From positions 1,943,501 through 2,007,500 of the forward strand of contig NZ_CP157794.1 of the NCBI RefSeq assembly GCF_040111675.1: a stretch of 64,000 nucleotides of DNA, read 5' to 3'. The stretch is from Salinarimonas sp. (lineage in GTDB: Bacteria; Pseudomonadota; Alphaproteobacteria; Rhizobiales; Beijerinckiaceae). A program made the position numbers and the translations under genes. Position 1 is the first letter of the stretch. Every line of letters begins with the position of its first letter. This document shows, one piece after another, positions 1-64,000 of this stretch. The notes under the pieces were generated by a model. That model was not told where the DNA came from, did no database searches, and saw only the letters and a list, made by a program, of their open reading frames with translations.

Positions 1-1
1 T

Positions 2-658
2 CCGCTGGTCTCGGAGCGCTCCGAGCACGTGCTGGTGCAGGGCTTCCCGTCCATGCCCAAGCCGAAGACGTTTCTCCTGCGCAACGGCCATACCTACCAG
101 GCGCCTCCCGGCCACGTCGACGAGCGCGAGCTCAAGGCGGTCCCGGCCGAGCCCTGGCTCGGCGCGCCGCTCAAGCCCACCGGGAACCCGATGATCGACG
201 GCATCGGCGCGGCCTCCTACGCGCTGCGCGAGGACGTACCCGAGCTCACCGCCGAGGACGAGGCCCGCACCGTTCCGCTGCGCGTCGCCACCGACTGGGC
301 GGTCTCGGCCGAGGACGTCTCTCCGATCGGCATGGCCGTTTACGGCGCCGACGGGATCAAGGCGGGGACGGTCACCGAGATCTGGATCGACCGGTCCGAG
401 CCGATGATCCGCTACCTCGAGACCGAGGTGCCCACCGCAGCGGGAACGCGCGCCGTTCTCGTGCCGATGAATTTCTGCCGCATGAAGAAGAACCGCGGCG
501 AGGTTCACGTCGCCGCCATCCTCGCCTCGCAGTTCGCCGACGTGCCGGCTATCGCCTCGCCCGACCAGATCACGGCGCGCGAGGAGGACAAGATCACCGG
601 CTATTTCGGCGGCGGCACCATCTACGCCACCCCCGAGCGCTCGGAGCCGATCGTATGA
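2..658 (+). CDS. puhA: Photosynthetic reaction centre H subunit, 5' end missing
   Basis: H subunit of the type II reaction centre. It caps the cytoplasmic face of the L/M core and channels protons to the secondary quinone. The frame is open from base 2, and about 219 codons are visible against a usual family length near 255-260. The missing N-terminus would hold the single membrane helix and lies before the window. The visible part is the cytoplasmic domain: a Pro-rich linker with FPSMPKPKTF, then a beta-barrel with WIDRSEPMIRYLE and VLVPMNFCR. A GTG at 29 is an internal codon, not the start. The stop overlaps the puhB start as ATGA. Identification is firm from sequence and context. Confidence 0.96.
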   Translation, partial: PLVSERSEHVLVQGFPSMPKPKTFLLRNGHTYQAPPGHVDERELKAVPAEPWLGAPLKPTGNPMIDGIGAASYALREDVPELTAEDEARTVPLRVATDWAVSAEDVSPIGMAVYGADGIKAGTVTEIWIDRSEPMIRYLETEVPTAAGTRAVLVPMNFCRMKKNRGEVHVAAILASQFADVPAIASPDQITAREEDKITGYFGGGTIYATPERSEPIV

Positions 659-1386
659 CCGTCGCCATCGTCAAGAAGTCCGAGGAGGCTCTGGCCGCGG
701 CCGCCCGCGAGGCGGCCGACGCGGAGCCCGTGACCCCGCGCGGCCTGCCCGCGCCGCTGCCCGAGGGCGAGACCATCCTATGGCAGGGCCAGCCCGCCTG
801 GCGCACGCTCGCGCGGCGCGCCATGCATCTGCGCGGCATCAGCCTCTATTTCGGCTTCCTCGCCGTGTGGGCCGCGGGCGACGCGCTGGTGAGCGGGGAG
901 GGGCCGCTGTCCGCCTTCGTCTCCGCCACCTGGCTCCTCGCCATCGGCGCGGTGGCGATCGGCCTCCTCGCCCTCTACGGCTGGCTGTCCGCCCGCTCGA
1001 CCTGGTTCACCATCACGAACGAGCGGGTGATCCTCTCCTTCGGCGTCGCGCTGCCGATGAGCATGAACGTGCCCTACAAGCTCATCGAGAACGTCGCCCT
1101 GAAGGCCTGGCCGAACGGGACGGGCGACATCCCGCTCACCATCAAGAGCGAGCGGCGGCTCTCCTACGTGCTGTTCTGGCCCTACGTGCGGCCCTGGCGC
1201 TTCTCGAAGGTCGAGCCGATGCTGCGCTGCGTCCCCCAGGCCGAGCGCGTGGCCGCGATCCTGGCCGAGCGGCTCACCGCCGCCCACGGCGAGAACGCGG
1301 CGGCGGCGGAGGCCGCGGCGAAGACCTCCTCCGACACGCGCGGGGGCGAGCGGCGCGCGGGCGGCCTGAAGCCCGCCACCGCATGA
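655..1386 (+). CDS. puhB: Photosynthetic complex assembly protein PuhB
   Basis: Membrane protein needed for reaction-centre assembly in purple bacteria (family knowledge). The 243-aa product has an acidic/Ala-rich N-terminus, a PLPEGETILWQGQP segment typical of bacterial PH-domain proteins, and two membrane segments at about residues 61-79 and 88-111. A PH-like domain with TNERVILSFG follows. The start codon overlaps the puhA stop (ATGA), which implies translational coupling. The last 30 residues are low-complexity and charged. puhC follows after 25 bases. Confidence 0.93.
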   Translation: MTVAIVKKSEEALAAAAREAADAEPVTPRGLPAPLPEGETILWQGQPAWRTLARRAMHLRGISLYFGFLAVWAAGDALVSGEGPLSAFVSATWLLAIGAVAIGLLALYGWLSARSTWFTITNERVILSFGVALPMSMNVPYKLIENVALKAWPNGTGDIPLTIKSERRLSYVLFWPYVRPWRFSKVEPMLRCVPQAERVAAILAERLTAAHGENAAAAEAAAKTSSDTRGGERRAGGLKPATA

Positions 1387-1411
1387 CCGGCAACCGAGCG
1401 GAGATCCCCCG

Positions 1412-1912
1412 ATGAACGCTCACGCGAAACCTCCCCGGCCCGGCCCCGAGAGCGCGCCTTCCGGCGACGCGCCGCGGCGCCCACACTTCCCGCGCGCGGC
1501 GCTGGTGGGCGCCGGCGCGCTCCTCCTGGTCACCGTCTCGTCGGCGGCCCTGTTCGGCGAGGCCGATCCGCAGCCCCGCGACCTCTCGGGCGCGCACCAC
1601 GTCGTCGAGCTGCTCTTCGAGGACCGCGCCGACGGGGCCGTCGTCGTGCGCCAGGCCACGACCGGCGAGGTGGTCGAGGTGTTCGATCCGGGCACCAACG
1701 GCTTCGTCCGCGGCGCCATGCGCGGGCTCGCCCGCGAGCGCAAGCGCCGTGAGATCGGGCCGCAGACGCCCTTCGTCCTGGTGCTGTGGCCCACCGGCCA
1801 TCTCTCGATCGAGGACCGGGCGACCAACGCCTCGATCGATCTCTCCGCATTCGGGCCCGACAATTTCGCGCCCTTCGCCCGCATCCTCAGCGCCGCCGGA
1901 GACGCGTCATGA
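1412..1912 (+). CDS. puhC: Photosynthetic complex assembly protein PuhC
   Basis: PuhC takes part in organising reaction centres with light-harvesting complex 1 (family knowledge). The 166-aa product has a short Pro-rich cytoplasmic start, one membrane helix at about residues 29-48, and a periplasmic domain with VRQATTGEVVEVFDPGTNGF and VLWPTGHLSIED, features of this family. It lies between puhB and a small overlapping gene. Its stop codon overlaps the next start as ATGA at 1909-1912, so the run is read as one operon. Confidence 0.9.
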   Translation: MNAHAKPPRPGPESAPSGDAPRRPHFPRAALVGAGALLLVTVSSAALFGEADPQPRDLSGAHHVVELLFEDRADGAVVVRQATTGEVVEVFDPGTNGFVRGAMRGLARERKRREIGPQTPFVLVLWPTGHLSIEDRATNASIDLSAFGPDNFAPFARILSAAGDAS

Positions 1913-2238
1913 TCTTCCGCCGCACCATCGAGGTGCCCTGCACCGTCGAGATCGAGAACACCTTCGACAGCCTGCACGCCCATGTCGACCTGCACGGCGT
2001 CAAGGTCGCCCCCGGCGATTCCGTCGTCGTCCACGGCGCGCCGACCATCGTGCCCCACGGCGAGCGGCAGGTCTTCGAGCGCCGCGCGACCGTGATCCGC
2101 GGCACGCTCTTCGACCGGCTCTTCGCCCGGGCCGAAGGATATGCGGAACTCACCGACCTGTTCGAGGTCGGCTTCGAAGGGCATCCTCCCGAAATCCACA
2201 AGAGCGCGGCGCCGGCCGGACCGGCGCGCGACGTCTGA
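1909..2238 (+). CDS. Small conserved protein of the puh operon, unknown function
   Basis: A 109-aa protein of unknown function. It starts at an ATG overlapping the puhC stop. It has no signal peptide or membrane segment. The N-terminal half is beta-rich, with [20 protein letters not shown] and repeated [17 protein letters not shown] strands, suggesting a small barrel. The C-terminal tail is Ala/Pro-rich. The stop lies in a 14-bp tandem duplication. I recall similar small proteins between puhC and acsF in other photosynthesis clusters. That position suggests a role in pigment-protein assembly or cyclase function; this is inference. Confidence 0.8.
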
Positions 2239-2257
2239 GATCCGACGTCTGAGATCC
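2230..2257 (+). repeat. Exact 14-bp tandem duplication over a stop codon
   Basis: The 14-base unit GACGTCTGAGATCC occurs twice in direct succession, at 2230-2243 and 2244-2257. The first copy contains the TGA stop of the 109-aa gene. The second copy lies in the untranslated spacer ahead of the acsF ribosome-binding site. Confidence 0.9.
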
Positions 2258-2272
2258 CCCGAGGAGGACGAC

Positions 2273-3382
2273 ATGATCACCATGGAAGGCGGCGTCGGCG
2301 AGACGCCCAAGCCCCGCAAGGGCCGGGCCGGAGCGGCCGAGGTCAGCGAATCGACCCGCCGCGCCCAGGAGAGCACCATGCTCTCCCCGCGCTTCTACAC
2401 CACCGACCACGCGGCGATGGACGCGATCGACGTCGAGCCCGTGCGCAAGGACTGGGACGCGCTGATCAAGGAGATGCGCGACGACCCCAACAAGGGCCAT
2501 TTCAAGCGCACCGACGAGTGGGACGACTTCGACCTCTCCGCCCTGCCGGAGGGCCTGCAGGAGGAGCTCAAGGACTTCCTGATCTCCTCGGTGACCGCCG
2601 AGTTCTCCGGCTGCGTGCTCTACGTCGAGCTCAAGAAGCACATCAAGAACCCCGACGTGCGCGAGCTCTTCGCGCTGATGGCCCGCGACGAGGGACGTCA
2701 CGCCGGCTTCATCAACGACACGCTCAAGGACATGGACATCGCGGTGGACCTCGCCTTCCTGACGAAGGCGAAGAAGTACACCTACTTCAAGCCGAAGTTC
2801 ATCTTCTACGCGACCTACTTGTCGGAGAAGATCGGCTACGCGCGCTACATCACCATCTACCGGATCCTCGAGCGGAACCCGGAGCTGCGCTTCCATCCGA
2901 TCTTCAAGTGGTTCGAGAAGTGGTGCAATGACGAGTTCCGCCACGGCGAGGCTTTCGCGCTGCTCATGCGCGCCAATCCGCACCTCGTCACCGGCCTGAA
3001 CAAGTACTGGGTGCGCTTCTTCCTGCTGGCGGTCTACGCCACCATGTACGTGCGCGACCATGCCCGGCCGCATTTCCACGCCGCGCTCGGCATCGACCCG
3101 GACGAATACGACTACCGCGTCTTCCGCATCACCTCGGAAGTCTCGCGCCAGGTCTTCCCCGTCGTGCTCGACATCGATCATCCGGCCTTCAAGGCGGGGC
3201 TCGACCGCCTCGTGCGGATCTCCCGCTCGATGCAGAAGGCCGAGGCGCACGGCGGAATCGCGGGGAAGATGCGCAAGGCGGCGCTCTCGGTCGCGGCGGC
3301 CGCGACCTTCGCGCGGCTCTATCTCGTGCCCGTCAAGCGCAACGAGGTCCCGGCCTCGGTGCGCCTCGAGCCGGCGTGGTGA
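2273..3382 (+). CDS. acsF: Aerobic Mg-protoporphyrin IX monomethyl ester cyclase
   Basis: Di-iron oxygenase that forms the isocyclic ring of bacteriochlorophyll using O2; this oxygen-dependent route fits an aerobic phototroph. The product is 369 aa from the ATG at 2273, preceded by GAGGAGG. The frame is open further upstream, but that part overlaps the 109-aa gene. Ferritin-like iron ligands are visible: Glu near residue 110, DEGRH at about 139-143 and NDEFRH at about 219-224. Length and motifs fit AcsF/ChlE. puhE follows after 16 bases. Confidence 0.95.
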
Positions 3383-3398
3383 GGGAGACGCGCGCGTC

Positions 3399-4292
3399 AT
3401 GACCATGGTCCTCGCAGCGGCCGGTTTCGCGCTCTTCGCCTGGTGGGCGTCCACCGGGCTCATCCTCGTGCTCGACCGGCTGCCGCGCTGGACCTTCCCG
3501 TGGACCATGGGGGGCGCGACGCTGCTGACAGTGCTCGCGCTGCTGGGGCTCTCCTGGTCGGCGGGGGAGACGACGATCGCCGCGGCGCTCTGCGCCTTCG
3601 CCTGCGCGCTCGTGGTCTGGGGCTGGACGGAGGTGTCCTTCCTCACCGGCTGGATCACGGGCCCGCGCACCACCGCCTCGCCCCCCGGCACGCGCGGGCT
3701 CACCCGCCTGCGCCACGCCATCGCGGCGATCATCTGGCACGAGCTCGCGATCCTCGCCGGCTTCCTCGTCGTGCTGGCGGTCTCCTGGGGCGGCGAGAAC
3801 CAGACGGCGACGATGAGCTACGCGGTGCTGTGGGTCATGCGGCTCTCGGCCAAGATCAACATCTTCCTCGGCGTGCCCAACCACGCCGACGGCTTTTTGC
3901 CTGACCACCTCGCCTATCTGAAGTCCTGGTTCACGAAGAAGCCGATGAACGTCTTCTTCCCGGTCTCGGTCTCGGCGGCCCTGGTCGCGACCGTGCTGGT
4001 GGCCGAGCCCGCCTTCTCGGCGAGCGCGACCGCCTTCGAGGCCGCCTCCGCCGCCCTGGTCGCGACGCTGCTCGCGCTCGCGGTGCTGGAGCACTGGTTC
4101 CTGGTCCTGCCCTTCGAATCGATCGCGCTCTGGCGGCTGCCCGCCGGGGAGGGGCCGCGCGCGCCGAGCGCGAGGGACGCCGCGAGGGACGGGGCGCGCG
4201 AGCCGGCGCGCGAGCCGCTCGCCGCCGTCCGGCCGGCGCCGACGTCCAAGATCGACAACGACAACGCCGCTTACAGTCTGGGGAGACGATGA
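3399..4292 (+). CDS. puhE: Photosynthetic complex assembly protein PuhE (DUF3623)
   Basis: A 297-aa integral membrane protein. In Rhodobacter, PuhE is thought to influence bacteriochlorophyll production and photosystem assembly. About seven hydrophobic segments are visible, starting with residues 2-25. Conserved-looking loops include [29 protein letters not shown] and [10 protein letters not shown]. The C-terminal 45 residues are Arg/Ala/Pro-rich and probably cytoplasmic. The ATG at 3399 was chosen because it follows the acsF stop; the frame extends upstream only as a shadow. The stop overlaps the hemA start. Confidence 0.9.
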
Positions 4293-5506
4293 TGGATTAC
4301 GAGTCCTTCTTCCGCGCCGAGCTCGACGGCCTTCGCACGGAGGGACGCTATCGCGTCTTCGCCGACCTCGAACGCCGGGCGGGCTCGTTCCCGCGCGCCA
4401 CCTTCCGCCGCGACGGCTCGGCCCGCGAGGTCACGGTCTGGTGCTCGAACGACTATCTCGGCATGGGCCAGCACCCGGACGTGATCGCCGCCATGCAGGA
4501 GACGATCGCCCGCTGCGGCGCCGGCGCCGGCGGCACCCGCAACATCTCCGGCACGACGCACGCCCACGTCCTGCTCGAGCGCGAGCTCGCCGATCTCCAC
4601 GGCACGGAGGCGGCGCTGCTCTTCACCTCGGGCTACGTCTCGAACTGGGCCGCGCTCTCGACGCTCGGCGCCAAGATTCCGAACGCCGTCATCCTCTCCG
4701 ACGCCGGAAACCACGCCTCCATGATCGAGGGCATCCGCCACTCGAAGGCGGAGAAGATCGTCTACCGTCACAACGACGTCGCCGATCTCGAGGCGAAGCT
4801 CGCCGCGATCGATCCGGCGCGTCCCAAGATCGTCGCCTTCGAATCGGTCCACTCGATGGACGGGACGGTCGCGCCCATCGCCGACATCTGCGATGTGGCG
4901 GACGCCTACGGCGCGCTCACCTATCTCGACGAGGTGCATGCGGTCGGGCTCTACGGCCCCCGCGGCGGCGGCGTCTCCGAGCGCGACGGGCTCGCCCACC
5001 GGCTCACCTTCATCGAGGGGACGCTCGGCAAGGCCTTCGGCGTCATGGGCGGCTACGTCGCCGCCTCGGCCGCGGCCTGCGACTTCGTGCGCTCCTTCGC
5101 CTCCGGCTTCATCTTCACCACCGCCCTGCCGCCGGCCCTCGCCGACGGCGCGCGCGCCGCGATCCGCCATCTCAAGGTCTCCGACGACGAGCGCCGGGCC
5201 CAGCGCGCCCGCGTCGCGGAGCTGCGCGCGAAGCTCGACGCCGTCGGCATCCCGCACATGATGAACGACAGCCACATCGTGCCGGTGATGGTGGGCGACC
5301 CCGTGCGCTGCAAGGCGATGGCGGACCTGCTGCTCGACAGCTTCGGCGTCTACGTCCAGCCGATCAACTACCCCACCGTCGCCCGCGGCACGGAGCGGCT
5401 GCGCATCACGCCGGGGCCGCTGCACACGAGCGCGGACATCGACCACCTGGTGCGCTCGCTCGAGTCCGCCTTTGCAGCCGTCGAGATGCAGGCCGCCGCG
5501 GAGTAG
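4289..5506 (+). CDS. hemA: 5-aminolevulinate synthase
   Basis: Makes 5-aminolevulinate from glycine and succinyl-CoA, the first step of tetrapyrrole synthesis in alphaproteobacteria. The 405-aa length is standard. It has the alpha-oxoamine synthase signatures [22 protein letters not shown] and [12 protein letters not shown]. The PLP lysine lies in EGTLGKAFG, near residue 248. The ATG at 4289 overlaps the puhE stop; a second ATG follows directly. Location at the end of the puh/acsF operon would couple haem and bacteriochlorophyll precursor supply to photosynthesis. The TAG stop lies inside a short tandem repeat. Confidence 0.96.
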
Positions 5507-5530
5507 GGCGCCGCGGAGCAGGGCGCCGCC
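5495..5530 (+). repeat. 15-bp tandem repeat spanning the hemA stop
   Basis: The unit GCCGCGGAG(T/C)AGGGC occurs twice, at 5495-5509 and 5510-5524, followed by a third partial copy. The first copy carries the hemA stop codon TAG; the second has CAG at the same place. Confidence 0.8.
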
Positions 5531-5606
5531 ATCGGGGCAACGCGCACGAGAACGCCGCGTGCTCTTCGGGAGCGGGCGGCGCTCGCGCGGCCGTCTCCGA
5601 GTGACG

Positions 5607-6179
5607 TCAGCCGGGATAGATCAGCTCGAACTCCGCCTCGCTGAGCTGCGCGTCGTCGCCGGCCATCCGGCCGAACATGATCTCGGCGAAGGTCTCCCGG
5701 TCGACGGGCTCGCCCTGGCCCACCCAGGCCTCGTAGATGCCGGCCTCGCCAGCGGCCGTGGTGAAGGCGTCCTCCATCAGCTCGTTCTCGCGCGCGGCGA
5801 TCGCGTCGTAGGCGGGGCCCTCGACCTCGATGTCCTCGAACCAGGAGGCGTAGCCGCGCTCGTATTCCTCGCGGGTGAGGATCGCGTTCGCGTCCCGGTC
5901 CCACGAGCCGAACAGGCCGGCGTAGAATTCCCCCTCGCCGAGCAGGTCGTCGGCGTCCGTCTGCCACGCGTCGTAGGTCTGGTCGACGAACGGCCGGAAC
6001 TCGGCCGCGTCGAGCGCCTGGTCCTGGTTCGCGTCGAGCTGGGCGTAGCCGCCGATCGCGCCCGTGGCTTCCGGCGCGGTCGCGTCCTGCGCCATCGCGG
6101 CGGGCGCGAGGAGGAGCGCGGCCGCGAGCGTCGCGACGGACGCGCCGCCGGCGAGGGTCCTGCAAAGGTCGATCTTCAT
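5607..6179 (-). CDS. Secreted EF-hand calcium-binding protein
   Basis: A 190-aa exported protein. A Sec signal peptide covers about residues 1-30 (ending PAAMAQ). Two good EF-hand loops are visible: DANQDQALDAAE at about 49-60 and DRDANAILTREE at about 94-105. A third, weaker one near the C-terminus has AGDDAQLSEAE. The start was set at MKIDLC because the signal peptide begins there; an upstream in-frame ATG at 6227 would add a charged extension. A periplasmic calcium-binding role is likely, partner unknown. It is convergent with hemA and sits downstream of the minus-strand 100-aa gene. Confidence 0.85.
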   Translation of the reverse strand: MKIDLCRTLAGGASVATLAAALLLAPAAMAQDATAPEATGAIGGYAQLDANQDQALDAAEFRPFVDQTYDAWQTDADDLLGEGEFYAGLFGSWDRDANAILTREEYERGYASWFEDIEVEGPAYDAIAARENELMEDAFTTAAGEAGIYEAWVGQGEPVDRETFAEIMFGRMAGDDAQLSEAEFELIYPG

Positions 6180-6223
6180 CGGATGGCCTCCTTCGGGAGT
6201 GGCTCGGTCTCGTGCGCGCCCGC

Positions 6224-6526
6224 TCACCGGTGCGCGCCGTGCTCCCCGTGCTCGCGCTTTTCCACCGTGTCGCGCCCGACGATCTTCGAGAACATGCTGT
6301 CGGGCTCGTAGAGGAGGGCGAGATTACTCTCCTCGAACTGCCGGAAGAACTCGTCCCAGGAGATCTCCGTCAGCGCCTCGTGCTCGGATTGCTGTGCGTC
6401 GGGAAACATGATGCGGATGATGCCGACATTATCCCCGCCATGCGTGCGCTCGACGGCGGCGGGCTTGCCGCCCTTGCCGTCGGCCCATTTGCGGATCGTG
6501 TCGTGGTCGGTCGTGGCTTCGGCCAT
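6224..6526 (-). CDS. Conserved 100-aa protein, unknown function
   Basis: A 100-aa soluble protein starting MAEATTDHDTIRKWAD. It contains KGGKPAAVERT, GIIRIMFPD and EISWDEFFRQFEESNLALLYEP. I recognise this as a small protein common in proteobacteria that is often mislabelled as 1,4-alpha-glucan branching enzyme; nothing here resembles that enzyme, which exceeds 600 aa. The C-terminus is His/Glu-rich (KREHGEHGAH). The ATG at 6526 fits the family start. No function can be assigned from the sequence. Confidence 0.85.
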   Translation of the reverse strand: MAEATTDHDTIRKWADGKGGKPAAVERTHGGDNVGIIRIMFPDAQQSEHEALTEISWDEFFRQFEESNLALLYEPDSMFSKIVGRDTVEKREHGEHGAHR

Positions 6527-6618
6527 GGCGAACCTCCCTGTCCGTGCGCCCGCCGCAGCGGCGGGCCTGCGATCAGACAGGGCAATGGGCGAGCGCCCGC
6601 GCGGTTCCGCCGCGCGCC

Positions 6619-8064
6619 TCAGGCGTGCAGCGGCCCGTCCTCCGGGTCGCCGAGGAAGTTGCCGTGGAAGCCGAAGGTGACGATTTCCGGCGCCTCGGCC
6701 CGGGCGATCTCGGTCAGCGTCGCGGCGTCGAGCACCAGCAGGAAGGAGCGCTCCGCCCCCGCGTCGAGCACGACCGAGAGCAGCACGCCGTCGTCCTCCG
6801 CCGCGGCGCCGGGCCGGCGCACGAAGACCGGCTCGCCGGGCCAGGCGCCGTCCTCGCGCCAAACCAGGGCGTTGTCGGCCGGATCGCCGTCGAGGTCGAG
6901 CTTCACGATGGAATCGAGGAAGTCCTCGCCGGCCTGCCCGGCGCCCCAGACGAAGCGGTACGGCCGCCCCTGCCGGCGCGGATAGTCGATGCGGGGCAGC
7001 TCGATCGGCGTGTGTGACAGGAGCCGCGTCTCGACCGGCCCGTCGTCGGGCGGCAGCGTCAGGCGCACCAGCCGGCCGACGGCGCGCACCGGCTCCGCGC
7101 CGCGCAGGCGCGCGAGGTAGAGATCGTCGATGACGGAGGCGTCGTCGTAGGCGACGAGATCGATTTCGAGCCCGCCGTCCTCGCGGTCGACCGCATTGAC
7201 GTGGTGGAAGGCGAAGAGCGGCGGCGCCGTCCAGCGGCCGACCAGCGCGCCGCTCTCCTTGTCGAGGACGGTGAGCGTCGTGCCGCGCCGCGGGTCCCAG
7301 CGATAGTTGCGGATGAAGGGCTTGCCCGAGAGGTACAGGACGAGCGGGTTCACCACGAAAGGGAACTCGGCGAGCACGATGCGCCGCGTGCTCATGCCGA
7401 AGGAGTGCATGTAGGACGGTCGCTCGACCGGGATGCGGGCGATCTCGCGCTCCTGCGCGCCGTCGACCACGTGCACGTGGTAGAAGGATTGCCGCCCGAA
7501 GGAGATCAGGTAGGTGTAGGCGAGGCGCCCGTCGTGATGCGGGTGCGCGGTCGACACCGAGCCCTCCACCGACGCGCCGAAATCATGGATGCCGAGCGTC
7601 TCCAGCGTGTGTGGGTCGAACCGCACCGGCAGCCGCGTCTCGGTGAGAGCGACGAGGTCGTCGCCGATCCGGTTGACGCTCACCACCGCGTTGTCGGTGA
7701 TGGTCGGCGCGAAGATCGCCTGCACGCGGCCGAAGAGGCTCCGGCAGGGGTCCGTCGCGAACTCGGCATGGACGATGCGGCCCTGGCGCTTGGCTTGCGT
7801 GTAAGCCTCCGAGCGCAGGAAGCGGCTCTGGTAGGTCACACTCCCGTCGGCGATGCCGAACCGGTGAAGCCGGGCGAGGCCGTCGAACCAGTGCGCGTAG
7901 GCTTGGCGGCCCACCTCGAACTGGGCCGGGGCGACGCGCAGGAGCGCGCCGGAGAGCCAGTCGGGCAAGCGACCCTTCACGGCGAGCTGCGTCGTCTCGA
8001 GCTCGCGCGGCACGCTCCTGAAGCCGACGGCGTAAGGCGCCGCGCCTTGATCCGATTCGCTCAT
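6619..8064 (-). CDS. Carotenoid cleavage oxygenase (RPE65/CCD family)
   Basis: A 481-aa non-haem iron oxygenase that cleaves carotenoid or apocarotenoid double bonds. The four expected iron-binding histidine regions appear in order: HPHHDGRLAYTY, SYMHSFGMS, FAFHHVNAVD and, near the C-terminus, FGFHGNFLGDPEDGPLH. Length fits the family. The ATG at 8064 (MSESDQGA) begins just before the typical N-terminal GFRSVPRELE; the frame is open upstream without a family match. It lies close to the photosynthesis cluster, where carotenoids are made, so its substrate may be a photosynthetic carotenoid. No rhodopsin or retinal gene is seen in the window. Confidence 0.9.
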   Translation of the reverse strand: MSESDQGAAPYAVGFRSVPRELETTQLAVKGRLPDWLSGALLRVAPAQFEVGRQAYAHWFDGLARLHRFGIADGSVTYQSRFLRSEAYTQAKRQGRIVHAEFATDPCRSLFGRVQAIFAPTITDNAVVSVNRIGDDLVALTETRLPVRFDPHTLETLGIHDFGASVEGSVSTAHPHHDGRLAYTYLISFGRQSFYHVHVVDGAQEREIARIPVERPSYMHSFGMSTRRIVLAEFPFVVNPLVLYLSGKPFIRNYRWDPRRGTTLTVLDKESGALVGRWTAPPLFAFHHVNAVDREDGGLEIDLVAYDDASVIDDLYLARLRGAEPVRAVGRLVRLTLPPDDGPVETRLLSHTPIELPRIDYPRRQGRPYRFVWGAGQAGEDFLDSIVKLDLDGDPADNALVWREDGAWPGEPVFVRRPGAAAEDDGVLLSVVLDAGAERSFLLVLDAATLTEIARAEAPEIVTFGFHGNFLGDPEDGPLHA

Positions 8065-8351
8065 TCCGTCCTCGACCCCCGCCCGCCGCCAGAACCGGAT
8101 CGCGCGGCGGTTTGTTCCGGCCACCGTCGCACGGGAGGCGGGCCGCTGGCCACAGGCGATCGCGCGCCGAAGCGCCGCCACCGGAGCGCGACCGCGCCGG
8201 ATCGTGCGCGCCGATGGCGGTTGTCGACCGGCGGTCGGCTCGCTAGCGGAGATGCGCGCAAAACGGGTTCGGTGCGCCAGGCGCGCCAACGGAGTCGATC
8301 GGGCAGAAGTCAGGGCGGGCCAGGGCCCCGTGTCGGGAGATGGGCTCCCGC

Positions 8352-8539
8352 GCCCCAATGGAAGAAAATTGGGGCAAAAGCCTTGCTCGATCGATCGGAG
8401 GATGAGCGATGACGTGGTTTCCACGCCTGAGCTTGTCCGTCAGCTTCCGCAGCGTGCGGAAGACGAGCTGGCACCTCGTCTTCCGCATTTCGCTCGGAGC
8501 CTGACGAAAAAGAGAGGGGAGGGGAAACTCTCCTCTCTC
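8352..8539. other. Cluster of four hairpins, possible structured RNA
   Basis: Hairpin 1 pairs GCCCCAAT (8352-8359) with ATTGGGGC (8368-8375). Hairpin 2 pairs CTTCCGCA (8444-8451) with TGCGGAAG (8455-8462). Hairpin 3 pairs TGCGGAAGACGAG (8455-8467) with CTCGTCTTCCGCA (8475-8487), 13 perfect pairs. Hairpins 2 and 3 share the 8455-8462 arm and so exclude each other. Hairpin 4 pairs GAGAGGGGAG (8512-8521) with CTCCTCTCTC (8530-8539), ten pairs with one G-T. No U-run follows. Whether it is transcribed, and from which strand, cannot be told. Confidence 0.45.
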
Positions 8540-8690
8540 ACTCCGAAACCCAATGTAGCACGTCCGCCGTCGGCGACAACGCCCACCGCGCCCCTTCGAC
8601 GGCCCCGCCGCGCCTCTGCGCCGTGCCGTCGCCTTGATTTCGCCGGCCGTCCGCTCCACACCCGCTCGCGACGGGGAGCGCCTTCGCCGT

Positions 8691-8719
8691 TTGACATTTC
8701 AGGCCGGATTGCGGAGATG
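8691..8719 (+). promoter_or_regulatory. Possible sigma-70 promoter of the ArnT operon
   Basis: A consensus -35 hexamer TTGACA lies at 8691-8696, with a weak -10 candidate (GAGATG, 8714-8719) at 17-bp spacing. A start near 8727 would leave a leader of about 15 bases before the ATG at 8742. The -10 is poor, so this is tentative. Confidence 0.3.
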
Positions 8720-8741
8720 ACCCGCGCCGCCGGAGCCCTTC

Positions 8742-10478
8742 ATGACGACACTCTCCCTCAACCGCGACGGAAGCTTTCCGAAGCCGGACCGCGGCTCCGC
8801 GGGCGGCCGAATCCTCGCCTTCGCGGAGGGCGGGCACGGACGCGCGGCCTTCCTCCTCGTCCTGATCTGCCTCGTCTGCTTCCTGCCGGGCTTCGTCTCG
8901 CTCCACCCGATGGATCGCGACGAGCCGCGCTACGCGCAGGCGACGAAGCAGATGCTCGAGACCGGCGATTTCGTGGACATCCGCTTCCAGGAGGAGGCTC
9001 GGCACAAGAAGCCGGTGGGGATCTACTGGATGCAGAGCGCCGCGGTCTCCGCCGCCGACGCGCTCGGGCTCGAGGCAGCCCGCACCACGATCGCGGCCTA
9101 CCGCGTCCCCTCGCTCCTCGGAGCGATCGCGGCGACGCTCCTCACCTACTGGGCCGCGCTCGCCCTGGCGCGACGGCGGGAAGCCTTCCTCGCCGCGGCC
9201 TTCCTGGGCGCGAGCGTCATCCTGATGGTCGAGGCCCGGCTCGCCAAGACCGACGCCGTTCTGCTCGCCACCTGCGTCGCCGCCATGGGCGGGCTCGCCC
9301 GCGCCTGGCTCGCGCGCGGCGCGGGGCGGCTGCCCACCTCCGTCTTCCTGATCTTCTGGGTCGGCATCGGCGTCGGGGTCCTGGTGAAGGGGCCGTTGAT
9401 CCTGTTCTTCACCGGGCTCGCGGCGGCCGCTCTCGCGCTGCACGAGCGCTCGGCGCGCTGGCTCGGGGCCTTGCGGCCGCTGCCGGGGATCGCGCTCGCG
9501 CTCGCGATCGCAGCGCCCTGGTTCGTGATGATCGCCCTGCGCTCGGGCGCGGATTTCTTCGCGGCGTCGGCCGGCCAGGACCTGCTCGGCAAGGTCGGCA
9601 CGGCCCAGACCTATCACTGGGCCCCGCCCGGCTTCTATCTCGCCGCCTTCTTCGCGACCTTCTGGCCCGGCGCGCTGATGGCCGCGATCGGGATCGAGTT
9701 CGCCTGGCTGAACCGGCGCGTGCGGGAGGCCGCCTTCCTCCTGGCCTGGGTGGTCCCGGCCTGGCTCGTGCTCGAGCTCGTGCCCACCAAGCTGCCCCAC
9801 TACACGATGCCGCTCTACCCGGCGTTGGCCATCGCGGCCGCGCTGGGGATCGGGCGGGGCTTCGTCGGTCCCTACCGGCTGCGCTTCAAGCTCTTCGGAT
9901 GGCTGCTGGCGCTGGTGCCGGTGGCGCTGCTCGTCGGCCTGCCGATCGGTGCCCACGTCCTCGGCGACCGCCTCGGCTGGCCTGCGCTCGCGGCGCTCGG
10001 GGTCGCCGCCGCGATCGCGCTCTACGCCTGGCGGCTGTGGGCGAAGGCGCGGGTGGAGGACGCGGCGCTCGCCGGGATCGCCTCCGCCATGGCGCTCGCC
10101 GTCGCCGTGTTCGGCTTCGCGCAGCGCGACCTCGTCTCCCTGAAGCTCTCGCCGAGCCTCGCCACGGCGTCCGAGCGGGCGCTCGCCTGCGAGGACCCGC
10201 GCCTCGGCACGCTCGGCTATCGCGAGCCGAGCCTCGTCTTCCTCGGCGGCACGAACCTCGCGATGCTCGATACGCCGGCCGACGCCGCCGCCTTCCTCGC
10301 CGCGGGCGGCTGCCGCGCCGTCTTCGTCACCGATCGGTTCGAGGTCGGCTTCGGCCAGGCCCTCGCGGAGGCCGGCGTCGCCGCGGCCCAGGCGGATCGC
10401 GTGATCGGCTTCAACATCAACGGCGGCGACCCGCTCGGCATCGGCGTCTACGTCCGGGCCGGGGAGGGCGTGCGATGA
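8742..10478 (+). CDS. ArnT-like lipid-linked glycosyltransferase (PMT/GT83 family)
   Basis: A 578-aa inner-membrane glycosyltransferase with about twelve hydrophobic segments. The family motif DRDEPRYAQ lies in the first periplasmic loop at about residues 58-66, followed by KKPVGIYWMQS and the helix pair around VPTKLPHYTMPLYPAL. Members move sugars from polyprenyl phosphate to lipid A or other envelope acceptors (family knowledge). The C-terminal periplasmic part is about 150 residues. The stop overlaps the GT2 gene as ATGA; with it and the LAB_N gene this forms a classic three-gene envelope-glycosylation unit. The exact donor and acceptor are unknown. Confidence 0.9.
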   Translation: MTTLSLNRDGSFPKPDRGSAGGRILAFAEGGHGRAAFLLVLICLVCFLPGFVSLHPMDRDEPRYAQATKQMLETGDFVDIRFQEEARHKKPVGIYWMQSAAVSAADALGLEAARTTIAAYRVPSLLGAIAATLLTYWAALALARRREAFLAAAFLGASVILMVEARLAKTDAVLLATCVAAMGGLARAWLARGAGRLPTSVFLIFWVGIGVGVLVKGPLILFFTGLAAAALALHERSARWLGALRPLPGIALALAIAAPWFVMIALRSGADFFAASAGQDLLGKVGTAQTYHWAPPGFYLAAFFATFWPGALMAAIGIEFAWLNRRVREAAFLLAWVVPAWLVLELVPTKLPHYTMPLYPALAIAAALGIGRGFVGPYRLRFKLFGWLLALVPVALLVGLPIGAHVLGDRLGWPALAALGVAAAIALYAWRLWAKARVEDAALAGIASAMALAVAVFGFAQRDLVSLKLSPSLATASERALACEDPRLGTLGYREPSLVFLGGTNLAMLDTPADAAAFLAAGGCRAVFVTDRFEVGFGQALAEAGVAAAQADRVIGFNINGGDPLGIGVYVRAGEGVR

Positions 10479-11251
10479 GCGCGCCCGTCCTCTCCGTCGT
10501 CGTCCCCGTGAAGAACGAGGCCGGCAACGTCCTGCCGCTCATCGCCGAGATCGAGGCCGCCTGCGCGCCGCTCGGCTCCTTCGAGATCCTCTACGTCGAC
10601 GACGGCTCCGACGACGCCACCCCGCAGGAGCTCGCCGCCGCGCAGGCGACGCGCCCGCATCTTCGCGTCATCCGCCACGAGACGAGCTGCGGGCAGAGCG
10701 CCGCCGTGCGCTCCGGCGCGCGCGCGGCCCGCGCGCCGCTGATCGCGACGATCGACGGCGACGGGCAGAACGATCCCGCCTTCATCCCCGCCCTCGTCGC
10801 GGCGCTCGAGGCGGCGGGTCCGGCCTGCGGGCTCTGCGCCGGCCAGCGCACCAGCCGCAAGGGGCGCTTCAAGGCCTTCCAGTCCCGCGTCGCCAACGGC
10901 GTGCGCCGGCGCGTGCTGAAGGACGCGACGCGCGACACCGGCTGCGGGCTCAAGGTCGTGCGCCGCGACGTCTACCTCATTCTGCCCTATTTCGACGCCC
11001 TGCACCGCTTCATGCCGGCCCTCGTCACCCGCGAGGGCTATTCCGTGGTCCATGTCGACGTGAAGGACCGGCCGCGGCTCGCCGGCGCCTCCAAATACGG
11101 CATGTTCGACCGGCTCTGGGTCGGCATCCTCGACCTCGCCGGCGTCTGGTGGCTGATCCGGCGTCGCCGGCGCGTCGCGCAGGCGCGCGAAATCACCGTC
11201 GAGCCGCGCGCCGCCGAGCGCGTCGCCACCCCCGAAGGATCGTCTCGATGA
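10475..11251 (+). CDS. Family 2 glycosyltransferase (DPM1/ArnC-like)
   Basis: A 258-aa GT2 enzyme that probably loads a sugar onto polyprenyl phosphate for the upstream ArnT-like transferase. Visible motifs are VVVPVKNEAGNV, VDDGSDD (about 41-47) and IDGDGQNDP (about 93-101), the nucleotide-sugar and metal-binding elements. DTGCGLKVVRRDVY and RPRLAGASKYG are typical of dolichyl-phosphate-sugar synthases. A hydrophobic stretch near the C-terminus (VGILDLAGVWWLI) may anchor it. Start and stop overlap both neighbours as ATGA, so the three genes are coupled. Confidence 0.92.
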   Translation: MSAPVLSVVVPVKNEAGNVLPLIAEIEAACAPLGSFEILYVDDGSDDATPQELAAAQATRPHLRVIRHETSCGQSAAVRSGARAARAPLIATIDGDGQNDPAFIPALVAALEAAGPACGLCAGQRTSRKGRFKAFQSRVANGVRRRVLKDATRDTGCGLKVVRRDVYLILPYFDALHRFMPALVTREGYSVVHVDVKDRPRLAGASKYGMFDRLWVGILDLAGVWWLIRRRRRVAQAREITVEPRAAERVATPEGSSR

Positions 11252-11583
11252 TCGCGAACCTGCTCAACGACCTCGGCGGGCGCCTGCACACCATCTTCAT
11301 CGACGGGTTCGACGTGGTGGTGCTGATCGGGCTCCTGGGCCAGCTGCTCTTCACCGCGCGCTTTCTCGTCCAGTGGATCGCCAGCGAGCGGGCCGGCAAG
11401 AGCGTGGTGCCGATCTCGTTCTGGTTCTTCTCGCTCGGCGGCGGCTTCATCCTGCTCGGCTACGCCGTCTATCGGCAGGACCCGGTCTTCATCGTCGGCC
11501 AGGCGCTGGGCTCGTTCATCTACATGCGCAACCTGATGCTCATCGCCAAATCGAAGCGCGAGACCAAGACGCTCACCTCCTGA
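11248..11583 (+). CDS. LAB_N domain membrane protein
   Basis: A 111-aa membrane protein matching the lipid-A-disaccharide synthase N-terminal (LAB_N) domain, found alone next to GT2/ArnT modules. Signature segments are LLGQLLFTARFLVQWIASER and SVVPISFWFFSLGGG. Three or four membrane helices are visible. Despite the family name it is not the LpxB enzyme. By context it may be a flippase-like or accessory component for the sugar-lipid; that is inference. Translation is coupled to the GT2 gene by ATGA. Confidence 0.88.
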   Translation: MIANLLNDLGGRLHTIFIDGFDVVVLIGLLGQLLFTARFLVQWIASERAGKSVVPISFWFFSLGGGFILLGYAVYRQDPVFIVGQALGSFIYMRNLMLIAKSKRETKTLTS

Positions 11584-11600
11584 GCCGGGAAGCGGAGACC

Positions 11601-12221
11601 ATGCCCGAGCGCCGCGACAAGCCCGCCTTCGCCGACGATCTCGACGAGACGCTCGCCCATTCCTGGCGGCAGCTCGCGCGCGGCGTGAAGGACCGGCGCT
11701 CGCCCTTCCACACGCCGAGCGTGGCCACGATCGGGCTCGACGGACGCCCGCGGCTGCGCACCGTCGTGCTGCGCGGCGTGGAGCCCGCGACGGCGCGGCT
11801 GCGCTTCCACACCGACGCACGCGCCGACAAGGTGGCGGAGCTCGCCGCCGATCCGCGCATCGCGCTCCACGCCTACGACCCGCAGGGGAAGTTCCAGATC
11901 CGGATCGAGGGGCGGGCGATCGTGCACCGCGACGACGCGCTCGCCGAGCAGGCCTGGCGCGCCTCGCGCATGACGAGCCGCGCCTGCTACGCCACCGAGC
12001 CCGCGCCGGGGAGCGCGATCGGCGAGGGCGGGGCCTTCCGCCTTCCCGCCGACGAGGGCGAGATCCTCGCCGGCCGCGCGCATTTCTGTGCGGTCGAGGT
12101 GGTCGCCCAGACGCTCGAGACCCTCTATCTCGCCCATGACGGCCACAGGCGGGCGCGGTTCGGGCTGCAGGAGAACGGGACGAGCGCCGGGCGGCACGAG
12201 GCCTGCTGGCTCGTCCCGTGA
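11601..12221 (+). CDS. Pyridoxamine 5'-phosphate oxidase-related flavoprotein
   Basis: A 206-aa FMN-binding split-barrel protein of the PNPOx-like group. The N-terminal half has SPFHTPSVATIGLDGRPRLRTVVLRG and LRFHTDARADKVAELAADPRIALHAYDP, the FMN-phosphate and dimer regions. The true PdxH C-terminal signature is not evident, so the substrate may differ from pyridoxine phosphate. The ATG at 11601 has GGAG upstream and follows the LAB_N gene by 17 bases. It is convergent with cystathionine beta-lyase, with a gap of only four bases. Confidence 0.82.
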   Translation: MPERRDKPAFADDLDETLAHSWRQLARGVKDRRSPFHTPSVATIGLDGRPRLRTVVLRGVEPATARLRFHTDARADKVAELAADPRIALHAYDPQGKFQIRIEGRAIVHRDDALAEQAWRASRMTSRACYATEPAPGSAIGEGGAFRLPADEGEILAGRAHFCAVEVVAQTLETLYLAHDGHRRARFGLQENGTSAGRHEACWLVP

Positions 12222-12225
12222 CCGC

Positions 12226-13407
12226 TCACCCCGCCGTCTTCAGCCGCGCGAAGCCGGCGTCGAGGTCCTCCTTCAGGTCCTCGAGGTCCTCGAGCCCGAT
12301 GTGGAAGCGCAGCATCGGGCCCTCGTGACGGAAGGTGGTCGCCGTGCGGTAGCTGGCGCAGTCGAAGGGAACGACGAGGCTCTCGAACCCGCCCCAGGAA
12401 TATCCCATCCCGAACAGGGACAGGCCGTCGAGCATGGCGGCGAGCGCGTCGCGCGAGGCCGGCAGCAGCTCGATCGAGAACAGGCCGGAGGCGCCGAGGA
12501 AGTCGCGCTTCCAGATGGCGTGGCCGGGATCGTCCGGCAGGGCGGGATGCAGAACGCGCCGTACCTCGGGTCGCTGCCGCAGCCAGCGCGCCATCTCCAA
12601 CGCCTGCGCCTCGTGCTCCTTCAGCCGCAGGGCCATCGTGCGCAGCCCGCGCAGGCACAGGAAGACGTCCTCCGGGCCCGGGCAGTTGGCGAAGAGATCG
12701 TAGGTCCGCCGCAATTGCGGCCAGGCGCGCTCGTTCGCGGAGACGACACCCATCAGCAGGTCGGAGCCGCCGGAGAGGTACTTGGTGCCCGCCTCGACGG
12801 CGAGATCGACGCCGCGCGCATGCGGCGGGAAGTAGAGCGGCGTCGCCCAGGTATTGTCCATGATCACGAGCGCGCCGTGGGCGTGGGCGACCTCGGCGAT
12901 GGCCGGGACGTCCTGCATCTCGAAGGTCTGGGACCCGGGCGCCTCGGTGAACACGACGGAGGTGTTCTTCCGCATCAGGCTCTCGACGCCGGCGCCGAGA
13001 TGCGGATCGTAATAGGTGGTCTCCACGCCGAGGCGTGCGAGCATCTTGTCGCAGAACTCGCGCGTCGGCCGGTACACGCTGTCGGTGACGAGAACGTGAT
13101 CCCCCGCCTTCACCGCGCTCAAGAGCGCGAGCGCGACGGCCGAGAGGCCCGACGGCGCGAGCACCGTCCCGGCCGCCCCGGCGATCTCGCTCCAGGCGGA
13201 TTCGAGGGAATCGGTCGTCGGCGTGCCCTTCGTCCCGTAGCTGTAGCGCCCCCGACGATGGACGAGGTCGTCGTAGGTCGGATAAAGAACAGTCGATCCA
13301 CGGTATATTGGCGTATTGATGAAGCCGTGCTGGAGTTCAGGGTCGCGCCCGGCGTGAACGAGGCGGGTGCGATCTCTCCAGCGGTCTGCTGCATTATCCT
13401 GCGTCAT
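12226..13407 (-). CDS. metC: Cystathionine beta-lyase
   Basis: PLP enzyme that cleaves cystathionine to homocysteine, pyruvate and ammonia in methionine synthesis. Cys/Met-metabolism signatures are present: RGSTVLYPTYDD, GRYSYGTKGTPTTDSLE, DNTWATPLYFPP, and the PLP lysine in EAGTKYLSGGSD (about residue 209). The ATG at 13407 was chosen because GAGG lies six bases upstream. The ATG at 13413 abuts that site, and the frame continues to 13524 without family similarity. Length is 393 aa. It is divergent from aapJ. Confidence 0.92.
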   Translation of the reverse strand: MTQDNAADRWRDRTRLVHAGRDPELQHGFINTPIYRGSTVLYPTYDDLVHRRGRYSYGTKGTPTTDSLESAWSEIAGAAGTVLAPSGLSAVALALLSAVKAGDHVLVTDSVYRPTREFCDKMLARLGVETTYYDPHLGAGVESLMRKNTSVVFTEAPGSQTFEMQDVPAIAEVAHAHGALVIMDNTWATPLYFPPHARGVDLAVEAGTKYLSGGSDLLMGVVSANERAWPQLRRTYDLFANCPGPEDVFLCLRGLRTMALRLKEHEAQALEMARWLRQRPEVRRVLHPALPDDPGHAIWKRDFLGASGLFSIELLPASRDALAAMLDGLSLFGMGYSWGGFESLVVPFDCASYRTATTFRHEGPMLRFHIGLEDLEDLKEDLDAGFARLKTAG

Positions 13408-13732
13408 TTGCATCCTCGGCTTGCGTATGCGGTGGGCATGGTACTCGAGGCCGCCGCGTTCGCACGAAAAAACCCTCTCTCGAACGAAGCGGATTCGCGC
13501 ATGGACACTTGACCGCATTCGCACGCTGCCCTGAGATGCGGGCGTGACGGTACCCGGGCGAGCGCGGCATTATCCCAAAGGCTGATCTGGCATTGACGCA
13601 CAATACGCATTTTGCCAGAGATCACGGCGCGCTCGGAAGCGTGGCCATGGCTCGCGCGGGCGCCCGACACACGTTGGGGCTGACTTGACTAACGGGTCGG
13701 CGCAGAAAACCTTCCTTGGGAGAGCAAAAAGC
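13408..13732. other. Divergent metC/aapJ spacer
   Basis: This 325-bp spacer holds the promoters of two divergent genes and is less GC-rich than its surroundings. An interrupted dyad pairs CTGGCA (13587-13592) with TGCCAG (13613-13618) across a 20-base AT-richer spacer. It may be an operator for the amino-acid transporter. No convincing coding sequence was seen in it. Confidence 0.45.
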
Positions 13733-14758
13733 ATGAAGAAAGCGCTTACCACCATCGCCTTCGGCTTCGCCGCGACGGTCGCCTTCACCGGCGTCGCCTC
13801 GGCGCAGGAGACTCTCGCTCAGGTCCTCGAGCGCGACGAGCTGATCTGCGGCTCGAACCCGGGCCTCGCCGGCTTCGGCGTTCCGGACGCGGAGGGCAAC
13901 TGGACCGGCTTCGACGTCGACTATTGCCGCGCCGTCGCCGCGGCCATCTTCGGCGACCCGAACAAGGTCTCCTTCATCCCGCTCTCGGCCAAGGACCGCT
14001 TCACCGCGCTCCAGGCCGGCGAGATCGACGTCCTGTTCCGCAACTCGACCTCGACGATGTCGCGCGACACCTCGCTCGGCCTCGACTTCCCGGGCATCAA
14101 CTACTACGACGGCCAGGGCTTCCTGGTCTCCACCGACCTCGGCGTGACCTCGGCGCTCGAGCTCGACGGCGCCTCGGTCTGCGTGCAGCAGGGCACGACG
14201 ACGGAGCTGAACCTCGCCGACTTCTTCCGCCGCAACGACATGGCCTACGAGCCGGTGGCGTTCGCGACCTCGGCCGAGGCCGTCGAGTCCTACCTCAACG
14301 GCCGCTGCGACGCGTTCACGACGGACGCCTCGGGCCTCGCCTCCGAGCGCCTGCGCGCCCCGACCCCGGCGGATCACATCATCCTGCCGGAGATCATCTC
14401 GAAGGAGCCGCTCGGCCCGGTCGTGCGTCACGGCGACAACCAGTGGGCCGACATCGTCCGCTGGGTGCACTACGCCATGCTCGAGGCCGAGGAGTACGGC
14501 ATCACCTCGGAGAACGCCGCGCAGATGCGCGACACCAGCGAGGCGCCGGCGATCCGCCGCCTGCTCGGCGCCGAGGGCAATTTCGGCGAGATGGTCGGGC
14601 TCGGGAACGACTGGGCGTTCAACGCGATCTCGATGGTCGGCAATTACGGCGAGGTCTTCGACCGCAACATCGGCGAGGGCTCGCCGGTTGGCCTCAGCCG
14701 CGGCCTGAACGCTCTCTACACCGAGGGCGGCCTGCAGTACGGCCACCCGATCCGCTGA
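13733..14758 (+). CDS. aapJ: General L-amino acid ABC transporter, binding protein
   Basis: Periplasmic binding protein of the Aap polar amino-acid importer. The 341-aa product has a Sec signal peptide (MKKALTTIAFGF to ASA, cleavage near residue 24). It shows the SBP_bac_3 features GLAGFGVPDAEGNWTGFDVDYCRAVAAAIFGD, AKDRFTALQAGEIDVLFRNSTSTMSRD and VCVQQGTTTELNLADFF. The ATG at 13733 has GGAGAG upstream; an earlier in-frame ATG lacks a signal peptide. It is first in aapJQMP. A hairpin follows the gene, and the next gene is 153 bases away. Confidence 0.95.
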   Translation: MKKALTTIAFGFAATVAFTGVASAQETLAQVLERDELICGSNPGLAGFGVPDAEGNWTGFDVDYCRAVAAAIFGDPNKVSFIPLSAKDRFTALQAGEIDVLFRNSTSTMSRDTSLGLDFPGINYYDGQGFLVSTDLGVTSALELDGASVCVQQGTTTELNLADFFRRNDMAYEPVAFATSAEAVESYLNGRCDAFTTDASGLASERLRAPTPADHIILPEIISKEPLGPVVRHGDNQWADIVRWVHYAMLEAEEYGITSENAAQMRDTSEAPAIRRLLGAEGNFGEMVGLGNDWAFNAISMVGNYGEVFDRNIGEGSPVGLSRGLNALYTEGGLQYGHPIR

Positions 14759-14773
14759 TCGGCGAAGAAAAGC

Positions 14774-14800
14774 GAGCGTCGCGCGAGAAGCGCGGCGCTC
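14774..14800 (+). terminator. Hairpin after aapJ, probable partial terminator or RNA stabiliser
   Basis: GAGCGTCGCGC (14774-14784) pairs with GCGCGGCGCTC (14790-14800) through eleven pairs with one G-T and a five-base loop. TTCTT follows. As the permease genes continue downstream, it probably sets a high ratio of binding protein to permease rather than ending the operon. Confidence 0.55.
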
Positions 14801-14911
14801 TTCTTGCATCCGTAGAATACGAAAGCCGCCAAGGCTGGGAGATCGCGGTCGGGACGTCCGCGATCGGGTGCGTCTCTCCGGCGAGTACAGCCGGCAAGTG
14901 GAGGGTCGGAC

Positions 14912-16111
14912 GTGGCGAGCGTCGTCGAGCAAACGCCACCGCGCGGATCGTTGATCTACGATCCGAGAGTGCGGGGTCTCTTCTTTCAAGCGGTTCTCGT
15001 CCTGGTCATAGGGTTCCTCGCCTATGAGGCGGTGACGAACGCCGCCGAGAACCTGCGGCGGGCGAACATCGCCTCGGGCTTCGGCTTCATGGAGCAGCCG
15101 GCCGGGTTCGACATCAACCAGGCCTTCATCACCTACTCGTCCGCCACCTCGACCTACGGCGAGGCCTTCGTCGTCGGCCTGCTCAACACGCTGATCGTCG
15201 CGGTGATCGGCATCGTGCTCGCGACGATCATCGGTTTCGCGATGGGCATCGCCCGGTTGTCGAAGAATTGGCTGCTGGCCAAGGTCGCCTCCGCCTACGT
15301 CGAGATCGTCCGCAACCTGCCGCTGCTCCTGCAGCTGCTGTTCTGGTACAACGCCGTTCTCGCGACGCTGCCCTCCGCCCGCGACTCGATCTCGATGGGC
15401 GCCGGCTTCTACCTGAACGTCCGCGGCCTCGTGATGCCGGCCCCGGTCTACAACTGGGACGCCTTCGCGATCCCGCTCGCGGCCGCGATCGGCCTCGTGG
15501 CGAGCCTCGTGATCCGCCGCTGGGCGAAGCGTCGCCAGGCGGCCACCGGCGCGCAGTTCCCGGTGAACTGGACGACCTTCGGGCTCGTCGTCGGGCTGCC
15601 GGCGCTGGCCTGGATCGTCCTCGCGCTGTTCGGCGCCAACCCCATCGCCTTCGACATCCCGGAGCAGGGCCGCTTCAACCTGACGGGCGGCATGCAGCTC
15701 TATCCGGAATTCGTGGCGCTGGTTCTCGGCCTCGCGATCTACACCGGCGCCTTCATCGCGGAGGTGGTGCGCGCCGGCATCCTCGCCGTCTCGCGCGGCC
15801 AGACGGAGGCCGCCTCGTCGCTCGGGCTCAAGCCCGGCCAGACCATGCGCTTCGTCGTCATCCCGCAGGCCATGCGGGTGATCATCCCGCCGCTCACCAG
15901 CCAGTACCTCAACCTGACGAAGAACTCCTCGCTCGCGGTCGCCATCGGCTACCCCGATCTCGTGCAGGTCTTCATGGGCACGGTGCTGAACCAGACCGGG
16001 CAGGCCGTCGAGGTGGTGGTGATCACGATGCTCGTCTACCTGACGATCTCGCTGACGACCTCCTTCTTCATGAACATCTACAACCGGCGCATCGCGCTGG
16101 TGGAACGCTGA
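14912..16111 (+). CDS. aapQ: General L-amino acid ABC transporter, permease
   Basis: Inner-membrane permease of the Aap system, 399 aa from a GTG start with GGAGGG upstream. Hydrophobic segments include residues about 22-42 and the inner-membrane component region. The EAA-type loop reads ASSLGLKPGQTMRFVVIPQAMRVIIPPLTSQYLNLTKNSS. The length, longer than typical His/Glu-type permeases, is characteristic of AapQ. It pairs with AapM ten bases downstream to form the heterodimeric pore. Confidence 0.94.
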   Translation: MASVVEQTPPRGSLIYDPRVRGLFFQAVLVLVIGFLAYEAVTNAAENLRRANIASGFGFMEQPAGFDINQAFITYSSATSTYGEAFVVGLLNTLIVAVIGIVLATIIGFAMGIARLSKNWLLAKVASAYVEIVRNLPLLLQLLFWYNAVLATLPSARDSISMGAGFYLNVRGLVMPAPVYNWDAFAIPLAAAIGLVASLVIRRWAKRRQAATGAQFPVNWTTFGLVVGLPALAWIVLALFGANPIAFDIPEQGRFNLTGGMQLYPEFVALVLGLAIYTGAFIAEVVRAGILAVSRGQTEAASSLGLKPGQTMRFVVIPQAMRVIIPPLTSQYLNLTKNSSLAVAIGYPDLVQVFMGTVLNQTGQAVEVVVITMLVYLTISLTTSFFMNIYNRRIALVER

Positions 16112-16121
16112 GGGGCGCGCC

Positions 16122-17288
16122 GTGACCGTCATGACCCGTCCCGATCCGGCCGACGCCAAGCGCTTCGTGCGCACCGAAGACGTCGCCGCCATGGCGCCGC
16201 CGCGCAGCGTCAGCGGCCCCCTGGTCTGGATCAAGGAGAACCTGTTCTCCGGTCCCGTGAACACGGCCTTCACCATCGTGGTGGCCTGGTTCCTGTTCTG
16301 GGTGCTCCCGCCGATCTTCGACTACATGATCGGCGACGCCGTCTGGCAGGGGACCGACGGCTCGGCCTGCCGCGAGGACGTCACCGGCCGCGAGGTCGGC
16401 GCCTGCTGGGCCTTCGTCTGGGACCGCATCAACTACTTCATCTACGGCTCCTATCCGGCGGACCTGCGCTGGCGCCCGAACCTGTTCTTCCTGGCGCTGG
16501 CGATCGGCATCGTCTGGATGCTCTGGCTCGACGCGCCCAGGCGCGGGCTCGGCGCGATCTACTTCTTCATCGTGGTGCCGCTCCTCTCCTACTGGCTCCT
16601 CGCCGGCTTTCCGGCGATCGGGCTGCAGAACGTGCCCACCGGCCTGTGGGGCGGCATCCTCGTGACGATCGTCGTCTCGGCGGTCGGCATCGTCGTCTCG
16701 CTGCCCTTCGGCGTGCTGCTCGCGCTCGGCCGACGATCGAGGATGCCGATCGTGCGGCTCGTGTGCGTGATCATCATCGAGTTCACGCGCGGCGTGCCGC
16801 TGATCACGGTGCTGTTCATGGCCAACACCATGCTGCCGCTGTTCCTGGCGGAGGGCATGACGGTGGATCGCCTGGTGCGCCCGCTCATCGGCGTCGCCTT
16901 CTTCGCCTCGGCCTACATGGCCGAGGTGATCCGCGGCGGGCTGCAGGCGATCCCGAAGGGGCAGTACGAGGGCGCCATGTCGCTCGGCCTGTCCTATCCG
17001 AAGATGATGTACTTCATCATCCTGCCGCAGGCGCTGCGGATCGTGATCCCGGGCATCGTCAACACCTTCATCGGCCTGTTCAAGGACACGACGCTCGTCT
17101 CCATCGTCGGCATCTTCGACCTGATCCGCACGATCGAGTCCGCGCGCGTCGACCCCAATTGGGCCGCGCCCTCGGTGAACTATTCCGGCTACGCCTTCGC
17201 GGCGATCTTCTACTTCCTCTGCTGCTGGGGAATGTCCTGGTATTCGCAGTCCGTCGAGCGCAGGCTCGCGGCGAGCGAGAAACGATGA
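16122..17288 (+). CDS. aapM: General L-amino acid ABC transporter, permease
   Basis: Second Aap permease, 388 aa, from a GTG at 16122; a downstream ATG at 16131 is an alternative. It has several membrane segments, and the EAA loop reads [43 protein letters not shown] periplasmic loop between the first two helices holds three Cys residues. The stop overlaps the aapP start as ATGA. Confidence 0.94.
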
Positions 17289-18091
17289 TGGGAACGGAAG
17301 CGATGGACAGCATGAACCTCGAGAAGCCGCAGGTGGCGGCCAGCCAGGCCTCGCGCACCGAGGTCGCGGTGGAGATGCAGGGCGTGCACAAGTGGTTCGG
17401 CGAGTTCCACGTGCTGCGCGACATCAACCTGCGCGTCATGCGCGGTGAGCGCATCGTGGTCTGCGGCCCCTCCGGATCCGGCAAGTCGACCATGATCCGC
17501 TGCATCAACCGCCTGGAGGAGCACCAGAAGGGGCGCATCATCGTCGACGGGATCGAGCTCACGAACGACCTGAAGCGGATCGACGAGATCCGCCGCGACG
17601 TCGGCATGGTGTTCCAGCACTTCAACCTCTTCCCGCACCTGACGATCCTCGAGAACTGCACGCTCGCGCCGATCTGGGTGAAGAAGATGCCCAAGAAGGA
17701 AGCGGAGGAGATCGCGATGACGTATCTCACCCGCGTGAAGATCCCCGAGCAGGCGCACAAGTACCCGGGCCAGCTCTCCGGCGGGCAGCAGCAGCGCGTC
17801 GCCATCGCCCGCTCGCTGTGCATGAACCCGAAGATCATGCTCTTCGACGAGCCCACCTCCGCCCTCGACCCCGAGATGGTGAAGGAGGTGCTGGACACCA
17901 TGGTCTCCCTCGCCGAGGAGGGGATGACCATGATGGTCGTCACCCACGAGATGGGCTTCGCCCGTCAGGTCGCCGACCGCGTGATCTTCATGGATTACGG
18001 CCAGGTGGTGGAGATGAACACGCCCGAGGAGTTCTTCTCCAACCCGCAGCACGAGCGCACCAAGCTCTTCCTGGGCCAGATCCTGCACTGA
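17285..18091 (+). CDS. aapP: General L-amino acid ABC transporter, ATPase
   Basis: Cytoplasmic ATPase of the Aap importer, 268 aa. Walker A is GPSGSGKST at about residues 61-69, the signature motif is LSGGQQQR, Walker B is [14 protein letters not shown], and the H-loop is [10 protein letters not shown]. The first ATG overlaps the aapM stop; later Met codons at residues 7 and 10 are possible alternatives. It ends the operon and is followed within 20 bases by a very strong hairpin. Confidence 0.95.
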
Positions 18092-18105
18092 GCAAGACGT
18101 CGGCT

Positions 18106-18154
18106 CGAACGAGAACGCGCCGCGCGGGCTGCCCGCGCGGCGCGTTCTCGTTCG
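18106..18154 (+). terminator. Perfect 23-bp hairpin ending the aap operon
   Basis: The arms at 18106-18128 and 18132-18154 are perfect reverse complements (23 pairs) around a three-base CTG loop. The sequence starts CGAACGAGAACGCGCC and ends GCGTTCTCGTTCG. No clean T-run follows, but its strength and its place 15 bases after the aapP stop indicate transcript end formation or 3' protection. Confidence 0.75.
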
Positions 18155-18368
18155 TGCGGAGCGCCCCGGTACGAACCCGGATCACGTTGCGTCAGGGCTT
18201 CAAAAAACATCGGGCCCGTGTTGTACTGTCGATGCGCAGGAGAGAGCGTGCCGTCAGAGCCGCCCCCCGGAGCGCGCGGGAAGTGTGTGCGGCTCGGTGC
18301 GGAACGCGACGCCCGGGCCGAGCCGGCTCGGCCGGCTGGGGCTCGTCTGGCGCGAAAAGGCCGCTCAC

Positions 18369-19007
18369 GTGGACCTGTTGACTTTCGGGCGCGCGGCGCT
18401 CGCCTGCTATTTCACCTTCATCGCCGTCTTCTATACGGCGAAGCTCTTCGCGCTGCGCGCGCGCACCGGGCGCTCGCACCTGGCGAGAGGCCCGCGCGGC
18501 TCGGCGCAGGCCGTCGGGCGCACCTTCTTCAACGTCTTCCGGCTCGCGATCTGGGGCGTGTGCGTCGCCCGCGTGATCGACCCGCGCGTCGACGTCCTCG
18601 TCGGGCGCTTCGATGCGCTCTACACGGCGCCCGTCGTGGCGAGCGGCCTGCTCTTCCTCGTCGCCTCCCTGGCGCTGGTCGTCTACACCCATTCCTACAT
18701 GGCCGAGGACTGGATGACCGGGACGAGCGCCGAGGGTCCGCGCCAGCTCCTCACGGGCGGTCCGTTCGCGGCCATGCGTCATCCGCTCTTCGTCGCCGTG
18801 GCGTTGGGGCAGATCGGGTTCTTCCTGGCGTTGCCGAGCGTCTTCTCGCTCGTGGCGCTTCTCGTCGGCATCAGCGTGCTGCGCATCCAGGCGCACGTGG
18901 AGGATCGCGCCCTCGACGCCCGCTTCGGCTCCGCCTGGCGCGCCTATGCCGAGCGCGTCCCCGCCTTCGCCGTGCCCGGCCCGTTCCGGCGCAGGGCGCG
19001 CGGCTGA
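18369..19007 (+). CDS. Isoprenylcysteine methyltransferase-family (ICMT/PEMT-like) membrane protein
   Basis: A 212-aa membrane protein from the GTG at 18369; a GTG at 18285 would extend it by 28 poorly hydrophobic residues. Five or so membrane helices are present. The C-terminal catalytic-type region reads GGPFAAMRHPLFVAVALGQIGFF, then VEDRALDARFGSAWRAYAERVPAF, the pattern of ICMT and phospholipid methyltransferases (RHP for SAM binding, E and Y-x3-VP at the end). The substrate is unknown; bacterial members often act on lipids or small molecules. acyP follows after 79 bases. Confidence 0.78.
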   Translation: MDLLTFGRAALACYFTFIAVFYTAKLFALRARTGRSHLARGPRGSAQAVGRTFFNVFRLAIWGVCVARVIDPRVDVLVGRFDALYTAPVVASGLLFLVASLALVVYTHSYMAEDWMTGTSAEGPRQLLTGGPFAAMRHPLFVAVALGQIGFFLALPSVFSLVALLVGISVLRIQAHVEDRALDARFGSAWRAYAERVPAFAVPGPFRRRARG

Positions 19008-19086
19008 GGTCGGGGACGTCCCCTTCCGAGAGGGTGGCGGACGCCCTATGTCCCACCGGCCGGACATCGAGCGAGGAGAGACCGCC

Positions 19087-19365
19087 ATGCCCAACAGCGC
19101 CGTACGCGTCGTCGTCTCGGGACAGGTCCACGGCGTGGGCTTTCGCGCCCATGCCGCCGAACGCGCCCGCGAGCTCGGGCTGCGCGGCTACGTCCGGAAC
19201 GTCGAGGACGGGACGGTGGAGAGCGTGGCGGCCGGTCCTGCGGGCGCGGTCGAGGCCTTTCTCGCCGCGCTGCGGTCCGGCCCGCCGGCGGCGCGTGTCT
19301 CGGACCTGTCGGTGGAGGCGCGCGCGCCGGAGACGGTGACGGAGGCGGATTTCCGGGTCCGCTGA
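19087..19365 (+). CDS. acyP: Acylphosphatase
   Basis: A 92-aa enzyme that hydrolyses acyl phosphates. The active-site signature is complete: VSGQVHGVGFR with catalytic Arg near residue 20, and YVRNVEDGTVE with catalytic Asn near 38. The common family pattern has Gln where His15 stands here, a minor variation. The ATG at 19087 was chosen for the well-spaced GGAGAG upstream; an in-frame ATG at 19048 lacks one. Confidence 0.92.
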   Translation: MPNSAVRVVVSGQVHGVGFRAHAAERARELGLRGYVRNVEDGTVESVAAGPAGAVEAFLAALRSGPPAARVSDLSVEARAPETVTEADFRVR

Positions 19366-19456
19366 TCTCGGCGCCGTCTCGCGACGTCTGTTGCCGGCGA
19401 GCAACACACGTCGCGGCCTGACCGTGCTACGCCTCCGGCCTGACAGGAGGCGACTC

Positions 19457-19636
19457 ATGAACGACGATGAGACGGACCGCCGGGACGACCGGGCCCGTGC
19501 CGAGACCGAGTCCGAGCGCCCCGCGGTCGTGGCCTACGATCCGTATTTCCCCGCGTCGCGTGGTGTCGGGGACGGCGATCGGCTGGTGCCGTTCGATCCG
19601 TATTTCTCGAGCGACGGGTCCAGCGATTTCGATTGA
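19457..19636 (+). CDS. Small acidic protein with two DPYF motifs, unknown
   Basis: A 59-aa very acidic and hydrophilic protein starting MNDDETDRRDD, with an AGGAGG ribosome-binding site seven bases ahead. Two copies of a short motif stand out: VVAYDPYFPASRGVGDG and LVPFDPYFSSDGSSD, sharing V-x2-(Y/F)DPYF-x-S. The rest looks disordered. No family is recognised. It lies between acyP and an exported protein, upstream of the ECF sigma/anti-sigma pair. The repeated aromatic motif suggests a peptide that docks to a partner; this is inference. Confidence 0.6.
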   Translation: MNDDETDRRDDRARAETESERPAVVAYDPYFPASRGVGDGDRLVPFDPYFSSDGSSDFD

Positions 19637-19735
19637 GCGCGATTTCGCGCGGTTTCGTCGCGAACTGTCGCGGCGGCGCGAACCGGACGATAAGAGGTCG
19701 CGCGCACGGTGCGTGGGTTTCGACAGGAGGCTCAC

Positions 19736-20158
19736 GTGAAAACCGTCATCGCAACCGCTCTCGCCGCTGCGTTCGCCGTCTCCCTCGCCGGCCCGGCGTC
19801 GGCGTCCGACGCCTTGCGCTTCATCCTGATGGATCGAGCGGCCACGGCCGAGCCGACCGCGCCGACGAGCGAGCCGGCCGCGGAGAACCCGCTGGCGGGC
19901 CTGTTCGGAGCCGAATTCGGCGAGGCCGTCTCCGCGCTCGCCCGGGACCGGGGCGATCTGAGCGGAGGCGCGTTCGGTCATACGGTGTCCGAAGCGGCGT
20001 CCTCTCGCAACGGCCGCGGCAGCCGCGACGGCGCCGACGAGTCCGGCGCCGCCGAGACGGCCGACGCCGGCGACGACGGCAGCGCCGGCGATAACGGCAA
20101 CGGCGGCGGCGGCAACGGCAACGGCAACGGCGGCGGCAACGGCAACGGTCGTTCCTGA
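19736..20158 (+). CDS. Exported protein with Gly/Asn-rich tail, unknown
   Basis: A 140-aa protein from a GTG with GACAGGAGG upstream, nearly the same leader as the preceding small gene. A Sec signal peptide covers about residues 1-23 (KTVIATALAAAFAVSLAGPASA). The middle is Ala/Glu-rich with a possible amphipathic helix (LAGLFGAEFGEAVSALARD). The tail is a low-complexity Asp/Ala then Gly/Asn run. No domain is recognised. Context suggests an envelope protein, possibly controlled by the neighbouring ECF sigma factor. Confidence 0.6.
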   Translation: MKTVIATALAAAFAVSLAGPASASDALRFILMDRAATAEPTAPTSEPAAENPLAGLFGAEFGEAVSALARDRGDLSGGAFGHTVSEAASSRNGRGSRDGADESGAAETADAGDDGSAGDNGNGGGGNGNGNGGGNGNGRS

Positions 20159-20257
20159 CGCCGCGCTCCCGACGCCGTGAGCGATGCTCACGCGCGCGCT
20201 CACGCCGATGTGCGCGCTCCCCACGGTCGTGTGAGGACACCAAGACCGGTTTCGGGT

Positions 20258-20283
20258 GTAACAGGGAGACCTCTCGTCACGAA
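20258..20283 (+). promoter_or_regulatory. Candidate ECF (SigF-type) promoter of the sigma factor gene
   Basis: GTAACA (20258-20263) and CGAA (20280-20283) are separated by exactly 16 bases. This resembles the GTAACC-N16-CGAA pattern I recall for Caulobacter SigF promoters. Its place just before the ECF gene suggests autoregulation. A start about seven bases after CGAA would fall near 20290, giving an almost leaderless mRNA with ATG at 20296. Confidence 0.5.
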
Positions 20284-20295
20284 GAGGGGTCAGCC

Positions 20296-20850
20296 ATGAC
20301 AAATCCGGTCGAGACACATTGGTCGTCCCTCATGCGCGCCGCCAATCGCGGCGACGAGGGTGCGTACCGCCGGCTCCTGGCCGAGCTCGCTCCCGCCATC
20401 CGGGCGAAGATCCGGGCGAAGGGGGCGCGCTACGGCCTGTCGGGGGCGGACGTCGAGGACGCGGTGCAGGAGACCCTGCTCGCAATCCACGTCAAGCGCC
20501 AGACCTGGCGCGAGGACGAGCCGATCCGTCCCTGGGTGTTCGCCATCGCCGGCTACAAGATCGTCGATCAGATGCGCCGCCGGTATCGGCACGCCGAAGT
20601 CGACATCTCGGACTTCACCGAGATCCTGCCGGCCGAGGCCGAAGAGGATCCGACCGTCGCCTCCGACATGGATCGCGTCGTGGGGCGCCTTTCGGGCCGT
20701 GCGGGCGAGATCGTCCGCGCCATCGGCATGGAGGGCGCGAGCGTCGCGGAGGCCTCTCAGCGCTTCGGGATGACCGAGGGCGCGGTGCGGGTCGCCCTGC
20801 ACAGAGGCTTGCGCAAGCTGGCCGATCTACGAGCGAGCATGGTGGGATGA
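20296..20850 (+). CDS. ECF RNA polymerase sigma factor (SigF-like)
   Basis: A 184-aa ECF sigma factor. Region 2 covers about residues 25-95 (DVEDAVQETLLAIH, RPWVFAIAGYKIVDQMRRR). Region 4 carries the helix-turn-helix SVAEASQRFGMTEGAVRVALHRGLRKL. Pairing with an NrsF-type anti-sigma gene whose first ATG overlaps its stop places it in the SigF/NrsF group, which answers heavy-metal or oxidative stress in Caulobacter. A matching promoter lies just upstream. Confidence 0.92.
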   Translation: MTNPVETHWSSLMRAANRGDEGAYRRLLAELAPAIRAKIRAKGARYGLSGADVEDAVQETLLAIHVKRQTWREDEPIRPWVFAIAGYKIVDQMRRRYRHAEVDISDFTEILPAEAEEDPTVASDMDRVVGRLSGRAGEIVRAIGMEGASVAEASQRFGMTEGAVRVALHRGLRKLADLRASMVG

Positions 20851-20861
20851 GGACGATCGAG

Positions 20862-21497
20862 ATGCGAACCCAGGACCTGATCGACACGCTTGCCGCGGAC
20901 CTCAAGCCGCAGAAGCCTTTCGCCGCCGCGCTCGCCCCCGCGCTCGCGCTCGGCTTCGCCGTCAGCGCCGCTCTGTTCCTGACGATGCTCGGGCCGCGTC
21001 CCGACTTCGTCGCGGCCCTGGAGAGCGCGCGCTTCCTGGCGAAGCCGACGGTCGCCCTGCTTCTCGCCGCCGCCGCGCTCGGGCTCGCCGCGCGCCTCGC
21101 CCGGCCGGGCGCGCCCGCCTCCGGCTGGGGGCTCGCGCTCCTCGCCGCGCCGGTGGCCGCGATCCTGTTCTCGGCGGTCGAGCTCTCCGTCCTGCCCGCG
21201 AGCCTCTGGAGCGCGGCCTGGATCGGCCAGAACGCCGTCTTCTGCCTCGTCGCCATTCCCGTCCTGGCGATGCCGACGCTCGCCGGGCTGATCTACGCCC
21301 TGCGGCGGGGCGCGCCGCTGCGTCCCCGACTCGCCGGGGCGGTCGCCGGCCTCGCGTCCGCAGGTCTCGCGGCGAGCCTCTACGCCACCTACTGCCCCGA
21401 CGACAGCCCGCTCTTCGTCGCCACCTGGTACACGGGCGCGGCTCTGATCACGGCCGGGGTCGGCGCGCTCGCCGGAAAGCGCTGGCTGCGCTGGTGA
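20862..21497 (+). CDS. nrsF: NrsF-type anti-sigma factor (DUF1109)
   Basis: A 211-aa membrane anti-sigma factor of the DUF1109/NrsF family. It starts MRTQDLIDTLAADLKP, the usual family opening, and has six predicted helices. The conserved Cys-containing loop CPDDSPLFVATWYTGA before the last helix is thought to sense stress. The start at 20862 fits the family and has GAGG nine bases upstream. The ATG at 20847 overlapping the sigma stop is an alternative that adds five residues. It would hold the sigma factor at the membrane until stress. Confidence 0.9.
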   Translation: MRTQDLIDTLAADLKPQKPFAAALAPALALGFAVSAALFLTMLGPRPDFVAALESARFLAKPTVALLLAAAALGLAARLARPGAPASGWGLALLAAPVAAILFSAVELSVLPASLWSAAWIGQNAVFCLVAIPVLAMPTLAGLIYALRRGAPLRPRLAGAVAGLASAGLAASLYATYCPDDSPLFVATWYTGAALITAGVGALAGKRWLRW

Positions 21498-21509
21498 GCG
21501 CCTCGGGCG

Positions 21510-21540
21510 GCGATCGGCCTCGTCTTCGGAGGCCGGTCGC
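21510..21540. terminator. Bidirectional terminator hairpin
   Basis: GCGATCGGCCTC (21510-21521) pairs with GAGGCCGGTCGC (21529-21540), twelve pairs with one G-T and a seven-base loop. It sits in the 52-bp gap between the convergent nrsF and histidine kinase genes, so it probably serves both. Confidence 0.65.
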
Positions 21541-21549
21541 GCCGGGGTC

Positions 21550-22548
21550 TCAGGCCAGGATGCGCCGCCCGAGCGGCATGACGATCCGGCAGACGACGCC
21601 CTGCGGCCCGACCTCGAACGTCACCTCGGCCTCGAGCTCGTAGGGCAGGGTGCGGGTGAGGAGCTCGGTGCCGAAGCCGTCGCGGACCGGACGCTCGGGA
21701 TCGGGCGCGACACCGGTCTCCCGCCACACGAGGGTGAGCACCGCAGGCTCCTTGCGGCGCTCGATCGACCAGGTCACCGAGACCGCGCCGTCGCCGCCGC
21801 CCGCGAGCGCGCCGTACTTCACCGAGTTCGTCGCCAGCTCGTGGATGGCCAGCGTGAGCGCCTCCGCCGCCTTGTAGCGCAGGTTGACCTTCGGCCCGCC
21901 GATCCTCACGCGGCCGCCTTCCCGTGCGGCGCAGGCGGTCAGCTCCTCGGCCACGAGGTATTCCAGGTCCACGCCGCCTGCCGGATCGCGGGTGAGATGC
22001 GCCTGCGTGCGGGCGAAGGCGTTGAGCCGCCCCTCGAAGTGCGAGGCGAAGTCGGCGACGGTCTCCGCCGTCTCCCCGGTGCGCCGGGCGATGGAGCGGA
22101 CGATCGAGAGCATGTTGCGCACGCGGTGCTGCAGCTCGCCCATCAGGATCTTCTGGTGCTCCTGCAGGCGGCGCAGGTCGTCGACGTCGGTCGAGGCGCC
22201 GAACCATTCCGGCTCGCCGCTCGCGTCGTCCGAGATGGCCGTCGCCCGCGTCTGGAACCAGCGATACGCGCCCGTGCCGCCCTCGCGCAGCCGGTGCTCG
22301 ACGCTGAGCGCGCCCGCCTGCGGAGCCGTATCCCAGGCATGCTCGACGGCCTCTCGGTCGTCTGGATGAACCGCGGCGAGCCAGCCGCGGCCCTGGCTCT
22401 CCTCCGCCGACAGGCCGGTGAAGGCGATCCATTGCGGGCCGCACCAGGTCCACTCGCCCGCACCTCGGGCGCGCCAGACCAGCTGCGGAAGGTTCTCGAG
22501 GAGAACCTTCAGCCTCGCCTCGGTGTCGTCCTGCCGGCGTTCCGCCAT
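21550..22548 (-). CDS. PAS domain HWE-family histidine kinase
   Basis: A 332-aa soluble sensor kinase. One PAS fold covers about residues 12-130 (LENLPQLVWRARGAGEWTWCGPQWIAFTG, VHPDDRE, YRWFQTRATAI). Then comes the HWE/HisKA_2 dimerisation helix ELQHRVRNMLSIVRSIARRT with phospho-His near 141, and an ATPase domain with HELATNSVKYGAL and DGFGTELLTRTLPYELE. It has no membrane segment or receiver domain. In alphaproteobacteria such kinases often respond to light, redox or general stress. It follows the interrupted Crp/Fnr gene by ten bases and was probably co-transcribed with it. Confidence 0.9.
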   Translation of the reverse strand: MAERRQDDTEARLKVLLENLPQLVWRARGAGEWTWCGPQWIAFTGLSAEESQGRGWLAAVHPDDREAVEHAWDTAPQAGALSVEHRLREGGTGAYRWFQTRATAISDDASGEPEWFGASTDVDDLRRLQEHQKILMGELQHRVRNMLSIVRSIARRTGETAETVADFASHFEGRLNAFARTQAHLTRDPAGGVDLEYLVAEELTACAAREGGRVRIGGPKVNLRYKAAEALTLAIHELATNSVKYGALAGGGDGAVSVTWSIERRKEPAVLTLVWRETGVAPDPERPVRDGFGTELLTRTLPYELEAEVTFEVGPQGVVCRIVMPLGRRILA

Positions 22549-22558
22549 CAAGCCCTCC

Positions 22559-23347
22559 TCAGCTCTCGCCGCCCGCGGCGAGCGCGCCGAGGAAGAAGGG
22601 CGGCTGCTCCGCATCCGTCTGCGTCGCGCGCGACGCTTCCTCCAGATGCAAGTAGCCGGGCGCGAACAGCGCGACGCTCTGCAGACCCTCGAGATCATGG
22701 ATCGTCAGGTGCTTGCCGCGCAAGGTGATCAGGTTGGAGGCCCGCAATTCTTGAAGCGTCCGATTCACGTGGACGGCGGAGATGCCGATCGCGTCCGCGA
22801 GCATGGCCTGGGTGACCGGCAGCTCGCAATTGCGGCCGTGGGACATCCCGATGGCGCGCAGGCGGAAGTAGAGCTCGCAGATCAGGTGGGCCATGCGCTC
22901 GAGCGCCGTGCGCTGGCCCAGATTGACGGTCCATTCCCGTTGCAGGGCGTGGCCCGCGAGATCCGATCAGGCGAACGCCTGCGCCAGACGGGGGCTCGCC
23001 CGAAGCAGCTCCGCCAGCCGGGCCGGCGCGATCTCGGCGACGGTGACGGCCGTGATCGCGCCGAGGCTGTGATCCGCGCGGGCGAGAAGCAGCGCCTGCT
23101 GCTCGCAGAGATCGCCGGGCAGGGCGAAGGAGAGGATCTGACGGCGTCCGTCCTCGAGCGACTTGTAGCGCATCGCCCAGCCGTCGAGGAGGAGATTGAG
23201 GCCGCGTGTGCGATCGCCCTCCCGCGACACGTCCTCGCGCGGGCCGACGCGCCGCGTGCGTTCCCGGGAGACGTCGTCGAGCAGCCGCTCGTCCTCGCGG
23301 GTCAGCGGCGCGTAATGCGCGAGGCGTCTGACGAGCGGATTGCTCAT
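22559..23347 (-). pseudogene. Crp/Fnr-family regulator interrupted by an in-frame TGA
   Basis: Two halves of one regulator lie in the same frame, separated by a single TGA at 22967-22969. The N-terminal part starts MSNPLVRRLAHYAPLT at 23347 and has the cyclic-nucleotide-type fold (NLLLDGWAMRYKSLEDGRRQILSFALPGDL). After the stop, the frame continues SDLAGHALQREWTVNLGQRTALERMAHLICELYFRLR and a winged helix with QAMLADAIGISAVHVNRTLQELRASNLITL. Relatives usually have Trp near this point, so TGG to TGA is the likely change. It could be a true pseudogene, a base-call error, or read-through. No frameshift is needed. Confidence 0.82.
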
Positions 23348-23515
23348 GAGGCCACCGCCGGAGCGCCGAGTGCTTCGCCACGAGTTTCGACCATACGCAT
23401 ACGCCGCCTCCGCTTCTGGGGTGGTCCGACCTCGCCGACCCGCCACGCCTCCCTTTCGTAGTGTCGGTCCGAACTAAATCGATTGCAATCAGGCTTATGG
23501 TCGAATACTTGTTGT

Positions 23516-23860
23516 TTATACACGTATTTCGCGCGTTCTTGTGTCGATCGCCCGCAACGGGGGTGCGATCCCGGCATCGGCCAGAAAGAGGTAGTAGCCT
23601 GTGAGCCGCACGCCGTGACGCGCGGCATCCGGATCGAAACCGCGCGGCGCACCCGCCGGATTGTCCAGCCGACCGCCGAAATCCCACGCATCGCCGATGA
23701 TGAAGGCCGGGACCGGGTAGTGTTCCGGCACCGCGCAGTACAAATCCGGCTCATTTCGCCGCCGGAACAAATTGTACGCCAGCTGATCGCGACTTTGCGA
23801 AGTATTGCGCTTTGTTAAAGAAAAAGAGACGACGTTCATCTTCCCCACCGCCGTAGACAT
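23516..23860 (-). CDS. Small conserved protein of Hyphomicrobiales, unknown function
   Basis: A protein of about 114 aa from ATG 23860, or 107 aa from ATG 23839. It contains the distinctive core LAYNLFRRRNEPDLYCAVPEHYPVPAFIIGDAWDFGGRLDN, then GFDPDAARHGVRLTGYYLFLAD. I recall similar short proteins in Bradyrhizobium and Methylobacterium relatives, without function. There is no signal peptide or membrane helix. It sits in a less GC-rich stretch upstream of the interrupted regulator, and its TAA stop is unusual for this genome. A longer frame upstream to 24043 is not supported. Confidence 0.65.
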   Translation of the reverse strand: MSTAVGKMNVVSFSLTKRNTSQSRDQLAYNLFRRRNEPDLYCAVPEHYPVPAFIIGDAWDFGGRLDNPAGAPRGFDPDAARHGVRLTGYYLFLADAGIAPPLRAIDTRTREIRV

Positions 23861-24061
23861 CGCGCCCCCAGTGCGTTTCGATTGATAGAGAACTGACGGA
23901 AGCGTTCCACAACATACGTTAGATCGTTCGGGGGTACGGAGTCGTACGGGGATGCCCGTCCGCTGTCGAACCCTTGCGACGAGCGTGGCTAGAACTTCCT
24001 CGGGGCTCGCACGTTCCGAGCGATCCCGCGGCCTGCGCCGCACCTTCGAGAGGAGATCGTC

Positions 24062-24256
24062 ATGCGAACGACCCCGACCCGAGCGGCTTGGCTCGCGCTC
24101 GTCGCGGCGCTCGGCTTCGGCCTCGCCGCCTGCACCACCACCGAGGAGCGGATCGGCGGCGCGGCCGCCGGAGCCGCGGTGGCCGGCCCCGTCGGCGCGG
24201 GCGTCGGCGTCCTGGCGGGCCCGCCGGTGGCCGAGCAGGCGGAGCGCTCCTTCTGA
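24062..24256 (+). CDS. Small lipoprotein with Gly/Ala-rich helix
   Basis: A 64-aa protein with a lipoprotein signal: a charged start, a hydrophobic core and the lipobox LAAC near residue 24. The mature part (TTTEERIGGAAAGAAVAGPVGAGVGVLAGPPVAEQ) is Gly/Ala-rich and resembles glycine-zipper lipoproteins that insert into or stabilise membranes. A GAGGAG ribosome-binding site lies six bases ahead. Function unknown. Confidence 0.72.
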   Translation: MRTTPTRAAWLALVAALGFGLAACTTTEERIGGAAAGAAVAGPVGAGVGVLAGPPVAEQAERSF

Positions 24257-24357
24257 CGAGGTCGCTCCGGGAGCGGAAAGCGGCGGTTTTCGGCTTCACC
24301 TGAGGCGCGGGCGTTGGTAGAGACCCGACGAACCATTCGCCGGGAGCCCGCGCCGCC

Positions 24358-25215
24358 ATGACCACGTCCCAGACCGCCCTCGCCGAGCTCGAGCGCACCA
24401 TCGACGCCGCCTTCGAGGATCGCGCCGCGATCGACGCCCAGACCGGCGGCCCCGTGCGCGAGGCCGTCGAGGAGGCCCTCGCCGCCCTCGATTCCGGCCG
24501 CGCCCGCGTCGCCGAGAAGGTCGGCGAGGACTGGGTGGTGCATCAGTGGCTGAAGAAGGCCGTGCTGCTCTCGTTTCGCCTCAACGACATGGCGGTGATC
24601 GCGGGCGGCCCCGGCGGCGCCGTCTGGTGGGACAAGGTCGCCTCGAAGTTCGACGGCTGGGACGCCGGCCGCTTCAAGGAGGCCGGCTTCCGCGCCGTGC
24701 CGAATTGCGTCGTGCGCCGCGGGGCGTTCGTCGCCAAGAACGTCGTGCTGATGCCCTCCTTCGTCAATCTCGGCGCCTATGTCGACGAGGGCACGATGGT
24801 GGACACCTGGGCCACCGTCGGGTCCTGCGCGCAGATCGGCAAGAACGTGCATCTCTCCGGCGGCGTCGGCATCGGCGGCGTGCTGGAGCCGCTCCAGGCG
24901 AACCCGACCATCATCGAGGACGATTGCTTCATCGGCGCGCGCTCCGAGGTGGTCGAGGGCGTGATCGTCGGCCAGGGCTCGGTGCTCTCGATGGGCGTGT
25001 TCATCTCGGCCTCGACCAAGATCATCGACCGCGAGACCGGCGAGGTCTTCCGGGGCAAGGTGCCGCCCTATTCGGTGGTGGTGCCGGGCGCGCTGCCCGG
25101 CAAGCCGCTGCCCGACGGCTCGCCCGGCCCCTCGCTCGCCTGCGCCGTCATCGTCAAGCGCGTCGACGCGCAGACGCGCGCCAAGACCGCGGTGAACGAG
25201 CTCCTGCGCGACTGA
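24358..25215 (+). CDS. dapD: Tetrahydrodipicolinate N-succinyltransferase
   Basis: Transfers a succinyl group from succinyl-CoA to tetrahydrodipicolinate in the succinylase branch of lysine and diaminopimelate synthesis. The 285-aa length is standard. The N-terminal domain has [14 protein letters not shown]; the left-handed beta-helix of hexapeptide repeats covers about residues 120-230 ([40 protein letters not shown]). It is followed after eight bases by dapE, the later step of the same branch. Confidence 0.96.
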
Positions 25216-25223
25216 GCGCCCCA

Positions 25224-26384
25224 ATGGACCCGCGCTCCGCAATCGACCTCGCCCAGGCGCTGATCCGCTGCCGCTCCGTCACGCCGGCGGAGGGCGGCGC
25301 CCTCGCGCTCCTCGCCGACCTGCTGCGCGAGGCGGGCTTCTCGGTGGAGCGCCCGGTCTTCTCCGCCCCCGGCACGCCGGACGTGGAGAACCTGTACGCC
25401 CGGCTCGGCACGCAGGCGCCCGTCCTCGTGCTGGCCGGCCATACCGACGTCGTGCCGCCGGGAGACGAGGGCCGCTGGACGCATCCGCCCTTCTCCGGCG
25501 AGATCGTGGACGGCGTGCTCTACGGGCGCGGCGCGGTGGACATGAAGGGCGGCATCGCCGCCATGCTCGCCGCGGCGCTCCGCTTCGCCGCCGAGAACCC
25601 GGGCTTCGCGGGCTCCATCGCCGTCCTGATCACCGGCGACGAGGAGGGGCCGGCGATCAACGGCACGGTGAAGCTGCTCGATTGGGCGAAGGTGCGCGGA
25701 GAGCGTTTCGACGCCTGCATCCTGGGCGAGCCGACCAACCCCGAGCGGCTCGGCGACATGATCAAGATCGGCCGGCGCGGCTCGCTCTCGGGCTCCGTCG
25801 TCGTCCACGGCAAGCAGGGCCACGTCGCCTATCCGCACCTCGCCGAGAACCCGATCGACGGCATGGTGCGCCTCCTCGCCGCGCTGAAGGCGACGCCCCT
25901 GGACCACGGGACCGAGCGCTTCGACGCCTCGAACCTCGAGATCACGACGCTCGACGTCGGCAACCCGGCGACGAACGTCGTTCCGGGCGAGGCGCGCGCC
26001 GCCTTCAACATCCGCTTCAACGACCTCTGGACGCCGCAGACCCTGGAAGCCGAGATCCGCGGCCGGCTGGAGGCCGCGGCGGGGAACGCCGTGCGCTGGG
26101 ACGCGACCTTCGAGGAGACCAACGCGGTGGCCTTCCTCACCGAGCCGAACGCGTTCGTCGGCTTCGTGCAGGAGGCGATCGAGGCCGAGACCGGCCTGCG
26201 CCCCGCGCTCTCGACCACCGGCGGCACCTCGGACGCGCGCTTCATCAAGGACCATTGCCCGGTGATCGAGTTCGGCCTCGTCGGCCAGACCATGCACCAG
26301 ATCGACGAGCGCGTGCCGGTGGCCGATCTCGAGCGGCTGTCGGGGATCTACGAGCGGGTGATGGGGCGGTTCTTCGGGGCTTGA
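25224..26384 (+). CDS. dapE: Succinyl-diaminopimelate desuccinylase
   Basis: Zinc peptidase-family enzyme that removes succinate from N-succinyl-LL-diaminopimelate. The 386-aa product shows [12 protein letters not shown] (zinc-binding His and catalytic Asp), [15 protein letters not shown] (bridging Asp), [13 protein letters not shown] (catalytic Glu-Glu) and, at the end, [11 protein letters not shown] (zinc His). The ATG at 25224 follows dapD directly; the frame upstream is only a shadow of dapD. It forms a two-gene operon with dapD. Confidence 0.96.
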
Positions 26385-26403
26385 GCTCGCCCCTTCGCGC
26401 GCG

Positions 26404-26691
26404 TTGCACTTGCGCCATCTATCGACTATGCATCGAGCGCCGACGGAGTGCGGGCCGGTGAGTGAGGGATCGACCAGCGACAAACTCGGCCGGGAAGAGC
26501 ACGTCCTGCCGACGGCAAATCTCACGGCCGTCGAACTCGCTGAGGCTCACCGCCGGCTCGATGCGCTGCCCGACGATTGCTTCGATCACTTGAAGGATGG
26601 CCCGGACTGGCCGTCGGACCGCCCGGAGCTGCTCGGCCCCCGGGAAGACGAGCGGGGGTGCCCTTCCGCTCAGGTCGCATCCTCGCGGTAA
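26404..26691 (+). CDS. Possible small hypothetical protein
   Basis: A frame of up to 95 codons between dapE and the convergent truA, overlapping the end of truA by 22 bases. The middle (VLPTANLTAVELAEAHRRLDALPDDCFDHLKDGPDWP) looks protein-like and helical. There is no strong ribosome-binding site and no recognised family. Nothing else fills this 285-bp gap. It may be spurious. Confidence 0.3.
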   Translation: MHLRHLSTMHRAPTECGPVSEGSTSDKLGREEHVLPTANLTAVELAEAHRRLDALPDDCFDHLKDGPDWPSDRPELLGPREDERGCPSAQVASSR

Positions 26692-27422
26692 TCCACCCCG
26701 ACGAAATACAGCCCCCACGGCGGGGCCAGCGCACCGCAGCGGGTGCGGTCGCGGGCCTCGAGCGCGGCGCGGACGTCGTCGACGCTCCAGCGGCCGATCC
26801 CGGCGAGCATGATCGTCCCCACCATCGAGCGGACCTGGTTGTGCAGGAACGAGCGCGAGGCGGCGTGGACCTGCACCTCGTCCCCATGGCGCTCGACCGC
26901 GAGCCGCTCGAGCGTTTTCATCGGGCTCTTGGCCTGGCACTGGCTCGCTCGGAAGGTGGTGAAGTCGTAATGGCCGACGAGCGTGTCCGCCGCCTCCTGC
27001 ATGCGCGCGACGTCGATCGGCTGGCGCACGTGCCAGACGCGGGTGCGGTCGAAGGTCGGCGGGGCCATGCGGTTGAGGATGCGGTAGGTGTAGTGCCGCT
27101 TAACCGCCGAGAGGCGGGCGTGGAAGGCCTCGGAGACGGCGGTCGCCGAGACCACGACGACGAGATCGTCGCGCATGTGGGCGTTGGTCGCGTCGCGGAT
27201 CGTGTCGGTGCGGAACTCCCGCTCGAGGTCGACATGCACGACCTGATGGGTCGCGTGGACACCCGCGTCCGTGCGCCCGGCGCAGTGCAGCCGCACGGGA
27301 TGCCCGCAGAAGGCCTCGATGGCGCGCTCGACCACCGCCTGGATCGAGGCGGCGTTCTCCTGGTACTGCCAGCCCGAATAGGGCGTGCCGTCGTATTCGA
27401 CGACGAGCTTGTAGCGGGGCAT
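26670..27422 (-). CDS. truA: tRNA pseudouridine(38-40) synthase
   Basis: Makes pseudouridine at positions 38-40 in the tRNA anticodon stem. The 250-aa product opens MPRYKLVVEYDGTPYSGWQYQ; the catalytic aspartate lies in HCAGRTDAGVHATHQV. Other family segments are KRHYTYRILNR, GHYDFTTFRASQCQAKSP and SFLHNQVRSMVGTIM. It is last in a minus-strand run, four bases after fmt, a common arrangement in alphaproteobacteria. Confidence 0.96.
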   Translation of the reverse strand: MPRYKLVVEYDGTPYSGWQYQENAASIQAVVERAIEAFCGHPVRLHCAGRTDAGVHATHQVVHVDLEREFRTDTIRDATNAHMRDDLVVVVSATAVSEAFHARLSAVKRHYTYRILNRMAPPTFDRTRVWHVRQPIDVARMQEAADTLVGHYDFTTFRASQCQAKSPMKTLERLAVERHGDEVQVHAASRSFLHNQVRSMVGTIMLAGIGRWSVDDVRAALEARDRTRCGALAPPWGLYFVGVDYREDAT

Positions 27423-27426
27423 CGCG

Positions 27427-28362
27427 TCAGGCGGCGAGGACCGCGCCGGGCGCGAGCCGCGCCCCGCGCAGCCACTCGGCGGCTTTCATGGCGGCCTTGC
27501 CCTGGCGCTGGACGGTGAGGAGCCGCACCGCGCCCTCGGCGCAGGCGACGACGCCGTCGGCGGTGAGCAGCGTGCCGAGCGCGCCGTCGCCGTCCGCGAT
27601 CTCCGTCTCCAGCACCTTGATGCGCTCCGGCCCGCGGCCGAGATCGGCCATGAAGAACGCGCCTGGGAAGGGCGAGAGGCCGCGCACCTGGTCGTGGACG
27701 CGCGTCGCCGGCAGCGTCCACGCCATCTCGGCGTCGCCGTTGGTGATCTTGGCGGCGTAAGTGACGCCTGCGTCGGGCTGGGGCGTGAAGGCGAGCGAGC
27801 CGCGGGAGAGGGCGGCGAGCGCCCGCGCCATCAGGTCGGCGCCGAGCGCGGCGAGCCGGTCGTGCACCGCGCCGGCGGTCTCGTTGGGGCCGATCGGCGT
27901 CTTCTCGACCATGGCGACGGGGCCGGTGTCGAGCCCTTCCTCCATGCGCATCACCGCGACGCCGGTCTCCGGATCGCCGGCCATGATCGCGCGCTGGATC
28001 GGCGCCGCGCCGCGCCAGCGCGGCAGCAGCGAGGCGTGCAGGTTCAGGCAGCCCATGTCCGGCGCCTCCAGGATCGGCCGCGGCAGGATCATGCCGTAGG
28101 CGACCGCCACCGCGACGTCCGCCCCGTGCGAACGGAAGATCTCGGCCGCCTCCTCGCTGCGCAGCGTCTTCGGCGTGAAGACCGGGATGCCGAAGCCGTC
28201 GGCCATCTTGTGGACGGGGGAGGGGCGCTCGGCCATGCCGCGGCCCGCGGGGGCCGGCGCGCGGGTATAGGCCGCGACGACCTCGTGGCCCTGGCCGACG
28301 ATCTCGGCGAGGGTGGGCACCGCGAAGTCGGGCGTGCCCATGAAGACGACGCGCAGGCTCAT
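27427..28362 (-). CDS. fmt: Methionyl-tRNA formyltransferase
   Basis: Formylates initiator Met-tRNA using 10-formyl-tetrahydrofolate. The 311-aa product has the N-terminal formyltransferase fold (VVFMGTPDFAVPTL), the active-site region GCLNLHASLLPRWRGAAPIQRAI, MEEGLDTGPV, and a C-terminal OB-like domain ending LRGARLAPGAVL. It sits between def and truA with four-base gaps. def then removes the formyl group that fmt adds. Confidence 0.96.
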   Translation of the reverse strand: MSLRVVFMGTPDFAVPTLAEIVGQGHEVVAAYTRAPAPAGRGMAERPSPVHKMADGFGIPVFTPKTLRSEEAAEIFRSHGADVAVAVAYGMILPRPILEAPDMGCLNLHASLLPRWRGAAPIQRAIMAGDPETGVAVMRMEEGLDTGPVAMVEKTPIGPNETAGAVHDRLAALGADLMARALAALSRGSLAFTPQPDAGVTYAAKITNGDAEMAWTLPATRVHDQVRGLSPFPGAFFMADLGRGPERIKVLETEIADGDGALGTLLTADGVVACAEGAVRLLTVQRQGKAAMKAAEWLRGARLAPGAVLAA

Positions 28363-28366
28363 CGCG

Positions 28367-28927
28367 TCACGCCGTCTCGATGTCGCGCTTGGCCGCCTTG
28401 GCGAACTTCTTCACCACGCGGTCGCGCTTGAGCTTCGAGAGGTAGTCGATGAACAGCTTGCCGTCGAGGTGGTCGATCTCGTGCTGGATGCAGGTGGCGA
28501 GGAGCCCGTCCGCCTCGCGCTCGACGAGCTCGCCCTCGAGATTGGTCCAGCGCACGCGAATGCGGGCCGGGCGCTCGACCTCCTCCGTGTAGTCCGGGAT
28601 CGAGAGGCAGCCCTCCTCGTAGAGACTGCGCTCGTCGCTGGTCCAGAGGATCTCGGGATTGACCAGCACCTGCGGATCGGCCTCGATCTTCGGCTCCTCC
28701 TCACCGTCCTCGGAGAGCACGGTCTCGCCTTCGATCTCGCGGCCGAGATCGATGACGACGAGGCGCTTGGGGACGCCGATCTGGATCGCCGCGAGCCCGA
28801 TGCCGCGCGCGGCGTACATCGCGTCGAGCATGTCCTCGGCGAGCGCCTTCGTCTCGGCGTCGATGCGCGCCACGGGCGTGGAGACGAGGCGCAGGCGGGG
28901 GTCGGGCAGCTTGACGATCTTGCTCAC
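28367..28927 (-). CDS. def: Peptide deformylase
   Basis: Metalloenzyme that removes the N-formyl group from nascent proteins. All three family motifs are intact: [19 protein letters not shown] with the metal-binding Cys, and [13 protein letters not shown] with HExxH. The 186-aa product includes an acidic insertion ([15 protein letters not shown]) between motifs 1 and 2. It lies upstream of fmt in the same run and follows the divergent deformylase paralogue. Confidence 0.96.
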
Positions 28928-29016
28928 GGCGGCGGGCTCGGGACGCTTCGGGCTTCGGGAAATCTCGATGGGACATAAGCGCCGGGCCGCCCCGGGTCAA
29001 CGCCGCGCGGCCACGC

Positions 29017-29514
29017 TCACGCCCGGCGCAGCTTGTCCCAGCGCTTGACCGCGCGCTCGCGACGCACGCGGCTGAGCCGGCGCAGCCAGAAGATCCCGTC
29101 GCACTGGTCGATCTCGTGCTGCAGGCAGGCGGCGCGGAAGCCCTCCGCCGCCTCCTCACGGGCGACGCCGTCGAGGTCGGCGAAGGCCACCCGCACGCGC
29201 GCCGGCCGTTCCACCTCCTCGGTCACGCCCGGCGTCGAGACCGAGCCCTCGGTGAAGCGCGCGGTCTCGGCGGAGGACCAGGTGACGCGCGGGTCGCAAT
29301 AGATCGTCGGCGCGGGATCGCCCGGCAACTCGATCACCACGATCCGCCGCAGCGCCCCGACATGCGGCCCGGTGATGCCGACGCCGGGCGCCGCGCGCAT
29401 CGTCTCGAGGAGATCGTCGGCGAGGCGCCGCGTCGCCTCGTCCGGGGCGCCGACGGCCTCCGCAGGCGTCGAGAGCAGCGGGTCGGGCCAGCGGAGGATG
29501 GGGCGAACGGCCAC
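29017..29514 (-). CDS. Peptide deformylase paralogue lacking metal ligands
   Basis: A 165-aa protein that aligns over its full length with def but has altered active-site motifs. Motif 1 is GVGITGPHVG (Gln to His), motif 2 is TEGSVSTPG (metal-binding Cys to Ser), and motif 3 is LQHEIDQCDG (second His of HExxH to Gln). Two of the three metal ligands are therefore gone. I recall similar def-linked proteins with EGSVSMPG and HEIDQ in other Hyphomicrobiales, so it is probably a conserved pseudoenzyme. It could bind ribosomes or peptide N-termini without deformylating them; this is inference. It lies 89 bases upstream of def. Confidence 0.88.
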   Translation of the reverse strand: MAVRPILRWPDPLLSTPAEAVGAPDEATRRLADDLLETMRAAPGVGITGPHVGALRRIVVIELPGDPAPTIYCDPRVTWSSAETARFTEGSVSTPGVTEEVERPARVRVAFADLDGVAREEAAEGFRAACLQHEIDQCDGIFWLRRLSRVRRERAVKRWDKLRRA

Positions 29515-29517
29515 GGG

Positions 29518-30033
29518 TCAGGCCTCGGCGGAGGCGCGCTCGAGCAGGCTGTCGATGGCGGCCTGCGCGGCCTCGACGTCGGCCTCCTCGGGCAGCTCGA
29601 CCCCGCCGGAATTCAGGAACGCGCTCGCCTGCGCGATCAGGCGGCGAAGCGCCGGGCCGGTCACCTCGGCGACGGTCGCGGCCTCCTGCGGCCCGCAGGG
29701 CGGGCGCAGCGCGCGGATCGCGGTCGTGGCGAGGCGGTCCATGGCGGCGACGAGCGCCTCGAAGGCGACGCGGCGTTCCGCCGCAAGCGCGTCGTAGGCC
29801 GCGCGCGCCGCGGGGGCGCGGCGCAGCTGCGAGGCGGCGAAATAGGCGGGATAGTCGATCGGGCGCCAATCGGCGAGATCGGCTGCGGCGTCGGGATCGC
29901 CGGCCGCGAGCTCGATGAGCATCAGCACTTCGCTGAAATGGTTGAGGTAATCGTTCGACAGCCCGCCCGCGGCCGGCTCCGCGCCGGCGCCGGCAGGCGT
30001 CGTCGCCTCGATCTCGTCGCTCGAGCCTCGCAT
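29518..30033 (-). CDS. Conserved protein upstream of the deformylase genes, unknown
   Basis: A 171-aa soluble, largely helical protein. Its core reads LSNDYLNHFSEVLMLIELAAGDPDAAADLADWRPIDYPAYFAASQLRRA, followed by helices rich in Ala and Arg. I recall similar SNDYLNHFNE proteins in Hyphomicrobiales without function. The ATG at 30033 is preferred; upstream frame to 30171 would run into the divergent SRAP gene. It ends three bases before the deformylase-like gene, so it opens the run through truA. Confidence 0.72.
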   Translation of the reverse strand: MRGSSDEIEATTPAGAGAEPAAGGLSNDYLNHFSEVLMLIELAAGDPDAAADLADWRPIDYPAYFAASQLRRAPAARAAYDALAAERRVAFEALVAAMDRLATTAIRALRPPCGPQEAATVAEVTGPALRRLIAQASAFLNSGGVELPEEADVEAAQAAIDSLLERASAEA

Positions 30034-30148
30034 GCGCGTCGTGCGGTCGCCCCTCCGATTCTCGTGCGCATGGTGGCGGCGAGGCGCGAAAAAAGCGTTA
30101 CTTACGGAGCGCGCCGCGCCGGCGGCGCGCGAGAGGTGGGATGGTGTC

Positions 30149-30904
30149 ATGTGCGGCCGCTTCGTGATCACGCTCAGCCCCGAGGTCTTCCGCGAGGCGT
30201 TCGGCTACGAGGACCAGCCGAACTTCCCGCCCCGCTACAACGTCGCGCCCACCCAGCCGGTGCCGATCGTCGTGCGCGAGCAAGGCCGGCCCCGCTTCAA
30301 GCTGGTGCGCTGGGGCTTCCTGCCCTCGTGGGTGAAGGACCCGAAGGACTTCCCCCTCGTGATCAACGCCCGCGCCGAGACCCTGCTCGAGAAGCCCACC
30401 TTCAAGGCCGCGACGAAGCGCCGGCGCTGCGTCTTCCTCGCCGACGGCTTCTACGAGTGGCGGCGCGAGGGCCGGGTCAAGGCGCCGTACTTCGTGCGCA
30501 TGGCGTCGGGCGGGCCGATGCCGATGGCGGGGCTGTGGGAGACCTACAGCGACCCCGTCGGCGGCGAGATCGACACCGCCGCCATCGTCACCACCGACGC
30601 CAACGGCACGGTCGCGGCGATCCATCACCGCATGCCCGTGATCCTCGGCCGCGAGGGCGTCGCCCGCTGGCTCGACGTCGAGGGTGTCTCGGACGTTGAG
30701 GCGCGCGAGCTGACGAAGCCCTGCCCGGACGCGTGGCTCGACATGGTCCCGGTCTCGCCGCGGGTGAACAAGGTCGCCAACGACGATCCGGAGAACATCG
30801 CGCCTCTGCGCGAGGAGGCGCCCGCACCGGAGACGCCGCGCAAGACCGCGCGCGGGAGCGCGACGCGCTCCTCCGACGAGGACGGGCAGGGCTCGCTGCT
30901 CTGA
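30149..30904 (+). CDS. SOS response-associated peptidase (SRAP/YedK/HMCES)
   Basis: A 251-aa SRAP protein that shields abasic sites in single-stranded DNA by a covalent link through Cys2 (family knowledge). It starts MCGRFVIT, so processing exposes the catalytic Cys. Other conserved elements are YNVAPTQPVPIV with the Asn, RWGFLPSWVKD, INARAETLLEKPTF, CVFLADGFYEWRR with the catalytic Glu, and AIHHRMPVIL with the His. The last 25 residues are a disordered tail. It is divergent from the preceding minus-strand run. Confidence 0.95.
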   Translation: MCGRFVITLSPEVFREAFGYEDQPNFPPRYNVAPTQPVPIVVREQGRPRFKLVRWGFLPSWVKDPKDFPLVINARAETLLEKPTFKAATKRRRCVFLADGFYEWRREGRVKAPYFVRMASGGPMPMAGLWETYSDPVGGEIDTAAIVTTDANGTVAAIHHRMPVILGREGVARWLDVEGVSDVEARELTKPCPDAWLDMVPVSPRVNKVANDDPENIAPLREEAPAPETPRKTARGSATRSSDEDGQGSLL

Positions 30905-30984
30905 GGCTGTCAGCGCCGCCCAAGGACCGTTCCGCCGCCCTCGCGCGTTCAACCTGCCCGACGGAACGTGCGAAAGGCAGGTCG

Positions 30985-31476
30985 ATGGCGCTCGAGGAGC
31001 TGATCTATTCCGGCGAGATCCCGCTCTGGGACGTGGTGGGGCGCCTGCTCGCGGCCGCGATCGGCGGCATGCTGCTCGGTCTCGACCGGGAGCTGCGCGG
31101 GCGGGCGACCGGGCTGCGCACCCACGGCATGGTCAGCCTCTCCTCGTGCGTGATCACGATCTCGGCCTTTCTCGTCTACGAGCAGGCCATCGCGACCGGC
31201 GATCAGGTGACGGTCGATCCGCTGCGCGCGATCCAGGGCCTCGCCCAGGCGATCGGCTTCATCGCGGCGGGCGCGATCTTCGTGGCCAAGGGGGACGTGC
31301 GCAACCTCACCTCGGCGGCGAATCTCTGGCTCGCCGCGGCCTTCGGCATCGCGCTCGGCGCGGGTCAGTACACGCTCGCCGCGGTGGCCGTCGTCTTCGG
31401 CATGATCATGATGTCGGTCGTGCGGGTCATCGAGCTGAAGCTGCACCTGAAGAAGCCGCGCGAGGACCGCGACTGA
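30985..31476 (+). CDS. MgtC/SapB family membrane protein
   Basis: A 163-aa membrane protein with four or five helices. The MgtC signature is visible: RLLAAAIGGMLLGLDRELRGRATGLRTHGMVSLSSC, and AIGFIAAGAIFVAKGDVRNLTSAANLWLAAAFGIALG. Members affect magnesium homeostasis, acid tolerance or F-ATPase activity. It lacks the C-terminal ACT-like extension of Salmonella MgtC, as is usual in alphaproteobacteria. It ends nine bases from the convergent extensin-like gene. Confidence 0.9.
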   Translation: MALEELIYSGEIPLWDVVGRLLAAAIGGMLLGLDRELRGRATGLRTHGMVSLSSCVITISAFLVYEQAIATGDQVTVDPLRAIQGLAQAIGFIAAGAIFVAKGDVRNLTSAANLWLAAAFGIALGAGQYTLAAVAVVFGMIMMSVVRVIELKLHLKKPREDRD

Positions 31477-31485
31477 GGCCGAGCC

Positions 31486-32343
31486 TCACTCGCACAGGCG
31501 GTAATCGTTCGTGCGCTCGCGCTGGTCGAAATGCAGATGGTCGTCGTGGTAGGCGTCCGAGCCGGGGCCGAGCACCGTGCGGAAATGGGCGCAGGCCTCC
31601 GCGCGGATCTCGCGCTGGAAGCGCGCCTCCGGCGTCTCGCGCCCGTCCCGCGGCTCCACCGGCACGGCCGTGCGCGCGACGAAATCGACGCCCGTGATAT
31701 CGACCGCGTTGGCGAAGGCGTGCTCGGAGAGCCGCGCGCCCTCCTGGCGATTGCGCCCGCGGCAGACATAGGCGCCGGCCGTGAAGACGGTCGCGATCTC
31801 GGCGTCGAGATGCGCGTCGGCGGCGGGGATGACGGATTCGTCGAGCCAGCCGGCGAGGGCGCGCGCCACGGGGCAGCGCACGGTGATCGCCGGCTCGAGC
31901 GCGACGTCGCCGATCGCGGTGACCCGCAGCGGGAAGGCCGCCCCGCAATCGCCTTCGCCGTCGATCGCCTCGCGCGCCTCGTATGCGACGTCGAGCCGGT
32001 CGAGGTCGGCGAGGCAGGCGCGGTGGGCCTCGCGCTCGGCCTGCGTCACCTCGAGCGGGGCCCGCTCCTCGTCGGGAAGGACCGCTTCCGGCTCGTCCGG
32101 GGCGGGGCGCGGTGGCGGGCCGGGCGTGGTCTCGGTGCGCGCGTCGAGCGCCGGGCTCTCGATCTCCTCCAGCCCCTCGGGATCGTCCGGGAAGACCGGG
32201 CGCGTCATCGGGATCGGCGGGTCCATCTCGATGTGGGACAGGCCCGGCGGGCGCTCCGGCGGCCGGGGCGGGGCCTCCTGCTGCGCGAGCGCCGGGACGC
32301 CCGCCAAGGCGGCGAGGGCGGCGAGGGGGAGGGCGCCGCGCAT
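31486..32343 (-). CDS. Extensin-like C-terminal domain protein (M15-like peptidase fold)
   Basis: A 285-aa exported protein. The signal peptide covers about residues 1-21 (ending GVPALAQ), followed by a Pro-rich linker of about 80 residues. The C-terminal domain matches the alphaproteobacterial extensin-like family related to D-Ala-D-Ala carboxypeptidases. Zinc-type residues lie in LSEHAFANAVDITG and YHDDHLHFD. Three to five Cys residues may form disulfides. It is five bases downstream of the L,D-transpeptidase, which supports a peptidoglycan-remodelling role. Confidence 0.88.
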   Translation of the reverse strand: MRGALPLAALAALAGVPALAQQEAPPRPPERPPGLSHIEMDPPIPMTRPVFPDDPEGLEEIESPALDARTETTPGPPPRPAPDEPEAVLPDEERAPLEVTQAEREAHRACLADLDRLDVAYEAREAIDGEGDCGAAFPLRVTAIGDVALEPAITVRCPVARALAGWLDESVIPAADAHLDAEIATVFTAGAYVCRGRNRQEGARLSEHAFANAVDITGVDFVARTAVPVEPRDGRETPEARFQREIRAEACAHFRTVLGPGSDAYHDDHLHFDQRERTNDYRLCE

Positions 32344-32348
32344 CCGCG

Positions 32349-33326
32349 TCACTCCACGAAGGCCACGGTGATGCCCTTGTCGACCAGCTCCGCCAGCTCC
32401 TCCACGTCCCAATTGGTCAGCCGCACGCAGCCGTGGCTGTAGGTCTTGTCGATGAGGGCCGGCTCGGGCGTGCCGTGAATGCCGTAGGTCGGCTCGCTGA
32501 GGTCGATCCAGACCGAGCCGACCGGGTTGTTCGGTCCAGGCGGGATCTCGAGCTGCTTCTCGTTACCGCCCTGCTGGAAGTTCACGTCCGGCCGATAGTA
32601 ATAGACCGGGTCCGGCGCGATCGCGACGACCTCGTGCGTGCCGGAGGGGGAGGGCGTCTCCTCGCTGCCTATCGTCGCCGGATAATGGACGAGCAGCGCG
32701 CCGTCGGCGTCCAGCGCCCGCACGGCGCCGATGGAGCGGTCGACCTCGATGCGGGCGATCTCGGCGCTCGCGATCGGGTCGCCGGTCTGCGCGACCACGA
32801 TCTCGGTCCCGGCCGCGCCGAAATCGACGTCGGGATTGAGGGCGGCGAGGAGCTCCTGGTCCATGTGGAAGGTCTCGGCGAGGAGCTCCATCGGCCCGTG
32901 ATAGGCGAGGCGCTCCATCTCGGCGAGCTCGGCGTAGTCTTCGGGAATCGCGTCGACGAAGGGGCCGTCGACGTCGTCCTCGGTGATCGTGTAGGCGCCG
33001 AGCACCGGCGCGGGGTCGCCCTCGGTCAGCGCCCGGAACACCTCCGGATCGAGCTCGCCGTCGACGGGAAAGCCCTCGATCTCCTCGTAGGCCGCCAGCG
33101 CCTTGCGGACGTTCTCGCCGAGATAGCCGTCGATCACCCCCGGCGAGACGCCGGCGCGATCGAGCAGCGTCTGCATCCGGATCACGAGCGCGCTCTGCCC
33201 GTCCTGCCAGCCCCCGCCCTCGCCGAGCGCGGCGCCGTTCACGGCGTCGGGCGTGAAGGCCGGCTCGGCGGCGAGGGTCGGACCGGCGAGGGTGCCGGCG
33301 GCGAGCAGAAAGGCGAGACGGCGCAT
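32349..33326 (-). CDS. L,D-transpeptidase (YkuD) with peptidoglycan-binding domain
   Basis: A 325-aa exported enzyme that makes 3-3 cross-links in peptidoglycan or attaches proteins to it. The signal peptide ends near residue 19 (LAGPTLAAE). A PG_binding_1 domain follows (LVIRMQTLLDRAGVSPGVIDGYLGENVRKALAAYEE). The C-terminal YkuD domain has YGIHGTPEP and the catalytic SHGCVRLTN with Cys near residue 300. A segment with LLAALNPDVD may be LysM-like. The ATG at 33326 was chosen because the signal peptide begins there. Confidence 0.93.
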   Translation of the reverse strand: MRRLAFLLAAGTLAGPTLAAEPAFTPDAVNGAALGEGGGWQDGQSALVIRMQTLLDRAGVSPGVIDGYLGENVRKALAAYEEIEGFPVDGELDPEVFRALTEGDPAPVLGAYTITEDDVDGPFVDAIPEDYAELAEMERLAYHGPMELLAETFHMDQELLAALNPDVDFGAAGTEIVVAQTGDPIASAEIARIEVDRSIGAVRALDADGALLVHYPATIGSEETPSPSGTHEVVAIAPDPVYYYRPDVNFQQGGNEKQLEIPPGPNNPVGSVWIDLSEPTYGIHGTPEPALIDKTYSHGCVRLTNWDVEELAELVDKGITVAFVE

Positions 33327-33475
33327 CGCGGACGCTCCTGGCTGTGCTTGCGGACCCGACGCCAACGTCCGCCGGACCGAATGGCTCCGCGGGATGACCG
33401 GCGAATCGCCGATCGTGAGAAGGGCGTTTCGCTACGCGCGCGACGTGTGCTAGAGGGCTGACGCGTGCGCGCGAC

Positions 33476-33561
33476 GGCCCCGTGGCGAAATCGGTAGACG
33501 CACCGAACTTAAAATTCGGAGCCCGCAGGGCGTGCCGGTTCGAGTCCGGCCGGGGCCACCA
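33476..33561 (+). tRNA. tRNA-Leu, anticodon UAA
   Basis: The acceptor arms GGCCCCG (33476-33482) and CGGGGCC (33551-33557) pair fully, followed by A and an encoded CCA (33559-33561). The anticodon stem CCGAA/TTCGG encloses the loop CTTAAAA with anticodon TAA at 33510-33512. A long variable arm and the T-loop GGTTCGAGTCC fit a class II leucine tRNA. Confidence 0.97.
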
Positions 33562-34102
33562 CCGCTGTCGCCGCGGCGCGATCCTCACAGCATTTCGCTA
33601 CGAAATTTTTCGCGACCGCCGCGACGATCCTCTGTCCTTTCGACTTTCTGCTGGGGCCCATGAAGTAAGAACGTATCAAGTTGCATAAAAAACGACGAAT
33701 TGGCTTTACTCGATTTGTCCGGTACGGTCTTCGCAGGAGGTAAGGCCTGTGGCTTGTTCGGTTCCATTTGGGAACGACCGGAGGGCTACCTTGACAATCG
33801 TTAATACGGAGGCGTTTCGATATGGCGAAGACGTGCGAAGGCCGTTTAAGATTGAGAAAACCATTCACCCTGCATTATGGCTTCGGTCGGGTGGCGATGG
33901 GGGCGTCCGACGGCGCGCGACGGCGAGTCCGTGCCCGTCTTCACGGGAGATCCCTCAGGGTGCGCCATAACTTAAACACTCTTCACCCCATCTTCGATGG
34001 ATACGCTTCTCTGGTTGCCGCGCCCGCGCGGTGGATCGGGGCGTCCGCGGCGCCGGCGACGTCGCGTCGGACGGTCGGTCAACGCTCGTAAGGATGTCAG
34101 TG
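33562..34102. other. AT-richer stretch downstream of tRNA-Leu, no clear gene
   Basis: This 541-bp stretch has visibly lower GC than its surroundings, mainly 33590-33890, and no family match. Two short frames have good ribosome-binding sites: GTG 33749 to 33970 (73 aa, AGGAGG eight bases upstream) and ATG 33822 to 34091 (89 aa, GGAGG nine bases upstream). They overlap in different frames, so at most one can be fully coding. A TTGACA hexamer lies at 33791. No integrase and no copy of the tRNA 3' end was noticed nearby. Confidence 0.4.
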
Positions 34103-34630
34103 ATGCAGGGTCGTCCTCCCGCCCCCGAGACGCCGGCCAAGCCGGCCAAGGAGCGCACGCTCCCCATCGACAAGGACGCCTTCGCGCAGCGCCTCTGGCA
34201 GGCGATCAAGCGCAGCGGGCTGACCTACAAGGAGACCGCCCGGCGGGCGCAGGAGCACCTTCCGCCGGGCATGCGCATCAGCGACGTGAGCGTCTGGTCC
34301 TACGCCAAGGGGCGCAGCCTCCCGCGCCGGATGACGCACGTCGAAGCGCTGGGCCGGGTTCTGGGCGTGGACACGCAGGAGTTGCTCGGCACGAGCGAGC
34401 TGACGGCTCCCGCGGCCGGCGCCGAGGAGAGCTTCACCGGCGTCCATGTCGACGATCTCGGCAACGGGCGCGCCATGCTGCGCATCGCCATGCCCGCGCC
34501 CTGGCCCGTCGCGCTGGAGGTCCTTCAGTTGCTGAAGGGGCACGAGCACGACAACGGCTCGGAAGACGAGAGCGCGAGCGGCGATCCCGTAGAGATGGAC
34601 GCTGCGGAAAGTGGGAACGAGTCTAACTGA
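34103..34630 (+). CDS. Helix-turn-helix domain protein (XRE-like)
   Basis: A 175-aa protein with an N-terminal DNA-binding-like region: DAFAQRLWQAIKRSGLTYKETARRAQEHLP, a serine-rich recognition segment RISDVSVWSYAKGRSLPRRMTHVEALGRVLGVD, then an acidic, less ordered C-terminus. It resembles XRE regulators, though turn and recognition helices are atypical. The ATG at 34103 has AAGGA seven bases upstream; the in-frame ATG at 34094 overlaps that site. A hairpin follows the gene. Target unknown. Confidence 0.7.
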   Translation: MQGRPPAPETPAKPAKERTLPIDKDAFAQRLWQAIKRSGLTYKETARRAQEHLPPGMRISDVSVWSYAKGRSLPRRMTHVEALGRVLGVDTQELLGTSELTAPAAGAEESFTGVHVDDLGNGRAMLRIAMPAPWPVALEVLQLLKGHEHDNGSEDESASGDPVEMDAAESGNESN

Positions 34631-34668
34631 CTTTATCGACCTGCGCACAAATTCGACGCAATGGTGGG

Positions 34669-34700
34669 GGAACGTTCGGCGGAGAATCGCCGGACGTTCC
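34669..34700 (+). terminator. Hairpin downstream of the HTH gene
   Basis: GGAACGTTCGGCG (34669-34681) pairs with CGCCGGACGTTCC (34688-34700), thirteen pairs with one G-T and a six-base loop. It lies 38 bases after the HTH stop and has no T-run. Confidence 0.55.
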
Positions 34701-34797
34701 AGGCGGTGCCAACCAACGAAAAGCGGGCGGAGAACGCCCCTGCGCGGCAGCGGGGGCTCCTTCGGATCCGAGAACGAGCCAGCGTCGAGACATCCTG

Positions 34798-35619
34798 ATG
34801 AAGCAGCAACGTCGATTCGCCATCGCGCCGTCCTTCGTGCGCCTGATCCGCCGTGAGCGCCCGGGCGTGCGCATCGTCGAGGGTCATTTTCCGGATCAGC
34901 CCGACCGGCGCTCGCACGTGCGACTGGAGGGCGAGCGTTGCGAGCTCGTGCTCGAGACGCTCTCCGACGGCGGGGTCACCGGCGAGGAGCGCGCCGAGGT
35001 CTCCCGCGCCCAGGGCGAGGTGCTGCTCGACGTCTGCGAGGGCAAGGTCTCCTACGAGCGCATCCGGCTGGACGCGGGGGAGGGGCCGATCATGGTGGTG
35101 GACCGCTATCTCGCACCCACCACCGCCGCCGTGGTGCGGATCGTCTTCGACGGACCGGACGAGGCCAAGGCCTTCAAGGCGCCGGCCTGGTGCGGGCCGG
35201 AGCTCGCGCCCGACGACGTGATCGAGCCGCGTGCGCTCGCGCTCGGCGCACGGCCGAAGACCTTCGAAGGGCCGATCGCGGATCTCGCGCTCGAATCGCT
35301 GCTCGACCTCCTCGACAGCCGCGCGCCGCGCTATGCCGGCCGGGGGCGAGACGACGCCGTCCTGAGCGCCCTCAAGCGGCTCGCGCGCACGGAGACGGCG
35401 GCCCCCCAGCAGGCGACCGCCGCGCCCCAGCCCGCGAACGGCGTCGCGCAGCCGGTGCCGAAGCCGGCCGCCGCGAAGTCCGCGGCCGCGCAAGCGCCCG
35501 CGCCTGCGGCGCAAGCTCCCGCGGGCGCCGCCCAGGCTCCCGACGAGGCCCTGTTCGAGCCGATGGAGCCGACGCGGCCGGCCAAGCCCGGCAACGGCTC
35601 CGCCGACCGCGCGTCCTGA
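34798..35619 (+). CDS. CYTH-like domain protein with Ala/Pro-rich tail
   Basis: A 273-aa protein. The first 165 residues resemble a degenerate CYTH (triphosphate tunnel) domain: SHVRLEGERCELVLETL, VLLDVCEGKVSYERIRL, VVDRYLAPTTAAVVRIVFDGPDEAKAFKAPAWCGPELAPDDVIEPRALALGARP. The N-terminal ExExK signature is replaced by FAIAPSF, so polyphosphate or triphosphate activity may be lost. A helical stretch follows, then a long Ala/Pro/Gln low-complexity tail. Assignment rests on pattern only. It is unclear whether it is linked to the HTH gene upstream or is independent. Confidence 0.55.
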   Translation: MKQQRRFAIAPSFVRLIRRERPGVRIVEGHFPDQPDRRSHVRLEGERCELVLETLSDGGVTGEERAEVSRAQGEVLLDVCEGKVSYERIRLDAGEGPIMVVDRYLAPTTAAVVRIVFDGPDEAKAFKAPAWCGPELAPDDVIEPRALALGARPKTFEGPIADLALESLLDLLDSRAPRYAGRGRDDAVLSALKRLARTETAAPQQATAAPQPANGVAQPVPKPAAAKSAAAQAPAPAAQAPAGAAQAPDEALFEPMEPTRPAKPGNGSADRAS

Positions 35620-35779
35620 CCCCCCGCCTTTACCGCTTGCCTCCCTCGCCGCGCCGCGCCATCTGTTGCGGCGAGAGCGAGGGGGCCGCATGATCGCGTC
35701 GACCGCATCACCGTCTCGGGCGCCGCGCTCGGCCGCGAGCCGTGCGCGCCCGCCGTTCATCCCGTCCGGAGAGGCCTGA

Positions 35780-37879
35780 ATGTCCCGCTTCCAGAAGCCC
35801 GCCGCGGCGGCGCCGGTCGCGCCCGTGCGCCCGCACGTCGTCTCCGCTCACGGCCGCGAGGTCCGCGACGACTATTCCTGGATCAAGGCCGGGAACTGGC
35901 GTGAGGTGCTCGACGATCCGGGCGCGCTGCCGGCGGACGTCCGAGCCTACATCGAGGCCGAGAACGCCCATGGCGAGGCGGTGATGGCGGGCACGACGGA
36001 CCTGCGCCGGGGGCTCGTCGAGGAGATGCGCGGGCGCATGAAGGAGGACGACAGCTCCGTCCCCGAGCCGGACGGGCCGTTCGCCTACTTCACCCGCTAC
36101 CGCGAGGGCGGGGAGCATCCCCTCGTGTGCCGCATCCCGCGCGACGGGGGCGAGGAGGCGATCCTGCTCGACGGCGACGCGCTGTCCGAGGGGCACGGCT
36201 ACTTCGCCTTCGGCGACATCGCGCATACCCGCGATCACGCCCGGCTCGCCTGGTGCTGCGACACGGAGGGGTCCGAGAGCTACGTCGTTCGCATCCGCGA
36301 GCTCACCTCGGGCGTCGAGCTGGAGGACCGGCTCGAGCACGTCGCCGGGGGGCTCGTCTGGTCCGCCGACGGCAGGGCGCTCTATTACGTCGAGCGTGAC
36401 GAGAACCACCGTCCGGCCCGGGTGCGGCGCCATCTCCTCGGCACGCCGCAAGAGGCGGACGTCCTCGTCTACGCCGAGCAGGATCCGGGCTGGTTCGTCA
36501 ATCTCGCCGAGACGCGCTCGCGCGATTTCGGCGTGATCGGGCTCGGCGACCACGAGACCTCCGAGGCCTGGCTCCTCGACCTGAACGATCCCGAGGCGAC
36601 GCCGCGTCTCGTCGCCAAGCGCGAGAATCAGGTGCGCTACGACGTCGAGCAGCGGGGCGATGCGCTGATCATCCTCACCAACGCCGACGGGGCGGAGGAC
36701 TTCAAGCTCGTCACCGCGCCGCTGTCCGAGCCGTCGCGCGCCAACTGGCGCGATCTCGTGCCCTACCGTCCCGGCGTGATGATCCTCTCGCACGCCGCCT
36801 TCGCCGGCCATCTCGCCCGGCTGGAGCGCGAGGACGCCCATCCGCGCATCGTCCTCCTCGACCTCGCCACCGGCGAGGAGCACGCCATCCGCTTCGAGGA
36901 GGAGGCCTTCTCGCTGGCCATGCGCGCCGGCGCCGAATACGACACGACGCGGCTGCGCTTCGTCTATTCCTCGCTGACGACGCCCGGCGAGACCTACGAC
37001 TACGACATGGCGAGCCGCGAGCGGACCCTGCGCAAGCGCCAGGAGGTGCCGAGCGGCCACGACCCGGCCGCCTACGTCACCCGCCGGCTGTTCGCCACCG
37101 CGCCCGACGGCGACCGCGTGCCGATCTCGCTCCTCGCCCGCAAGGACACGCCGCGCGACGGCTCGGCGCCGGCGCTGCTCTACGGCTACGGCTCCTACGG
37201 CATCGCCATGCCGGCCTCGTTCCGCACAAATATTCTCTCGCTGGTCGATCGCGGCTTCGTCTTCGCCATCGCCCATATCCGCGGCGGCACGGAGAAGGGC
37301 TGGGCCTGGTACACGGGCGGCAAGCGGGAGAAGAAGGTCAACACCTTCCAGGACTTCGTCGCCTGCGCGGAGACCTTGATCGAAGAGGATTATACGAGAA
37401 GCGGGCGGATCGTGGCGCATGGCGGCAGCGCCGGAGGCATGCTGATGGGCGCCGTCGCCAACATGGCGCCGGACCTCTTCGCCGGCATCGTCGCCGAGGT
37501 GCCCTTCGTCGACGTGCTCAACACCATGCTCGACGCCGACCTGCCGCTCACCCCGCCGGAATGGCCCGAATGGGGCAACCCGATCGAGAGCGCCGAGGCC
37601 TTCGACGTCATCCTGAGCTACTCGCCCTACGACAACGTCCAGCCGCAGGCCTATCCCGCGATCCTCGCCATGGGCGGCCTCACCGACCCGCGGGTGACCT
37701 ATTGGGAGCCGACGAAATGGGTGGCGCGCCTGCGCGCCACGATGACCGGCGGCGGCCCCGTGGTGCTGCACATGAACATGGGCGCGGGCCACGGCGGCGC
37801 GTCGGGGCGCTTCAAGCATCTGGAGGAGGTCGCGCTCGGCTACGCCTTCGCGCTCGCCGCGGTGGCGGAGCGGGGGTGA
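35780..37879 (+). CDS. ptrB: Oligopeptidase B (S9A prolyl oligopeptidase family)
   Basis: A 699-aa serine peptidase that cuts short peptides after basic residues. The N-terminal beta-propeller (about residues 10-420) has DDYSWIKAGNWREVL and FAYFTRYREGGEHPLVCR. The alpha/beta-hydrolase domain has LLYGYGSYG, AHIRGGTEKGWAWYTGGK, the catalytic Ser in HGGSAGGML (about residue 549), Asp in GGLTDPRV and His in GAGHGGASG. There is no signal peptide, so it is cytoplasmic. A palindromic repeat follows the gene. Confidence 0.94.
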   Translation: MSRFQKPAAAAPVAPVRPHVVSAHGREVRDDYSWIKAGNWREVLDDPGALPADVRAYIEAENAHGEAVMAGTTDLRRGLVEEMRGRMKEDDSSVPEPDGPFAYFTRYREGGEHPLVCRIPRDGGEEAILLDGDALSEGHGYFAFGDIAHTRDHARLAWCCDTEGSESYVVRIRELTSGVELEDRLEHVAGGLVWSADGRALYYVERDENHRPARVRRHLLGTPQEADVLVYAEQDPGWFVNLAETRSRDFGVIGLGDHETSEAWLLDLNDPEATPRLVAKRENQVRYDVEQRGDALIILTNADGAEDFKLVTAPLSEPSRANWRDLVPYRPGVMILSHAAFAGHLARLEREDAHPRIVLLDLATGEEHAIRFEEEAFSLAMRAGAEYDTTRLRFVYSSLTTPGETYDYDMASRERTLRKRQEVPSGHDPAAYVTRRLFATAPDGDRVPISLLARKDTPRDGSAPALLYGYGSYGIAMPASFRTNILSLVDRGFVFAIAHIRGGTEKGWAWYTGGKREKKVNTFQDFVACAETLIEEDYTRSGRIVAHGGSAGGMLMGAVANMAPDLFAGIVAEVPFVDVLNTMLDADLPLTPPEWPEWGNPIESAEAFDVILSYSPYDNVQPQAYPAILAMGGLTDPRVTYWEPTKWVARLRATMTGGGPVVLHMNMGAGHGGASGRFKHLEEVALGYAFALAAVAERG

Positions 37880-37906
37880 CGAGCAGGCACTGCGCTGTGA
37901 TCAGCC

Positions 37907-38090
37907 GTCATCCCGGACGGCGAAGCCGATCCGGGACCTAGAACCGCCGAGGTTTCCCGAGCGGCGTTCACGCCGCGTCCCGCCGTCCGTGAGGCCGCCC
38001 TCACGGGCGCGGGACGCGCGCGCTCCCGCGCCCGCTGAGGGACACGTCGGAGGATCTGGGTCCCGGACTTGCTTCGCAATCCGGGATGAC
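37907..38090. repeat. MITE/REP-like palindromic element, family A copy 1
   Basis: A 184-bp element bounded by GTCATCCCGG (37907-37916) and its reverse complement CCGGGATGAC (38081-38090). The imperfect inverted ends extend to nearly 40 bases. Internal CGGCGTTCACGCCG and GAGGATCTGGGTCCCGG recur in the element at 56521. It lies between the convergent oligopeptidase and beta-lactamase-fold genes. Confidence 0.85.
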
Positions 38091-38110
38091 AGCGCCAGAG
38101 CCTCGAAAGG

Positions 38111-39130
38111 TCACGCCACCTCGACGATGCCGATGATCCCCGCCAGGAGATCGTGCAGCCGGTCGCGGTATCCCGTGCGGGCGGAGGGGCGGCTCTCGTC
38201 GGAGGTCACGGCCACGACGAGGGCGAGGTCCGGCACGACGTAGAGCATCTGCCCGCCGTAGCCCCAGGCGTAGCGCACGTCCCGCCCGCCGATCTCGCGG
38301 GCGAACCAGGAATAGCCGTAGCCGTCCCCGGTCCAGCGCGAGCGCGTGCGCGGGCGCCAGCTCGCCTCGATCCAGTCCTCCGGGATCACCTGCGTCCCGT
38401 CGGGCGCGCGCCCGCCGGCGGCACAGGTCTCGCCGAAGGCGAGGAGGGAGCGCGGGGTCACGGCCATCTGGTTGCCGCCCAGATGCACGCCCTCGGGGCT
38501 CCTCTCCCAGTCCGCGATGCGAAAGCCCGGAATCGCGCCGAGCCAGTCGTTGGCGAGCGCGAGCGTCGAGAGGCCGGTCTCGCGAGCGAGGATCGCCGAG
38601 AGGAGGTGGGTCGAGCCGGTGGAGTAGAGCATGCGCCCGCCGGGCTCGTCGACGAAGGGACGCGCGAGCGCGTCGCGAGTCCAGTCGCGGCTCGCGACCC
38701 ACGAGCCGTAGTTCGCCCCAGACGTCCGCTCGAGCCCCGCGCGCATGGTGAGCAGATCGCCGATCGTGATGCGATAGAGCCGCGGGTCGGGGTCGGCGGG
38801 GAGCTTATCGCGCAAGAGTGGCGCGATCGGCTGGTCGACGCCCGCGATGAACCCCTTCTCGATGGCGATCCCGACGAGCGCCGTGACGATCGCCTTCGAG
38901 GCGGACTTGATGTTCGTCGGCCGATCCGGGGAGGCGCCGCCATAGCCGCGCTCAGCCAGGAGCGCGCGGTCTCGGGAGACGAGGACGGTCTCGAGCGCAT
39001 CGAGCGAAGCGGCCTCGTCGAGCAGGGCGCCCATCGTATCGGGTGCGGCTTCGTCCTGGGCCCGTGCGGGCGCGAGCGCCGCGGCGGCGGCGAGGGCGAG
39101 GACGGCGCGGCGGGTGAGGGCATGGGGCAT
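38111..39130 (-). CDS. Serine hydrolase, beta-lactamase (class C-like) fold
   Basis: A 339-aa exported protein with a Tat-type signal (LTRRAVLALAAAAAL, end near ARAQ). The beta-lactamase/DD-peptidase fold shows SASK (SxxK catalytic Ser-Lys) and YSTGS in place of YxN, with GYGGQMLYVVPDLALVVAVTSDE at the C-terminus. Likely an esterase or DD-peptidase-like enzyme rather than a true antibiotic-resistance enzyme. The ATG at 39130 starts the signal peptide; the frame is open to 39166. Confidence 0.85.
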   Translation of the reverse strand: MPHALTRRAVLALAAAAALAPARAQDEAAPDTMGALLDEAASLDALETVLVSRDRALLAERGYGGASPDRPTNIKSASKAIVTALVGIAIEKGFIAGVDQPIAPLLRDKLPADPDPRLYRITIGDLLTMRAGLERTSGANYGSWVASRDWTRDALARPFVDEPGGRMLYSTGSTHLLSAILARETGLSTLALANDWLGAIPGFRIADWERSPEGVHLGGNQMAVTPRSLLAFGETCAAGGRAPDGTQVIPEDWIEASWRPRTRSRWTGDGYGYSWFAREIGGRDVRYAWGYGGQMLYVVPDLALVVAVTSDESRPSARTGYRDRLHDLLAGIIGIVEVA

Positions 39131-39238
39131 GGGAGAGAAGCTGGGGACGGGGAGGGCGCTCGCCAAGGCGTCGCGGCGCGCTTGCGCATCGCGCAGGGTC
39201 GATTATGACGACCTCTCATCGCATCGAGGAACCGCCCC

Positions 39239-40027
39239 ATGAAGCCCGAGGACGTCGCCGCCTGCTGGGAAGGCAACGCCGAGACCTGGACGCGGCTCGT
39301 CCGCGCCGGCCACGACCGCTACCGCGACGCGCTCAATACGCCGGCCTTCCTGGCGATGCTCCCCCCGGTCGCCGGCCTTCCCGGGCTCGACCTCGGCTGC
39401 GGGGAGGGCGCCAACACCCGAGCCCTGGCGCGGCTCGGTGCGCGCATGACCGGCATCGACGTCGCGCCGACCTTCGTGCGCCACGCGCTCGAGGCGGAGG
39501 CGGCCGAGCCGCTGGGGATCGCCTACCGCATCGCGGACGCCGCCGCGCTGCCCTTCGCCGATGGAAGCTTTTCCTTCGCCACCGCCTTCATGTCCCTGAT
39601 GGACATGCCGAATCAGCCGACCGCCCTCGCGGAGGCCCACCGGGTCCTGGCGCCCGGCGGGTTCCTCCAGTTCTCGATCCTGCACCCCTGCTTCGTCCCC
39701 CCGCGCCACCGCAACGTCCGCGACGCGGAGGGCCGGGTGGTCGCGCTCGAGATCGGCGGCTATTTCGAGGAGCTGGACGGCGAGATCGAGACCTGGATCT
39801 TCTCCACCGTCCCGCCGGAGGAGCGCGCGACGACGCCGCCCTTCCGCACGCCCCGCTACCACCGCACGCTTTCGCGCTGGGTCGAGATGGTCGTCGCGGC
39901 CGGCTTCCTGGTCGAGGCCATGGCCGAGCCCCGCGCCACCGAGGAGGAGGCCGCCGCCGAGCCCGTCGTGGCGGACACCCGCAACGCGCCGATCTTCCTG
40001 CAGGTGCGGTGCCGGAAGGCGGGGTGA
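39239..40027 (+). CDS. Class I SAM-dependent methyltransferase
   Basis: A 262-aa Rossmann methyltransferase of the Methyltransf_11 type. Motif I is GLDLGCGEGANTRALA, the acidic motif II lies in MTGIDVAPTFVRHA, and motif III region is ALPFADGSFSFATAFMSLMDMPN, followed by EAHRVLAPGGFLQFSILHPCF. The substrate is not evident. It ends three bases from the convergent betA. Confidence 0.85.
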   Translation: MKPEDVAACWEGNAETWTRLVRAGHDRYRDALNTPAFLAMLPPVAGLPGLDLGCGEGANTRALARLGARMTGIDVAPTFVRHALEAEAAEPLGIAYRIADAAALPFADGSFSFATAFMSLMDMPNQPTALAEAHRVLAPGGFLQFSILHPCFVPPRHRNVRDAEGRVVALEIGGYFEELDGEIETWIFSTVPPEERATTPPFRTPRYHRTLSRWVEMVVAAGFLVEAMAEPRATEEEAAAEPVVADTRNAPIFLQVRCRKAG

Positions 40028-40030
40028 GGC

Positions 40031-41734
40031 CTACTCCGCCGCCTCCCGCACCCCCACGTCCGGCGCCCGCGGCCTCTGCCGCGTCTCCCATTCCGCGTCC
40101 TCGTGCCAGTCCGCGTTCGACGGCGGCAGGGGCTCGCGGCCGCGGATCATGTCCGCCGCCTTCTCGGCGAGCATGATGGTGGGGGCGTTGAGGTTGCCCG
40201 AGACGATCGAGGGCATGATCGCCGAATCGACCACCCGCAGCCCCGCGATCCCGTGCACCCGGCAGGCCCCGTCGACCACGGCCATCGGGTCGGAGCCCAT
40301 CTTGCAGCCTCCGGACGGGTGGTAGGCGCTCTCGCAATTCGCCGCGACCCAGGCGTCGATCTGCGCGTCCGTGCGCACGTCGGGACCCGGCGCGAGCTCC
40401 GCGCCGCGGAAGCGGTCGAAGGCCGGCTGCCCGAAGATCTCGCGGGTGAGCCGCACGGCGGCGCGCATCTCCTCCCAATCCTCGGGGTGGGACATGTAGC
40501 GCGGATCGATGATCGGATGCGCCGCCGGGTCGGCGCTCGCGAGCCGCATCTTGCCCCGGCTCTTCGAGCGCATCGGCCCGACATGGGCCTGGTAACCGTG
40601 CCGGTCGGAGGGGTTGCGGCCGTCGTAGCGCACCGCCATCGGCAGGAAGTGGTATTGCAGGTCGGGATGGCGCACGCCCGCGCGCGAGCGGATGAAGCCG
40701 CCCGTCTCGAAATGGTTGGTGGCCCCGAGCCCGGTCTTCCTCAGGTACCATTCGAGCCCGATCCTCACCTTCGCGACCGGGTTGAGCGCCGAATAGAGGG
40801 TGATCGGCTCGCGGCTCTCCTGCTGGACGTAGATCTCCAAGTGGTCCTGCAGGTTCTCGCCCACGCCCGGCAGGTCGTGGCGCGGCGTCACGCCCGCCGC
40901 CTTCAGCTCGTCCGCGTTGCCGATCCCGGACAGCATCAGCAGCTGCGGCGAGCCGATGGCGCCGGCGCACAGGATCACCTCCCGCTCGGCGAAGAGCCGC
41001 TCCATCCCGTCGGTCGCGTCCGCGACGACGACGCCGCGCGCGCGGCTCCCCTCCAGGATGATCTCCAGCGTCGAGACGCCGGTGCGCACGGTGAGGTTCG
41101 GCCGGCCCATCGCCGGGCGCAGGTAGCCCTGCGCGGTGGACCAGCGCCGGCCCTCGTGGACCGTCATGTCCATCGTGCCGACGCCTTCCTGCTGGTAGCC
41201 GTTCTGGTCCTCGGTGCGGTCGTAGCCCGCCTGCACCCCCGCCTCGACCCAAGCCCGGTAGAGGGGGTTCTGCGCGACGCCGGTCGAGACCTTCAACGGC
41301 CCCTCGCCGCCGTGATAGGCGTCCGGCCCCGTCCCGCGCGCCTCCGCCTTGCGGAAGTAGGGCAGCACGTTGGCGTAGGACCAGTGCGCCAGCGCCGGGT
41401 CCTCGGCCCAGCGCTCGTAGTCGAGCGCGTGGCCGCGGACATAGGCCATGCCGTTGATCGAGGACGAGCCGCCGAGCACCTTGCCGCGCGGCCAGTGCAT
41501 GCGCCGCCCGGCCAGCGTCGGCTGCGGCTCGGTCCAGTAGTCCCAATTGTAGGTCTTGCCCTGCATGGGGTAGGACAGCGCGCTCGGCATGTGGATGCGC
41601 CAGTCCCACCAATGGTCCTTCGGCCCGGCCTCGAGCAGCAGCACCGTGACGTCCGGGTCCTCGGAGAGCCGATTCGCCAGCACGCACCCGGCGGAGCCGG
41701 CGCCGACGATGATGTAGTCGTGGGATTTGGTCAT
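40031..41734 (-). CDS. betA: Choline dehydrogenase
   Basis: FAD-dependent GMC oxidoreductase that oxidises choline to betaine aldehyde. The 567-aa product has the N-terminal dinucleotide fold DYIIVGAGSAGCVLANRL, the GMC signature GRRMHWPRGKVLGGSSSINGMAYVRG and REVILCAGAIGSPQLLMLSGIG, and the catalytic-region His in SAYHPSGGCKMG. The ATG at 41734 has GGAAG upstream. A palindromic element separates it from betB, which together with betI would form one transcript. Confidence 0.95.
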   Translation of the reverse strand: MTKSHDYIIVGAGSAGCVLANRLSEDPDVTVLLLEAGPKDHWWDWRIHMPSALSYPMQGKTYNWDYWTEPQPTLAGRRMHWPRGKVLGGSSSINGMAYVRGHALDYERWAEDPALAHWSYANVLPYFRKAEARGTGPDAYHGGEGPLKVSTGVAQNPLYRAWVEAGVQAGYDRTEDQNGYQQEGVGTMDMTVHEGRRWSTAQGYLRPAMGRPNLTVRTGVSTLEIILEGSRARGVVVADATDGMERLFAEREVILCAGAIGSPQLLMLSGIGNADELKAAGVTPRHDLPGVGENLQDHLEIYVQQESREPITLYSALNPVAKVRIGLEWYLRKTGLGATNHFETGGFIRSRAGVRHPDLQYHFLPMAVRYDGRNPSDRHGYQAHVGPMRSKSRGKMRLASADPAAHPIIDPRYMSHPEDWEEMRAAVRLTREIFGQPAFDRFRGAELAPGPDVRTDAQIDAWVAANCESAYHPSGGCKMGSDPMAVVDGACRVHGIAGLRVVDSAIMPSIVSGNLNAPTIMLAEKAADMIRGREPLPPSNADWHEDAEWETRQRPRAPDVGVREAAE

Positions 41735-41783
41735 GATGTCTGCTTCCACATTCATCTCGAGGCTTCGCGAAGGACGCCACCCT

Positions 41784-41974
41784 GTCATCCCCGGCCGGAG
41801 CGGGCGCAGCCCGCGGAGGGGAAGGGGACCCAGCGCGACTCGATCGCCGCGAAGCGGCGGCTATCGGCGGCGACCAGCCGCCTGGACGGCGGCTATGGAG
41901 CGCCTTCGGCGCAGAGTTCTTGCGCTGGGTCCCCTTCCCCTGCGCTCGCTTCGCTCGCTCCGGCCGGGGATGAC
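41784..41974. repeat. MITE/REP-like palindromic element between betB and betA
   Basis: A 191-bp element with perfect 19-base inverted ends, GTCATCCCCGGCCGGAGCG (41784-41802) and CGCTCCGGCCGGGGATGAC (41956-41974). A second perfect 20-base pair lies inside: AGGGGAAGGGGACCCAGCGC (41817-41836) with GCGCTGGGTCCCCTTCCCCT (41922-41941). In a betI-betB-betA transcript it would fold into a very stable cruciform-like hairpin. Confidence 0.9.
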
Positions 41975-41993
41975 GGCGTGCGGCCTTCCGCTC

Positions 41994-43454
41994 TCAATAC
42001 GGCGCGTCCACGTCGCCCAGCGCGACGTAGACGCTCTTCTCCTGGGTGTAGTGCTGAATCGCGGCGTGGCCGTTCTCGCGGCCGAGCCCCGATTGCTTGA
42101 CGCCGCCGAAGGGCATCTCGATCGGCGTGAGGTTGTAGGCGTTGATCCACACGGTCCCCGCCTCGAGGGCCGCGGCGACGCGATGGGCGCGGGTGAGGTC
42201 GTTGGTGAAGACGCCCGCCGCGAGGCCGTAGGGCGTCGCGTTGGCGCGGGCCACCACCTCCTCCTCGTCGTCGAAGGGAAGCACCGTCATCACCGGGCCG
42301 AAGATCTCCTCGCGCACCACGTCCATCTCGTCGGTGCACTCGGCGAAGATCGTCGGAGCGACGTAGAAGCCCTTGTCGAGCCCGTTCGCGGTGACCTGGT
42401 CGCCGCCGGTCAGCAGGCGCGCGCCGGCGGCCTTGCCGCGCTCGATGGCGGCCAGCACCTTGCCCATGTGCTCGTGCGAGATCAGAGGTCCGACATGGGT
42501 CGCGGGATCCTTCGGATCGCCGATCACCATCCGCTCGGTGCGTGCGACGAGCTTGTCGAGAAAGGCGTCCATCACGCGGCGGTGCACGAAGACGCGGGTG
42601 CCGTTCGAGCAGATCTCGCCTTGCGAATAGAAGTTGCCCAGCAGCGCCCCGCCGACCGCGTTGTCGAGCGTCGCGTCGTCGAAGACGACGAGGGGCGACT
42701 TGCCGCCGAGCTCCATGGTGACGTGCTTCAGGGTCGAGGCCGCGTCCGCCATCACCGCCTTGCCGGTGCCGACCTCGCCGGTGAGCGAGACCTTGGCGAT
42801 GCCCGGGTGGCGCGTGAGGAGCCGCCCCGTATCGGCGAAGCCCTGGACGACGTTGAACACGCCCGCCGGCAACCCGGCCTCGGCGTAGATCTCGGCGAGC
42901 GCCATGGCGGTGAGCGGGGTCAGCTCGGCCGGCTTGAAGATCATCGCGTTGCCGCAGGCCAGCGCCGGCGCCGACTTCCAGCAGGCGATCTGGATCGGAT
43001 AGTTCCAGGCGCCGATGCCGGCGCAGACGCCCAGCGGCTCGCGGCGCGTATAGGCGAAGGCCTCCGGGCCGAGCGGGATGTGCTGCCCCGTGAGCGTCGG
43101 CGCCATGCCGGCGTAGTATTCCAGGCAATCCGCGCCCGAGATCACGTCGACCACGGAGGTCTCGGAGATCGGCCGGCCGGTGTCCTGCGTCTCCAGCCTG
43201 GCGAGCGCGTCGTTGCGCTCGCGCAGCAGGGCGGCGGCGCGCATCAGGATGCGCCCGCGCTCGACGCCGGTCATGCGCGACCAGACGCGAAAGCCCTCGC
43301 GCGCGGCCGCGACCGCGGCCTCGATGTCCGCCGCGCCGGCGACGTCGACGGTGGCGAGGACGCTGCCGTCGGCGGGATCGCGGGTCTCGAAACGCTCGCC
43401 GGAGGTCGCGGGGCGGCGTTCGCCGCCGATGAACAGGGGGAGGTGGGGGGTCAC
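41994..43454 (-). CDS. betB: Betaine aldehyde dehydrogenase
   Basis: Oxidises betaine aldehyde to glycine betaine with NAD(P). The 486-aa product has the aldehyde dehydrogenase elements [49 protein letters not shown] with the catalytic Glu, and [13 protein letters not shown] with the catalytic Cys. The start is a GTG overlapping the betI stop (GTGA), so translation is coupled. Confidence 0.94.
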
Positions 43455-44101
43455 GCCGTCTTCCTCTTCTTGGCTGTCGCGGCTCGGTTTTCGCTCGCTC
43501 GCGCTACGGCGACGCCGCGGGCGGCGAGATGGAGGTCGATCGTCTCGTCGATCAGCGCGCGCGCCGCGCGCGTGTCGAGCCCGCCGCCGTCGAGTCCGGC
43601 CCGGACCCAGACGCCGTCGACGAGGCTGCCGATCACCTCGGCCAGATGGTCGGTCTCTCCGGGCGCGATCCCCATCCGCGCGAACTCGCGCCTCAGGTTC
43701 GAGTGCAGCCGGCGGCGGTAGATGCGCTGCAGCCGGCCGAGCTCGGGCACGTGGGGAACCTGGCCCCAGAAGGCGAGCCAGGCGGAAACCGTCTCGGGCA
43801 CGCACTGGCTCTCGTCGAAATTGCCGGCGACGATGGCGGAAAGGCGCGCCCGCGGCGCGTCGCTCGCCTCCCGCAGGCGCTGCGCGACCAGGCTCTGCAG
43901 CTCGGTGAGCATCGAGCGCATGGTCGCTTCGAGCAACTCGTCCTTCGACCCGAAATAATGCGCGATGAGCCCCGGAGACATTCCCGCGCGCTTGGCGATC
44001 TTCGCCATGGTCGTCGCGTCGTAGCCATGCGCGTGGATCGCCGCAACCGTGGCGTCGATGAGCTGTTTCCTTCGGATCTTCGACACGCCGACACGCGGCA
44101 T
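43451..44101 (-). CDS. betI: Choline-responsive TetR-family repressor BetI
   Basis: A 216-aa TetR regulator that represses choline oxidation and uptake genes until choline is present. The helix-turn-helix is [52 protein letters not shown]. BetI-type ligand-domain features include [34 protein letters not shown]. The ATG at 44101 has GAGAG eight bases upstream; a GTG at 44110 is an alternative. It is divergent from choX, with a candidate operator between them. Confidence 0.93.
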
Positions 44102-44161
44102 CTGGGTCACTCTCGCGAAAAGTCTCGAAGCGGGTTGACATCGGCACCGTGCCCGATCTTA

Positions 44162-44175
44162 ATTGAATGGTCAAT
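44162..44175. promoter_or_regulatory. Candidate BetI operator
   Basis: The perfect dyad ATTGA-N4-TCAAT lies at 44162-44175 in the divergent betI/choX spacer, 61 bases upstream of the betI ATG. It is similar to the ATTGAACGTTCAAT-type site known for BetI. A further CAATT follows, extending the AT-rich symmetry. Confidence 0.65.
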
Positions 44176-44307
44176 CAATTTCGGCCCAGCCAAACGGCCG
44201 CATTCGTCGAGGCGCCTCCGCGGCGTCTCGGCGGCGGCGGCGCATCCGCAGGCTGCTTCGCGGCTCGCGGAGCGCCACACGAGGGCCCGACCAGGAGAGA
44301 CGACCCG

Positions 44308-45255
44308 ATGACGATCCGCCTTCCCGCCCTGGCCGCCGCGAGCATGCTCGCGCTGTCGACCGCACCGGCCCTCGCGCAGGTCCCCGACGCCTGCCGCGCC
44401 CCGGTCTTCGCCGATGTCGGCTGGACGGACATCACGGCGACCACCGCCGCGGTCTCGGTCGTGCTCGAGGCGCTGGGCTACGCGCCGGAGGCGGAGCTGC
44501 TCTCCGTGCCGGTGACCTACGCCTCCCTCGCCAACGGCGACGTCGACGTCTTCCTCGGCAACTGGATGCCGACCATGGCCGCGGACATCGCGCCCTACCG
44601 GGAGGCCGGCACCGTCGAGGTGATCGAGACGCCGAACCTCGTCGGCGCCAAGTACACGCTCGCGGTGCCCGCCTATCTCGCCGAGCAGGGCCTGACGGAC
44701 TTCGCCGACATCGCGGAGTTCCAGGAGGCGCTGGACGGCGAGATCTACGGCATCGAGCCCGGCAACGACGGCAACCGCCTCATCCAGATGATGATCGACG
44801 AGGACATGTTCGGGCTGTCCGGCTTCGAGGTGGTGGAGAGCTCCGAGCAGGGCATGCTCGCCCAGGTGCGCCGCGCCGAAGCGCGCGAGGAGCCGATCGT
44901 GTTCCTCGGCTGGGAGCCGCACCCGATGAACGCCAATTTCGACCTCGTCTACCTCTCCGGCGGCGACGACGTCTTCGGGCCGAACTTCGGCGGCGCCGAG
45001 GTCTACACCAACGTGCGCGCCGGGCTGATGCAGGAGTGCGAGAACCTCGGCACGCTCCTGACCAACCTCGAGTTCACCCTCGCGATGGAGAACGAGATCA
45101 TGGGCGCGATCCTCGACGAGGGCGCCGTGCCGGCGGACGCCGCCCGCGCCTGGCTCGAGAGCAACGTGGACACCGCGCTCGCCTGGGTCGAGGGCGTCAC
45201 CACCGTCGAGGGCGAGGACGGCGCCGAGGCCGTGCGGGCCGCGCTCGCGCAGTGA
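44308..45255 (+). CDS. choX: Choline ABC transporter, binding protein
   Basis: Periplasmic choline/betaine binding protein of the OpuAC type, 315 aa. The signal peptide covers about residues 1-22 (ending APALAQ). Ligand-domain features are PVFADVGWTDITATTAAVSVVLEALGY, YASLANGDVDVFLGNWMPTM and FLGWEPHPMNANFDLVYLSGGDD; aromatic residues in these segments form the quaternary-amine cage. The ATG at 44308 has AGGAGA upstream. It is followed by a palindromic element before choW. Confidence 0.94.
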   Translation: MTIRLPALAAASMLALSTAPALAQVPDACRAPVFADVGWTDITATTAAVSVVLEALGYAPEAELLSVPVTYASLANGDVDVFLGNWMPTMAADIAPYREAGTVEVIETPNLVGAKYTLAVPAYLAEQGLTDFADIAEFQEALDGEIYGIEPGNDGNRLIQMMIDEDMFGLSGFEVVESSEQGMLAQVRRAEAREEPIVFLGWEPHPMNANFDLVYLSGGDDVFGPNFGGAEVYTNVRAGLMQECENLGTLLTNLEFTLAMENEIMGAILDEGAVPADAARAWLESNVDTALAWVEGVTTVEGEDGAEAVRAALAQ

Positions 45256-45738
45256 GGCGACCGGGATGCTCCCCTCTTCCTCGTGGCGCGCTGATGCACG
45301 CATTTCGTGCGGCAGGACGCCGGCGGCTGAGGGTGTGGAGTTTGCAGGCTCGACGCCTGTTGCTTCCTTCCCTGTAGGGGAAGGTGGCTCGGCGAAGCCG
45401 AGACGGATGGGGCGCGGCGCGCGAGCGACGCGTTCCGCGCAGCGGAAGCCCCCGGCGGCATCCGTCTCCCCCGTCGAATTCGGCTTCGCCGAACGCGCCT
45501 GCCGGCGCGCCCCATCCGTCACCGCGCTTCGCGCGGTGACACCTTCCCCTACAGGGAAGGAAAAGGTTCGGCGCACCCGCCGAGCACGCGGCTGGCGCCG
45601 ACACCGGTAGGGTGGCGCACTGCAAGACGCCCCTAGCCCTTCACCGCGAGAGGGAGGGCAATCGCCGCTCGCGCGTCCCGACCGTCGCGGGCGACCGGCT
45701 ACGACCTGCGGCGAAGACACGAGAAGGAATCCCCCGCC
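45256..45738. other. choX-choW spacer, largely occupied by a palindromic element
   Basis: This 483-bp spacer inside the cho operon has no coding sequence that I can support. The element at 45364-45562 fills its centre. The remaining flanks (108 bp and 176 bp) show no recognisable site apart from a short purine-rich ribosome-binding region before choW. Confidence 0.6.
45364..45562. repeat. MITE/REP-like palindromic element, family B copy 1
   Basis: A 199-bp element with perfect 23-base inverted ends at 45364-45386 and 45540-45562 (left end TTCCTTCCCTGTAGGGGAAG). The inner arms continue GACGGATGGGGCGCG and CGCGCCCCATCCGTC. Small hairpins CTCGGCGAAGCCGAG and CCGCGCTTCGCGCGG lie inside. It sits between choX and choW. 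Confidence 0.9.
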
Positions 45739-46590
45739 ATGGACCCCGTCGCCTGGCTGACCGACAACAAGATCCCGCTCGGGCGCGCCATCGGCGACGG
45801 CGTGGATTGGCTCAACGACCACGCCGCCTTCGTCTTCTACGCGATCTCGGACGGGCTCGGCTTCGTCATCGACGGCGTCACCGACGCGCTCCTGTGGGCG
45901 CATCCGCTCGCGATCGTGGCCCTGTTCGGCGCGCTCGCCTGGATCATTCACCGGGACTGGAAGCTCCTCGCCCTCGTCGTCGTCTCCTTCCTGCTCGTGA
46001 TCAATCTGGGCTATTGGGAAGAGACGATGGAGACCCTCTCCCTCGTCGTCTTCGCCACCGCTTTGTGCATGCTCATCGGCGTGCCGCTCGGCGTCGCGGC
46101 GGCGCACCGGGCCTGGCTCTACCAGGTTCTGCGCCCGATGCTCGACCTGACGCAGACGATCCCCACCTTCGTCTATCTCATCCCGACGCTGATCCTGTTC
46201 GGGCTCGGCGTCGTGCCCGGCCTGATCTCCACCGTGATCTTCGCCGTCGCGGCGCCCGTGCGCCTGACCTATCTCGGCGTCACCTCGACGCCGCGGGCGC
46301 TGATCGAGGCCGGCGAGAGCTTCGGCGCCTCGAGGCGCCAGATCCTCTGGAAGGTCGAGCTGCCCCACGCGCTGCCGACCATCATGGCCGGTCTCACCCA
46401 GTGCATCATGCTCTCGCTCTCGATGGTGGTGATCGCCGCCCTCGTCGGGGCGGGCGGGCTCGGCCAGCCGGTCGTGCGCGCGCTCAACACCGTCAACATC
46501 GCCATGGGCTTCGAGGCCGGGCTCGCCATCGTGCTCCTCGCCGTCGTGCTCGATCGCCTGTGCAAGCAGCCGCAGAAGGCTACCCGATGA
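45739..46590 (+). CDS. choW: Choline ABC transporter, permease
   Basis: A 283-aa membrane permease of the ProW/OpuAB type with about six helices. The BPD_transp_1 region has LDLTQTIPTFVYLIPTLILFGLG and the EAA-like loop ESFGASRRQILWKVELPHALPTIMAGLTQCIMLSLSMVVIAALVGAGGLG. It is separated from choX by the 483-bp spacer. Its stop overlaps the choV start (ATGA). Confidence 0.94.
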   Translation: MDPVAWLTDNKIPLGRAIGDGVDWLNDHAAFVFYAISDGLGFVIDGVTDALLWAHPLAIVALFGALAWIIHRDWKLLALVVVSFLLVINLGYWEETMETLSLVVFATALCMLIGVPLGVAAAHRAWLYQVLRPMLDLTQTIPTFVYLIPTLILFGLGVVPGLISTVIFAVAAPVRLTYLGVTSTPRALIEAGESFGASRRQILWKVELPHALPTIMAGLTQCIMLSLSMVVIAALVGAGGLGQPVVRALNTVNIAMGFEAGLAIVLLAVVLDRLCKQPQKATR

Positions 46591-47852
46591 AGGGCGACCC
46601 GATGAAGGGCCAAGAGATGACCCGCAAGATCGCCGTGCGCTTCGAGCACGTGGACCTCGTCTTCGGCGGCCGCCAGCGCGAGGCGCTGGCGCTCCTCGAC
46701 CAGGGCCGCGACCGCGAGACCATCCAGAAGGAGACGGGCGCCGTGCTCGGCGTCGCCGACGCCAATCTCGAGGTCGCCGAGGGCGAGATCTCGGTGCTGA
46801 TGGGGCTTTCGGGCTCCGGCAAGTCCTCGCTGCTGCGCTGCGTCAACGGCCTGAACACGGTTTCCCGCGGGCGGGTGATCGTCTCCGTCGACGGCGAGGA
46901 GATCGACGTCGCCCATTGCCGGCCCGCCGACCTGAAGCGCCTGCGCGGCAAGGGCGTCGCCATGGTCTTCCAGCAATTCGCGCTTCTGCCCTGGCGCACT
47001 GTGGCGCAGAACGTCGGCTTCGGGCTCGAGGTGAACGGGCGCTCGAAGGCGGAGATCGCCGAGGTCGTCGCGGAGAAGCTCGCGCTGGTGGGCCTCTCCG
47101 ACTGGGCGAACGCCTACGGCCACGAGCTCTCGGGCGGCATGCAGCAGCGCGTCGGCCTCGCCCGCGCCTTCGCCATGGACGCGCCGATCCTGCTCATGGA
47201 CGAGCCGTTCTCGGCGCTCGATCCGCTGATCCGCTCGAAGCTGCAGGACGAGCTCGTGCAGCTGCAGAAGGAGCTCAAGAAGACGATCCTCTTCGTCTCG
47301 CACGACCTCGACGAGGCGATGAAGATCGGCGACCGCATCTCGATCATGGAGGGCGGGCGGATCGTCCAGACCGGCACGCCGGAGGACATCGCGCTCAATC
47401 CCGCAAATGCTTATGTCGCGGAGTTCGTGGCGCACATGAACCCGGTCAACGTGCTGCGCGGCCAGAGCCTGATGACGCCGCTGGAGGCGCTCGCGCGCCT
47501 GCGCGACGGGCGCGTCGTCGCCGAGCCGCAGGGCGGCGTGACCCTCAAGCTCGGCGCCGACGGCGCGGTCGCCGGCGCGGCGGTGGACGGCAAGGGGCCG
47601 GCGGCGGTCCACGTCTACGACGGGCCGGACGGCCTCGACGCCGCCGGGGGCGCGGTGGTCGTCGTGCCGCCCGACGTCACCCTGCGCGAGGCGATCGAGA
47701 TCCGCCGCCGCACCGGCGCGCTCCTCGTCGTCGAGAAAGACGGCCGCGCGGTGGGCGTGCTCGGCGAGAAGGAGCTCTACGACGGGGTTCTCGGGGCGTC
47801 CGAGGGGCGCGGCGCGGACGAGCCGGAAGAGGGCGCGTCGAGCGCGGCGTGA
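46587..47852 (+). CDS. choV: Choline ABC transporter, ATPase
   Basis: A 421-aa ProV/OpuAA-type ATPase. Walker A is GLSGSGKSS, the signature motif is LSGGMQQR, Walker B is ILLMDEPFSALDPL, and the H-loop is FVSHDLDEAMKIGD. The C-terminal 130 residues look like a degenerate CBS pair (LEALARLRDGRVVAEPQGG, TLREAIEIRRRTGALLVVEKDGRAVGVLGEKELY), possibly an osmosensing module. The ATG at 46587 overlaps the choW stop; ATGs at 46602 and 46617 within a short repeated ATGAAGGGC segment are alternatives. Confidence 0.93.
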   Translation: MKGDPMKGQEMTRKIAVRFEHVDLVFGGRQREALALLDQGRDRETIQKETGAVLGVADANLEVAEGEISVLMGLSGSGKSSLLRCVNGLNTVSRGRVIVSVDGEEIDVAHCRPADLKRLRGKGVAMVFQQFALLPWRTVAQNVGFGLEVNGRSKAEIAEVVAEKLALVGLSDWANAYGHELSGGMQQRVGLARAFAMDAPILLMDEPFSALDPLIRSKLQDELVQLQKELKKTILFVSHDLDEAMKIGDRISIMEGGRIVQTGTPEDIALNPANAYVAEFVAHMNPVNVLRGQSLMTPLEALARLRDGRVVAEPQGGVTLKLGADGAVAGAAVDGKGPAAVHVYDGPDGLDAAGGAVVVVPPDVTLREAIEIRRRTGALLVVEKDGRAVGVLGEKELYDGVLGASEGRGADEPEEGASSAA

Positions 47853-47874
47853 GGCGACACGCGCGACGCCGACA

Positions 47875-47983
47875 TCTCCCCGCAGGGGAGGTGGGCCGGG
47901 CGAAGCCCGGTCCGGAGGGGATGGTGCCGCCTCGCGCTCCCGACCCGCCGGCCTTCGGCCGACTCCCTCCCCTGCGGGCAGAG
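47875..47983. repeat. Degenerate REP-like palindromic element, family B relative
   Basis: About 109 bp with imperfect inverted ends: CCCCGCAGGGGAGG near 47879-47892 and CCTCCCCTGCGGG near 47966-47978. Internal hairpins GGCCGGGCGAAGCCCGG and CGGCCTTCGGCCG are present. It lies in the 147-bp gap between convergent choV and the GH42 gene, so it could also act as a terminator. Confidence 0.7.
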
Positions 47984-47999
47984 CTCGGGGGCGTCGGCG

Positions 48000-49922
48000 T
48001 CACCCCACGCGCGTCCCCCACGCCACCCCCGCCGGCGGCAGCGTCCCCGTGAAGCCCGGCACGATTCCGTCGAGCGCCATCGGCTCTCCCGCGTAGTTCG
48101 TCACGATCCGCATCCCGCCGCGGTCGCGCACGCGAAGGCCATCCGGGAGGGAAAGCGTCTCGATGCCAGCGGCTTGGGCGAAGCGCCTCACGATCCGGTC
48201 GAGCGCGGCATCGTCCGGCCAGCCCGCGAGATAGGCGCGCTTCTGCGACCCGACGAGCGCCGGCGCGCCGTCGGCGCAGCGCTCCAGCACGGGCGCGTCG
48301 CCCTCCACGTATTCCCGCCAGAACCGGAAGGCGCCGCCGTCCGCCAGCGGAACCGGGCAATCCGCGCGCAGCGTCTCGACGCGCGCGACGCGGAGGTCGA
48401 GGCCGGGGACCTCCGGCGGGAGGGCGTCCGGAATGCGGAAGTCGCGCGTCTTGGCGCCCGTGCGCGGGCCGATCAGCGCGGCGCCGTCATAGGCCGCGAG
48501 GGCATCGCGCAGGGCCGCCGGCCAGGTCACGAGACCGGGCGCGAGCACCATGCGCCAGGGCGAGAGATCGGCGGTGTCGGGCGGGACGATGTCCACCGAG
48601 AGCCCGGCCCGGCGCAGGGTTCGGTAGACGTCCATCACGAGCCGGAAATAGTCGCACTCCGTCCCCTGCCGCTCGATCTCCCAGGCGAAGGCGGCTGCGT
48701 AATCGAAGACGAGCCCGACCGGGGACACCCCCGTCTCGGGCAGATCGCCGAGCTCGGCGGCGACCTCGGCCGCCTCGGCGAGGCCGGGGGCGGGGGCGCT
48801 GTCGGGCCGGAGCAGGCCCGCATGCATCTGTTCCTGCGCGAACGGCGCCTGTCGCCAGCGGAAGTAGCACACCGCCTCCGCGCCGTGGGCGATCGCCTCC
48901 CAGGTCCACAACCGCACCATGCCGGGCAGCGGTGCGGGATTGTGCGGGGCCCAGTTCACGGGGCCGGGCTGCTGCTCCATCACCCACCAGCGCCCGCGCC
49001 CCACCGCGCGGTAGAGATCGTGGTGGAAGGCCTGGAAATCCGGGTCCCCCTGCCGGGCGAAGCGGCGGCGGCGCTCCTCGTGCGTGTCGACCCGGTCCTC
49101 CAGGAAGCCGAGCGGATAGGAGTCCCACGAGGCGATCTCGAGATCGTGGCCCACCGCGAAATGATCGAAGGAGACGATCCGGCCCATGTAATTGTGGATC
49201 AGCGGCGCGTCGGTGTGGGCCCGCAGCGCCTCCGCCTGCGCGCGATTGAAGGCGACGACCTCGTCCGACAGGAAGCGGCGATAATCGAGCCGGTGGGAGG
49301 GGCTCGCCTCGGTGACGGTGAGGTTCGGCGGGTCGATCTCGTCGAAGCTCGCGTAGTCCATCGACCAGAACACGTTCCCCCAGGCGTCGTTCAGCGCCGC
49401 GATCGTGCCGTAGCGCGTCGCGAGCCAGCGCCGGAAGCCGGCCGCCGCGGCCGGGGAATAGCTCTCCACCGTGTCGTGGCAGCCGTATTCGTTGTCGATC
49501 TGCCAGGCGACGACGCGCGGGTCGCGCCCGTAGCGCTCCCCGAGCAGCCCTGCGATCCGCACGGCCTCGGCGCGATAGCCCTCGTGCGCGAAGCAATAGT
49601 GCCGCCGCGATCCGAATTTCCGCGTGCGGCCCTGCGCGTCCACCGCCAGCATGTCGGGATGGCGCGCGAGCATCCAGCGCGGCGGCGTCGCGGTCGGCGT
49701 GCCGAGCACGATCCCGAGCCCGGCCTCGGCGAGGGTTTCGATCGCCCGGTCGAGCCAGCCGAAGCGCAGATCTCCCGGCGTCGGCTCGAGCCGCGACCAG
49801 GCGAACTCGCCGATGCGTACGAGCGAGAGCCCGGCCTCGCGCATCCGCCGCGCATCCTCGGCCCAGAGGGTCTCGGGCCAATGTTCGGGATAGTAGCAGA
49901 CGCCGAGCTGGGGGGTGGGCAT
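48000..49922 (-). CDS. Beta-galactosidase, glycoside hydrolase family 42
   Basis: A 640-aa GH42 enzyme that releases galactose from beta-galactosides. The TIM-barrel start is LGVCYYPEHWPETLWAEDARRMREAGLSLVRIGEFAWSRLEP. The acid/base Glu lies in WQIDNEYGCHD (about residue 145) and the nucleophile Glu in VMEQQPGPVNW (about residue 316). A trimerisation domain and small beta-domain follow. There is no signal peptide, so it acts on imported sugar. It is the last gene of the minus-strand galactoside run, 29 bases after dgoA. Confidence 0.94.
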   Translation of the reverse strand: MPTPQLGVCYYPEHWPETLWAEDARRMREAGLSLVRIGEFAWSRLEPTPGDLRFGWLDRAIETLAEAGLGIVLGTPTATPPRWMLARHPDMLAVDAQGRTRKFGSRRHYCFAHEGYRAEAVRIAGLLGERYGRDPRVVAWQIDNEYGCHDTVESYSPAAAAGFRRWLATRYGTIAALNDAWGNVFWSMDYASFDEIDPPNLTVTEASPSHRLDYRRFLSDEVVAFNRAQAEALRAHTDAPLIHNYMGRIVSFDHFAVGHDLEIASWDSYPLGFLEDRVDTHEERRRRFARQGDPDFQAFHHDLYRAVGRGRWWVMEQQPGPVNWAPHNPAPLPGMVRLWTWEAIAHGAEAVCYFRWRQAPFAQEQMHAGLLRPDSAPAPGLAEAAEVAAELGDLPETGVSPVGLVFDYAAAFAWEIERQGTECDYFRLVMDVYRTLRRAGLSVDIVPPDTADLSPWRMVLAPGLVTWPAALRDALAAYDGAALIGPRTGAKTRDFRIPDALPPEVPGLDLRVARVETLRADCPVPLADGGAFRFWREYVEGDAPVLERCADGAPALVGSQKRAYLAGWPDDAALDRIVRRFAQAAGIETLSLPDGLRVRDRGGMRIVTNYAGEPMALDGIVPGFTGTLPPAGVAWGTRVG

Positions 49923-49951
49923 GAGGGTCCTCGAGCCGGTGAGACAGGGGG

Positions 49952-50569
49952 TCAGCGCGCCGCCGCCGCGTCGTAGGCCGTCACGATCGCGCGCGCCCGC
50001 GCCGCGACCGCGTCCGCTTCGAGGCCGGGCTTGTAGAGCGCCGAGCCGATCCCGAAGCCGTCGGCGCCGGCGGCGAGCCAGGCGGCGAAATCGTTCGCCC
50101 CCGCGCCGCCGACCGCGTAGACGCGCGTGCCGGCCGGAAGGACGGCGCGCAGGGCCGCGAGGCCCGCCGGCCCCATCAGCGAGGCGGGGAAGATCTTCAG
50201 CCCGTCCGCGCCCGCCTTGAGAGCGGCGAAGCATTCGCTCGGCGTGAAGGCGCCGGGATAGCTCGACAGGCCGAGGCGCTTGGTCTCGCTGATGACCGCC
50301 GCGTCGGTATTCGGCGAGACCACGAAGGTCGCGCCCGTCTCCGCGACGGCGCGGACGTCGTCGGGCGTCAGCACCGTCCCGGCCCCGATCGCGGCATCGT
50401 CGCCGACGGCCTCGATCATGGCGCGGACCGAGGCGAGCGGGGAGGGCGAGTTGAGCGGGACCTCGATGCGCGCGACGCCGGCGGCGACGAGCGCGCGCGC
50501 CACGGGTGCGGCCTCCTCCGGCGTGATCCCGCGCAGGATGGCGATGAGCGGACGCACGTTCAGAAGCAT
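49952..50569 (-). CDS. dgoA: 2-dehydro-3-deoxy-6-phosphogalactonate aldolase
   Basis: Class I aldolase that cleaves KDPGal to pyruvate and glyceraldehyde 3-phosphate. The 205-aa product has RPLIAILRGITPEEA, RIEVPLNSPSPL with catalytic Glu, and GADGLKIFPASLMGP with the Schiff-base Lys. The N-terminal ATG at 50569 overlaps the end of dgoK by ten bases. It completes the De Ley-Doudoroff branch with the kinase. Confidence 0.93.
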   Translation of the reverse strand: MLLNVRPLIAILRGITPEEAAPVARALVAAGVARIEVPLNSPSPLASVRAMIEAVGDDAAIGAGTVLTPDDVRAVAETGATFVVSPNTDAAVISETKRLGLSSYPGAFTPSECFAALKAGADGLKIFPASLMGPAGLAALRAVLPAGTRVYAVGGAGANDFAAWLAAGADGFGIGSALYKPGLEADAVAARARAIVTAYDAAAAR

Positions 50570-51489
50570 CGGCCGATCTCCCGGTAGGCGGCGAGGAGGC
50601 CGGCGCGGGTGGTCTCGGCCCCGTCGTGGAGGATGGCGCCCTGGCCGAGCGCGCCGAGCGCCTTCGCGTAATGGTCCGCCAAAGCCGGCGCGCCGATGAT
50701 CCGCACCGCGGCGACCCCCTCGCGCAGGGAAGCGATCGCGGCGAGCTCCGCGCCGATGAGAAGCCCGGAGAGCCGCGCCCGGCACTCGCCGGCGATCGCG
50801 CCTTCGAGCAGCTGACCCGCGCGGATGCCGAAGAGCGCCACGGGCAGGGTCTCGGGTGCGGCCGCGCCCTCGACGACGGCCGCGGCGAAGAGGCCCTCGT
50901 CCCAGTACGGGTCGACGCTGTGGCGCAGCACGGAGCGGGTGGAGAGGAGATCGAACAGCTCGCCCGTCATCGCCGTACGGAAAGCCTCGATGCGCCCGTC
51001 GGCGATGCGCGCCCATTTCGTGTGCGTGCCGGGCAGGCAGACGAGGCCCTCGAAATCGGGCTCGGCGGCGAGGAGGCCGGCGATCTGCGTCTCCTCGCCC
51101 CGCATCACGTCGGGCGGGTCGTCCTGGGCGACGCCGGGGAGGATCGCGACGTCGACGAAGTCGAGCATGGTGGGCACGTACCGCGCTTCGCCGCGCGGCG
51201 CCGTCGGGACCCGCAGGTAGGACGCCTCGCGCCAGCCCTGGCGCGCGCCGACCATGCCGCAGGCGACGACGGAAAGCTTTCTCGCGCCGTCATCGATCGG
51301 AACCCACGGCCCGATGGCCTCGAACAGCGCCTGCTCGAAGGCGTCGCGGTCGGCGAGCGCGTTCATGCCCGCCTCCGAGCGGATCTCGCCGATCACGGTC
51401 TCGCCGACCATCGCCCAGCCGCGCAGATGCGTGGTGCCCCAGTCGAGGGCGATCCAGTCCGCGAAGCCGTCATGGAGCTCCTGGCTCAT
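50560..51489 (-). CDS. dgoK: 2-dehydro-3-deoxygalactonokinase
   Basis: A 309-aa kinase that phosphorylates 2-keto-3-deoxygalactonate. Family features are WIALDWGTTHLRGWAM near the N-terminus (phosphate-binding), ACGMVGARQGWREA, LPGTHTKWARI and SVLRHSVDP. It starts four bases inside the end of the upstream SDR gene and overlaps dgoA, so the three are coupled. Confidence 0.94.
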   Translation of the reverse strand: MSQELHDGFADWIALDWGTTHLRGWAMVGETVIGEIRSEAGMNALADRDAFEQALFEAIGPWVPIDDGARKLSVVACGMVGARQGWREASYLRVPTAPRGEARYVPTMLDFVDVAILPGVAQDDPPDVMRGEETQIAGLLAAEPDFEGLVCLPGTHTKWARIADGRIEAFRTAMTGELFDLLSTRSVLRHSVDPYWDEGLFAAAVVEGAAAPETLPVALFGIRAGQLLEGAIAGECRARLSGLLIGAELAAIASLREGVAAVRIIGAPALADHYAKALGALGQGAILHDGAETTRAGLLAAYREIGRCF

Positions 51490-52259
51490 CCGGTCACCAC
51501 CACCCCGCCGTCGATCACGAGCGCCTGGCCTGTCATCATGCGGCTCGCCTTCGAGGCGAGGAAGAGCACGCCGCCGACGATGTCCTCAGGCGAGAGATGC
51601 GCCTTCAGGCACTGCTTGTCGAGATGGGCGGCGAGGTCGTCGGGCGTCGCCCACAGCCGCCGCTGCCGCTCCGTCAGCACCCAGCCCGGCATCAGGGCGT
51701 TGACGCGGATGCGGTCCGGCCCGAGCTCGCGGGCATGCGCCCGGGTCAGGCCCGTGATCGCGGCATTGGCGGCGACATAGGCCGGGTAGCCGGCATTCCC
51801 CATCATGTAGCTGATGGACGACATGTTGACGATCGCGCCGCCGCCGGCCGCGCGCATGCCGGGCGCGACCGCCTTCGTCGCGAAGAAATAGGGGCGCAGG
51901 TTGATCGCCTGGTTGGCGTCCCAGGCCTCGACCGTCATCTCTTCGGTGGTGTGGCGCGCATCGTTGGCGGCGTTGCTCACGAGCGCCGTCACGGGCCCGT
52001 GCGCGGCTGAGGCCTCGGCGACCGCCGCCTCGAGCGCGGCGACGTCGGTGAGGTCGCAGCGGATGAAGAGCGGGCGCGTGCCGGTCTCGCGCTCCATCGC
52101 CTCGCAGAAGGCGGCGGCGTCCGAGCGCTGGACGAAGGCGACCTTCGCGCCCTGGCGCAGGAAGCCCTCCGTGATCGCAGCCCCGATGCCGGAGCCGCCG
52201 CCTGTGACGAAGACCGAGGCGCCCTTCAGGTCGGGATAGACGGCGGTCGCTTCGCTCAT
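51486..52259 (-). CDS. SDR-family dehydrogenase, probably sugar (galactose) dehydrogenase
   Basis: A 257-aa short-chain dehydrogenase. The cofactor motif VTGGGSGIG and SNAAND are present, and the active-site Ser is in NMSSISYMM. The expected YxxxK reads YVAAN: the catalytic Lys is Asn. Context with dgoK and dgoA suggests oxidation of galactose or a similar aldose to its lactone. I have a recollection of related Hyphomicrobiales sequences also having Asn here, so it may be a subfamily trait. Start and stop overlap both neighbours. Confidence 0.82.
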   Translation of the reverse strand: MSEATAVYPDLKGASVFVTGGGSGIGAAITEGFLRQGAKVAFVQRSDAAAFCEAMERETGTRPLFIRCDLTDVAALEAAVAEASAAHGPVTALVSNAANDARHTTEEMTVEAWDANQAINLRPYFFATKAVAPGMRAAGGGAIVNMSSISYMMGNAGYPAYVAANAAITGLTRAHARELGPDRIRVNALMPGWVLTERQRRLWATPDDLAAHLDKQCLKAHLSPEDIVGGVLFLASKASRMMTGQALVIDGGVVVTG

Positions 52260-54316
52260 GGCAGACGCTCTCCTTCGACGACGAGGACGCTCTCGGGTCC
52301 CTGCAGCGGCGGCGCGAGACCCGCGCCCGTCAGCGCCGCGCCCGACATCTCGATCGCGCGCCCCCCCTTCAGGGGGTGGTCGCCGCGGGACAGCGGCGAG
52401 ACGTCCTCGGGATTCGCGAGCCATAGCCGATAGCGGGCCGCGGGCTCCAGGCCCAGGAGGCGCAGGCGGGACGGGAGAATTCGCGCCGGCGCCCCGAGCT
52501 GCGCGAGCCACAGGGCGAACCGGTCGCCATCGGGCGCGATCGCCAGCTCGGCGAGGCGAGCCGGGTCGTCCGTGTCGAGCCGCAGCCGCCGCGCCGGCAT
52601 CAGCCAGTCGCGCCGCCCCTTCCACCAGCAGACGACCCGCGCGAGCGTCTCCGCCTCCCCCGAATCGAGGGAGCGTGGATCCATCTCGAAGCCGAGATGG
52701 CGCTGCGCCGCGGTCCAGGCGCGGAGGCTCATGGGCAAGGTGCGGCCGGAGGTGTGGCAGGTGCGCGGGCCGACATGGCTGCCGGTGACCTCCGGAACGA
52801 GGAAGGGCAGGGCCTCGTGCTGGATGCGCAGGCGCTCCAGCGCGTCGTTCGAATCCGACAGCCAGACCCGCTGCGTGCGCGCGAGCGCCCCCCAGTCGAG
52901 CCGCCCGCCGCCCGAAGCGCAGCTCTCGATCTCGACATGCGGGTGCGCGGCGCGCAGGCGCTCGACGAGCGCGGTGAAGCCCTGCGCCTGCCGGTGGTCC
53001 GGGCCGGGGAGGGCGCGGTTGTGATCCCATTTCAAGTAGTCGATGTCGTGGGCGGCGAGCAGCGCGTCGAGCCGCGCGAACAGGTGATCGCACACCTCCT
53101 CCCGGGCGACGTCGAGGACGAGCTGATGGCGCGCGAGCGGCTGGTCCGGCGGTCCCAGTATCCAGTCCGGATGCGCCCGGGCGAGATCGGAATCCGGGCT
53201 CGCCATCTCCGGCTCGACCCACAGGCCGAAGGTCATCCCCAGCGCGCGGACATGCGCGATCAGCGGGTCGAGCCCGTCCGGGTATTTCGCCCGGTCGACC
53301 TCCCAGTCACCGAGGCTCGTCGTGTCGTCGTTCCGGCCTTTGAACCAGCCGTCGTCGAGGACGAAGCGCTCGGCGCCGAGCGCGGCGGCGCGGGTCGCGA
53401 TCGCCTGGAGCTCGGCGACGTCGTGGCGGAAATAGACCGCCTCCCAGCTGTTGGCGTGGACCGGCCGGGGCCGCGCGGGATCGGGGAAACGCACGACGCG
53501 TCGGCGCAGGTGACGGTGGAAGGCGTCGGTGACGCCGTTCACGCCCTGCGCCGACCGGGTGACGTAGAGCGGCCCGGCGACGACGTCCTCCGCGCCGTCG
53601 GGATGCAGCATCGGGCCGATGAGCACCTGGCGGCGCCCGTCGGCGAGCGTCTCGGCCACGAGCCGGTGGCCGGTCGATTGGCCGAGCGTCAGGGCGAAGA
53701 CCTCGCCCTCGCTGTTGCGCAACGGCCCCGCGGGCATCAGCAGGCCCGGATAGGCCTCGTGCGAGGTGCGCCCCTCGCGCACCTCGACGGCGTGCGGCCC
53801 GGCCTCCCAGGCGAGCTCCCGGCGCCGGAACTCGCCGATCCAGCGGCCGCCGAAGGCGATCGCCGCCGCGCCCGTCGGCGGGCCGGGGAGGGCAGGCGCG
53901 GCGAGGAAGCGTACGCGCGCGCCCTGGATGCGGGCCGAGAGGACGAGCACGTCCGTTTCCGCGTCGGCCTCGACGCTCAGCGTGTAGCGCACCCCGTCGC
54001 CCGCAAAGACGGCGTCCAGCCGCCGGCCTTCCTCGTAGGCCACGTCCTCCAGCGCGAGGCGCGGGGCGGCCGACCCGAGATCCGCGCCGAGCACGCCCGA
54101 GGTCCCGTCGCCGGCGAGCGGGCAGATTGTCAGCGGCGCGCGCACGTCGCGCATGCCGCCGGTCACCTCGAGCGGCAGCAACGCGGCGGCGAGCGCCGCG
54201 CATTCCTCGTCCGCCGGGAGGGGCGCACCCCAATGGGCGACCTCCGGCAGGCCGCCCTCGCGGCTCGCCAGAACGAGCGTCTGCGCCGGCGTGTCGAGAC
54301 GCCAGACATGCCTCAT
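52256..54316 (-). CDS. Alpha-galactosidase, glycoside hydrolase family 36
   Basis: A 686-aa GH36 enzyme for alpha-galactosides such as melibiose or raffinose. An N-terminal beta-supersandwich is followed by a TIM barrel with NSWEAVYFRHD, FVLDDGWFKGRNDD, LGDWEVDRAKYPDGL, the nucleophile Asp in DYLKWDHNR (about residue 430) and acid/base Asp in VWLSDSNDALERLRIQ (about 487). No signal peptide, so it is cytoplasmic. The ATG overlaps the permease stop; the stop overlaps the SDR start. Confidence 0.93.
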   Translation of the reverse strand: MRHVWRLDTPAQTLVLASREGGLPEVAHWGAPLPADEECAALAAALLPLEVTGGMRDVRAPLTICPLAGDGTSGVLGADLGSAAPRLALEDVAYEEGRRLDAVFAGDGVRYTLSVEADAETDVLVLSARIQGARVRFLAAPALPGPPTGAAAIAFGGRWIGEFRRRELAWEAGPHAVEVREGRTSHEAYPGLLMPAGPLRNSEGEVFALTLGQSTGHRLVAETLADGRRQVLIGPMLHPDGAEDVVAGPLYVTRSAQGVNGVTDAFHRHLRRRVVRFPDPARPRPVHANSWEAVYFRHDVAELQAIATRAAALGAERFVLDDGWFKGRNDDTTSLGDWEVDRAKYPDGLDPLIAHVRALGMTFGLWVEPEMASPDSDLARAHPDWILGPPDQPLARHQLVLDVAREEVCDHLFARLDALLAAHDIDYLKWDHNRALPGPDHRQAQGFTALVERLRAAHPHVEIESCASGGGRLDWGALARTQRVWLSDSNDALERLRIQHEALPFLVPEVTGSHVGPRTCHTSGRTLPMSLRAWTAAQRHLGFEMDPRSLDSGEAETLARVVCWWKGRRDWLMPARRLRLDTDDPARLAELAIAPDGDRFALWLAQLGAPARILPSRLRLLGLEPAARYRLWLANPEDVSPLSRGDHPLKGGRAIEMSGAALTGAGLAPPLQGPESVLVVEGERLP

Positions 54317-55161
54317 TTCACGGCTCCGAGCGTCAGGCCGGCGATGAAGTGGCGCTGCATCAGGAAGAACATCAGGACCGGCGGCAGCGCGGCCACGATC
54401 GAGCCGGCGCTCATCAGGTGATAGGCGGCGCGATATTGCGAGTTGAACGCCGTGATCCCCGCCGTCACCGGCTGCGAGTCGACGCCCTGGGTGAGCACGA
54501 TCGCCCAGAAGTAATCGTTCCAGACGAAGGTGAAGATCAGCACCGAAAGCGCCGCGATGGCCGGACGCATCAGGGGCAGCACCACGTACCAGAAGATCCG
54601 GATCTCGGAGACGCCCTCCACCCGCGCCGCCTCGATCAGCTCGCGGGGCAGCGCACGGATGAAGTTCCTCATGAACAACGTGCAGAACCCCGCCTGGAAG
54701 GCGACGTGGAAGAGCACGAGCCCGGTCTTGGTGTCGTAGAGCCCGAGGCCGAGGGTGAGCTCGCGCACCGGCACCATCAGGATCTGGAAGGGCACGAAGT
54801 TGCCGGCGACGAAGACGAAGAACACCGCGAGGTTCGCCTTGAACTTGTACACGCCGAGCGCGAAGCCCGTCATGCAGGCGAGCCCGACCGCGCCGATCAC
54901 GGTCGGAACGGTGATCAGCACGGAATTGAGCAGGTAGCGCGGCATGTCCGACTGGAAGAACACCGCGCCGTAATTCTCGACGAAGTCGAAGGAAGACGGC
55001 CAGCCCCAATAGTTCGCGTTGGCGAAGTCCGCGTCCGGGCGGATGGAGAAGATCGCGACCGCGATCAGCGGCAGCAGCCACAGGATCAGCGCGAACGGCA
55101 AGAGCGCCTGATAGGAGAGGCGCGCGGCCGGCGAGGCCTTCTGGACGGGGGTGGGGAACAT
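54313..55161 (-). CDS. Sugar ABC transporter permease, MalG type
   Basis: A 282-aa permease with six predicted helices. The N-terminal region is ALLPFALILWLLPLIAVAIFSIRPDAD, and the EAA loop is EAARVEGVSEIRIFWYVVLPLMRPAIAALSVLIFTFVWNDYFWAIVLTQG, typical of the CUT1 carbohydrate family. It pairs with the MalF-type permease, from which it is separated by an embedded YjbR/MmcQ gene. Confidence 0.93.
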   Translation of the reverse strand: MFPTPVQKASPAARLSYQALLPFALILWLLPLIAVAIFSIRPDADFANANYWGWPSSFDFVENYGAVFFQSDMPRYLLNSVLITVPTVIGAVGLACMTGFALGVYKFKANLAVFFVFVAGNFVPFQILMVPVRELTLGLGLYDTKTGLVLFHVAFQAGFCTLFMRNFIRALPRELIEAARVEGVSEIRIFWYVVLPLMRPAIAALSVLIFTFVWNDYFWAIVLTQGVDSQPVTAGITAFNSQYRAAYHLMSAGSIVAALPPVLMFFLMQRHFIAGLTLGAVK

Positions 55162-55162
55162 G

Positions 55163-55522
55163 TCAGGCGCCCTCCCGCGCGGGCAGGGCCGCGCTCACCC
55201 TCTTCGGCAGCTTGGCGCGCACGAGGTCGTAGGAGATCGCGATGCGGTGCGCGAGCTCGTCCTGCGCGACGTCTTCCGGGAGCAGCAGCCAGGAGCGGTG
55301 GAAGTACGGCGCCCGCGCGCCCACCCCCGCCTCGATCAGCATCTGCGCCGTCTCGACGTCGGCGCACTTCACGGCGACGCCGGGCGTGACCGAGCCGAAG
55401 CAGGCGAACATCTTGTCGCCCACCTTCCAGGCCTCGTGCCCGCCGCCCCACGGATCGGAGGCCTCGGCCCCGGGGAGGCTCTCGCAGATCGCGGCGACGC
55501 GCTGGCGAAGGGGTCCGCTCAT
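55163..55522 (-). CDS. YjbR/MmcQ-family protein within the sugar ABC operon
   Basis: A 119-aa protein with the CyaY-like fold of the YjbR/MmcQ family: LRQRVAAICESLPGAEASDPWGGGHEAWKVGDKMFACFG, VAVKCADVETAQMLIEAG and the terminal HRIAISYDLVRAKLPKRV. Its start overlaps the MalF-type permease stop as TGATG, and it ends one base before the MalG-type permease start. Such genes are not usual sugar-transport components; function in transport is unknown. Confidence 0.88.
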   Translation of the reverse strand: MSGPLRQRVAAICESLPGAEASDPWGGGHEAWKVGDKMFACFGSVTPGVAVKCADVETAQMLIEAGVGARAPYFHRSWLLLPEDVAQDELAHRIAISYDLVRAKLPKRVSAALPAREGA

Positions 55523-56469
55523 CACACCCCCTTCTCGTCGCGATACATCTTGGTGAGGAAGAAGGCGATGTAGATCATCATGATCAGGAACAGCACCACC
55601 GCGATCGCCGCCCCGTAGCCCATGCGGAAGCCGTATTCGGACAGCGCCACCTCGAACATGTAGTAGGCGAGCACCCGGCTCTCGCCGAAGGGGCCGCCGG
55701 CGGTCATCACCGACACGAGGTCGAAGGAGCGCAGCGCGCCGATGATGGTCACGACGAAGGCGATGAAGGTCGCGGGACGCAGCTGCGGCAGCACGACGTA
55801 CCAGAGCATCCGCCAGCCCTTGGCGCCGTCGAGCCGCCCGGCCTCGATCTGCTCGGGATCGACCGCGTTGAGGCCCGTGAGATAGAGGATCATGCAATAG
55901 GCCGTCTGCGGCCAGAGCCCCGCGGCGATGATGCCGTAGGTGACCAGGTCCGGGTCGCCCAGCACCGCGACGGGGCCCAGCCCGAACACGCCGAGGAGCT
56001 CGTTGAACAGGCCGAAGGTCGGATCGTAGAACCAGGCGAAGACGAGGCCGACGACGACCTGACTGATCACGAAGGGAAAGAAGAACAGCGACTTGTAGAT
56101 CCGGATGCCGGCGACGGTCTGGTTCAAGAACAAGGCGATGAACAGTCCGGCCGGGATGGCGAGCAGGTAGAGCACCAGCCAGATCACGTTGTTGCGCAGC
56201 GAGGTGTAGAACGCGTCGTCCCACCAGAGCTCCTCGTAATTGCGCAGGCCCACCCATTCCTTCGCCCCGAGCCCGTCCCACTCGTAGAACGAGATCTGGA
56301 AGGACTGGACGATGGGAAAGATCACGTAGAGCAGGAACATCGCCGCGCCGGGCGCGAGGAACAGCCAGGGCGCGAGCTTGAGCTGATTGCGCCGCCAGTA
56401 GCCGCCGAAGGCCGTGGGCGCCTCGGCCTTGCGCGCGGCTTCCTTCGGCGGCGTCGCGACGGCGACCAT
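55522..56469 (-). CDS. Sugar ABC transporter permease, MalF type
   Basis: A 315-aa CUT1 permease. The N-terminal region is QLKLAPWLFLAPGAAMFLLYVIFPIVQSFQISFYEWDGLG. The EAA loop is EAGRLDGAKGWRMLWYVVLPQLRPATFIAFVVTIIGALRSFDLVSVMTAGGP. The ATG at 56469 (MVAVATPPKEAARKAE) was chosen; upstream frame runs into the palindromic element. The substrate is presumed to be an alpha- or beta-galactoside from context. Confidence 0.93.
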   Translation of the reverse strand: MVAVATPPKEAARKAEAPTAFGGYWRRNQLKLAPWLFLAPGAAMFLLYVIFPIVQSFQISFYEWDGLGAKEWVGLRNYEELWWDDAFYTSLRNNVIWLVLYLLAIPAGLFIALFLNQTVAGIRIYKSLFFFPFVISQVVVGLVFAWFYDPTFGLFNELLGVFGLGPVAVLGDPDLVTYGIIAAGLWPQTAYCMILYLTGLNAVDPEQIEAGRLDGAKGWRMLWYVVLPQLRPATFIAFVVTIIGALRSFDLVSVMTAGGPFGESRVLAYYMFEVALSEYGFRMGYGAAIAVVLFLIMMIYIAFFLTKMYRDEKGV

Positions 56470-56520
56470 CGGATCACTCCCGGAGCGGTGCGGCGGACGA
56501 GGGGGGCGGGCGGCTCGGAG

Positions 56521-56709
56521 GTCGTCCCGGGCGCCGAAGGCGACCCGGGACCCGGAACAGCGGACGTGCTCCTTGCGGCCCGGAAAGGCCGCATCGCGGT
56601 CCCCCACCGGCGGCTCCCTCCATCGGCGGTTCCGCGACGCGGCGTGAACGCCGCGAGAGAGCCGATGGAGGATCTGGGTCCCGGGTCCGCTTTCGCGGCC
56701 CGGGACGGC
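56521..56709. repeat. MITE/REP-like palindromic element, family A copy 2
   Basis: A 189-bp element with imperfect 38-40-base inverted ends (GTCGTCCCGGGCGCCG at the left, CGCGGCCCGGGACGGC at the right). It shares GAGGATCTGGGTCCCGG and the hairpin CGGCGTGAACGCCG (TTC in the other copy) with the element at 37907. It lies between the binding-protein gene and the MalF-type permease of the sugar operon. Confidence 0.85.
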
Positions 56710-56721
56710 AGGCGAGCCGGC

Positions 56722-57975
56722 TCAGTACACCCGCTGGCGCACGCGCTCGAGCCGCTGGAGGATGGCGTCCAGGTTGTCCGGGCGGACCATGAACTCCTGG
56801 AAGCCCTCCATGCCGGCCTTCGCCATCTCGGCCGGCGCGTCGCGATCGAAGAACTGGGCGAGCGCGTGCGCGTTCGAGAGCATCTCGAAGCCCTCCGCGA
56901 GGAACTCGTCGTCCTCGATCGTCGCAGCCGAGTTGATCGGCAGCTGGCCGAGCTGGGCGTTGATGATCGACTGGTTCTCCGCATCGACGACGTAGCGCAG
57001 GAAGGCGCGGGCGGCCTCCTTGTTCTGCGCCTGGGCGGGGATGTGGAACGTGTCCGTCGGCGCGTCCTCGGCCATCGGGATGCTGTCGTCGATCGCCGGG
57101 AACTGATGGAAGCCGATCTGGTCGTCCGTGAGGCCCGCCTCGCGCAGCGGCGCGACCACGAAATTGCCCATCAGGTACATCGCCGCGTCGCCCTGGACCA
57201 TGAAGGGCAGCGCCTCCTGCCAGGAATAGGAGGTGTGGTTGTCGATGTAGGCGTTCATGTCGATGAGCTCGCGCCAATTGGCGAAGGTCGCCCGCACGCG
57301 CTCGTCGGTCCACGGCACCCGGCCGGCGGTGAGGTCCATGTGGAACTCGTAGCCGTTGGTGCGCAGGTTGATGTAGTCGAACCAGCCGGCGGCGGTCCAG
57401 AGGAACTTGGTGCCGATGGCGAAGCACTTGACGCCGTTGTCGAGCAGCGTCTGGCAGTTGTCCTTGAACTGGTCCCAGGTCTCCGGCTCGGACAGGCCGT
57501 ACTGCTGGAACAAGTCCTCGCGATAGTACACGCCCCACTGATAGTAGGTGTACGGTACGCCCCACTGCTTGCCGTCTATCGTCATCGAGGCCTTGCTCGA
57601 TGCGAGGAGGCGCGAGGTCTCCTCGTCCCACAGGTCCGAGACGTCCTCGAGCAGGCCCGCCTCGACATAGGGCGCCATGCGGTTGCCGGCGTGCCAGGTG
57701 GCGACGTCGGGGGCGTTGGCGGAGAGGAAGTTGCGCAGCTGGGTCTTGTAGGCCTCGCGATCGATGATCGTGGTCTCGATGGCGAGATCCGGATGCATCT
57801 CCTGGAAGCGCGCGATCATGTCCTCCATCGTCGCCCGAGGCGCCGGGTTCGACGTGTCGAGGAAGATCCGCAGATCCCCGGTGAGCGGCTCCTGCTGCGC
57901 CGAGGCCGGCCCGGCGAGGCCGACGAGCATGGTCGCGGCGGCGAGGGCGGCGAGGGTGGTCTTGGCGATGGGCAT
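56722..57975 (-). CDS. Sugar ABC transporter, binding protein
   Basis: A 417-aa CUT1 periplasmic binding protein. The signal peptide covers about residues 1-26 (ending AGPASAQ). The SBP_bac_1 fold shows MIARFQEMHPDLAIETTIIDREAYKTQLRNFLSANAPDVATWHAGNRMAPYVEAGLLEDVSDLW and PYTYYQWGVYYREDLFQQYGL. It is first in the minus-strand galactoside operon, immediately after the IclR/operator region. Confidence 0.92.
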   Translation of the reverse strand: MPIAKTTLAALAAATMLVGLAGPASAQQEPLTGDLRIFLDTSNPAPRATMEDMIARFQEMHPDLAIETTIIDREAYKTQLRNFLSANAPDVATWHAGNRMAPYVEAGLLEDVSDLWDEETSRLLASSKASMTIDGKQWGVPYTYYQWGVYYREDLFQQYGLSEPETWDQFKDNCQTLLDNGVKCFAIGTKFLWTAAGWFDYINLRTNGYEFHMDLTAGRVPWTDERVRATFANWRELIDMNAYIDNHTSYSWQEALPFMVQGDAAMYLMGNFVVAPLREAGLTDDQIGFHQFPAIDDSIPMAEDAPTDTFHIPAQAQNKEAARAFLRYVVDAENQSIINAQLGQLPINSAATIEDDEFLAEGFEMLSNAHALAQFFDRDAPAEMAKAGMEGFQEFMVRPDNLDAILQRLERVRQRVY

Positions 57976-57995
57976 CTGGTTTTCTCCCGGAACTC

Positions 57996-58014
57996 GGTTT
58001 CACATATTGAAACC
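57996..58014. promoter_or_regulatory. Candidate IclR operator, site 1
   Basis: The perfect dyad GGTTTCA-N5-TGAAACC spans 57996-58014, 21 bases upstream of the binding-protein gene start on the minus strand, in the divergent spacer with the IclR gene. It is AT-rich against a GC-rich background. Confidence 0.6.
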
Positions 58015-58016
58015 TT

Positions 58017-58034
58017 GTTTTGATTATTGAAAAC
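58017..58034. promoter_or_regulatory. Candidate IclR operator, site 2
   Basis: A second dyad, GTTTT-N8-AAAAC, lies at 58017-58034 directly beside site 1 and shares the half-site TATTGAAA with it. Two adjacent sites suit tetrameric IclR-family regulators. Confidence 0.5.
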
Positions 58035-58125
58035 GATGCCCCTCGTCGTTACGCTTGTCAATCACAAGAGCGCAGGGCGGCCGTTCGCGTCCCGATCCTG
58101 CGCCGGGGGATGGAGACGCGAGAGG

Positions 58126-58938
58126 ATGGACAAGCCCGCCGGCGGTACGGTCGGAAAGGCGCTGGGGCTGCTCGACGAGGTGGCCGCCTACGGCCGCCCG
58201 GTTCGCTTCGCGGAGCTGCTCGCGGGCAGCGACCTGCCGAAGGCGACGCTCTACCGGCTGCTGCAGACCCTCGTCGGGCAGCGGATGCTCGCCTACGACG
58301 AAGCGAGCCATGCCTACGCGCTCGGATCGCGGCTGATCCGGCTCGCCCACGCCTCCTGGCAGCAGACCACGCTCGCCCCGCTCGCGCGCGCGCACCTCGA
58401 CCGGCTGTCGCGGGCCATCGGCGAGACGGTGCACCTCGCCAAGCTCGACAACGGGCAGGTCCTCTACGTCGACAAGCGCAACGCGGCGCGCCCGATCCCG
58501 ATGTTCTCGGACGCCGGCAAGATCGGCCCGGCCTATTGCACCGGCGTCGGCAAGGCGATGCTCGCCTTCCTGGACGAGCCGGCGCTCGAGCGGGCGTTGG
58601 CGCAGCAGAGCTGGTTCCCCCACACGCCGCACACGCACACGAGCCCGCAGAGCCTGCGCGCCGAGCTCGCCGCGATCCGCGCCGAGAGCGTCGCCTTCGA
58701 TCGCGAGGAGCACGAGCCGCAGATCATCTGCGTGGCCGCCCCGATCCTCGACGCGAGCGGGCGTCCGCTCGGGGCGATGTCGGTGACCTCCTCGACGCTG
58801 CGGCATTCCCTCGCGGACCTCGCGGCGTTCGCGCCGCGGCTGCGCGAGACGGCGCAGGCGGTCGCGCGCGAGGCGGCGGCCTACACCTTTTCCGGCGCGA
58901 CGCGCCCGGACCATCGCCCCGCCGACGGCGGGGCCTGA
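58126..58938 (+). CDS. IclR-family transcriptional regulator
   Basis: A 270-aa regulator. The N-terminal winged helix is KALGLLDEVAAYGRPVRFAELLAGSDLPKATLYRLLQTLVGQRML. The C-terminal ligand domain has VLYVDKRNAARPIPMFSDAGKIGPAYCTGVGKAMLAFL and DREEHEPQIICVAAPILDASGRPLGAMSVTSS. The ATG at 58126 follows GAGAGG. Divergent from the binding-protein gene and followed by a sugar-transport ATPase after 19 bases, it is the likely local regulator of galactoside use. Confidence 0.93.
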   Translation: MDKPAGGTVGKALGLLDEVAAYGRPVRFAELLAGSDLPKATLYRLLQTLVGQRMLAYDEASHAYALGSRLIRLAHASWQQTTLAPLARAHLDRLSRAIGETVHLAKLDNGQVLYVDKRNAARPIPMFSDAGKIGPAYCTGVGKAMLAFLDEPALERALAQQSWFPHTPHTHTSPQSLRAELAAIRAESVAFDREEHEPQIICVAAPILDASGRPLGAMSVTSSTLRHSLADLAAFAPRLRETAQAVAREAAAYTFSGATRPDHRPADGGA

Positions 58939-58957
58939 TCCCGATGGAGCCCGACTC

Positions 58958-60010
<1,053 letters not shown>

Positions 60011-60106
60011 CGCTGCTCTACCGCGGGGTGCGTGCTCGCGCTCGGGTGGCGGGTGCGTTTCGTTTGCAAGTTGTAAAGCGGCGGCGATTCGGGCCAAGTC
60101 GCGGGC

Positions 60107-60796
60107 ATGCGCCCGCTCGTCGTCTCGATTCTCGCCGCTTGCCTTCTCACGGTTGTGCCCGCCCGCGCCGCGCCGGGCGACCGGCTCGAGGGCGTCGCCT
60201 CCCGCATCGTCGACGGCGACACGCTCGACCTCGGCAGCGGCGCGGGCGCCGTGCGCATCCGCCTCTTCGGCATCGACGCGCCGGAGGCGGGCCAGACCTG
60301 CCGCGGCGCGAGCGGCAGCGCCTACGATTGCGGCCGGGCGGCCACGCGTCGGCTCGCGGAGCTGGCGGCGGGGGAGCGGCTCGTCTGCGAGGAGCGCGAC
60401 CGCGACCGCTACGAGCGCATCGTCGCGATCTGCCGGCTCGGCCGGATGAACCTGAACCACGTCCTCGTGCGCGAGGGGCTCGCCTACGCCTATCGGGAGT
60501 ACAGCGACCGCTACGTCGAGGCGGAGGTCGCGGCCCGGCGCGAGGAGCTCGGCGTCTTCGCCGGCGCTTCCGTCCCGCCCTGGGAGCACCGCCGCGGCGG
60601 CGGGCTCGACGTGGCCGAGGCCGGGCCGAACGGCTGCGTCATCAAGGGCAACGTCTCCCGCTCCGGCCGGCGGCTCTACCACACGCCGGAGAGCCCGGAC
60701 TGGGCCCGCACCCGCATCGATCTCTCCAGGGGCGAGCGCTGGTTCTGCGACGAGCGCGAGGCCCGCGCGGCGGGGTGGGTGAAGGCGCATCGGTGA
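60107..60796 (+). CDS. Thermonuclease-family (SNase-like) exported protein
   Basis: A 229-aa exported protein with a signal peptide of about 21 residues (ending PARAAPG). The SNase OB-fold has [49 protein letters not shown] and [13 protein letters not shown] with the catalytic Arg/Glu region, then [17 protein letters not shown]. The C-terminal 70 residues ([27 protein letters not shown]) match an excalibur-like extension often fused to these nucleases. Confidence 0.88.
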
Positions 60797-60876
60797 GGCG
60801 GCCTCCCGCCGCGCCCCCGGAACCTCCCGCCGGGCGCTCCGTTCCCGTCCCGATCTCACGGACAGGAGCACGCCCC

Positions 60877-61947
60877 ATGACCCGCCTGAAGCCGCTCGAC
60901 GAGCAGACGATCGTCCTCACCGGCGCCACGAGCGGCATCGGCCTCGTCACCGCGCGGCGCCTCGCGGCGCACGGCGCCAACCTCGTGATCGCCGCGCGCA
61001 ACGGGGATGCGCTGGAGGGGCTCGCGCGGGAGCTGCGCGAGGGCGGGGCGCGAGTGGCGACCTGCGTCGCCGACGTCGGCGAGGAGCGCGACGTCGGCCG
61101 CATCGCCGACCAGGCGATCCGCACCTACGGCGGTTTCGACACCTGGATCAACAATGCGGGCGTGGCCATCTACGGGCGCATCGACGAGGTCTCCGTCGAG
61201 GACATGCGTCGGCTGTTCGACACGAACTACTGGGGCACCGTCTACGGCTGCCTCGCCGCCGTGCGGCATTTCGAGAAACGCCGCGGGCCGGGCAAGATCG
61301 TCAACATCGGCTCGGTCCTGGGCGATCGCGCCATCCCGCTCCAGGGCCCGTATTCGGCCTCCAAGTCCGCGATCCGCGGCTTCACCGAGGCGCTTCGGAT
61401 GGAGATGGACGCGATCGACGCGCCTGTCTCGATCACGCTGATCAAGCCCTCCGCCATCAACACGCCCTATCGCGAGCACGCCAGGAACTATCTCGACCGC
61501 GCGCCGATGAACCCGCCGCCGGTCTACGCGCCCGAGACGGTGGCCCGCGCGATCCTCCACGCCTGCGAGCACGACGCGCGCGATCTCGTCGTCGGCGGCG
61601 GCGGGCGAGCGATCGCCGCCGCCTCCAGCCTCGCCCCGCGCATGGCGGACCGGGTCATGGCGCGGGTCATGCCGCGGCTGCAGAAGACGAGCGAGCCGCA
61701 CGATCCCCGCAGCGGCGACAGCCTCTACCGCCACGGCCGGGACGGCGCCGAGCGCAGCACCTATCCCTACACGTCGAACACGGCCGCCTATACCGAGGCG
61801 GTCATGCACCCGGCGCTCACCACCGCCGCCCTCGCCGCCGCCGGCGCGGGGCTCGCGGCGCTCGTCTACGCCCGCGGCGAGGGCGGATCACGGCCGGCGA
61901 CCGGCCCGCGTGGGCGGCGCCCGCACGCCGTGATGCACCGGCGCTGA
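60877..61947 (+). CDS. SDR-family oxidoreductase with C-terminal extension
   Basis: A 356-aa short-chain dehydrogenase, longer than the usual 250. The Rossmann motif is TGATSGIG, with NNAG, the Ser in VNIGSVLGD and intact YSASK. The region past residue 250 (TVARAILHACEHDARDLVVGGGGRAIAAASSLAPRMADRVMARV) is typical of a group with membrane-associated C-termini, and ends in a hydrophobic helix (LTTAALAAAGAGLAALVYA). The ATG at 60877 follows AGGAG. Substrate unknown. Confidence 0.88.
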   Translation: MTRLKPLDEQTIVLTGATSGIGLVTARRLAAHGANLVIAARNGDALEGLARELREGGARVATCVADVGEERDVGRIADQAIRTYGGFDTWINNAGVAIYGRIDEVSVEDMRRLFDTNYWGTVYGCLAAVRHFEKRRGPGKIVNIGSVLGDRAIPLQGPYSASKSAIRGFTEALRMEMDAIDAPVSITLIKPSAINTPYREHARNYLDRAPMNPPPVYAPETVARAILHACEHDARDLVVGGGGRAIAAASSLAPRMADRVMARVMPRLQKTSEPHDPRSGDSLYRHGRDGAERSTYPYTSNTAAYTEAVMHPALTTAALAAAGAGLAALVYARGEGGSRPATGPRGRRPHAVMHRR

Positions 61948-61950
61948 GGG

Positions 61951-62460
61951 TCAGCGCAGCCAGGCTGCGTAGCGCGGCTCCCTCTCCCGCATGTCCTCGT
62001 AGAGCCACACCATGCGATCGAGGAACCAGAGCTTGCCGGCATAGACCAGCGCCATGCCGAAGGCGGTGGGCCAGGGTTCGAGCGCCCACAGGCCCCACGC
62101 CAGGAAGGGCACGCCCGCGGCCGAGACCGCGGCGAGGCGGTGCGCCATCCGCACGTGATGCGCGGGCACGGGGATCGTCTCGCGGGCGAGGAGCACGCGC
62201 TCGCCGAAAGTGGCTTTCGAGGCCCAGGTGTCGGTCGAGCGCGGGCGCGGCGCGAGGCGGGGGTTGGCCCAGACGAACAGCGCCACCGCCGCGAGCGCGG
62301 CCAGCGCCCACCAGCCGATCCAGGCGCGCGACCAGATCGCGAGCACCGCGAGCGGCAGGCCCAAAATCATGCGCGAATAGACGCTGATCGGGTGGGCGTG
62401 CCGTTCCCACGCCGCCTCGTCCATGGCCATCAGGCGCTCCGACGCCTTGTAGAGATCCAT
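61951..62460 (-). CDS. DUF6653-like membrane protein
   Basis: A 169-aa membrane protein with four helices. It starts MDLYKASERLMAMDEAAWERHAHPISVYSRM and has WANPRLAPRPRSTDTWASKATFGERVLL and WFLDRMVWLYEDM. This pattern fits a small uncharacterised family (DUF6653, as I recall it). Function unknown. It follows the GDSL hydrolase by eight bases on the minus strand. Confidence 0.7.
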   Translation of the reverse strand: MDLYKASERLMAMDEAAWERHAHPISVYSRMILGLPLAVLAIWSRAWIGWWALAALAAVALFVWANPRLAPRPRSTDTWASKATFGERVLLARETIPVPAHHVRMAHRLAAVSAAGVPFLAWGLWALEPWPTAFGMALVYAGKLWFLDRMVWLYEDMREREPRYAAWLR

Positions 62461-62468
62461 CGTCGCGC

Positions 62469-63116
62469 TCAGGGCAGGGCGGTGCGCACGCCGTCCAGGA
62501 CCGCGTCGGCGATGGCCGCGTGAGCTTCCGCGCCCAGATGGACGCCGTCGAGCGGATCGACCGCGGCGACCCGCCCGGCGTCGACGAAGGGGCAGCCGAG
62601 CCGCTCGGCGACGTCGCGCAGGCGCGGGGCGAGGGCGCGGCTCGTCTCCGCGCCGCCGGCGAAGATCTCCGCGAGGCAGCCCGCCTCGAGGATCGGGACC
62701 GGCGCCACCAGGAGGAGGGCCGGCGGCGTCGCGTCCGGCCCTGCGGGCGAGGCGCGCACCACGAGCGCGAGCCGCTCGACGGCGAGGGCGATGTCCATGG
62801 CCGTCACCGAGTAGCGCGCCTTCAGGTCGTTGGTTCCGAGCATCAGGACGACGAGGTCGATCGGCCGGTGCGATTCGAGCAGGGCGGGGAGGACCGAAAG
62901 CCCGTTCTTGTGGGCGCCTTCGATCGGGTCGTCGTGCACGGTGGTGCGGCCTGGGTGACCTTCCTCGACGATCCGGTAGCCGGGACCGAGGGCGGCCTCG
63001 AGCCGCCCGGGCCAGCGCACGTCCCGGGGATGGCGCCGCCGCACGGCGAGGCTCGTCAGAGGGATCGCTCCGTGCGTGTTCGAATCGCCGAAGCAGAGGA
63101 TGGTGCGCTCGCTCAC
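62469..63116 (-). CDS. SGNH/GDSL-family hydrolase (arylesterase-like)
   Basis: A 215-aa cytoplasmic hydrolase. The block I nucleophile is in CFGDSNTHG (about residues 8-16), the block III Asn is in MLGTNDLK, and block V Asp-His is in DPLDGVHLGAEAH. ARRRHPRDVRWPGRLEAALGPGYRIVEEGHPGRTTVHDDP resembles arylesterases/acyl-CoA thioesterases of this group. Probably an esterase on small acyl or aryl esters. Confidence 0.88.
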   Translation of the reverse strand: MSERTILCFGDSNTHGAIPLTSLAVRRRHPRDVRWPGRLEAALGPGYRIVEEGHPGRTTVHDDPIEGAHKNGLSVLPALLESHRPIDLVVLMLGTNDLKARYSVTAMDIALAVERLALVVRASPAGPDATPPALLLVAPVPILEAGCLAEIFAGGAETSRALAPRLRDVAERLGCPFVDAGRVAAVDPLDGVHLGAEAHAAIADAVLDGVRTALP

Positions 63117-63376
63117 GTCGGGCGGCTCCGGGTTCGGGGTCTGGCGGCGGAGAGCCTAGAGCATCATCCCACCGAGGGGAATCGGGTGGGTGGACGAGAC
63201 GATGCTCCAGGGAGGAAGCGCTGGAGCGTGCGACCTGATCTCATCGGATCGCGCGCCCGCCGTGGCGGTTCGCGCAAGCCCGGCTCGGCATCCGCGTCCT
63301 TGCAGGGCGCGCGCGGCGGCCTGTAGCATCGCGCCGGCGCGGCCCGAGGCCGGCCGCGAGAAGAGGAGCGTCGGCG

Positions 63377-64000
63377 ATGACCGAGCCGAAGGGCAGCGTG
63401 CTGCGCCTGCACCCGTCCGACAACGTCCTGATCGCGCTCGAGGCGCTCGCGCCCGGGGCGACGGTCGAGGGCGTTCCGGCCCCGATCCGCGAGGCGGTCC
63501 CGCGCGGCCACAAGGTCGCCTGCGCCCCGATCGGGGAGGGCGAGAACGCCGTGCGCTACGGCCAGGTGATCGGGGCCGCGACGCGGCCGATCGAGCCGGG
63601 CGCGCACGTGCACGACCACAATCTCGGCATGGGCGATAACCGGCGGGAGCACCTCTACGCCACCGAGGCCCGTCCGCTGCCGCCGGTCGAGGCGCCCCGC
63701 ACCTTCCAGGGCTTCCACCGCGAGGACGGCAAGGTCGGCACCCGCAACTATCTCGGCGTCCTCACCTCCGTGAACTGCTCGGGCTCCGTGGCGCGCTTCA
63801 TCGCGGAGGCCGCGGAGGCGGACCCGACGATCCGCGCCTTCACGAACGTCGACGGCGTCGTGCCCATCGTGCACGGAACCGGCTGCGGCATGTCCGGCAA
63901 GGACGAGGGCTACGAGACGCTCTACCGCACGCTCAGGGGCTATGCGCAGAACCCGAATTTCGGCGGCATCCTGCTCGTCGGGCTCGGCTGCGAGGTGATG
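63377..64000 (+). CDS. UxaA-family altronate/galactarate dehydratase, 3' end missing
   Basis: The first 208 codons of a sugar-acid dehydratase; the frame is open at the window end. The N-terminal SAF domain covers about residues 8-85 (VLIALEALAPGATV, HKVACAPIGEGENAVRYGQVIG, GAHVHDHNLGM). The catalytic domain begins at GKVGTRNYLGVLTSVNCSGSVARFIAE, followed by DGVVPIVHGTGCGM and GGILLVGLGCEVM. The ATG at 63377 has AGAGGAG upstream. It could act on altronate, galactarate or a related acid; full sequence is needed to tell. Confidence 0.9.
   Translation, partial: MTEPKGSVLRLHPSDNVLIALEALAPGATVEGVPAPIREAVPRGHKVACAPIGEGENAVRYGQVIGAATRPIEPGAHVHDHNLGMGDNRREHLYATEARPLPPVEAPRTFQGFHREDGKVGTRNYLGVLTSVNCSGSVARFIAEAAEADPTIRAFTNVDGVVPIVHGTGCGMSGKDEGYETLYRTLRGYAQNPNFGGILLVGLGCEVM

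Follow-up and report, generated by a model that had tools for sequence, protein, structure and literature searches.

The minus strand of the window, the whole 64,000-nucleotide stretch analysed here, carries at positions 29017..29514 a gene for a 165-residue paralogue of peptide deformylase (PDF), with a GTG start codon and a GAGG 8 bases upstream of it. We refer to the product as S/Q-PDF, a name given here to PDF paralogues with a His51/Ser91/His133/Glu134/Gln137 site. Pfam PF01327 matches residues 3-152, which make up the whole domain, at 126.1 bits (cut-off 22.8; E 1.2e-36), NCBIfam NF009484 scores 242.9 bits, above its curated cut-off of 190, and the alignment with the product of the neighbouring def gene (39% identity over 174 columns, E 5e-41) is far beyond chance. 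An AlphaFold2 model computed from an alignment of 31 rows (mean pLDDT 96.8, pTM 0.91) retrieved with Foldseek a set of best 50 solved-structure matches that are all PDFs, with TM-scores of 0.93 to 1s17 from P. aeruginosa and 0.93 to 1xen from E. coli; the predicted fold is that of a full-length, intact PDF.

Within this fold, S/Q-PDF departs from all three sequence motifs of active PDFs (EC 3.5.1.88). Motif I reads GVGITGPH, with His51 (codon 29362..29364, checked on the sequence) where canonical PDFs have Gln; motif II reads EGSVS, with Ser91 (29242..29244) replacing the metal-ligand Cys of EGC; and motif III reads QHEIDQ, an HExxQ in which Gln137 (29104..29106) replaces the second metal-ligand His of HExxH. 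The first His of motif III and the catalytic Glu are retained as His133 (29116-29118) and Glu134 (29113-29115), together 29113..29118, and just past this motif Phe142-Trp143 (29086..29091) occupies the place of the canonical Leu-Phe, all codons lying on the minus strand. Because all three defining motifs fail, the label of active peptide deformylase is not appropriate for S/Q-PDF. Gly46, Glu89 and Arg103, which belong to conserved PDF motifs or the cleft, are kept, and the predicted model and conserved contact residues mark a basic C-terminal helix (residues 149-164; 29023..29070, minus strand) as the counterpart of the ribosome-docking helix of E. coli PDF. The first-pass annotation of this DNA had described the sequence correctly throughout, namely the Gln to His change in motif I, the Cys to Ser change in motif II, HEIDQ and the full-length similarity to def, and the 89-base spacing to def that it gave is exact.

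The canonical def gene on the far side of that gap (28367-28927, minus strand) encodes 186 residues with EGCLS and HEIDH intact, and its product carries about 18 residues more than S/Q-PDF between motifs I and II. The tandem that had been pointed out is true of this genome but is not conserved even in the genus. Of the two other species sampled, one (G020) has def on the opposite strand, about 15 kb from the S/Q gene, and in the other (G060) the distance is 164 kb; the arrangement in the window is therefore a local rearrangement. A recent tandem duplication of def is ruled out by the 39% identity, the separate ancient clades and the synteny. Neither a second PDF gene nor a common neighbour was found in 80 named S/Q loci, read with flanks of up to 6 kb on each side; the S/Q gene is usually free-standing, with variable neighbours, and these loci yield no conserved operon partner as a clue to function. 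All three species of the genus that were sampled keep a canonical def. The genome from which the window comes holds two more PDF genes (3269461-3269922, L002, and 5251091-5251546, L004), both with Cys and HExxH-type ligands, the second reading DDCMSLP and HELDH, for a total of four PDF-family genes.

Upstream, an uncharacterised open reading frame on the same strand (29518-30171 as a whole; 171 residues, 29518..30033, from its likely start) has no Pfam or NCBIfam match and ends 3 bases before the start of S/Q-PDF. The distance of 3 bases from its stop to the GTG, together with the GAGG 8 bases before the GTG, is as in a translationally coupled pair, and the two genes stay paired in every one of the three species sampled within the genus (65% identity for this reading frame). 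Its homologues are present in 45 of 118 genomes of the family, some of them without the S/Q gene (for example G034 and G036), and we set it aside as a functional clue because it is a neighbour at genus level only. Beyond it lies a divergent gene (30149..30904, plus strand), which we take to be SRAP-like (YedK) from its MCGRF start; the arrangement is the same in the same-genus species.

Distribution and maintenance of the S/Q subfamily

Of 119 genomes from the GTDB family of this organism, 33 have a match to NF009484 of at least 225 bits (range 225-281), the lower matches that were read being canonical PDFs; most genomes of the family lack the S/Q gene. Searches of the order and class used a profile built from 30 S/Q members. 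This profile found 52 of 297 genomes of the order at 213 bits or more, the next match standing at 197.6, and 13 of 385 genomes of the class at 226 bits or more, the next match standing at 195.5; all 24 matches from a phylum-level draw that leaned to relatives fell within the same order. Carriers in the order include Rhizobium, Sinorhizobium, Ensifer, Neorhizobium, Mesorhizobium, Aminobacter, Bradyrhizobium, Xanthobacter, Azorhizobium, Ancylobacter, Microvirga and Chelatococcus, and those outside it Gluconacetobacter, Neomegalonema and Tistrella. The subfamily is at home in Hyphomicrobiales and a few other Alphaproteobacteria, many of them soil- or plant-associated. Some copies, such as those on pTM2 of Tistrella and paAMD1 of Aminobacter, are located on secondary replicons, as would suit an accessory gene. 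No close phage relative was found, the best phage match being 43%.

Two database records deserve a comment. The S/Q-PDF on a contig titled Bacillus subtilis SK6B4 (JAHREI010000005.1, L106) is typical of Hyphomicrobiales, so that the contig probably represents assembly contamination, and the record of Sinorhizobium meliloti Ak57 labelled pSymB (CP090106.1, L208) is 3.72 Mb long, that is, chromosome-sized, and its replicon label looks wrong. Since this gene-bearing "pSymB" is chromosome-sized and holds two PDF places, we dropped an argument on essentiality from the removal of pSymB in S. meliloti (PMC4207669). A nodule-competition hit in the same species, "COG0242 peptide deformylase" (PMC8407117), is assignable to neither paralogue, and the non-deletability of def in M. 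extorquens (PMC8153426) was likewise set aside as an argument, since that strain may or may not carry the S/Q gene.

The 74 S/Q members included in a tree form one clade with an SH-aLRT support of 97, and of 99 when ten motif columns are masked; since the clade persists under masking, it does not owe its existence to the changed motifs. On these sequences, the subfamily is an old, singly derived group of type-1-like PDF paralogues. Pairwise NG86 dN/dS ratios lie between 0.10 and 0.34 in 18 of 19 pairs and reach 0.42 in one very close pair, and the gene is under purifying selection. That S/Q-PDF might be a decaying duplicate of def is hardly credible in this light: the absence of the gene from most family genomes would suit such a history, as would two of about 90 copies checked that are split between frames (L192 in G018 and L193 in G050, which may be decayed or mis-sequenced), but the idea is contradicted by replacements that are invariant among relatives, by low dN/dS and by the single ancient clade. 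Neither the scattered substitutions nor the relaxed selection of a pseudogene was found. The first-pass annotation had proposed a maintained protein and had named scattered decay in relatives as one finding that would speak against it; the 163 relatives compared below, with their invariant replacements, instead uphold the proposal.

A rebuilt active site and a retained docking helix

We compared 163 S/Q members with 40 canonical alphaproteobacterial PDFs site by site. Exactly five positions are constant in each group yet different between them: 51 (Gln to His), 91 (Cys to Ser), 137 (His to Gln), 142 (Leu to Phe) and 143 (Phe to Trp), the S/Q residue being present in 163/163 members and the canonical one in 40/40 PDFs. 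This constancy stands against a median pairwise identity among S/Q members of 59% (minimum 44%; 97 clusters at 80% identity). Invariance of Gln137 is partly by construction, as HExDQ served to sort the members and that Gln is included in one of two peptide patterns with which named carriers were gathered; HExDQ is, however, present in every hit of at least 213 bits that was read, two frameshifted copies apart, and in the 84 genes that came from the profile search alone His51 and Ser91, which were not used in sorting, are likewise invariant. No intermediates with one or two of the three changes were seen in this sample. Conservation of SVSxPG and HEIDQ in Hyphomicrobiales relatives, which the first-pass annotation had suggested looking for, is thereby borne out. 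Glu89, Gly90, Arg103, His133, Glu134 and Asp136 are the same throughout both groups, and most S/Q members additionally show a shifted pocket lining (Ala to Thr48, Leu to Val92, Ile to Met94 and Glu to Gly96).

The exchange of Gln and His is reciprocal, in that two His and one Gln are kept, with the Gln now at the motif III position and a His at that of motif I. In canonical PDFs, the motif I Gln hydrogen-bonds the formyl carbonyl (PMC13131673), and the metal of solved PDFs is held by the Cys and both His of motif III (PMC5591237); a site rebuilt among these residues must, to judge from its sequence, differ in metal binding, which need not mean that it is empty. An earlier description of the protein as having lost two of its three metal ligands is accurate as regards the Cys and one His, but loss of the metal itself is not established, as there is a new invariant His51, Gln137 occupies the old His position, and His133 and Glu134 do not vary. 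A changed metal site or a changed chemistry appears as compatible with these data as a dead site.

The C-terminal helix was examined by mapping the E. coli contacts through a shared numbering offset of one. To dock on the ribosome, E. coli PDF uses Leu149, Lys150, Arg153 and Lys157 as contacts to uL22 and Lys160 and Arg163 as contacts to 23S rRNA, as described in a survey of accessory PDFs (PMC12690207). S/Q members have Leu, Val or Ile at position 150, Lys or Arg at 151 in 163/163, Arg or Lys at 154 in 163/163 (Arg is found at this position in only 28/40 canonical PDFs), Arg or Lys at 158 in 159/163, Lys or Arg at 161 in 162/162, and mostly Arg or Lys at 164 where it is present. Helix 149-164 thus has the C-terminal contact residues expected of a ribosome-docking type 1 PDF, positions 150, 151, 154, 158 and 161 being conserved in kind, and its net charge is +7.1 against +5.6 in canonical PDFs. 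Because the contact residues are kept and the charge is higher, docking of S/Q-PDF on the ribosome is likely. The retained helix thus gives substance to the exit-tunnel docking that had been suggested for this protein, docking itself standing as a likely property.

Possible functions of S/Q-PDF

Our preferred reading, which we hold tentatively, is that S/Q-PDF is a ribosome-docking PDF paralogue whose rebuilt and constrained active site performs an altered or slow chemistry, with little or no canonical deformylase activity. The site changed as one unit (Gln to His51, Cys to Ser91, His to Gln137 and Leu-Phe to Phe-Trp) and has stayed invariant since. S/Q-PDF would dock at the exit tunnel of the ribosome, either alongside PDF or instead of it, where its retained pocket may take N-formyl-methionyl nascent chains or a close analogue. 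The cluster of His51, His133, Glu134, Gln137 and Ser91 could hold a metal with changed ligands, two His with a Gln or Ser rather than the Cys and two His of PDF, or could work on or position the formyl group metal-free; most probably its reaction with N-formyl ends would be slow, conditional or altered, not that of a canonical deformylase, and the net effect might be to tune how fast, or which, nascent chains get processed. We favour this account because the five positions are fixed despite a median identity of 59% and because His133 and Glu134 never vary, where a protein retained for its surface only would be expected to drift. The single clade, the purifying selection, the more basic helix and the confident match to the PDF fold speak for it as well. 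Against it, buried core residues can stay invariant without catalysis, and the loss of two ligands predicts a loss of ordinary metal binding and activity (PMC5591237). A bolder version, rather unlikely in our estimation, would make S/Q-PDF a new ribosome-docking enzyme, with or without a metal, in which the Gln/His exchange transfers a metal ligand out of motif III into motif I and which acts on formyl-Met or other N-acyl ends of a subset of nascent chains; many Hyphomicrobiales would then possess an enzyme that the name peptide deformylase conceals.

The missing Cys and His speak for a reading close to that of the first-pass annotation, which is quite possible: a maintained pseudoenzyme that would dock at the exit tunnel and bind formyl-Met without cleaving it, as a reader or as a competitor of PDF (or of methionine aminopeptidase), with the result that some nascent chains keep their formyl group for longer. 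The docking helix is kept and more basic and the pocket residues are retained, all of which such a protein would need, and a competitor of PDF could be useful as lowered PDF activity can help an alphaproteobacterium, the V54G change in def conferring formaldehyde resistance on Methylobacterium extorquens (PMC13131673). Invariance of both Glu134 and the three replaced residues is, however, more than binding alone needs, and the 80 named loci show no conserved partner gene. The coherence of the rebuild, with its reciprocal Gln/His exchange and shifts that extend to the pocket lining, could also point to a hydrolase that acts on some N-acyl substrate other than nascent formyl-Met and whose new metal site is formed from His51 and His133, and a stand-alone gene with variable neighbours would suit such an enzyme; we consider it improbable in view of the retention of Arg103, Glu89, Gly46 and the ribosome helix. 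More improbable still is an ordinary deformylase that tolerates the substitutions and is simply a second PDF, as the name of the NF009484 equivalog ("peptide deformylase") says. The high score to that family, and a trypanosome type 3 PDF with motif changes reported active in work cited in PMC12690207, speak for it, but the protein lacks the motif I Gln and, simultaneously, two of the three residues known to bind the metal, and the genus species that were sampled all keep canonical def as well.

S/Q-PDF may work in the manner of PDF at the ribosome. A conserved relative of PDF that had evolved separately and sat at the exit tunnel would add another stage to the handling of formyl-methionine, which acts as a signal with ties to protein quality control and, in the case of Methylobacterium, to resistance against formaldehyde.

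Comparison with known deformylases

NF009484 (PRK12846.1-5) is a family model that gives its best scores to the S/Q subfamily (225-281 bits in the 33 family genomes). Its name implies an active deformylase. The canonical PDFs L186 (207.9 bits) and L187 (205.2 bits) also pass its cut-off by a small margin, such that the label mixes two kinds of protein. Annotation by this model puts an active-enzyme name on proteins without the metal ligands. In every member checked, the residues that define the metal site are replaced, although the proteins bear the name of an essential enzyme and antibiotic target.

Type 3 PDFs (archaeal, trypanosomatid, and the accessory PDFs of S. aureus and S. pneumoniae) resemble S/Q-PDF in their motif substitutions, expected low or absent activity and accessory status, as set out in PMC5591237 and PMC12690207. 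S/Q-PDF differs from them in changing all three motifs in one fixed pattern and in conserving its C-terminal helix, type 3 C-termini being described as not conserved in length; this comparison is by published description, the tree being one of sequences other than type 3. The same 2025 survey of accessory PDFs reports motif deviations generally, inactive type 3 PDFs and Rhodobacterales clusters (PMC12690207); a keyword search of its main text returned no mention of Hyphomicrobiales, rhizobia or the S/Q pattern. Searches of open-licence literature for inactive or deformylase-like paralogues found nothing on the S/Q subfamily, and an account in a subscription journal is possible.

Rhodobacterales often have three clustered def genes, a situation whose rationale is called elusive in PMC12690207. 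The third gene of one such cluster, in Pseudorhodobacter turbinis (L207; NZ_CP039965.1, 3938-4474(+)), resembles S/Q-PDF in having Ser for the ligand Cys. It differs in reading EASPN and HQIDH, with Glu changed to Gln and both His kept, in retaining the motif I Gln, and in forming a long branch among canonical PDFs, outside the S/Q clade. L207 would represent a second, apparently independent lineage of altered PDFs.

With canonical type 1 PDFs (P. aeruginosa 1s17 and 1n5n, E. coli 1xen), S/Q-PDF shares the whole fold, the residues of the peptide cleft, the first His and the Glu of HExxH and the basic C-terminal helix. It differs from them in having Ser for Cys, Gln for the second His, His for the motif I Gln and Phe-Trp for Leu-Phe, and in forming a separate clade, and the subfamily offers a natural test of how a metal site can move within one fold.
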